A stretch of 34,868 nucleotides of DNA from Candidatus Nanohalarchaeota archaeon QJJ-5 (lineage in GTDB: Archaea; Nanohalarchaeota; Nanosalinia; Nanosalinales; Nanoanaerosalinaceae): the NCBI GenBank assembly GCA_022865265.1, contig JALIDO010000003.1, positions 1 through 34,868 on the forward strand, written 5' to 3'. Both the position numbers and the translations under genes were made by a program. Under the pieces are notes generated by a model. That model was not told where the DNA came from. It made no database searches and saw only the letters and a program-made list of their open reading frames with translations. This document shows positions 1 to 34,868 of the stretch, piece after piece. The stretch's first letter is position 1. Every line of letters starts with the position of its first letter.

Positions 1-1
1 G

Positions 2-91
2 TCACAGCTATTGTTGATCGGACGGGCGGCGTTTGCAGGCTATGCAGCCATCATCGCACTTGTCATCGCACAGTGGTGGAGGCGTCTGTGA
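2..91 (+). CDS. C-terminal fragment of a membrane protein (truncated by window start)
   Basis: Open frame from the window edge, ...SQLLLIGRAAFAGYAAIIALVIAQWWRRL*, hydrophobic helix with basic end; stop overlaps next ATG (TGATG). Confidence 0.4.
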   Translation, partial: SQLLLIGRAAFAGYAAIIALVIAQWWRRL

Positions 92-426
92 TGGTGTTTC
101 GGATCGAGGCTATCTGGGCCGGGGTGATGGTGTGTCTGATGGTGGCGATTCTGTGGTACAACTATCGTGTTGTCCGGCTGTTCGATACTGATCCGAAACT
201 CGCTGCCACCCGTCTGTTTCTCGATGGTGATGCAGCCAGGGTCTTCAAGATCTTTGCCTTCGGGATCACCTGTTATGGGCTGACAGCGCTGGTCGGTGTG
301 GTTACGTTGTCGGTCGATCCGGATATATACCGTATCATCACGAAGATCGGGTCACTGCTTCTGTTCGGGTCCTGGGTCGTGTTCATGCGTACCTTGACAC
401 AGGTCATCGAGGTAGCAACGGAGTAA
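91..426 (+). CDS. Small integral membrane protein (~3-4 TM)
   Basis: ORF with hydrophobic segments; ATG at 91 overlaps upstream stop. Confidence 0.65.
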   Translation: MVFRIEAIWAGVMVCLMVAILWYNYRVVRLFDTDPKLAATRLFLDGDAARVFKIFAFGITCYGLTALVGVVTLSVDPDIYRIITKIGSLLLFGSWVVFMRTLTQVIEVATE

Positions 427-463
427 GGGCAGGTTGATAAATATCGCTTGTCCGTTGAGTGAC

Positions 464-1129
464 ATGACGGCGACAGTGATCATCACCGGTGCCGCATCTG
501 GTATCGGTCGTGCGACGGCTCAGTTATTCGCTGAGAACGGTTATACGGTCGGTATCATCGACAAACAGGAGGAACCGCGTGAAGGCGGCACACCGACGCA
601 TGAGCTGATCGAACAGGAGGGTGGTGATGCCTTTTTCATCGAAGCCAATGTCCGTCGTCGGGGCGAGGTAGATGAGGCCTTTGATGCGATCGAGGATCGT
701 ATCGAGGAGTTCGAGGTCTTGATCAATAATGCAGGGTTTGCTGAGACGGTCTCGATCGGTGATATGCGGGATCATCTCTGGCACAAGATCATGGAGGTCA
801 ATGTCGATGGTGTCTATTACTGCACCCAGGCGGCCTTATCAGGACTAGGAACAGATGGAGCTATCGTGAATATCTCGTCCCGTGTAGGGAAAGAGGGGGT
901 GGCTGATCTGTCTGCGTATGCTGCGGCCAAGCATGCTGTTCTCGGGTTCACTGAATCCATCAGTAAGGAGCTGGATGATATACGGGTGAATGCTGTTTGT
1001 CCTCGCAGGACCAAAACAGCCATGACCGGGTTCGAAGGTGATCCGCCTGAGAAGGTTGCTGAGACCATCTATGCGGTCAGTCAGGCAGACTATACTGGTC
1101 GAGCGATCGATGTCGGTGACGATGGATAA
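464..1129 (+). CDS. Short-chain dehydrogenase/reductase (SDR)
   Basis: N-terminal TGAASGIGRATA, NNAG, ISSRVG...YAAAKHA and VNAVCPRRTKTAMT motifs; ATG at 464 preferred over TTG at 434. Confidence 0.9.
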   Translation: MTATVIITGAASGIGRATAQLFAENGYTVGIIDKQEEPREGGTPTHELIEQEGGDAFFIEANVRRRGEVDEAFDAIEDRIEEFEVLINNAGFAETVSIGDMRDHLWHKIMEVNVDGVYYCTQAALSGLGTDGAIVNISSRVGKEGVADLSAYAAAKHAVLGFTESISKELDDIRVNAVCPRRTKTAMTGFEGDPPEKVAETIYAVSQADYTGRAIDVGDDG

Positions 1130-1131
1130 GT

Positions 1132-1140
1132 ACTTATAGC
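1132..1140 (+). promoter_or_regulatory. Putative TATA box for the 1162 ORF
   Basis: acttatagc about 22-30 nt upstream of ATG 1162; compatible with a leaderless transcript. Confidence 0.45.
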
Positions 1141-1161
1141 GGTCTCGAACTGTGTAAGTAT

Positions 1162-1491
1162 ATGACAACAGTCCCAACATCGGTACCGGTCATCCTGACA
1201 GTGGTCGGTCTTGGCTTTCTGATCTATGGCTTTTTTGTTGCCTTCCGGTTCAGGGAGACCCTCGGTACTGGTCGGCTCGCCGAGGCATGGGATAAACTAC
1301 TCGGGCTCATTGCATTGTTCATCTTCGGCTATATCGCGTATCTGGCACAGTTGATCAGTGGGGATCCACTGGTTGATCCGGAACTTATCACTGCAGGTAT
1401 CTTTGCGGCAGGTGCCATCTTCGTGGCGACTGTTGCCCGATTGAACTATCAGGTCTTTTCCGCTGTTGGTGGTGATGGTGATGGTGAGTGA
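1162..1491 (+). CDS. Small integral membrane protein (3 TM)
   Basis: ORF with three hydrophobic segments; similar size and layout to the 91-426 product. Confidence 0.65.
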   Translation: MTTVPTSVPVILTVVGLGFLIYGFFVAFRFRETLGTGRLAEAWDKLLGLIALFIFGYIAYLAQLISGDPLVDPELITAGIFAAGAIFVATVARLNYQVFSAVGGDGDGE

Positions 1492-1942
1492 CTGGACCCG
1501 GTGTCGGCTGGATGAACAGGGATTCATGGATGTCGAGGACAAAACAGTTGCACGCTGGCTCAAGTTCTCACCGTTGATGTGTGCTATCGGATTTGGTGCA
1601 GGAACATATCTCCAGAGCCCGCTTGTGCTGTATCTGATGGGATTGATGGCTGTTGCCGGTCTGACATTCCACAAGACGATCTTCGACTGGTTCTATGATG
1701 CTGTGATAGCCCGGGTCATCGATGGACCGCAGCTACCTGATCGTCCGGCACCAGCACGGTTCGCGTGTTTCATCGCAGTGATCTGGTCGGCCTTTACAGC
1801 GTCCGCGTTCCTTGTGGGCTATACAACTGCTGGGTATGTTCTCGGTGCAGGGCTCACATTTGCTGCTGGGCTGCTCGGGACTGTTAATTACTGTATCGCA
1901 TCGGTACTCTGGCGCAAACTCTATGGATGGCCGGATCGGTGA
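1481..1942 (+). CDS. Integral membrane protein, possibly DUF4395-like
   Basis: Hydrophobic 4-TM pattern, overlaps the preceding stop; family label is tentative. Confidence 0.6.
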   Translation: MVSDWTRCRLDEQGFMDVEDKTVARWLKFSPLMCAIGFGAGTYLQSPLVLYLMGLMAVAGLTFHKTIFDWFYDAVIARVIDGPQLPDRPAPARFACFIAVIWSAFTASAFLVGYTTAGYVLGAGLTFAAGLLGTVNYCIASVLWRKLYGWPDR

Positions 1943-1944
1943 TC

Positions 1945-2181
1945 ATGATGGGGGAAAAACAGGATGCACAACGGCTGCTCGATGCCTACAAGGAGGTGAT
2001 CGGGAATGCGGCCATCGGTATCGCCAAGCGCCACAGCACTGTAACGATCGAGGAGGGGGATGTTGTTGCTTTCGAGGGAGGGAAACAAGATATGCATACG
2101 TTCGTGGAAGCATATGAAGATATTCTCGGTGATGTTGCGACCCGGATCGCCAGGGATACGCTGTCCGATGAGTACTTCTAG
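1945..2181 (+). CDS. Small acidic protein with internal duplication
   Basis: Two 27-aa units GEKQDAQRLLDAYKEVIGNAAIGIAKR / GGKQDMHTFVEAYEDILGDVATRIARD. Confidence 0.6.
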   Translation: MMGEKQDAQRLLDAYKEVIGNAAIGIAKRHSTVTIEEGDVVAFEGGKQDMHTFVEAYEDILGDVATRIARDTLSDEYF

Positions 2182-2888
2182 ATGAATCGTGGTGTTGTTT
2201 CGCGGTATTCTTCGAGGTCTGTCGTGTCCTCAAGCATTGTTTCGAGATGTTGTTCTTCCGAGACAGAAAGGCGATAATACACGTATACGAGCACAGGAAG
2301 CATCGCCAGTGTCAGGAGTGATGGCCAGTGGATGAACCAGCCGGCCACGATCATGATCAGGCCGAGGTACTGTGGATGTCGGGAGTACTGATAGATACCG
2401 TCGGTCACGAATGATTCATCGCTCCGATACAATGTGTACCAGCCGATCGCCACGATGAGACAGCCAAGCACGGTGATACCAAGACCGATGACTTTCCACG
2501 GTGTCATGGCAAAAGACTGGCCCAGCAGATCGAAACTGAGGATGACATCATGTGGATGGCTGCCTGTCGTGGTGGTCAGGGCAGCTGCTGAGAGATAGAT
2601 GCTCAAGGGCACGCCATACATCTCCACGAACATCGAGACCATGAATGCTGCATAGATCCCGAGTGAGGAGGTCTGCCAGTTGACTTGTCCTTTCAGGCCG
2701 ATCAGCAATGGTGCTGCAAACAACAGAAAGATACCGATGTTCAGGGCAACCAGATCCCACCGTCCCTGGATCACGAACTGTTCTGCCTGGCCGGAGATGA
2801 ACCACAGCGCATGTTCGAGGAATGATGGCAGGCTGATCAAGCTCACGAGGATGATGCTGCCTATCAGGAGTTGACGCCATCGACGCAT
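2178..2888 (-). CDS. Isoprenylcysteine/phospholipid methyltransferase-like membrane protein
   Basis: C-terminal YQYSRHPQYLGLIMIVAGWFI...EEQHLETML...LEEYRETTPRFI, typical ICMT/PEMT signature. Confidence 0.8.
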   Translation of the reverse strand: MRRWRQLLIGSIILVSLISLPSFLEHALWFISGQAEQFVIQGRWDLVALNIGIFLLFAAPLLIGLKGQVNWQTSSLGIYAAFMVSMFVEMYGVPLSIYLSAAALTTTTGSHPHDVILSFDLLGQSFAMTPWKVIGLGITVLGCLIVAIGWYTLYRSDESFVTDGIYQYSRHPQYLGLIMIVAGWFIHWPSLLTLAMLPVLVYVYYRLSVSEEQHLETMLEDTTDLEEYRETTPRFI

Positions 2889-2938
2889 ACAGACTCCATG
2901 GCAGCCAGGGCTTTAAGTCTGTCTCGGTCGGGCCTGTC

Positions 2939-2948
2939 TATTTAAAAG
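2939..2948 (+). promoter_or_regulatory. Putative TATA box for the UPF0182 gene
   Basis: tatttaaaag about 22-31 nt upstream of ATG 2971. Confidence 0.5.
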
Positions 2949-2970
2949 AATCGGTACCGATGTCTGCAGC

Positions 2971-5679
2971 ATGCGGCTCGCACGTCTGCGTCATCTGATC
3001 ATCGGGTTCCTCGTGTTTTTGTTTGCACTTCCGACGTTCGTGACCTTCTATACTGATTATCTCTGGTTCAGATCGCTTGGATTCGTTTCTGTCTTCATGA
3101 CGATCCTGACAACACGTATAGGGGTCTTTTCTGCTGTCTTTATCGGTGCAGGGATATTCATCTATGCGAACTATCGGTGGGCGGTCGATAATACCGGCGG
3201 GGACCGATCGATGCTTGCGACCGGTGGGATCGTCCTGTTGTCCGGTATCCTTGCAGGGATCGCATCTGGCTACTGGGAGACGGTCTTGCGGTTCTTCAAT
3301 CAGGTTCCCTTTGGTCTGTCTGAACCATTGACAGGTCTCGATGCAGCGTTTTTCGTCTATACACTACCATTTGCCAGTCTCGTATTGAATGTGGCATCGG
3401 TGATGGTCTTGTTCGCTGCTGGGATCGTTGCCTGGACCTATGTTTCGAAATGGGGCTTACAGGAGTACAATGATGTGATGGAGACATTTATGGGTATGCA
3501 GGATGTCTCCGGAACCGAACTTGATATTTTCAATGTAATTGAACATCTCAGGACCGATGCACGTCGTCACATTATGGCATTGATGGGTGCTGGTGCGGTT
3601 CTGACCGGTGGCTGGCTTGTCTTCATGCGATATGGGTTGTTCCTATCACAGCAGGGAGCGGTCTTCGGTGTCGGGTATACACGATCATTGGTCACGATGC
3701 CGCTGTACACGATCCTTGCAGCAGGATGTCTGCTTGTTGCAGTAGCGGCAGTCACGTCTTTGTTCCTGAACACTGAGCGATTGACACTTGGTGTAGCAGG
3801 ACTGACAGTTGTCGTGGCCGTGGCTGGATTCGCTGGTGCGGCGGGGGTGCAGACCTTTGTCGTTGAACCGGATGAGTTCAACAAAGAACGGCCGTATCTG
3901 GAGAATCAGATCGATATGACACGGAAGGGCTTCGGGCTCGATCGGATCGAGTCACAATCGTTCACACCGTCTCCGAACCTGACACGGGAACAGATCGAGA
4001 ACAATCCAGGTACGATGGAGAATATCCGTCTGTGGGATTACCGGCCATTGCGCCAGACATACAATGAGATGCAGATCTTCAGGACCTACTATCAGTTCAA
4101 TGATGTCGATATCGATCGGTACGAGGTCGATGGACAGGAGAAACAGGTGATGCTGTCTGCTCGAGAGATCGATATGGCCTCGCTGCCTGAGCAATCTCGT
4201 TCATGGGTGAATCGTCACCTGGTCTATACGCATGGGTTCGGGATCGCGATGTCGCCGGTCGATAAGGTCTCAGAGGAGGGGTTTCCTGAATACTATGTGA
4301 AAAACATCCCACCATCATCGTCGATCGATCTCAATGTGACCCAGCCACGGATCTACTATGGTGAGAGCACACATCAGTACGCGATCACGAACACGGGCAC
4401 ACGGGAACTCGATTATCCAAGCGGGGATAACAATGTCTATACACGGTATGCTGGTGATGGGGGTGTCCAGCTCGATTCGATGCTGAAACGGCTGGCGTTT
4501 GCATGGCGATTCGGTGATCTCCAGATCCTGTTCTCCGGGTCGATCGAGGAACAGAGCCGGCTCCAGTTCAAACGAACTATCCAAGAGCGTGTCCGAGCGG
4601 TGACGCCGTTTCTGACGTTCGATGATGATCCATACATCACCGTGACCGATGATGGGCTCAAATGGGTCTATGATGCTTACACGAGCACCGATCAGTTCCC
4701 ATATGCTGACAAACAGCGGTTCAAAGGAAAGGATATCAACTATGTCAGGAATGCTGTCAAGGTTGTGGTCGATGCCTACAGTGGTGATATGACATACTAT
4801 ATCGCTGATGAGAATGATTCGATGGTCCAGACATACGAGGAGATGTTCCCTGTTCTGTTCGAACCGATGGAAGAGATGCCTGCTGATCTGCAGGATAATA
4901 TCCGGTATCCAGAGGATCTGTTCACTGCCCAGACACGGGCACATTTCGACTATCATATGACCAATCCGAAAGTGTTTTACAACAGGGAGGATCAGTGGCG
5001 GGCCCCGATGGAGACCTTGCGTGGCTCTCGATCAGAGATCGAGCCCTATTATGTCATGATGAGTCTGCCGGACAGCAACAGGACCGAGTTCATGATGATC
5101 CAGCCGTTCATCCCGGAGGAACGAGAGAACCTGATCGGATGGATCGGAGCGCGGTCTGATCCGCCGAACTACGGGACGATGAAGGCCTACACCTTCCCGA
5201 AGCAGGAGCTTGTCTTCGGGCCGGCACAGGTCGATGCCCGTATCGATCAGGATACAGAAATCTCCCAGCGGATGACGCTGTGGTCTCAGCAGGGATCATC
5301 AGTCTTCCGTGGTAATCTTCTCGCGATTCCGCTGGATGATACGCTGTTGTACGTCGAGCCATTGTATCTCGTTTCGGGTGGTTCAGGTGCTGTGCCACAG
5401 CTCCGTCGTGTGATCGTGGCACATAATGATCGTCTGACAATGCAGCCAACACTCGATAATTCACTCGATGTCCTGTTCGGTGATGCTGCAGCAGAAGGAC
5501 CGGTGGTTGTCTCACCTGGTGCTCTCGAGGAGGCTCGGAGTGTCTACAATGACGCCCAGACTGCTCTTCAGAATGGTGATTTTGCCACGTATGCTGAACG
5601 GATCGAGGAGCTGGGATCGTTGCTGAACCAGGAGGATTCAGCAGGGTCCACGATCAACCAGACCATGCCGATGAACTAG
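2971..5679 (+). CDS. UPF0182 family large membrane protein
   Basis: 902 aa; N-terminal multi-TM region with YTDYLWFRSLGF, long soluble C-terminal domain typical of UPF0182/COG1615. Confidence 0.9.
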   Translation: MRLARLRHLIIGFLVFLFALPTFVTFYTDYLWFRSLGFVSVFMTILTTRIGVFSAVFIGAGIFIYANYRWAVDNTGGDRSMLATGGIVLLSGILAGIASGYWETVLRFFNQVPFGLSEPLTGLDAAFFVYTLPFASLVLNVASVMVLFAAGIVAWTYVSKWGLQEYNDVMETFMGMQDVSGTELDIFNVIEHLRTDARRHIMALMGAGAVLTGGWLVFMRYGLFLSQQGAVFGVGYTRSLVTMPLYTILAAGCLLVAVAAVTSLFLNTERLTLGVAGLTVVVAVAGFAGAAGVQTFVVEPDEFNKERPYLENQIDMTRKGFGLDRIESQSFTPSPNLTREQIENNPGTMENIRLWDYRPLRQTYNEMQIFRTYYQFNDVDIDRYEVDGQEKQVMLSAREIDMASLPEQSRSWVNRHLVYTHGFGIAMSPVDKVSEEGFPEYYVKNIPPSSSIDLNVTQPRIYYGESTHQYAITNTGTRELDYPSGDNNVYTRYAGDGGVQLDSMLKRLAFAWRFGDLQILFSGSIEEQSRLQFKRTIQERVRAVTPFLTFDDDPYITVTDDGLKWVYDAYTSTDQFPYADKQRFKGKDINYVRNAVKVVVDAYSGDMTYYIADENDSMVQTYEEMFPVLFEPMEEMPADLQDNIRYPEDLFTAQTRAHFDYHMTNPKVFYNREDQWRAPMETLRGSRSEIEPYYVMMSLPDSNRTEFMMIQPFIPEERENLIGWIGARSDPPNYGTMKAYTFPKQELVFGPAQVDARIDQDTEISQRMTLWSQQGSSVFRGNLLAIPLDDTLLYVEPLYLVSGGSGAVPQLRRVIVAHNDRLTMQPTLDNSLDVLFGDAAAEGPVVVSPGALEEARSVYNDAQTALQNGDFATYAERIEELGSLLNQEDSAGSTINQTMPMN

Positions 5680-6377
5680 ATATCGAGTGGATCAAATGGT
5701 TCGTTGTCGTCTGTGGCGGTCTCATCACCAAGGCTCCAGGCCGCCATCATCTCATAGTCACTGACCTCCTCATTCGCTTCGAGCCACTGGCCGATTGTCT
5801 CTGCGGTGCTCCCGTATTCGATGATGTCATCGACGATCAGGACCGAACTATCATCTGGTTCGAATCGGTCCTCCATGCCTGGGCTGAGGGTGACTGCATC
5901 ATCGCCACGGTCTTTTGAATACCGGATCAGGACCGGTTCAGCATCGAGATGCTGGTCGGCGGCATACAATGGTGCCATGCCGCCAGCGAATGGTGCAACC
6001 ACATAATCGAAGGTGTCGGGGGCATATTCCTCGGCGACAGCGTCACCGAGGGCAGTCACTCGATCGCTTTTCGGTGACAGTGAGATGCCTGGGTGTGTGG
6101 TCTCGACGTCATCGAGGCGGTCACGCCATTCATCCGTATCTTCTGTCAGTGTGTCGCCGTTGTGGTATGCTTCAAGATGGGGTGCTGCGAATTCTTCCAT
6201 CACTGCCTGTGCATCAGCGTCATCATCGTCCTGATAGGCCTGCTCATAGGCTGTGATGGCGATGCCGACGGCGACTTCGGTCTTCCAGTCCATCGGATCA
6301 AGTTCATCATAGAGGTCGAACTGGGTTTCGATACTGGTATCGTATCGTTCCGACCGAGATAGTGATGATCGAGCCAT
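5676..6377 (-). CDS. Phosphoribosyltransferase-like protein
   Basis: PRPP-loop-like VLIVDDIIEYGSTAET; PVLIRYSKDR; acidic N-terminal extension. Confidence 0.75.
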   Translation of the reverse strand: MARSSLSRSERYDTSIETQFDLYDELDPMDWKTEVAVGIAITAYEQAYQDDDDADAQAVMEEFAAPHLEAYHNGDTLTEDTDEWRDRLDDVETTHPGISLSPKSDRVTALGDAVAEEYAPDTFDYVVAPFAGGMAPLYAADQHLDAEPVLIRYSKDRGDDAVTLSPGMEDRFEPDDSSVLIVDDIIEYGSTAETIGQWLEANEEVSDYEMMAAWSLGDETATDDNEPFDPLDI

Positions 6378-6396
6378 CACGTTCCTATTGACGATG

Positions 6397-6414
6397 ACAA
6401 CATAAATAAGTTGT
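6397..6414 (-). promoter_or_regulatory. Putative TATA box embedded in an 18-bp dyad upstream of the PRTase gene
   Basis: acaac-ataaataa-gttgt; the minus-strand TATA core ttatttat lies about 25-32 nt upstream of ATG 6377. Confidence 0.5.
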
Positions 6415-6435
6415 TGTTATTGAAGAGTGGCTACA

Positions 6436-7218
6436 TCATGTGGTCTCATCGAACTGGCGTTGTACCCGATACAGCCATTCATCAGTGCCATACTTGTCCT
6501 TGACACGTTGTTCTGCATTCTTGATGGTCGCTTGTGAGAGGCTATCTTCCTGCAATGGTGTCTGTTCACTGAACCGGGAGATCATCTGTTCGAGGACCTC
6601 GTCCCGGCTCAGATCGGTGTTCTCGGAGATAGGGGCCACACGTTTCGCTGCGCTTTTGATTGCCTTATCGGAGATTTTTTCTTTCCCGATCTTCAGGACC
6701 TGTAGCATGGTCTTGATATCGATATCATAGGCCATCATGGTGTGATGAAGCACGACACCATCACGACGGGCCTGTGCAGAGCCACCAATCTTGCGTCCAT
6801 TCGTGATGATATCATTGACTGGTTTGTGTTCGGCATCGATCCCGATATCGGTGAGCGCCTGGACGGACCACTGTTCCAGTTCCCGATATGATCCGAGGAT
6901 ATCATTGCTTTCGAGCATATCTTCGGGCAGTGTCAATGAGTAGGTGATGACGTTTTTGGGTTCGGTGAACATCGCGCCACCACCGGTCATCCGTCTGACG
7001 ATCTCGATGTTGTTTTTCTTAGCCATGGGTTCGAAGACTTCATCTTTGAGTGCCTGGAACCGACCGATCACGACTGCAGGTGTTGGCCACTCCCAGATGC
7101 GCAGTGTGGGTCGTGTCTCACCGCTGGCAAGCCGGTCGGTCAGTTCTTCATCCAGGGCCATATGCATTGCCGGAGAGTAGGTCTCCTGTACGAGACGCCA
7201 TTCACGGTCACTGTTCAT
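6436..7218 (-). CDS. lplA: Lipoate-protein ligase A, catalytic subunit
   Basis: RRMTGGGAMF, PVNDIITNGRKIGGSAQARRDGVVLHHTMM motifs. Confidence 0.92.
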   Translation of the reverse strand: MNSDREWRLVQETYSPAMHMALDEELTDRLASGETRPTLRIWEWPTPAVVIGRFQALKDEVFEPMAKKNNIEIVRRMTGGGAMFTEPKNVITYSLTLPEDMLESNDILGSYRELEQWSVQALTDIGIDAEHKPVNDIITNGRKIGGSAQARRDGVVLHHTMMAYDIDIKTMLQVLKIGKEKISDKAIKSAAKRVAPISENTDLSRDEVLEQMISRFSEQTPLQEDSLSQATIKNAEQRVKDKYGTDEWLYRVQRQFDETT

Positions 7219-7504
7219 CGGTATCCGCCTCCAGGGCCTGTTTCACAACAGCTGTTACATCGGATGGCCTGAACCCGACGAGTTTCGTATTGGTATCGAG
7301 ATTGTCTTTGATGGTCTGGGTCATGGTCTGTTCATCCATATCGGTCTTGCATCCTTCCAGTGCTGTCGTGATATCGTCCAATGCTGTTTCAGGATAGATG
7401 AAAAAATCACCATGTAGGCTCACGGCGGTGATTTCTCCGTTCGCAGCCACATCGGCACGGAGTAGTTTCCCGTCAGGAACCTTGTACTCGGCGGTCTTGG
7501 TCAT
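7208..7504 (-). CDS. Lipoate-protein ligase C-terminal-domain subunit (LplA-CTD/LplB type)
   Basis: 98 aa, overlaps lplA start; EYKVPDGKLLRADVAANGEITAVSLHGDFFIYPE pattern. Confidence 0.8.
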   Translation of the reverse strand: MTKTAEYKVPDGKLLRADVAANGEITAVSLHGDFFIYPETALDDITTALEGCKTDMDEQTMTQTIKDNLDTNTKLVGFRPSDVTAVVKQALEADTDEQ

Positions 7505-7702
7505 ACCATAATGACTGATGCAGGACTAGATAAAGGTGTGGGCTCATCGACAATCGAGACCGATCAGTGCTTTTGTATGTACTGATAATCAACCGTGTTC
7601 GTGTGGTGGTCTATCGATCGTGATGATCTGGTTACCAGTACCATATGGCATGATTGGTAGGTGTGGGACAGTCATTAGAAGCTTTGTCTATAAAGAGATG
7701 AT

Positions 7703-8323
7703 ATGACAGACAATCGCGAACCGGTGACCGATGATCTGCCGGACAGTCCGATGCATACCATCGGAACAGACCATATAACGATTTGGGGAAGTAATACCGA
7801 GGACACGATCGAATTCTACCGAGATACACTCGGGATGCCACTGGTCCTCCGTCAGCCAAACCTCGATGATCCTGATCAGACCCACCTGTTTTTCGACACG
7901 GGTGATGGAACGATCCTGACCGTGTTCGTGAATGATGATCGGCCATCACATCAGGGGCCCCAGCGCGGACAAGTGGGAAGTGTGCATCATCTCGCGTTCA
8001 CGATCGATCCAGATCGGTTCGAAGCGGTCATGGAGGCACTTGAGGAGAAAGGTAGACATTACAACATGTTCGATCGTGGGATCTTCCACTCACTGTATAC
8101 CAGTGACCACAATGGGCTCGTGATCGAGCTTGCTGCTGATAAATACGATATACCGGATGAGCGCCGAGGCGAGGTCATGGCCACGGTCCAGCGTATCCGG
8201 GAAGAGGCTGGTGCCGACTATGCCAAAGATGAGCATATGCAAGCAGCATTGGATAAACTTGGTATCGATGCCGAAAAGCATGATCTTCCTGCGGCAGATT
8301 CTGGTGTCGGTGAGCTTGAATGA
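7703..8323 (+). CDS. VOC (glyoxalase/dioxygenase superfamily) protein
   Basis: DHITIWGSNTEDTIEFYRDTLGMPLVLRQ...HHLAFTIDPDRFEAVMEALEEKG...LVIELAAD. Confidence 0.88.
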   Translation: MTDNREPVTDDLPDSPMHTIGTDHITIWGSNTEDTIEFYRDTLGMPLVLRQPNLDDPDQTHLFFDTGDGTILTVFVNDDRPSHQGPQRGQVGSVHHLAFTIDPDRFEAVMEALEEKGRHYNMFDRGIFHSLYTSDHNGLVIELAADKYDIPDERRGEVMATVQRIREEAGADYAKDEHMQAALDKLGIDAEKHDLPAADSGVGELE

Positions 8324-8964
8324 CGGATTATAAGCATGCGAACAGTCCGATCATCAGAGATGAGATCGGTGATCCGGACAAGGCGATCATCCTGTTACAT
8401 GGACGTGGAGCGACTGCCCGGGGAATGTATGATCTGGCTGCGGCTGTTGCCGATGATGCTGTTGTTCTTGCACCACAGGCCGTCAACCGGACATGGTATC
8501 CAGAATCGTTCATGGAGCCGATCGAGGCCAACCAGCCATGGCTGGATGGATCGCTCCAGAAGGTCGATGACTGTCTCACGATGGCGAGTAATGCTGGCTT
8601 CGAGCCAGATGAGGTCTCTGTGCTTGGTTTCTCACAGGGAGCCTGTCTGGCCACAGAGTGGGCTGCACAGAATGATCCTGGAATCCATCTTGTTGCCGGG
8701 CTCAGTGGCGGACTCATCGGAGCGGAGATCGATCGATCCCGCTATGCGTCTTCGTTCGATGATCTGGCGGTGTTTCTCGGTTGTTCGGACACTGATCCAC
8801 ATATACCCGTCGAGCGTGTCCATGGAACAGCCGCGGTCTTCGAGGAGGGTGGTGTCGATGTCGAGACTCGTATCTATGAGGGGATGGGTCACACGATCAA
8901 CGATGATGAACGACAGTTCCTCCGGACCCTGTTCACTGGTGAGGAACCTGCCTCTGTTTTTTAA
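8320..8964 (+). CDS. Carboxylesterase/phospholipase-type alpha/beta hydrolase
   Basis: LHGRGATARGMYDLA, LGFSQGACLATEWA nucleophile elbow, GMGHTIND; 4-nt overlap with upstream gene. Confidence 0.9.
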   Translation: MTDYKHANSPIIRDEIGDPDKAIILLHGRGATARGMYDLAAAVADDAVVLAPQAVNRTWYPESFMEPIEANQPWLDGSLQKVDDCLTMASNAGFEPDEVSVLGFSQGACLATEWAAQNDPGIHLVAGLSGGLIGAEIDRSRYASSFDDLAVFLGCSDTDPHIPVERVHGTAAVFEEGGVDVETRIYEGMGHTINDDERQFLRTLFTGEEPASVF

Positions 8965-8988
8965 TAGCACCATCGACCACTATCAAGT

Positions 8989-9396
8989 ATGAGCGAAGAT
9001 GAGTTACCATCGTCAGAGGAGGAATGGCGAGAAGAACTCTCTGATGATGCCTATCGTGTTCTTCGAGAAGCTGGTACGGAACCGGCATTCAGTAGTGATA
9101 TGATCGATGAGGACCGAGATGGTGTGTTCCACTGTGCAGGGTGTGGGGCTGAGCTGTTCGATAGTGAGACCAAATTCGAGTCCGGTACCGGCTGGCCGAG
9201 TTTCTGGGATGTGCGTGATGAGGATACTGTAGCATTGCATGAAGATACGAAACTTGGACGTACACGGATCGAGGTTCGCTGTGCACGCTGTGATGGACAT
9301 CTCGGACATGTCTTTGAGGACGGGCCTGACCCCACAGGGAAGCGATATTGTATCAATGCAGCAGCGCTTGAATTCGAACCGGATGAGGATGAATGA
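8989..9396 (+). CDS. msrB: Peptide-methionine (R)-S-oxide reductase
   Basis: CAGCGAELF, FESGTGWPSFWD, RCARCDGHLGHVFEDGP, GKRYCINAAALEF. Confidence 0.96.
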   Translation: MSEDELPSSEEEWREELSDDAYRVLREAGTEPAFSSDMIDEDRDGVFHCAGCGAELFDSETKFESGTGWPSFWDVRDEDTVALHEDTKLGRTRIEVRCARCDGHLGHVFEDGPDPTGKRYCINAAALEFEPDEDE

Positions 9397-9600
9397 AGCC
9401 ACCCACTTCGATATATGTATTCGAGTACATCATGTGAGACGGGTGCTATGAGATGCTTTGTATTCTTAGAGTAGCAAATCTGGGTATGGTAGGTGTTACT
9501 CCAAATGCGGAAAGCAGGTGGTCCTAGATCGAATAATACACCAAGATAGTCCAAATATTAATAAAGGAGGATCAACTGTGTACAGTATGAGGTGACTACT

Positions 9601-9807
9601 ATGGCAGAACTACCACGAGCACCTCTGGAACGACTTCTGCGACAGGCTGGTGCAGAGCGAGTTTCCGACGAAGCAACTGAAGCACTACGTGAAGCAGTTG
9701 AAGAGGAAGCTCTCGAACTAGCCGAGCGAGCTCGAGAATTTTCTCAGCACGCTAACCGGAAGACAGTCCAGAGAGAAGACGTTCGCGCAGCAAGGAGGGA
9801 CCGATAA
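9601..9807 (+). CDS. Archaeal histone
   Basis: 68 aa ELPRAPLERLLRQAGAERVS...ALELAERAREFSQHANRKTVQREDVRAARRDR; classical HMf-like fold pattern. Confidence 0.95.
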   Translation: MAELPRAPLERLLRQAGAERVSDEATEALREAVEEEALELAERAREFSQHANRKTVQREDVRAARRDR

Positions 9808-9840
9808 GTCCCTTCTCCCATTTTCTTTTTTCTTTCTTCC
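9793..9840 (+). terminator. Hairpin plus pyrimidine/T-rich tract at the end of the histone gene
   Basis: 8-bp stem aggaggga (9793-9800) / tcccttct (9809-9816, one G-U), stop codon in the loop, followed by cccattttctttttt. Confidence 0.65.
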
Positions 9841-9881
9841 CAGCACAAGTTTCTTATGTTGGTATAAGGTATGCTTGAGGT

Positions 9882-10091
9882 ATGTCTGGTCCAACAGAAG
9901 TATTCATCTGTCCGGCCTGTCAGAAATATCTTCCTGTCGATGAGACTGACGAAGACAAGCCGGTCTGCCGGACAGCCGGCTGTGAGCGTGAAGGCAAGAT
10001 TCTGAATCGTATGTATATGTGTCCGGCCTGTAAACAGTGTTTCTCATCAAAGCAGGCAGTAGCTCGCCACGGTGCCCAGAAGCATCAGTAA
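9882..10091 (+). CDS. Small zinc-finger protein (CxxC pairs plus C2H2-like finger)
   Basis: CPACQKYLP...C...C..., CPACKQCFSSKQAVARHGAQKH. Confidence 0.8.
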   Translation: MSGPTEVFICPACQKYLPVDETDEDKPVCRTAGCEREGKILNRMYMCPACKQCFSSKQAVARHGAQKHQ

Positions 10092-10459
10092 TCCTCATCA
10101 TCGATGATCGATTCGAGGACATGTCGGTGGGATGCTGCCTGGATGCCGGTGTAATACACAGCAAGCGTGCTTGCGATGACCAGACTGAGCGATGCAAATG
10201 CTGCCGGTCGGAGGGACAGGGACGCTGTCATGACCAAGAGTCCGATACCGACCAGTCCAGCAAAGGTCACAGTAAGTATGCGGTTCCTGAGATCGTGCAT
10301 ACCGCGGATCCGTTCTAGTTCGAGATCTTTCTCGACCTGGATCCGATCCTGTCGTCTGAGCTGGGCGATGAGTTCCTCGTTATCACTGTTCTCGGGTTCT
10401 TCAGGTTCGCTGTCGAGAAGTTCATCGACGATCCGGTTGATCAGGAGGGATTTGAGCAT
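10085..10459 (-). CDS. Membrane protein with N-terminal acidic helix and 2 TM
   Basis: Start assigned at ATG 10459 (MLKSLLINRIVDELL); two hydrophobic segments. Confidence 0.65.
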   Translation of the reverse strand: MLKSLLINRIVDELLDSEPEEPENSDNEELIAQLRRQDRIQVEKDLELERIRGMHDLRNRILTVTFAGLVGIGLLVMTASLSLRPAAFASLSLVIASTLAVYYTGIQAASHRHVLESIIDDEDY

Positions 10460-10525
10460 ACTATCACTACTGAAGTGTTGCTGAACCAGCCTTAAGTGTG
10501 CTTGTGCTCGGCCAGCGTCGGGAAG

Positions 10526-10533
10526 TTTATAAA
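10526..10533 (+). promoter_or_regulatory. Putative TATA box for ndk
   Basis: tttataaa 37 nt upstream of ATG 10570. Confidence 0.45.
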
Positions 10534-10569
10534 TGTAAACCCTAATGTTATGAGGTCTCGGTGATACCA

Positions 10570-11136
10570 ATGACTGCTCATGATATCCAACCCTACGATC
10601 GGACATTCGTGATGGCCAAACCTGATGCATTCTATGAAGGTGTTGTGGGAGAGATCCAGACACGTCTCGAGGATGCAGGGCTCATGAAACAGGCCTCACG
10701 TGTGACCGTTCCATCTGAAGAACTTGCCCATGAGCATTATGATGATGCAGGGTTGCCTGAGGATCTCCACGATCAGGTCGTGGAGTACCTGACATCGGGT
10801 CCGGTCGAGCCGATGGTATGGGCAGGTGAAGACAGCATCGAGACTGTCCGCGCCCTCGTCGGTGAGAGCTTCGATCCGACCGAGTGCTCACCGGGAACGA
10901 TCCGGGGCGATTATGGTGGCGAGTACGGGACAGCATTTGCCGATGAATATGATGTGGCTGTACCGAATATCGTCCATGCTGCCGATGAACCCGCTGCGGC
11001 AGAGCGGGAGATCGATATCTGGTTCGATGATGAGGACCTGGCGATGTATGAGATGCTCGAGAGCCAGGATGCGATGGTCGATGAGTTAGTTACAGATCGG
11101 GGCTATGCTCGGGAACCTCAGCCATCTCGGTACTGA
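10570..11136 (+). CDS. ndk: Nucleoside diphosphate kinase
   Basis: MAKPDAFYEGVVGEI, SGPVEPMVWAGEDSIETVRALVG, PGTIRGDYG, catalytic-His segment NIVHAADEPAAAEREIDIWF. Confidence 0.92.
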   Translation: MTAHDIQPYDRTFVMAKPDAFYEGVVGEIQTRLEDAGLMKQASRVTVPSEELAHEHYDDAGLPEDLHDQVVEYLTSGPVEPMVWAGEDSIETVRALVGESFDPTECSPGTIRGDYGGEYGTAFADEYDVAVPNIVHAADEPAAAEREIDIWFDDEDLAMYEMLESQDAMVDELVTDRGYAREPQPSRY

Positions 11137-11227
11137 TATAACACCGTTATATTCACGTTCGTTAGTATCGATCTTGTGCCGGCGTGAGACATTTATACTG
11201 ATCGAAGATAGCCAATAGTAGATACGA

Positions 11228-11602
11228 ATGCCGCTTCCACGGATCGAATCTCTTCATGAAGAGGTTGGTGACTATCTCTCGACGATCACATCGTCCCGTG
11301 CGCTGGATAAAATACAGGAATCGGAACTGCGCTATGCGGATCCTGAGGCTGAGATCGGGCCCTACAAGCATGTAGAACGCACGGAAGATCCCTGGTTGAC
11401 TGTCAGTGGAGAGGAAGAAGGCGGGTTTCCGGCTGTATCTGTCTATGATGTTGATGATGAGTTACTGGTAGAATACGAGCCTCATGCATCGGTTGGTCTG
11501 TTCTATACTATGGAGGAAGCAGGCATGAACCCGTTGATCGATTTCATCCGGTCGGAGGAAGCTTTACCTGATGGGGCCTGGCTGGACGAGCTGTACCGAT
11601 GA
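11228..11602 (+). CDS. Hypothetical protein
   Basis: 124-aa acidic ORF with TATA-like catttatact upstream; no family recognised. Confidence 0.6.
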   Translation: MPLPRIESLHEEVGDYLSTITSSRALDKIQESELRYADPEAEIGPYKHVERTEDPWLTVSGEEEGGFPAVSVYDVDDELLVEYEPHASVGLFYTMEEAGMNPLIDFIRSEEALPDGAWLDELYR

Positions 11603-11654
11603 TGATCGGGGTATGTCGGATTCATTCTTAAAGGTGTCCTGTGTCTTATACAAT

Positions 11655-12275
11655 ATGAGTGTCGATCTCCATACACATACTGAGGCCTCGTTCGATTCTG
11701 ACTGTACGATGGCCCAACGTGTTGCCCTGGCGGATGATGCTGGTATCACGACGATCGCCTGTACGGATCACAATGCTGTGCATCCACGTCTCGATGACCG
11801 AACACAGATGATCGATGGGATCGAGGTCATTGCTGGAGTAGAGCTGTTCACACGGGGGCAGTACGGTCGGATCGATGTACTCGGGCTGATGATCGATCCC
11901 GCAATGATGCGCAAACAGGTGCCGGCTGAAGGGCGTGAGAAGATCGCGTATCGAGAGGCGATCGATAGGATCCATGACGCCGGTGGTGTGGCCATCATGG
12001 CACATCCTGGACGGTATGATACAGATCTCGAGGCTGCGGTCCAGCATCTGCTCGAGCATGGTGTCGATGGGATCGAGACAGCGTATCCGTATGAATTTGT
12101 TTCTGATCCGATGCCATATACGCCACATGAGCGTATCGTCAGGATCGCACAGGAGTATGATCTGTTAGAGACTGGCGGGTCGGACTGTCATGGTACCCGC
12201 CGACAACATATCGGCGCGATCAGGCTCGATGAGGCGGTGCTCCGTAAGCTCCGGCAACGGGCTGCCATGGGCTAG
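11655..12275 (+). CDS. PHP-domain phosphoesterase
   Basis: DLHTHTEASFDS, CTDHNAV, GVELF, AHPGRY, GSDCHG metal-ligand motifs. Confidence 0.9.
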   Translation: MSVDLHTHTEASFDSDCTMAQRVALADDAGITTIACTDHNAVHPRLDDRTQMIDGIEVIAGVELFTRGQYGRIDVLGLMIDPAMMRKQVPAEGREKIAYREAIDRIHDAGGVAIMAHPGRYDTDLEAAVQHLLEHGVDGIETAYPYEFVSDPMPYTPHERIVRIAQEYDLLETGGSDCHGTRRQHIGAIRLDEAVLRKLRQRAAMG

Positions 12276-12309
12276 CACCTTTTTCAATCGGTCATGTTCA
12301 TCTGTATCT

Positions 12310-13377
12310 ATGGACCTCTTGGAATGGCAAGGCCGTGGTCTGTTCGAGCAGTATGATATTCCTGTTCCTGCAGGAACGGTTCTTTCAGAGACGGATGAAC
12401 TCCGTCTTCCTGATGCTGCATCTTTTGTCGTCAAGGCCCAGGTACCGGCTGGTAAACGGAAGAAACACGGTGGTATCGTGATGGCCGGGCCGGATGAGGT
12501 AGATGATGTTATCGGGTCGATGTTCGAAAAAACCGTCGCCGGGCATCCTGTCGAGACCGTCATGGTCGAGGAGGAGCTTTCGATTGCTGATGAATTCTAT
12601 CTCTCGCTGTCGATCAATCGTGCACACGAGGACTATCGGCTGGTCTTTTCTCATCAAGGTGGGTCTGGAGTAGAATCGGTAGCAGCGGCGGATGATGATG
12701 CGATCACTGTTATCGAGCTCTATGAATATGATAAGGAAAAGATACGTGAAGCCTTGCCAGAACGTGATATCAACGAGGATCTTCTTGCATTGACTGAAAA
12801 GATGTACACGCTGATGCGTGAAGAGGATGCAGTACTTGTCGAGATCAATCCTGTCATCGAGACAACCGATGGTCGATTGGTCGCCTCGGATGCGAAGGTG
12901 CGTCTTGATGATGCTGCGATGTATCGTCATGATCGGTCATTCGATACCGAACAGGATGATGCTCTCGAGTTCGTCCCGCTCGATGGGTCGATCGGGATCA
13001 TCGGTAATGGTGCGGGTCTGGTCATGGCAACACTGGATACGATCAACGCCTATGGCGGTGCCCCGGCGAATTTCTTGGATATCGGTGGTGGTGCCTCGGT
13101 CGAGAAGATGACCGAAGCGATGCGTGTGGCGGTTACCGAGCAGGATGTCGATGGTCTATTTGTCAATATATTCGGCGGTATAACACGATGTGACCTGGTT
13201 GCTGAAGGTATTCTTGATTTCGTGGAAGAATATGAGCCAGGTATCCCGATGGTGGTCCGGATGGTCGGGACAAACCAAACAGAAGGACGGCAGATGCTTG
13301 AAGACCACGGGATCGATGCCCTGGATTCGATGGAAGCCTGTGCTGAGCGGATCTGTGAGCTGGTTGCTGATGATTGA
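12310..13377 (+). CDS. sucC: Succinyl-CoA synthetase (ADP/GDP-forming) beta subunit
   Basis: ATP-grasp [53 protein letters not shown]; true start at 12310. Confidence 0.95.
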
Positions 13378-14227
13378 TGAAGAGACAAAGGTCGTAGTAC
13401 AGGGAATAACAGGCGAACAAGGATCGTTCCACACAGAGGCGATGCGTGAGTACGGAACGAATATCGTGGCAGGGGTTACCCCTGGCAAAGGAGGACAGCA
13501 TGTTGCAGGTGTACCGGTCTATGACTCGATCGAGGATGCTGTCGAGGCCCACGAGCTTGACTGGTCGATCGGATTTGTTCCACCACGGTTCGCGAAGGAT
13601 GCGGCGATGACGGCTATCGAAGCAGGTCTACATACCTGTGTGATCACAGAACATATCCCGGTCCATGATGCGGTCGATATCGTCCAGGCAGGGAAGGCCC
13701 ATGATCAACACGTGATCGGGCCGAACTGTCCGGGGATGATCGCTCCAGGACAGGCAAAGCTCGGGATCATGCCGGGTGAGATCTTTACAGCTGGGTCGGT
13801 CGGTGTTGTATCGCGGTCTGGCACGCTGACATACGAGATCGTCGATCAATTGACACAGCATGGCTATGGACAGTCTCTGGCTGTCGGGATGGGTGGTGAC
13901 CCGGTCGTCGGGCGGGATTTCCTGGACTGGGTGCCATGGTTCGATACTGATCCGGGTACGGACGCGATCGTGGTGATCGGTGAGATCGGTGGTGATCTCG
14001 AAGAGCGGACTGCCCGTCTGATCGAGGAATCGGTTGATACGCCGGTGATCGCGTATATCACTGGCAGGACGGCACCAGAAGGCAAACAGATGGGGCATGC
14101 GGGAGCGATTGTCCACGGTGATGCTGGCAGTGCTTCTTCGAAAGTGCAGGCGTTTGAAGAAGCTGATGTGCCGGTCGCATCGCTGCCATCAGAGATTCCG
14201 GAATTGTTGGATACCCGTTCTGTTTAA
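13370..14227 (+). CDS. sucD: Succinyl-CoA synthetase alpha subunit
   Basis: [47 protein letters not shown] active-site His; 8-nt overlap with sucC. Confidence 0.96.
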
Positions 14228-14251
14228 AGGATTGGTTCGAAGGGTACAATC

Positions 14252-14962
14252 ATGGCCGAGTTCAGTATCTCGTTCGATCCACATGTCCACTCTGAAGGGT
14301 CATTCGATGGAAAAGAGCCTGTCGAATTGATTCTTCAACATGCTGATGATATTGGACTGGATGCGATCGCGATCACGGATCATGATGTGATCGAGTATTC
14401 GCTCGAGGCTGTCGAGTTGGCACAGGACTATGATGTGATCGCTGTCCCCGGTGTCGAGGTCTCGACGAAGGCAGGGCATCTTCTTGGACTCGGTATTGAG
14501 GAAAAACCCCCGAAGAAGCTACCTGTGGCCGAGACGATCGAGATGATCAAGGCAAAAGGTGGAACAGCGATCATCCCGCATCCGTTCCAGCGGATGCGTC
14601 ATGGTATTCCACGTCGCAAGATCACGGCCTGTGATGGGATCGAGGTCTACAATGCCTGGTTGTTCACTGGCTATCGGAACCGTCAGGCGGCTCGCTATGC
14701 AAAGCACCACGAGTTCACGGGGATCGCTGCGAGTGATGCCCACCGGATGGGAACGGTCGGTCGAGCGTACACGGAACTCGAGATCGAGGCCGAATCTCGT
14801 GACGATATCACGGCCGAGGATATCTTGCAGGCGATCTCGAATGGGGATACCGGGATACAGGGACGTCGGAAGCCGATCCATACGAGTGCGATCGATTACA
14901 CGAAGGCCTTGCTCCGGAAGGGGCGTTGGTTGACCGATAAGATACCGCATCCAGGTCGTTGA
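14252..14962 (+). CDS. PHP-domain phosphoesterase
   Basis: DPHVHSEGSFDG, ITDHDVIEY, GVEVSTKAGH, PHPFQ, ASDAHRMGTVGRAYTEL. Confidence 0.9.
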   Translation: MAEFSISFDPHVHSEGSFDGKEPVELILQHADDIGLDAIAITDHDVIEYSLEAVELAQDYDVIAVPGVEVSTKAGHLLGLGIEEKPPKKLPVAETIEMIKAKGGTAIIPHPFQRMRHGIPRRKITACDGIEVYNAWLFTGYRNRQAARYAKHHEFTGIAASDAHRMGTVGRAYTELEIEAESRDDITAEDILQAISNGDTGIQGRRKPIHTSAIDYTKALLRKGRWLTDKIPHPGR

Positions 14963-15000
14963 TAGTAATCTTTTAATGCGAGGTTCTCAAGCATGGATAT

Positions 15001-15879
15001 ATGGGGTTCCTACGGAGGGTCATTGTTCCTGATCTTCAGCAACTGCTTGTTCCATCGCTGATGGCTGGTCTGATCGTTGTGATGTTGCTCACTGGATCGA
15101 TGGCTCGATCAGCAGGTCATGACCGGACACTGGCATTCGCATCGTCAGAGAGTGAGATCGATCGGATGGTGATCGATAATGAATATGCGGTCTTCGATGA
15201 TGTGCCGGGCGATCGGGTACAACGACGTGAAGATGCTCGAACACAGGCACAGGAACGGATTGCGATAGCGAAGTCTGATCTTGTGTCGGTCATCACTGGT
15301 GGCTTGCTCCACTGGACATACAATACGCCGCTGTATATTCTGATGCCAAGTTCACCATCGGCATTCATCGAGACGGATCATTCTGCCAGGATCTATCCCC
15401 GTTCTGCGGGCTATTTCATGAGTGGGGATGTGCCGGCTGCGATGGTACTGGAAGCATATCAGCGGGATAAAATCACGAATCTTACTAACCGGGTTAATGA
15501 TGCACGCAACGAGAACAAAACATCCTGGACGCTTGAGGAATACAGACAGAAGATCGAGGAGATCCGGTCGGTTTCGTATGATGATACCGAGGTCCGATCG
15601 TATATCGAGCATATGAACAGCTCGGCTGATCGAGAGCTGGTGATCGAGGATCCAGTGGTCAAACGACACGTCATCGAAGCTACTGTCAAAGAGGTAGGCT
15701 ACCGTGAGTATCTACCGGCGATCGTTGGCAACTTTCTGTTGTACTATCTGGTCTTCGGGCTGTTGACCGCGATGATCGGGCTTGTTGTCGGGTCTGATGC
15801 AGACACGAATCAGAAACGTACCCCACAACAGCCTAGGAGGCAAGGTCCTTCACAGAATCGAAGAAGGAGTTCTCGGTAG
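15001..15879 (+). CDS. Membrane protein, N- and C-terminal TM segments with extracytoplasmic middle and basic tail
   Basis: Hydrophobic [29 protein letters not shown]-like region and [20 protein letters not shown]. Confidence 0.7.
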
Positions 15880-16897
15880 TCGGCTCGGTTCTGAACTGTT
15901 CGAACAGTTCTTTTGTCTGTTCATCCAAATCCTCTGGGATGTCGATGTCGATCTTGAGATAGATGTCGCCATCATGACGGCGTCCAGGCATGCCTTCGCC
16001 TTTGAGTCGTAGTACATCGCCTGGCTGGATGCCCTCGGGGATCGAGACTGATAATGTCTTGCCGAAGACATCGATGGTCTTTTCTGCACCAAGGACAGCG
16101 TCTCCAAGACCGATTTCGAGGGTGGTGAACAGATCATTGTTCCGGCGTTCGAACTGTTCATCGCCTTTGATTCCGACAAAGAGATAGAGGTCTCCTGTTT
16201 CTCCGTTCGGTAATCTGTTCCCCTTGTTCTTGATACGGAGTCGTTGTCGATGTTCTACTCCTGCGGGGACATCGACAGTGATCGTTTCCTGTGTCTGTGT
16301 CGTGCCGGTCCCGCTACATGCGGAACATGCTGTCTCTGGTTGTGTGCCCCGACCATGACACTGGTCACATTGTTCGACGACACGTGAACGGCCGAATGGT
16401 GTCCGTCGTACAGCCTTGACGCGGCCTTGTCCATTGCATTGCTGGCAGGTTGTGGTGTTGCCGTTTTCTGCACCGGTTCCATCACACTGTTCACAGGCTG
16501 CCTGTCGTTTTACGGTGATGGTCGTTTCTGTGCCATGATAGGCATCTTCTAATGTGATGGTGATGGTTTCTTTGATATCAGCGGTCTGTTGACTACGGCC
16601 ACGCCCACCGCCCCCACCGAGTAGTGTCTCGAAGAGGTCTTGGAGGTTCTGAAAGCCTGCTCCGGTTTCGGCCGATCCATCGACGGCTGCTTTGCCGAAT
16701 TGATCGTACTTCTTCCGTTTTTCCTCATCGCTCAGAACATCATAGGCCTTGTTGATCTTTTTGAATTTCTCTTCATCGGCCTGGTCGCTGTTCGAATCTG
16801 GATGATATTTTTTCGCCTTTTTGCGATAGGCTTTCTTGATCTCGTCTTGGGAGGCGTTTTGATCAACACCTAACAGGTCATAGTATTCTTTTGCCAT
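15833..16897 (-). CDS. dnaJ: Chaperone DnaJ
   Basis: [11 protein letters not shown], four CxxCxGxG-like zinc motifs, substrate-binding domain. Confidence 0.97.
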
Positions 16898-16927
16898 GGT
16901 TGTGTGGTCTCAGGTGATTGCTATCTG

Positions 16928-18829
16928 CTATTCGTCGTCGGTTTCTTCGAAATCAGCATCGACGACATCGTCCTGGCCACCTGGCTGACCGGGTTGTCCC
17001 TGGCCCATGTTCATCTGCTGTGCGGCCTGTTTCAGGTCTTCTGGATCCATGTTCGATGGATCAAAGCCCCCGGGGCCTTGCTGGTCGCCGTAGATCTCTT
17101 TGCCGATCTCTTGCATTGCCTGTTCCAGGTCATCGAGTGCTGTTTCAAGTGTTTCTTTGGCTTCTTCCAGATCATCGATATCATCTGCTTCGTCTCTGGC
17201 TTCTTCGAGATCCTCGATCGCTTCCTCTACACGTTCGATGATGCTGTCATCGATCTCGTCTTCGAACTCCTCGATCTGGTCTCGTGCCTGTCCGATGGCC
17301 TGGTCTGCTTTGTTCTGTGTCTCGATGTAGGCACGGCGTTTCTTGTCTTCTTCTTCGTGTTGTGCTGCTTCCTGTTTCATCTGTTCGATCTCATCGTCAT
17401 CGAGGCGTGCCTGGTCTTCGATGGTGATAGATGCCTCTTTCCCGCTCTGTTTTTCTTCGGCTTCGACCTGCAGGATGCCGTCTGTATCGATTTCGAAGGA
17501 GACTTCGATCTGTGGCTGGCCGGCTGGTGCCGGTGGGATGCCTTCGAGCTGGAACATCCCGAGTGATTTGTTATCTTTCGCCATCTCTCGTTCGCCCTGC
17601 AGTACATGGACCGGTACAACGGACTGATTGTCCTGTGCTGTGGTGAATGTCTTGGTTTCTGAGGCAGGGATCTTGGTGTTTTTCTCGATCAGGGTCGTCA
17701 TGATGCCTCCTTTGGTCTCGACGCCGAGACTGAGCGGGGCCACGTCCAACAAGAGGATGTCTTCCATCTCGCCTGAGATCGATCCGGCCTGGGTCGCAGC
17801 TCCCAGTGCAACGGCTTCATCAGGGCTGACTGACTTGTTGGGTTCCTGGCCCGTGATCGCCTGGACATGTTCTCTGACGGCTGGAACGCGAGTACTGCCA
17901 CCGACAAGGATGACCTCATCGATATCGTTTTTCCCGATACCAGCGTCTTCGATGGCTTTTTCTGTCGGGTCGGTTGTCCGCTGGATCAGATGCTCGATCA
18001 GGTTCTCGAACTTCGAGCGTGTCAGTTCATAATCGATGTTGTATGCATCGCCATCGTCTTGATAGATGAATGGGATGTTGATAGTGGTCTTTTTCCGAGA
18101 TGATAGTTCTTTCTTTGCCTCTTCTGCATTTTGACGGATCCGTTGCAGTGCATCATCGTTTTCACTGAGATCGATATCGTTCTCGTCTTCAAATCGCTCG
18201 AGGATCCAGTCAACGATCTCCTGGTCGAAGTCATCGCCACCAAGGTCATTGATTCCTTCGGTCGACTGGACTTCATAGATGCCATCGCCGATATCCAGTA
18301 CAGTCACATCGAAGGTTCCGCCACCGAAGTCATAGACGAGGATGGTCTGATCGGTATCATCATCCAGGCCATAGGCAAGTGCTGCTGCGGTCGGTTCATT
18401 GAGGATCCGTTCGACCTCGAGGCCTGCGATGGTCCCGGCATCTTTGGTTGCCTGTCGCTGTGCATCGTCGAAGTGTGCAGGAACGGTGATGACGGCTTTC
18501 TCGACATCATCGCCGAGCTTGTCTTCAGCATCATTTTTGAGTTTCTGGAGGATCATGCTGGAGATTTCCTGTGGTGTGTAGTCGTCTCCGTCCAGTTCGA
18601 CGGTATAATCTTCACCCATATGGCGCTTGATCGAGGTGACGGTATTTTTTTGGTTGGTGATCATCTGGTTCTTGGCAGGTTCGCCCACCAGTCGTTCGTC
18701 ATCGTCAAAGGCGACAATCGAGGGAGTGACGCGTTTGCCTTCGTTGTTTTCCAGGATTTTTGGTTCACCGTCTTCGACGGCTGCGACGGCTGATCGTGTT
18801 GTTCCGAGATCGATACCGATGATTCGTGT
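16928..18829 (-). CDS. dnaK: Chaperone DnaK (Hsp70)
   Basis: [59 protein letters not shown]. Confidence 0.98.
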
Positions 18830-18874
18830 CATTGGGACCATCACCAGTGTATGGCCTAACTAAGAAAAAGGTTG

Positions 18875-19378
18875 TTATTCGGGTTCGTTGTTCTCCCCGA
18901 CCACAACCTGGGCCGGGCGCAGGATGGTGTCACCGAACCGGTATCCGGGTTGTTTCTCTTCGACCACGACTCTGTGTTCATCATGATCAGTGGTCTCGAC
19001 GGCATTGTGGAGCCGTGGATCGAATTCTTCCCCTTCGGCATTGATCCGTTCGAGGCCGCGTTTTGCAAGTTCCTCATACAGTTGGTCCGCAACCATCTTG
19101 ACGCCTTTGAGTAATGATGTATCCTGGTCTGCAGCCATGATGGCACGTTCGAGGTTATCGATCACACCGATCAGGTCTGTCGCCAGATCTTTCTTGGCCT
19201 CATGTTCCCATCGTTGTCGGCGCTGTTCCTGTTTATCTTTGTAGTTCTCATAGTTGGCCTTGACCTTCTTTGCAGCACGTTCGTACTGGTCTGCTTTTGC
19301 TTCCTGCTGTTCGAGTCGTTGTTCGAGTTCTTCGATGATCTCGATCAACTGGCTGCGGTCGAGGTTGTCATAGGCCAT
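18875..19378 (-). CDS. grpE: Nucleotide exchange factor GrpE
   Basis: YENYKDKQEQRR..., DLIGVIDNLERAI, GVKMVADQLYEELAKRGLERINAEGEEFDPRLHNAV. Confidence 0.95.
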   Translation of the reverse strand: MAYDNLDRSQLIEIIEELEQRLEQQEAKADQYERAAKKVKANYENYKDKQEQRRQRWEHEAKKDLATDLIGVIDNLERAIMAADQDTSLLKGVKMVADQLYEELAKRGLERINAEGEEFDPRLHNAVETTDHDEHRVVVEEKQPGYRFGDTILRPAQVVVGENNEPE

Positions 19379-19421
19379 AGGTATGGAGAATGCCGGTAAC
19401 TGTTTTCAACATTTCCCCCGA

Positions 19422-20762
19422 TCACAGGCTTCGGGGATGATAGGAGCGCTGGAAAGGTGCAAGGCTCTCATGGTCGGGTTCTTTCGTGATCTCCAGACCG
19501 GGTATTTGGTTACTATCTTCGAGTAAGGTCGCTGCTGTTTCTGCAATATCTTCGAGATGATCACGGTGGTATGTTCGTGGTGGAAGACACAGGCGTAACA
19601 GGGCATCGTGACTATCATCATAGGGCAATGTTCCATCGGGACTGGTCCTGATACCGCCTTCGAGGTAGAATGCTGCTGCCAGTGCTTCGGCTGGATGATC
19701 ATCAACATCGAGGTGATCGAGGAATGCACTCGCATTGATATAGACAGCATGGCCCGAGACTGGTTTGTACAGTGGTATGCCACGGTCTTCCAGTAACTGG
19801 CCCAGGTCTTGTGTCTGTTCGACACGTTGTTCGATGAACCGTGGGGTCAGTGCTTCCTGGAGTCCGATGCGGAACGCTTCCATGGTGCGTCCTGACATTC
19901 CGCCATAGGTATAGAAGCCTTCATGGAGCATGGTCTGTTCTTTGATTGCTTCGGCTAGTTCATCGTCATCGAGAGCTACGAAGCCGCCCATATTAACCAG
20001 TCCATTTTTCTTCCCGCTCATCGTGATGATGTCTGCGTGTTGAAGTTGTTCTTTGGCTATCGCCGGCAGTTCACGGTGCTGTTGTCCGTCTTCGTGGTGC
20101 TGTATGAAGTATGCATTTTCAACATATCGACAGGCATCGATGATGAAATAACGGTCATGTTGGTCTGCGAGGTCTCGTGTGGTCTTGATATTGTCCATAC
20201 TGACAGGTTGGCCGGCTAATGCATTGTTTGTCAGTGCCAACATGATCGCTGGTACATGCTCTGTTCCGACCTGTTCGATGACAGCTGCCACTTTCGCCGG
20301 GTCGATGTTGCCTTTGAACGTATCATGCTCTGTCGATCGTCCTGCTTCGATGGGGCAATTGACCGGGATCGCATCGTTGTCTTTGATCTGGGCTTCTGTG
20401 GTCGCGAAATGGGTATTGTTCGGAACATGGTCGTTTTCCTCTAGCAGTGCCCTGAACAGGACATGTTCGGCTGCCCGGCCTTGGTGGGTCGGTATGACAT
20501 GATCGAATCCGAATGTCTCCTGGATATATGTTTCAAGGTCACGGAAGCTCTTGCTGCCTGCATATGATTCATCGGCGGTCATCATCGCAGACCATTGTTC
20601 TTTGCTCAATGGTCCGGTCCCACTATCGGTCAGAAGATCGAGATAGACATGTTCGGCATCGAGTCGGTAGGTATTGAAGTTCGCAGCTGCAAGCTGGCGT
20701 TCTCGTACATCACGAGACGGGCATTCGATTGTTTCGACCATACCGAACCGGTAGTTGCGCAT
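19422..20762 (-). CDS. tnaA: Tryptophanase / tyrosine phenol-lyase family PLP enzyme
   Basis: VYLDLLTDSGTGPLS, IPTHQGRAAEHVLF, LTNNALAGQPVS, DACRYVENAYFI, TMSGKKNGLVNMGG. Confidence 0.88.
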   Translation of the reverse strand: MRNYRFGMVETIECPSRDVRERQLAAANFNTYRLDAEHVYLDLLTDSGTGPLSKEQWSAMMTADESYAGSKSFRDLETYIQETFGFDHVIPTHQGRAAEHVLFRALLEENDHVPNNTHFATTEAQIKDNDAIPVNCPIEAGRSTEHDTFKGNIDPAKVAAVIEQVGTEHVPAIMLALTNNALAGQPVSMDNIKTTRDLADQHDRYFIIDACRYVENAYFIQHHEDGQQHRELPAIAKEQLQHADIITMSGKKNGLVNMGGFVALDDDELAEAIKEQTMLHEGFYTYGGMSGRTMEAFRIGLQEALTPRFIEQRVEQTQDLGQLLEDRGIPLYKPVSGHAVYINASAFLDHLDVDDHPAEALAAAFYLEGGIRTSPDGTLPYDDSHDALLRLCLPPRTYHRDHLEDIAETAATLLEDSNQIPGLEITKEPDHESLAPFQRSYHPRSL

Positions 20763-20839
20763 ACCACTTCAGTACCGCTTTTGGTTGATATATGCTGTGG
20801 CGGATGGGGTTTTTATGCCTGGATGTGTTGAACTGCGGT

Positions 20840-21295
20840 ATGGACCTTCCGGATGAGATGATCTTCGCCAGTCCGGCTGTTGATTATGGTCAGCGGTTGC
20901 CTGATCGGTTCACCCAGGCAGGAGAAGGGCTCTCACCGCCACTTGTTGTCGGTAATCTTCCAGATCAGATCGTCGAGGTCATGGTCATCATGGATGCACC
21001 AGGGATCCGTGTTGAAGGTCGTGCCAGGGTACACTGGACAATATGGGGCCTGACCGGGACGGATATCGAGATGGAGGCAGGAGAGATACCAGAGGATGCT
21101 GTACAGGGGGAGAATGATTTCGATACGGTAGGGTACACCGGTCCAACGGCCGAACAGAGTACCACATATCGGTTCAGGGCATTTGTTCTGGATGCGGAGC
21201 TAGGTCTTAACTCGGGGGCTGGGCCAGAGACGGTCCTCGATGCCATTGATGGCCATATTCTCGAAGCGGAGTTGTTCGAAGTACGCTATCCATAG
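20840..21295 (+). CDS. YbhB/YbcL-type PEBP (phosphatidylethanolamine-binding) protein
   Basis: NDFDTVGYTGPTAEQSTTYRFRAFVLDAELGLNSGAGPETVLDAIDGHILEAELFEVRY. Confidence 0.85.
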   Translation: MDLPDEMIFASPAVDYGQRLPDRFTQAGEGLSPPLVVGNLPDQIVEVMVIMDAPGIRVEGRARVHWTIWGLTGTDIEMEAGEIPEDAVQGENDFDTVGYTGPTAEQSTTYRFRAFVLDAELGLNSGAGPETVLDAIDGHILEAELFEVRYP

Positions 21296-21296
21296 G

Positions 21297-21638
21297 CTAG
21301 AGGTCGAGTGATTCGCCTGGCCCAGGAACATATGCCTGGTCTTCTTCGTCGTCATTGAAAAAGCGATACAGCACAAGGGTCAGCACAAGCCCGATCACGA
21401 TGAGTCCGATCGATGTGTATGGTTCATAGGTGTAGGGGTACTGCCATCCGGTATAGTGGTGTGCATAGACCAGATATGATAGTGAGAACAGTGGAAGGAT
21501 TGTCAACAGATAGAGGCCACCGTACTTGATCGGCTTCAGCAAGAAGCTGTCTGCCTGTTGTGGGCCATTCCGGTATTTGGCAGCCATCTCGTTGACTTCA
21601 TCAGCGATTTCACTGATATCTTTCTCATCATCGTCCAT
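21297..21638 (-). CDS. Small membrane protein (2 TM)
   Basis: Two hydrophobic segments; convergent with PEBP gene, 1-nt gap. Confidence 0.6.
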   Translation of the reverse strand: MDDDEKDISEIADEVNEMAAKYRNGPQQADSFLLKPIKYGGLYLLTILPLFSLSYLVYAHHYTGWQYPYTYEPYTSIGLIVIGLVLTLVLYRFFNDDEEDQAYVPGPGESLDL

Positions 21639-21692
21639 ACAGGCTCATGGCGTATCACGGTAAAAAAGGATACCGGTGAGGGGAAAACCCCC

Positions 21693-21830
21693 TCAGACCG
21701 ATGCATCGATGAACGAGGTCGGTTCACCATAGAAGGTCGTGCCACATTGCATGCACCTGAATTGAAGGTTTTCAGGGTCTTTTTCCTCGATATTGGCTGT
21801 ACCGCACTGTGGACACGTATTCATGGTCAT
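21693..21830 (-). CDS. 45-aa zinc-ribbon microprotein
   Basis: Manual translation of the complement: MTMNTCPQCGTANIEEKDPENLQFRCMQCGTTFYGEPTSFIDASV*; two CxxC knuckles; below the size cutoff of the ORF track. Confidence 0.75.
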   Translation of the reverse strand: MTMNTCPQCGTANIEEKDPENLQFRCMQCGTTFYGEPTSFIDASV

Positions 21831-21937
21831 TGGTACCACCCGTACGTGTCAATCGATATTCATGGAGGTTCCTGGATTTAAAGATTATCCTGGATATAAC
21901 CGGTGTGTTGAAAAATACTGCTCGTGGTGGTATATGT

Positions 21938-22837
21938 ATGCGAGCTGATGCGGTACTTGATGCTCTTGGATATGACTATGACCATGTGGAACAGGATGAA
22001 CCGACTGAGGCCTGTGATGCGGCCGCGGACCAGCGTGGTCTGGAGACCGGCCAGATTGTCAAGAGTCTGATTGTCAGTATCGATGGGCAAGACTATCATC
22101 TTTTGGTACCAGGTGACAGGCAGCTCTCGGAACGGAAGGTCGGTTCGTATAGGCTCGTGGAGCCTGATCGGTCGACAGAGTTGACAGGCTGTGAACCAGG
22201 CACGGTACACCCATTTGCATCTGAGCTTCCGCATCGTGTGGATTATCGGTTGTTCCTGAATGAAGAGGTATCGTTCACTGTCGGGAATCGACAGGAGGGC
22301 GTCATCATCGATGCTGAGCGGTTCCGTGATGCTTTGGATGATGAGGATTTTGAATGGGTCGAGGATGATCTGGTCTCGTTCACCGAGCAGGATGTCCGTG
22401 CTCTTGATAGCTATGAACTAGATGAAGAGACTGCAACGTTCATCGCGAAGGAAGGATACACTCGTGTCTTTGAACAGCTTGTTGATGATGTCTCGATCAG
22501 TGATCTCGTGATGGCGATCGAGTCACTACACCGTGAGGAGGTGTCAGTTTCCCCGATGCTGGTGGATGAGCTCATCGAGCGGGCTGAGGGAGAGACCCAC
22601 ATGCAACGGCTTGCTGCTCATCGTGCAGAACATGGGGAGTGGCCGGAAGACGTCTCATATGATCTTGATGCTATCATTACAGAGATCCTGACGGAGCATG
22701 AAAATGCTGTCCAGGATTACAGAGATGGAAAATCTTCGGCTGTGAACTTCCTGATGGGGCAGGTGATGAATGAGACACAGGGTCAGGCTGATCCAGGATC
22801 GGTCAGGCGTGAACTTATGTCCCGGCTTGAGGATTAG
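21938..22837 (+). CDS. YbaK-type aminoacyl-tRNA deacylase domain fused to GatB/GatE tail with YqeY domain
   Basis: N-term RGLETGQIVKSLIVSIDGQDYHLLVPGDRQLSERKVG...GTVHPF...FTVGNRQEGVIIDAERF (YbaK fold); C-term ENAVQDYRDGKSSAVNFLMGQVMNETQGQADPGSVRRELMSRL (GatB_Yqey). Confidence 0.88.
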   Translation: MRADAVLDALGYDYDHVEQDEPTEACDAAADQRGLETGQIVKSLIVSIDGQDYHLLVPGDRQLSERKVGSYRLVEPDRSTELTGCEPGTVHPFASELPHRVDYRLFLNEEVSFTVGNRQEGVIIDAERFRDALDDEDFEWVEDDLVSFTEQDVRALDSYELDEETATFIAKEGYTRVFEQLVDDVSISDLVMAIESLHREEVSVSPMLVDELIERAEGETHMQRLAAHRAEHGEWPEDVSYDLDAIITEILTEHENAVQDYRDGKSSAVNFLMGQVMNETQGQADPGSVRRELMSRLED

Positions 22838-23256
22838 TTGAGGCGTTCATCCATCTTCTGATAGATGCCCGTGTTCTTGAGTGACTGGAACCGGACGAAC
22901 CACTGGTTATGATCATGGTTGGCGCGGTGGTTCTTTGCTCTGCTCAGCTTTTCGAAATCTTCGTCACAGACAGCACACTTGAGGTAATGGCCACCTTTTT
23001 TCTTGCTGATGGCTCGATCGAGTGGTATGGCTTCTTTGGCATATTTAATCTTTCCTTCTTCGTCTTCCTCGGTAGTTGTATCTTCATTGACTTTGACGCC
23101 TTCAGGTTTGTCGATTTTTGTAACGTTCCGCCCCATTTCGTCGGTAGAATCGGTGATTGTTGACCCTCTCCGTGCATACTTTTTTCTGAGATGTTCGGAT
23201 GGTATCTGTTCAATACCATCCGTTCCTTCAAGCAAGTATACTATAATGGGATACAC
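22834..23256 (-). CDS. Zinc-finger protein (C2H2-like)
   Basis: LKCAVCDEDFEKLSRAKNHRANHDH; start codon uncertain (GTG 23256 or a downstream site). Confidence 0.65.
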   Translation of the reverse strand: MYPIIVYLLEGTDGIEQIPSEHLRKKYARRGSTITDSTDEMGRNVTKIDKPEGVKVNEDTTTEEDEEGKIKYAKEAIPLDRAISKKKGGHYLKCAVCDEDFEKLSRAKNHRANHDHNQWFVRFQSLKNTGIYQKMDERLN

Positions 23257-23426
23257 AGGTTTTTAACAGTTGTTGAAGCTCTGGCGATGAGGCAATGAAA
23301 TGTCTGTGTATGCAGCCGGACCGATGATGCCCGTCGACATCAGACCGCCACCAATAAACGTTACTAAATTTGTTACTTTCTAATAACAATATATAGCGAT
23401 CTCTCCTGAATGGTTGTCTAGTGTAT

Positions 23427-24353
23427 TCAATCTGCCGTATTGACCAGCTGTTGTTGTTCAAGCATTACTATCGGAAGGTATCGGAGAAAGACCTTGACTG
23501 GAAGCTGGACGAACAACAGAAAGCTCATAATAAGGCCAACAATCGTGCCGGTGAATGTGGTAAGCTGTGCGATAATCGTTGACAGTGTTCCGCCTGTGCT
23601 TGGTGCAGAAAGCACTGATCCGATGATATCGAACACCGGTATGCCGGTGATGATCGCGATCATGCTGCCGATAAAGAGTGTGCCAATACTGATCACAGTA
23701 TTCAGTGTTACACGAATACTGGTGTAGGAGAGATAGGCTTTAGGATGGTCGCGAACATCAGTTATCAGTGTCCTGGCCGCAGTCTGGTAGTCCGCATGGA
23801 TGAGTCGAAGTGGTACGAGGAAATCGGTCATGAATCCATTGGTCACCGTGTATCCGATGACTGCGATGGTATTGATAAAAACGAGTCCGTATTCGATCAT
23901 CGGGTCTCCCTGTCTGAGATTGAAGATGAGATACTGGATGGCAAAGACGGCGGTGAATCCGATCAACAATGCGATTCTGATACCGAACAAACGTATACCG
24001 GCGGGGGTCCATATTTTCAGACTGTCATTAGCTGGTTGTTTGTCCTCCAGTAGCCATTTGGTAAAGATGAAATCCAGGATGCTCCCGATCAGATAGTAGA
24101 TAAAGATAATGGTTCCGATGATGCTACTGATTCCTAGGATGGTATCGAGGCTGTATGAAAGATGTGCTGAAAGAGTACCCAATCCCTCAGTGGATAATGG
24201 AAGGTAACTCGAGATGATAGTGTAATTGAACCGTGCACCGGCACTGATGAAGGTAGCAAGAGACACCAGAGCAAGCCAGGATCGGGGTGTCAGTGTGAAC
24301 ACGAGGTGATAGGTTCGTCGAAGACTTTCACCGATCAATCGGCCTACACGCAT
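23427..24353 (-). CDS. Polytopic membrane protein (about 6 TM)
   Basis: 308 aa with repeated hydrophobic segments; resembles haloarchaeal DUF75xx-type membrane proteins (tentative). Confidence 0.7.
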   Translation of the reverse strand: MRVGRLIGESLRRTYHLVFTLTPRSWLALVSLATFISAGARFNYTIISSYLPLSTEGLGTLSAHLSYSLDTILGISSIIGTIIFIYYLIGSILDFIFTKWLLEDKQPANDSLKIWTPAGIRLFGIRIALLIGFTAVFAIQYLIFNLRQGDPMIEYGLVFINTIAVIGYTVTNGFMTDFLVPLRLIHADYQTAARTLITDVRDHPKAYLSYTSIRVTLNTVISIGTLFIGSMIAIITGIPVFDIIGSVLSAPSTGGTLSTIIAQLTTFTGTIVGLIMSFLLFVQLPVKVFLRYLPIVMLEQQQLVNTAD

Positions 24354-24405
24354 ACCATCAGGATGCGGCCGGAACTATTTCAAGGACAGGATGTGTATCT
24401 TCAGT

Positions 24406-24597
24406 ATGGTCTATTCTGATCAAGACGATATCGTTTTTGGTGGGATCATCGTTCTGTGTCTGGTTGTGATCGTGGGCTTTATCGCGAACCAGATGGGGAT
24501 GCCGGCCCATGCCTTTTTCGGACCACCGGGGCTTGTCCTTGTACTTTATTCAGGTCTTGTGTATGTTATCGGGGTCTATATCGGGAAACGGGCTTAA
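24406..24597 (+). CDS. Small 2-TM membrane protein
   Basis: MVYSDQDDIVFGGIIVLCLVVIVGFIANQMG...GLVLVLYSGLVYVIGVYIGKRA. Confidence 0.6.
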   Translation: MVYSDQDDIVFGGIIVLCLVVIVGFIANQMGMPAHAFFGPPGLVLVLYSGLVYVIGVYIGKRA

Positions 24598-25127
24598 AGT
24601 TGGTCTAGTGCCTGTTGTGCTAACCTCTGACACTTCTCAGGTCCATACGGGTCATCGAGAAATGTTCTGAGATCGGACCTGAGATCTGTAAGATGATCTG
24701 TCCCGCGTGGTTTGTTTGCCTGGAGTTTCTGTCCGCCTTCACGCCATCCTTCTGCAATGTACCAGTCTTTGAACCAGGTGAATCCATTGATGAACAGAAG
24801 ATGGCCGATCGGTGTTGCGGGTGGCGGGATATCGATATTAAGTGCTTCTGCCGTCAGGCTATCGGTATACTGTATCATGATATGGCTGCCTGGCACGAGT
24901 TGGTCGGCACAACAGGTGATGAGGTCTATATCATCGTCATTGTCTGGTGACAGTGTTTGATCGGGCACAAGTTCAATCCATGGTTCGATGTACCTGGTTT
25001 GCTCACGAAACGTTACCCGATATGTGCTATCGTTCCGTGCTATGGTCATGACTGTCGTTTTTCGCTTGCGTTCGGTGATCGTTGTCTCGTACCCCAGGTC
25101 TTTCAGTCGATCAACAAGTGGATCCAT
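24594..25127 (-). CDS. DUF1122-like protein
   Basis: GSHIMIQYTDSLTAEALNIDIPPPATPIGHLLFINGFTWFKDWYIAEGWREGGQKLQANKP. Confidence 0.6.
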   Translation of the reverse strand: MDPLVDRLKDLGYETTITERKRKTTVMTIARNDSTYRVTFREQTRYIEPWIELVPDQTLSPDNDDDIDLITCCADQLVPGSHIMIQYTDSLTAEALNIDIPPPATPIGHLLFINGFTWFKDWYIAEGWREGGQKLQANKPRGTDHLTDLRSDLRTFLDDPYGPEKCQRLAQQALDQL

Positions 25128-25272
25128 CGTTCTGACCATGGTATCTGGTTGTAAAAAGCATTATCCTTGACTTGTTCGTGATCGGGCAGTTAGTCAGGGT
25201 GCCTTTCTGTGAACATATGTACTTCATCAAGAACCCTGTCTGGTCTGATCACTATCGCTCGGCTGTCAGAAC

Positions 25273-25281
25273 TTTTATATA
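25273..25281 (+). promoter_or_regulatory. Putative TATA box upstream of a candidate ncRNA
   Basis: ttttatata in a long intergenic region with no convincing downstream CDS. Confidence 0.5.
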
Positions 25282-25299
25282 TCGTTCATGAGAAATTGA

Positions 25300-25406
25300 G
25301 GTCTGCCTTCTGTGGGGGGAAGGTTCGAAAGGGTTGTGCGAGAGGGAGGTTTTTGACGCACCTCATCTATTGTCCCTCTTGCCGTTTCCTACCCTTTCTC
25401 TTTTTC
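25300..25406 (+). ncRNA. Candidate structured non-coding RNA
   Basis: Nested stems gaaagggt(25327-25334)/accctttc(25391-25398) and gcgagaggga(25338-25347)/tccctcttgc(25373-25382); TATA upstream and ctctttttc at the 3' end; boundaries are estimates. Confidence 0.45.
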
Positions 25407-26520
25407 AACATTCTTCGATGATCGTTCTGATATGATCGAGTGGCGCATTTGTTCTGATACCAGTATCTTCGAAATGAGAACGGACTGCATTGTATCCTCG
25501 TTCTTCAAAGGCCCTGAGAAGGTCTTCGATAGCAGGTGCAGGTACATTGTAGGTGGCTGCAAGGTCATGAGTGTCATAGTACGGTGTTGATATCGGTATT
25601 TCGGTGATGAGCCTATCCAAAAGAGCTGTAGCATCATCGAACCCGCGTTCGGTGCAGTTGTCTCGTGTCTGTTCGATGAACTCTGTTCGTCCGAGATGAC
25701 CGATCCAGGTCGGCCCGATTCTGTTCAGGTCCGTCTCGCAGTAAGGACATGTTGTTTCTTCTACGTTTGGTTCCATGGTCCGATAACAGCAATCAGGGCA
25801 GGCCAGGATATAGCCGATCTTGTCCAGTGACCGGTTAACCCCTTTCTTCGATTCACGGACAGTCCCATTGAGACGATAGTAGTGTTTCTGTGCAAAACTG
25901 AGCTGGGGTCTGAATACCATGTCTCGTCTCGCAAATGCTTCAAAGACCGCCTTGATCAATGTCCGGATCCCGACCTCGTGCTGGAAGCTTGTCTTGTGCA
26001 TCCATGTTCCGTACCGGCGTCGACAGGTCTTCGTATAGCTGCCACAGAGGGTGGCAAGGTCTGTCGCTGTGATACCGAGAAAGGCTTCATGATTGGCTCC
26101 TCGAGCCGCTGCATCAAGGAACGGGACTGGTGATCCGAAGGGATCGATATCGATGATATCGTATTGCCCGGCTTCGGTGGTCATATGGATAACCGCATCA
26201 GTGTGTTCGATATCGATATCCATGCCCGCATTGAGTTCATTGTTCTGTTCCATGTTCTCGATCGCATTTGGATTGGTGTCTGTGGCCTTGATAGATTGTA
26301 GACCAGTGGTCTCGTTCGCATACCGGAATGCACGGACACCAGATGCGGCCAGAGCATCGATCAGAGAAAGTTCTCGCTCCTGTCCATCGATGTATGATTG
26401 GACCGCTGCGACGGAGATATCTCTGTTCAGGATCATATCTGTATTGTAGAAGACCTCATCATCCGCTGTTGGTTCTTCTGCCGGATCGAGGTCGAGGCTG
26501 ACCGAGCGTTCGTCTATCAT
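25405..26520 (-). CDS. trm1: tRNA (guanine26-N2,N2)-dimethyltransferase
   Basis: SLIDALAASGVRAFRYANE, DTNPNAIENM, DIIDIDPFGSPVPFLDAA, CPDCCY...CPYCETDLNRIGPTWIGHL. Confidence 0.95.
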   Translation of the reverse strand: MIDERSVSLDLDPAEEPTADDEVFYNTDMILNRDISVAAVQSYIDGQERELSLIDALAASGVRAFRYANETTGLQSIKATDTNPNAIENMEQNNELNAGMDIDIEHTDAVIHMTTEAGQYDIIDIDPFGSPVPFLDAAARGANHEAFLGITATDLATLCGSYTKTCRRRYGTWMHKTSFQHEVGIRTLIKAVFEAFARRDMVFRPQLSFAQKHYYRLNGTVRESKKGVNRSLDKIGYILACPDCCYRTMEPNVEETTCPYCETDLNRIGPTWIGHLGRTEFIEQTRDNCTERGFDDATALLDRLITEIPISTPYYDTHDLAATYNVPAPAIEDLLRAFEERGYNAVRSHFEDTGIRTNAPLDHIRTIIEEC

Positions 26521-26527
26521 CGGCTAC

Positions 26528-27766
26528 CTACTCATCATCAGTCTCGAGTTCCTGATCCCGGACGGTCGGCCGAGTGCCTTTTGCTTCTTTCTTTGCGGAT
26601 TCGGCGATCTGGTCCGTATTCAATGATGGCGTCATGTCCTGTGCCTCTTGTTCGGCATCCTGTTTCTCTTTGATATCTTCACCGACCTTCGATGCGAACT
26701 CTTTGGTTTCTTCTTTGAGTTCCATGAGTTCAGTATCGTCCAGCTCATCGAGTTTCTTGTCTTTGACCATGCTGATGACGTCATCCCAGCGGTCGAACAG
26801 TTCGCGGTGGTCTTCACCGAAATCGAGTTCTTCATCGACCACATCCGGCAGATCTTCTTTGTCTTCCGGTGGTTCGATGCCTTCTGATTTGAGAGCGGCT
26901 ACATTAGCCTTCAGGAACGTCTTGTAGTCATCGACGACATCTTTGACTTTTCGCTGTGAACCAAGTTCGCTGACTAGCTTGTGCATCCGTCGGATGAAAT
27001 CATCGGTCATCTCGAGATGTTCTTCAACTTCTTCGGCTGTGACCTCATCAGGGTGTTTCTCGCCCTTGTTGCCGAATTCATGGATCTGTTCAGCCATGTC
27101 TGCATATTTCTCCTCGAGCAGATCTTTTTCGACGAATAGTTCACGCAGTGCCTTGGCTACATCTTCCTTGTTCGGTGGTGTCTTGCCGATATACATGATC
27201 GGGGCTTGGCCAGCGTTCGCGATCGCCTGTTCCAGATTATGTGGGATACTCTGTCGCATCTTCTTGTCGCTTTTCTTGTAGCCAGCTGCCGCCATCTTGA
27301 GTCGTTTCTTGACGGCTTCTTCTGATGATGAGATCTTCCCACGTTCGAGCATCCGTTTCGCAGGCATGAATACGCCAACGTCATAGACCGGTTCTCCTTT
27401 CCGGAGCACACCGATGATCAACGGCTCGCCCTTTCTGATCGAATCCCAGAAGTCTGTCAGGAAGGAGAAATACTGGATGGTGATACGATCATCGGTCTCT
27501 TTCGCGAGCTTGGTGACCTTTTTCCTGATCTTGTCTTTGGCTTCGTCTGGAACATCTTTATCGAGCTTTGTATCATCCAGGACAACGAATGTATCGATAT
27601 CTGACTCATGTGTATGGCGTCCATCGGGCACAGATCCATAGACGGCGACACACATGACCTTGTCGCCGAGTTTTTCTTTCAACAGATCAGCGAATTCTTC
27701 GACTTTTTCGAATCGGCGTTCCTGTGATTTCTGACGGGCTTCCTGGAGCTTGTCTTTTGAACTCAT
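26528..27766 (-). CDS. Minimal nucleotidyltransferase-domain protein with long helical C-terminal region
   Basis: VAVYGSVPDGRHTHESDIDTFVVLDD (GS...DxD); downstream helical charged region. Confidence 0.75.
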   Translation of the reverse strand: MSSKDKLQEARQKSQERRFEKVEEFADLLKEKLGDKVMCVAVYGSVPDGRHTHESDIDTFVVLDDTKLDKDVPDEAKDKIRKKVTKLAKETDDRITIQYFSFLTDFWDSIRKGEPLIIGVLRKGEPVYDVGVFMPAKRMLERGKISSSEEAVKKRLKMAAAGYKKSDKKMRQSIPHNLEQAIANAGQAPIMYIGKTPPNKEDVAKALRELFVEKDLLEEKYADMAEQIHEFGNKGEKHPDEVTAEEVEEHLEMTDDFIRRMHKLVSELGSQRKVKDVVDDYKTFLKANVAALKSEGIEPPEDKEDLPDVVDEELDFGEDHRELFDRWDDVISMVKDKKLDELDDTELMELKEETKEFASKVGEDIKEKQDAEQEAQDMTPSLNTDQIAESAKKEAKGTRPTVRDQELETDDE

Positions 27767-27830
27767 GAATAAATCACAGATACCTTTGCCATTGCAATCT
27801 TTTTATGCCTTAGAGAACAGGGAGAACGGT

Positions 27831-30425
27831 TCAACGGTATTTTTCTTGTTCCCATTGTTCCGGCTGATTGTCCTGTTTCAGGGCAGCACGGCCGGTCCAT
27901 GTGTGATCTGGATTTTCCATGTACAGTAAGCCTTCAAGCGGGGCGAATGCGTTTTCAAAGATGGTCTCCCACTCATGATGCCATTCTTCATCGGTCAGTC
28001 CGAAGAACTTGAGGACGAGATAGTCTTTCAGGGTGAGGTCTTCGTTGCCTTTCTCATCGTATCGGTTCCAGGCCTCATCCACGTATTCGGTGGTCAGATC
28101 CTCAGGTGTGACGCCATGTTCGATCATATGCATCATCAGGCGCAGCATATAGGTGGACTCGGCTTTCTCTTCTCCGATCTCATACATCACGATGCTCGGT
28201 CGGTCATCGCGTTCACAGAAGCCACGTTCCACGAGAGAATACAGGTGTTCGAACACGATAGTGTCGCCACGTCTGATCGGCTGGTGATGGTGGCCGGTTT
28301 CGGAAAGTGCAGGATGCGTAACGTGTTGTTTTGTGATATAACGTCCATCACCATCTTCTAAACCTTCGAAATTATGTTCTTCATTGCCCTGGATTGTCCA
28401 GAGTGGATCAACGCCGTTCATGGCGAGATGTTCCATATCGATAGTACAGAACATGACATCATAGGTCTCACCGTTGATCTCGGTATTGTTGACCTCACGA
28501 CATACCTTGATGATGTCGCGTGGTTTCCAGAGTTTGCTCCGTCCTTCGCTCCCGACATTGTGCGATTCCCAGTCGAGTGTTAGTCCATGTTCATTCAGCA
28601 ACTCTACCAATGTCTTGTCTTGCCCGCGGCCGATGACCTGGGTGAACTGGCCCCACACATATGCAGCTGCACCGGCCGCATGGATCTTATCGTAGTCTTC
28701 TGAGTCTGCTAACTCGGCCAACCGTTCTTCGAAGGCATCCAGGTTATTCATACTGTATTCATCAGGATCGATGCCTGTGATCGCGTGCCATAACCGTTCG
28801 AGGTGCTCGTTGTCCGAAAACGGCATCCAGCGTGGCATGATCTCCCAGAAGATGTTCGATTCACGATTCATTTCATCCTGGAAGGCACCGCCACGGAAAT
28901 TGATGATATCACGGAACGCGACTTCGCCCTCGCTCATAGGATCATCATCTTTCATGAAGTAATCGCGGTTACCATCATACACTTCGGTCTCTTTCAGCCG
29001 TTCCTGTATCTCATCTTTCAGATCTTGCTTCAGTTTCTCATATACTGTATCCATTTCTTCATTGAGCCGTGCTTGGTCGCGTAGTGTATCGTCTCGGTCT
29101 TTCTCCCAGAATAGCTTCGGAATCATATGGATCCAGCGTGAGTTCGTATGCAGTTCTGGATCGAACCGAACCAGGGCCTGTGCGATGTTGGATCCTTCAC
29201 GATGCTTTTTCAGATCATCGAGACTCTCCGGGACATCCGATCTGACACCGGCCATCGTCTGGATAGCTGAGGTCCGGAGTTGATCATTCGTATTCTGAAA
29301 TCGCTGATTGTTCACATAGTGTTCCAAAAGGGATTCTTTATCTGGATACGCCTCATAGATGTCCTCACTATCGACAGCTGCCAGTGCACTTTGAAAGTCT
29401 TCCATGAGCTGGTTCAATTGATTCTGTAATAATTGTCTCTCCTGTGGGTCTGCTTCTGCAATCTGTTCCCGAAGATCATCCATCCTCGATTGGATGTCTT
29501 GGAGTTGTTCTTGGTGCTCGCCAGGTACGTTATTCACGAGGGCATCGATATCCATATCGTCTTGGTTACGGATGACTACTCTGCCAAGAGGAACGTCGAA
29601 TTCGACGATATCAGGGCGTTCATCTAATAGATATTTGAGATTTTCTACCATGTTTTCAGTTTCATCCAGATTGCTAACTGCTTCTAACATATCCTCTGTC
29701 AGATAACCGTCATCGCTCATGTGGTCGACGATGATCTTCCTTTGAAGGATGTTGAAGTCCGTATATCCTTCGATATCGTTTGCTATGCCCTGTAGTGTCT
29801 GGAAGTTATCTTTCAGTTCGCTTTCCCACAGATATTCCCGGAAGAAACTGACACGGAATTCTGGGCACTTGAAGATCCGTGACTCCATCATTTCGGTACC
29901 AAATGGATCGACTGACACTGATCCCGCCATGCGTTCTTCTCTTGCAGGGATTTCTGATTTCACGAGATGGGTATTGATACCATACACTGATTGCTGGTTC
30001 CCATTGACATCGGGTTCGCTTTCGATGGCGTCTTTGAAATCGCCCCAGGCATCGATGAAGTCATACATGAACTCATGACTGTAGTAAAAGCCCATCTGTT
30101 CGCGCTGTTCATAGTACGGGTTCGCATAATCGAACGGTATCTTGACCGGGAAATGGGCATCGAAGCTGAGTCCAAGCTGGCGTGACATCTGGATGAGCTG
30201 GTCCCATTCATTGTAGATCTGATTTGGGCCACCGAGATACATCTCGATGAAGCTCGCTCCCTGGTTCGAGGCCCAAGCGGCTCGTTTGTACAGTTCATCG
30301 GGAATGTCCGGGACGACATTCATGCCTGAAGAGACGGCAACGATATAGTTGAGATCCAGTGTCTTGTGCTGGTCCTGATTGATGAGTTGTCGGTACTGTT
30401 GTTTGACTTCTTGTTTTGTTGGCAT
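27831..30425 (-). CDS. Xylose-isomerase/AP-endonuclease-like TIM-barrel protein with large helical insertion
   Basis: GASFIEMYLGG, LGLSFDAHFPVKIP, GINTHLVKSE in N-terminal part; LTLDWESHNVG, MFCTIDMEHLAMNGVDP, KQHVTHPA, HHHQPIRRGDTIVFEHL, IVMYEIGEEKAES in C-terminal part. Confidence 0.65.
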   Translation of the reverse strand: MPTKQEVKQQYRQLINQDQHKTLDLNYIVAVSSGMNVVPDIPDELYKRAAWASNQGASFIEMYLGGPNQIYNEWDQLIQMSRQLGLSFDAHFPVKIPFDYANPYYEQREQMGFYYSHEFMYDFIDAWGDFKDAIESEPDVNGNQQSVYGINTHLVKSEIPAREERMAGSVSVDPFGTEMMESRIFKCPEFRVSFFREYLWESELKDNFQTLQGIANDIEGYTDFNILQRKIIVDHMSDDGYLTEDMLEAVSNLDETENMVENLKYLLDERPDIVEFDVPLGRVVIRNQDDMDIDALVNNVPGEHQEQLQDIQSRMDDLREQIAEADPQERQLLQNQLNQLMEDFQSALAAVDSEDIYEAYPDKESLLEHYVNNQRFQNTNDQLRTSAIQTMAGVRSDVPESLDDLKKHREGSNIAQALVRFDPELHTNSRWIHMIPKLFWEKDRDDTLRDQARLNEEMDTVYEKLKQDLKDEIQERLKETEVYDGNRDYFMKDDDPMSEGEVAFRDIINFRGGAFQDEMNRESNIFWEIMPRWMPFSDNEHLERLWHAITGIDPDEYSMNNLDAFEERLAELADSEDYDKIHAAGAAAYVWGQFTQVIGRGQDKTLVELLNEHGLTLDWESHNVGSEGRSKLWKPRDIIKVCREVNNTEINGETYDVMFCTIDMEHLAMNGVDPLWTIQGNEEHNFEGLEDGDGRYITKQHVTHPALSETGHHHQPIRRGDTIVFEHLYSLVERGFCERDDRPSIVMYEIGEEKAESTYMLRLMMHMIEHGVTPEDLTTEYVDEAWNRYDEKGNEDLTLKDYLVLKFFGLTDEEWHHEWETIFENAFAPLEGLLYMENPDHTWTGRAALKQDNQPEQWEQEKYR

Positions 30426-30435
30426 CTGGTGTCAC

Positions 30436-31827
30436 CTACTTCATCACGTACAGTCCGACATCGTATTTCAGCGAGATGTAGAGGGCTGCTGATCCACCGA
30501 ATTTCGGCCCGAGAAGGCCTTCACGGAGATCGGATGGGTCAACATGATAGTACGCATCACCTTTGCCTGCCCAGAACAGGAGCCGTCGCTGGAGTTCATC
30601 GAGGAATGACGGATCATAGGGGGTATATTCCTTATCAGTATGTTTCTGGATATCTGGTGCAATATCGTCTCCCACATACTCGGTGATATATCGTTTGACC
30701 TCGTTCTTTCGTTCATCGATCTGTGGCTGGAAGACCTCCTGGAAGACATGTTCACAGACCACATACTCTTTGAAATTGATCTTCATGACCTCACCCCCCT
30801 GGCCCGGGGACTGTGGCTGTTCAGAGCCTCCGAGGGAAATGTGGGTCGCATCAAGGATAACGACGTCTCGGTGCGTGACGACATCTTCGCCTTCATCATT
30901 TTCTGCTTCCCGGACAGGTTTATGGCAGATGACTTTGATGCCCCGGACAGACGAGGAATATCCTTCCATCATGTACGGATCGGACATCTCTGAGACTTTC
31001 GCTTCGGGGTCGCCTTCCATCTGCTGGATGGTCTGTACATACGGTTTGATCCAGTTCTCGGTCTGTTCGATCGATGTTTCGACCGATTTCAACCGGCGTT
31101 TGACTTCCCGGACCTTATCCTCGATCGCATCGGCATACCGATCTTTCCATTGTTCATAGAGCTTCCACTTCTTCCTGAGGATTGCTTTTTCCTGTTCGGG
31201 AAGATCACTCAGGTGTCCATCGCCTTTGAGATCATCGAGTGATTCCATGCTGTAGAAATCAGCCGTGATCGATGGGAAAATATCATTAGCAGTCATCTGG
31301 AGGATGCTGGCACGACCGGTATGTTGGTCGACCTCATCGACGAAATCGCCTTTGAGTGCTTCTTCTTTCCGATCTTCGAAGTGTTCGAGTTTCTCCTCGA
31401 GCATCCGTTCATCGTGTTCCAGCAGTTCCTTTTTCTCATAGAGTTCCTCGAGGTTCGCCAATGTCCTGCCGATCTGTTGTTCGGCCTGCTGGCGGCGTTG
31501 CTCCATCTCATGGTGGAGCTGAGACCCGGGGTTCGCATGAAGCCATTCACCAACTTTGCTGACCTCATATCCGAATTGGGTATCGAGGAGATCGACAGTC
31601 GCAAGATATGTGTCCACAGGAAGCCCCTGTGTCGCATCTGAAACCTTGATAAGCCTATTATGTGGTTCATCATGTGTTGCCCCTACATATGGTTCGCCGC
31701 TCGGCTGATTTTCATCGATCCATTCTTGTGCGGCTCCTGGTCCTTCTGTCCGGGCGATTTCACGAATTTTATCGATATTTGCCGGGTAACATCCATGCAT
31801 ACATCGATCCTCGGCTCCTTTTGTCAT
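30436..31827 (-). CDS. Coiled-coil protein of unknown family, adjacent to TIM-barrel gene
   Basis: 463 aa; N-terminal RCMHGCYPANIDKIREIA, long charged helical middle, C-terminal globular domain; 10-nt spacing to the downstream gene. Confidence 0.75.
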   Translation of the reverse strand: MTKGAEDRCMHGCYPANIDKIREIARTEGPGAAQEWIDENQPSGEPYVGATHDEPHNRLIKVSDATQGLPVDTYLATVDLLDTQFGYEVSKVGEWLHANPGSQLHHEMEQRRQQAEQQIGRTLANLEELYEKKELLEHDERMLEEKLEHFEDRKEEALKGDFVDEVDQHTGRASILQMTANDIFPSITADFYSMESLDDLKGDGHLSDLPEQEKAILRKKWKLYEQWKDRYADAIEDKVREVKRRLKSVETSIEQTENWIKPYVQTIQQMEGDPEAKVSEMSDPYMMEGYSSSVRGIKVICHKPVREAENDEGEDVVTHRDVVILDATHISLGGSEQPQSPGQGGEVMKINFKEYVVCEHVFQEVFQPQIDERKNEVKRYITEYVGDDIAPDIQKHTDKEYTPYDPSFLDELQRRLLFWAGKGDAYYHVDPSDLREGLLGPKFGGSAALYISLKYDVGLYVMK

Positions 31828-31909
31828 CTTCTCACCAGTATATCCCGTTATTTAGGTGCGGCCTCATAAGAATGTATCGCTCACAGTTGATTGTTCTAGA
31901 CAGTTCGAC

Positions 31910-31949
31910 AGGTGTATCCTACAAGGACATTCAGGTCTAGGATATACCT
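31910..31949. promoter_or_regulatory. 40-nt inverted repeat in divergent intergenic region
   Basis: aggtgtatcct (31910-31920) / aggatatacct (31939-31949), 11 pairs with one G-U when read as RNA, 18-nt spacer. Confidence 0.5.
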
Positions 31950-32010
31950 AAGGTGTCATCGTTACGCTTGATGATACTGAACTGATGATTGTACTGGATG
32001 ATTTGGCCAA

Positions 32011-32020
32011 AATTTAATAT
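32011..32020 (+). promoter_or_regulatory. Putative TATA box for the 32045 gene
   Basis: aatttaatat about 25-34 nt upstream of ATG 32045. Confidence 0.45.
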
Positions 32021-32044
32021 TCAGGTAGCTGAAAGAGATATACC

Positions 32045-32743
32045 ATGGGACTCGTGGACGATATCAAGGATAAAGTCGGAGATGAGAATACTGGGTCAGA
32101 CTCACAGGTTCGACGCCCACCAAAGAAACCTGGACAGGATAACAACACTAACAGAACCAGACAACAGGGATCACAGCAGTCACAGACTGGTCAGCGTCGC
32201 GGATCAAACCAGCGACAGGGCCAGAGCCGCGGGCAACAACAGAATCAGCGCGGTGGTTCCCAGCATCAAGGACGATCTGGTGGGCAGAATCAACGCCAAC
32301 AGTCCTCCCACCAATCACAGCAATCATCTCAGCCACGTCGTGGGCCTGGCGCAGAACAGGGGCCGCCTGACAGCCAGGGGCCGGACAGTCTCTCAGCACC
32401 AGGTCCGGCAGAGAATTCATCGGGCTCAGGCCGCGGTTCAGCAAATCCAGGTCCGACGGCGAACACATCACGTGGGCCGGAAGGTGGTCTCGATGATCTC
32501 GATGATCTTGGGTCCGCAGATGATCTTGGACAGAGTGAATCACCACCGGGTAATAGTCGGAGCCCTGAGGCATCTCTCAGAGATGATCCTGGTCCGGGTA
32601 ATGATATCACGCCGCCAGGGATGGATACCGATCGTGGATCATCAAGCGGCGAGCCGGACATGAGTCAGTTACAACAGCAGAATCAACAGATCATAAACCT
32701 TCTTGAAGATATTCGTGATGCACTGGAGCGACAACCGCGATGA
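32045..32743 (+). CDS. Q/G/R/S/P-rich disordered protein with N-terminal amphipathic segment and C-terminal coiled-coil helix
   Basis: MGLVDDIKDKVGDEN ... low-complexity ... MSQLQQQNQQIINLLEDIRDALERQPR. Confidence 0.8.
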   Translation: MGLVDDIKDKVGDENTGSDSQVRRPPKKPGQDNNTNRTRQQGSQQSQTGQRRGSNQRQGQSRGQQQNQRGGSQHQGRSGGQNQRQQSSHQSQQSSQPRRGPGAEQGPPDSQGPDSLSAPGPAENSSGSGRGSANPGPTANTSRGPEGGLDDLDDLGSADDLGQSESPPGNSRSPEASLRDDPGPGNDITPPGMDTDRGSSSGEPDMSQLQQQNQQIINLLEDIRDALERQPR

Positions 32744-33090
32744 AGATCTTTGATAAACTCAATGACGACAATGAGGATGAAGAAGTAGAGCTCAAGCCAG
32801 ATACGCGGTTGAAAGATGAGGTGGCAGCCCGCACACAGGATCGGGGATCATCATCGACTTCGACAGATGATGAAAGCGAGTCCCTTCTACCTGGTGCTGT
32901 TGGTGGTAGCGATACTACATCGGATCGTGGACGTGTATCCTCATCCACAAAGACGGATGGTGATCTCGAGGAACAGATCAAGACCGTGATCGAGCAGAAT
33001 GAACGTATAATCGAACTGCTCGAGACCATCTCATCCGTGTCCTCGGGATCGACGAATCGTTCTAGTGATGGCAAGGACGAATTATGGTGA
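32740..33090 (+). CDS. Acidic disordered protein of the same architecture
   Basis: MKIFDKLNDDNEDEE ... EEQIKTVIEQNERIIELLETISSV; ATGA overlap with upstream gene. Confidence 0.75.
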   Translation: MKIFDKLNDDNEDEEVELKPDTRLKDEVAARTQDRGSSSTSTDDESESLLPGAVGGSDTTSDRGRVSSSTKTDGDLEEQIKTVIEQNERIIELLETISSVSSGSTNRSSDGKDELW

Positions 33091-33102
33091 CGGCTGATAG
33101 TC

Positions 33103-33576
33103 ATGTCGTTTTATGATAGTGTCAAAGATCGTGTGCGTGATGATGAGACAGATGAAGACGATGATACGGAATCAAGTGGTGGTACAATGGCATTCGATGA
33201 ACTAGTGAAGAAAGCAGAACAACAAGACGATGATGAGGAAGAACAACAAGATGATACAGAGATCGAGGACTTTTCCGGTGGTGGCAGTGGTGGATCAAAG
33301 GATTATGGAGATCCATCGAGCATCGAGCTGAATGAAGAGACAGAACCACAGGCGGGAGATGGGTCGAGTGAGCCCTCATCGTCTGAGGACAAGGACGATG
33401 ATGAGGTCGAAATCCATAGTGATGGTTCTGTTACACCCCCCGGAGAGCAAGAACAGCATGAGCAAGAGCAGAAACCTGTTGATGGAGATGGTGATGTCAT
33501 CGCACTGCTCCAGGAAATCCGTAATCAGAACGACCAGATTATCAGTGTACTTCGCGATATCCGCGAACGCATGTAA
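33103..33576 (+). CDS. Acidic disordered protein of the same architecture
   Basis: MSFYDSVKDRVRDDE ... VIALLQEIRNQNDQIISVLRDIRERM. Confidence 0.78.
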   Translation: MSFYDSVKDRVRDDETDEDDDTESSGGTMAFDELVKKAEQQDDDEEEQQDDTEIEDFSGGGSGGSKDYGDPSSIELNEETEPQAGDGSSEPSSSEDKDDDEVEIHSDGSVTPPGEQEQHEQEQKPVDGDGDVIALLQEIRNQNDQIISVLRDIRERM

Positions 33577-33587
33577 GGGTGTTTTTA

Positions 33588-34301
33588 GTGACAGAACGGA
33601 TCTATATGGAAGATTGCTATGCTGAGACGGTCTCGACACAGGTCGAAGCTATAAGGGCTGGTGGTATTGTCCTCAGTGAGACTGTTTTTTACCCAGAGGG
33701 CGGTGGTCAGCCTGCAGATCAGGGCGTGATCAACGTCGGTGGGACGTCCATCCAGGTTACAGACGTTTCCGTCGATCACGGGGAAATTCTCCATCATGTC
33801 GAATCGACAGATCCAATCACGGAGGGGGATGATGTGGATGCGAGGATCGACTGGGAGCGTCGTCATATGTTGATGCGTATGCATACAGCCCAGCATCTTC
33901 TCAGTGCTGTTGTTCTGGATATGTTTGATGCAAAAACTGTCGGTAATCAGATCCATCCGTCATATTCCCGTATTGATTTCGAGCCGGTAAATTTCAGTCA
34001 AAAGGATCTCGATCGGATCGAACGTCGTTGTAATGCCTTGATTGAAGAAGAACGGTCTGTATCGATCTATGAAGAAGACCGGGAAACTGTTGTTGAGAAA
34101 CTGCCAGTAGGACGATCGAACCTCGACCTCATACCAGATCATATCGATCCGTTGCGGGTTGTCGAGATTGAAGGTCTCGATATCTGTCCCTGTGGTGGGA
34201 CACATGTGAGCAATCTCGATGAGATTGGTCGATTCATCATCGAAGACAGGAAAAGCAAAGGCGAGGACATCGATCGTATCGAGTTCAGTCTCGATGCATG
34301 A
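33588..34301 (+). CDS. alaX: Alanyl-tRNA editing protein AlaX
   Basis: TVFYPEGGGQPADQG, MHTAQHLLSAV, CPCGGTHVSNLDEIG; GTG start at 33588 preferred (MTERIYMED). Confidence 0.93.
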   Translation: MTERIYMEDCYAETVSTQVEAIRAGGIVLSETVFYPEGGGQPADQGVINVGGTSIQVTDVSVDHGEILHHVESTDPITEGDDVDARIDWERRHMLMRMHTAQHLLSAVVLDMFDAKTVGNQIHPSYSRIDFEPVNFSQKDLDRIERRCNALIEEERSVSIYEEDRETVVEKLPVGRSNLDLIPDHIDPLRVVEIEGLDICPCGGTHVSNLDEIGRFIIEDRKSKGEDIDRIEFSLDA

Positions 34302-34868
34302 CTTCAAGGCACTTGTGCGGTCAGTGTGGGAACGCAGTTTTGATGGGGAAAACCGTCGGTACCACCGATTCAGAACAGCAGATAGCGGATCGACACTGGT
34401 TGCCGATTGTATTGGATCAAATCTCCGATGTGCCCACGAGTGGGGATGGTGTGAAGGGATTCTTGATGATCCATCAGCTGGCCGACTTGTATCGCCTGAT
34501 GAGATCGTGAACCGAGCTAAGGACTGTGATGCAACGGCAGTACGTGTCACAGGGATGGAACCCGTGATGCATGATCGTCATCTCCTCCAGCTGGCAGAGA
34601 CCATTCCTGAGAGCATGACCTTGCGGATCGAAACCAACGGGATGTTACTTGGTGGAGCATACATGCGTGCTCTGACTGATCGCTGTGATTGTCATGTCCG
34701 GCTCTCGTTCAAGGGAAGCGATCCGGAACAGTTCAGCAAGCTGGCTAGGGTAGATCAACGGTATTTTCAGAATCAGGTCCAGTCATTCCACGCGATACGG
34801 AAAGCTGAGTGCAGCATTGAGCTGGCTCTTGCTGGTGTCTATGATGAGGAAGATGCAAAAAAGCTTGG
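34294..34868 (+). CDS. Radical-SAM-like protein (truncated by window end), atypical cluster motif
   Basis: Manual translation: MHDFKALVRSVWERSFDGENRRYHRFRTADSGSTLVADCIGSNLRCAHEWGWCEG...VRVTGMEPV...LRIETNGMLLGG...HVRLSFKGSDPEQFSKL; absent from ORF track because it runs off the end. Confidence 0.7.
   Translation, partial: MHDFKALVRSVWERSFDGENRRYHRFRTADSGSTLVADCIGSNLRCAHEWGWCEGILDDPSAGRLVSPDEIVNRAKDCDATAVRVTGMEPVMHDRHLLQLAETIPESMTLRIETNGMLLGGAYMRALTDRCDCHVRLSFKGSDPEQFSKLARVDQRYFQNQVQSFHAIRKAECSIELALAGVYDEEDAKKL

Follow-up and report, generated by a model that had tools for sequence, protein, structure and literature searches.

A conserved trio of coiled-coil genes in Nanohalarchaeota, linked to a widespread archaeal gene cluster, as candidate scaffold components

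Three consecutive genes, designated A, B, and C, lie in the 34,868-nt stretch of DNA from Candidatus Nanohalarchaeota archaeon QJJ-5 analyzed here (the window). They were found to be conserved across Nanohalarchaeota, to encode C-terminal helices with a common heptad register, and to be linked to a divergent operon, fam8-fam7-fam6, which recurs in small archaeal genomes outside the phylum, partly together with genes of A-like layout. In the reading that we prefer, to which we assign a probability of roughly 0.5, A, B, and C would be duplicated, partly amphipathic coiled-coil tethers that organize the fam8-fam7-fam6 module as the scaffold of one assembly.

Results

Coding capacity of the trio

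All three genes are encoded on the plus strand. Gene A (32045..32743) specifies a protein of 232 aa consisting of an N-terminal amphipathic segment MGLVDDIKDKVG, a disordered linker rich in R/Q/G/N/P, a C-terminal heptad helix, and a basic tail RQPR. Gene B (32740..33090; 116 aa) begins with MKIFDKLN, continues through a conserved EEVELKP box, an acidic linker, and a helix bearing a Gln-Asn (QN) pair, and terminates in a tail ending with DELW. Gene C (33103..33576; 157 aa) comprises a MSFYDSVKDRVR helix, an FDELxxxA helix, a DDTxIExx box, an acidic linker, and likewise a QN helix. The initial annotation had placed these genes exactly: A and B overlap by 4 nt (ATGA), B and C are separated by 12 nt, and every N- and C-terminal peptide that it quoted was correct. 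An ORF of 137 aa running across B on the minus strand was found to be an overlapping frame.

To evaluate selection, close pairs of relatives were compared, giving dN/dS values of 0.26 for A, 0.12–0.15 for B, and 0.11–0.19 for C. These low values indicate that the frames are translated and selected, and thus that A, B, and C are real genes under purifying selection. Along each protein, the ends were usually better conserved than the middle in the same comparison. Downstream of C (33579–34868), an AlaX-like alanyl-tRNA editing gene is followed by a radical-SAM gene that is truncated where the contig stops, and related genes also follow C in genome G001.

The C-terminal helices and their common register

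The C-terminal coiled-coil helix of A, MSQLQQQNQQIINLLEDIRDALERQPR (32660..32740, plus strand), is matched by the heptad helix of B, LEEQIKTVIEQNERIIELLETISS (32962..33036, plus strand), in which Q86-N87 is invariant. In C, the corresponding helix spans residues 129–156 (33487..33570, plus strand), was predicted by AlphaFold2 with pLDDT of 90–96, and carries the invariant Q142-N143, N143 occupying heptad position a. The Gln-Asn pair was retained in all 54 homologues (14 of A, 20 of B, and 20 of C) within a single common heptad register. When the sequences of A, B, and C were aligned on the invariant Asn, position d was hydrophobic in 98–100%, position a was hydrophobic apart from the Asn, and positions e and g were hydrophobic in 48–65% and 27–43%, respectively. 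By the rules known for coiled coils, such frequent hydrophobic residues at e and g suggest that more than two helices bundle together.

The specificity of the motif was assessed in the predicted proteins of 13 neighborhoods, totaling 66,159 residues, in which QNxx[IVLM][IVLM]x[LVIK]Lxx[ILVMF] occurred 28 times, each time in an A, B, or C protein (28/28). Furthermore, a C profile searched against the whole 701-kb genome from which the window derives matched C (1.4e-33), B (8.5e-7), and A (0.005) and nothing else. The shared C-terminal motif that the initial annotation had noted is therefore both real and conserved in relatives. Profile-profile comparison of the C-terminal 28–32 residues gave E-values of about 1e-6 to 1e-7 for A/B, A/C, and B/C, values of a kind that coiled coils tend to inflate. 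Tandem duplication would be the simplest account of the origin of the three genes.

These features also bear on the reading that the trio consists of low-complexity ORFs whose generic coiled-coil motif makes them alike by chance. In a high-salt organism, acidic and low-complexity coding sequence can indeed yield long spurious ORFs. The conserved operon, the purifying selection, the invariant QN pair, and the 66,159 residues without any other match to the motif, which is confined to A, B, and C, nevertheless refute this reading, and we regard it as having practically no chance of being correct.

The common register and the invariant Asn layer suggest that the three C-terminal helices could mix with one another. 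The charge-pair score of the A, B, and C heptads at positions e and g gave no preference for hetero- over homo-assembly.

N-termini, linkers, and predicted fold

The initial annotation had described all three proteins as an amphipathic N-terminal helix, a disordered linker, and a coiled coil. This layout agreed with the AlphaFold2 prediction for C, made with eight C sequences, with the addition of one short helix. The predicted helices comprise residues 3–15 (33109..33147, plus strand; pLDDT 76 for the first ten residues and 55 for the next ten), residues 31–44 (33193..33234, plus strand; FDELVKKAEQQ, conserved as FDxLKExA; pLDDT 74 for residues 31–40), and the C-terminal helix 129–156, the region between being mostly below 65 and in parts below 50.

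As for amphipathicity, the muH of the first 12 residues was 0.31–0.64 in A (median 0.51) and 0.39–0.56 in C (median 0.43), above the background median of 0.26 in every A and every C, while B ranged from 0.12 to 0.55 with a median of 0.23. In the window, the segment of A (32045..32080, plus strand) reached 0.49. The amphipathic N-terminus thus stood for A and, to a moderate degree, for C, but not for B, whose muH was at background and which is not reliably amphipathic. Judged from these values, membrane binding is plausible for the N-terminus of A and possible for that of C. The proposed likeness of the three N-termini fared similarly: A (MGLxDDIKDKxG) and C (MAFYDSVKDKVR) matched over 14 residues with a profile probability of 26%, which is suggestive, but the N-terminus of B matched neither A nor C in the profile comparison.

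Within the otherwise free linkers, conserved boxes were recognized, namely DDTxIExL in C, EEVELKP near the start of B, and KPxKKPG in A of family f1. The extreme C-terminus of B in the window (33061–33087) and its homologues shows the variants DELW, EELW, DTVW, DTVL, DELL, NELL, and NGVL, and may be a short peptide to which a partner protein binds. The linker of A evolves fast, and a search with the A protein therefore recovers almost nothing.

The linker charges had been taken to be Arg-rich early in A and strongly acidic in B and C. In the window, the linker of C is strongly acidic (-38), but that of B is not (-9), and that of A amounts overall to only -1 (+10, 0, and -11 by thirds). Among relatives, even the sign varies: the B linker is at +3 to +11 in three of them (G002–G004), and the first third of the A linker is negative in at least five genomes of family f4. 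Because this charge pattern is not conserved, the idea of a condensate formed through oppositely charged linkers was dropped.

Conservation of the trio and the neighborhood of arvABC

The relatives that bear names (QJJ-7, QJJ-9, Nanoanaerosalina NHA20-24, and AB_1215_Bin_137) are Nanohalarchaeota. Conservation of the triplet in relatives, on which the initial annotation had staked its reading, was evident in eight genomes from four families (f1, f2, f3, and f5), where the A-B-C order is intact and divergent from fam8 (8/8), with fam7 and then fam6 following fam8 wherever the contig extends far enough.

In the fifth family, f4, the set is split, A being generally unlinked from B-C. A profile search detected C in 16 of the 19 f4 genomes, and B and C were adjacent in every f4 genome inspected. 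The three genomes with no C match (G023, G025, and G026) are 68–78% complete. Gene A adjoins fam8 in G012, G013, G016, G017, and probably G027, occupies other loci beside an NYN/DUF88-like gene in G010 and G019, and was not seen adjoining fam8 in G007, G011, and G024. Because A is unlinked from B-C in f4 and was not seen beside fam8 in the last three genomes, the three proteins need not form a strict stoichiometric A-B-C complex.

Several further observations were made in these neighborhoods. A gene with the NYN/DUF88 pattern, recognized by eye, turns up repeatedly close to A or C in several families (L024 5833–6294, L027 8195–8659, L104 3665–4150, and L131 4137–4613). In G027, fam8 (L107 5620–7295) is split into two overlapping frames, which is a frameshift or assembly error. 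The same genome gave two C matches on contig C3 (L134), at 196702 and 224279, about 28 kb apart, the second accompanied by B, C, and an Amphi-Trp-like gene; this may reflect a strain mixture, the contamination estimate being 7%.

The organization of f4 gives rise to the main rival of the tether reading, namely that B and C, possibly together with A, assist the ArvA/OapA GTPase system in budding extracellular vesicles, as a coiled-coil tether or coat adaptor that is brought to the membrane beside ArvA. In all 16 f4 genomes having both genes, no more than 1.7 kb separates C from oapB/arvB, and the block also carries oapC and genes for the OapA GTPase, a small membrane protein, and an Amphi-Trp protein; the three f4 genomes that gave no C match likewise gave no OapB match. 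ArvA, ArvB, and ArvC affect the formation of extracellular vesicles in Haloferax volcanii (PMC10927574). This explanation rests on linkage in the single family f4, and arvABC was unlinked to A-B-C in f1, f2, f3, and f5. In the genome of the window, an intact-looking arvABC/oapABC set is located on contig C45 (L118 2826–4254), and A, B, and C do not adjoin it. Moreover, the entire f4 block is conserved, including unrelated genes, so that the adjacency may represent vertically inherited gene order. On balance, we consider an Arv-dependent role unlikely, though the strongest of the rivals. The GTPase at L118 starts with a strongly amphipathic helix, MIRRLQRFLNGLFG (muH 0.83).

The divergent fam8-fam7-fam6 operon

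Upstream of A, and separated from it by 217 bp (31828..32044) in which both putative promoters are presumed to lie, a divergent operon occupies the minus strand. Its first gene, fam8 (30436..31827), encodes a coiled-coil/beta protein of 463 aa predicted to contain a long helical hairpin and three long beta strands, the model being of low confidence (pLDDT 62.6, pTM 0.48). A Foldseek search of this model against the PDB gave no match with E < 0.001, the best matches being mostly generic coiled-coil hairpins. The second, fam7 (27831..30425; 864 aa), was assigned through its relatives to the TIM-barrel AP_endonuc_2/CbiR-like superfamily and has invariant His/Asp/Glu residues. The relative at L147 matched PF01261 with 35.3 bits against a cut-off of 31.1, and that at L112 matched CbiR at 6e-9, under the CbiR cut-off; the window protein itself gave no Pfam match reaching the cut-off. 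The third, fam6 (26528..27766; 412 aa), joins a nucleotidyltransferase domain (PF01909) to a C-terminal region of putative HEPN type. The window protein matched NTP_transf_2 at 2.3e-7 and DUF4145 weakly (0.01), and its relative at L147 matched NTP_transf_2 at 1.2e-9 and HepT-like at 5.6e-4, the latter under the cut-off.

The presence of fam6 raises two further explanations. One is an RNA or RNP condensate, in which the R/G/Q/N-rich A linker would bind RNA and concentrate the MNT-HEPN protein, which may be an RNase or a nucleotidyltransferase, together with the NYN/DUF88 protein. This would fit the composition of the A linker (47–74% Q/N/G/R/S/P across relatives), the nucleotidyltransferase and HepT-like domains of fam6, and the NYN-type gene, assigned by sequence pattern only, that lies nearby in G001, G009, and several f4 genomes. 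Against it, the charge and Arg content of the linkers vary among relatives, a low-complexity linker is by itself no evidence of phase separation, and it is the coiled coil and both ends that are conserved. We accordingly hold this explanation to be improbable, even more so than the Arv-dependent one.

The other explanation takes the MNT-HEPN gene as the mark of a toxin-antitoxin or defence module with A-B-C as its regulators, fam6 having weak matches to PADLOC PDC-S09 (1.8e-8), a candidate-defence nucleotidyltransferase, and to MNT families. Unlike the patchily distributed defence and toxin-antitoxin genes, however, the trio is near-universal in its taxonomic order and belongs to a cluster recurring in small archaeal genomes; A, B, and C lack any PADLOC match; and a DPANN MNT-HEPN family has been placed in a house-keeping context (PMC6393860). 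Its likelihood is slight, and membership of A, B, and C in a defence or toxin-antitoxin system was rejected on the grounds of the PADLOC result and the distribution.

The fam8 cluster outside the phylum

Of 397 archaeal genomes searched with a 14-member fam8 profile, 94 were found to contain the family, and most of these are 0.5–1.6 Mb in size. Among the 20 fam8 regions outside Nanohalarchaeota that were compared (L141–L160), fam8 was commonly followed by genes for the TIM-barrel protein and for a nucleotidyltransferase protein that includes a HepT-like region, and in many regions was preceded by a small membrane protein gene and a divergent pair of paralogous genes whose products, about 170 aa long, carry a GPxP box. 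From their small genomes and gene content, the organisms concerned would be DPANN archaea.

Outside the phylum, ten genomes have a gene with the layout of A in the cluster (L112, L119, L120, L142, L144, L147, L149, L150, L151, and L155); these genes were assigned by position and layout, the sequence similarity being not significant. In six of them (L144, L147, L149, L150, L151, and L155), the A-like gene sits next to or near the GPxP pair, and its product starts with a helix-prone, mostly cationic segment (for example, MGLFGRLKDKI and MSFLDIFKKLIPKKK), is disordered in the middle, and ends in a short coil. Several of the N-termini outside the phylum are cationic and amphipathic with a HeliQuest-type D above 0.7. 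The C-termini in L142, L119, and L120 read QNEQILEILRHLEKR or QNAVILE[KR]LKRI, and the A-like gene in L112 is divergent from fam8, as in the window.

In Nanohalarchaeota, a profile search revealed that the GPxP genes are kept at a separate locus, two or three in a row. In the genome of the window, the row (L161 4841–6436, contig C1) contains about three genes, two of which were matched by the profile; three were matched in G008 and G009. This row lies near CBS-domain-like and DnaG-like genes, both recognized by eye, while elsewhere the GPxP pair sits in the fam8 cluster. When PDB sequences were searched with profiles of fam8, fam7, and the GPxP family, nothing meaningful emerged, and neither fam8 nor the GPxP family had a convincing Pfam or PDB match.

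Discussion

In agreement with the initial annotation, which recognized no described family, A, B, and C had no matching model in Pfam, NCBIfam, PHROGs, or PADLOC. As fam7 and fam8 were also without a PHROGs match, a viral or mobile-element identity was rejected. Our literature searches found the triplet not described and the cluster not described as a unit, the only related item being the MNT-HEPN family in PMC6393860.

Comparison with known systems would place the trio among scaffolds of familiar construction. SepF and similar proteins carry a short N-terminal membrane-targeting amphipathic segment followed by a flexible linker, and golgins, DivIVA, and PopZ combine a disordered spacer with an oligomerizing helix that localizes partners. 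The trio may resemble SepF in a short amphipathic segment and flexible linker, but has no SepF domain (no Pfam match) and ends in a heptad helix rather than a globular domain. Its likeness to golgins, DivIVA, and PopZ is one of possible working only: no sequence relation was detected, and the coiled coil of A, B, and C is far shorter. The A-like protein at L151 weakly matched the archaellum accessory family FlaC_arch (PF05377; E = 0.042, under the gathering cut-off), which is probably a generic coiled-coil match, and the window proteins gave no match to it.

With ArvABC/OapABC (PF01926-type GTPase, OapB PF09846, and OapC PF09845), the connection is that of a neighbor of B-C in f4, with a possible membrane-remodeling context. 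A, B, and C match neither the GTPase nor the OapB or OapC families, are not homologous to ArvA, ArvB, or ArvC, and are unlinked to their genes in the family of the window, whose genome has its own set; on family matches, they were rejected as components of that system. Meanwhile, the fam6-type protein probably belongs to the DPANN family cls.004259 (NEQ050), to which it was likened by its domain make-up of nucleotidyltransferase plus HEPN-type region and by the broad distribution of its partner fam8 in small genomes of archaea. Makarova and co-workers listed this family as uncharacterized and in a house-keeping context, and the part of their account available to us describes neither the A-like genes nor the cluster (PMC6393860). 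Amphipathic helix, disordered linker, and coiled coil are individually known, and the trio is taken to be a variant of such scaffolds; the surrounding module could go beyond this.

In the tether reading, the short N-terminal helix of each protein would dock on the membrane or on a partner, being amphipathic in A, moderately so in C, and weakly in B, and the long disordered linkers would carry short conserved recognition motifs. The three-heptad C-terminal helices, burying their Asn at position a and presenting hydrophobic residues at e and g, would then pack in parallel into a bundle of at least three, most likely one of mixed A/B/C composition. Such a bundle would gather and position the fam8-fam7-fam6 products, its most likely clients, and also the small GPxP proteins encoded elsewhere, the outcome being one DPANN-wide, probably membrane-associated assembly. 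It counts against this reading that B lacks a convincing amphipathic N-terminus in most genomes.

More tentatively, and with the balance tilted against it, DPANN archaea may share an undescribed membrane-linked assembly composed of fam8, the TIM-barrel enzyme, the MNT-HEPN protein, two or three GPxP proteins, the small membrane protein, and tethers, the tether having been triplicated to A-B-C in Nanohalarchaeota and linked to vesicle budding in one family. If so, it could function at the cell surface of symbiotic archaea or in their vesicles.

Many conserved genes of symbiotic DPANN archaea are unannotated. The trio is retained throughout Nanohalarchaeota and is tied to a cluster whose marker fam8 is found in about one quarter of the archaeal genomes searched, most of them small; through this combination of a phylum-wide trio with a widespread cluster, it qualifies as a candidate core structure of the cell in these archaea. 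With its two-end layout and fixed coiled-coil register, the trio lends itself to a direct test of the scaffold idea, and its link to arvABC in f4 opens a way into the study of vesicle formation in DPANN archaea.
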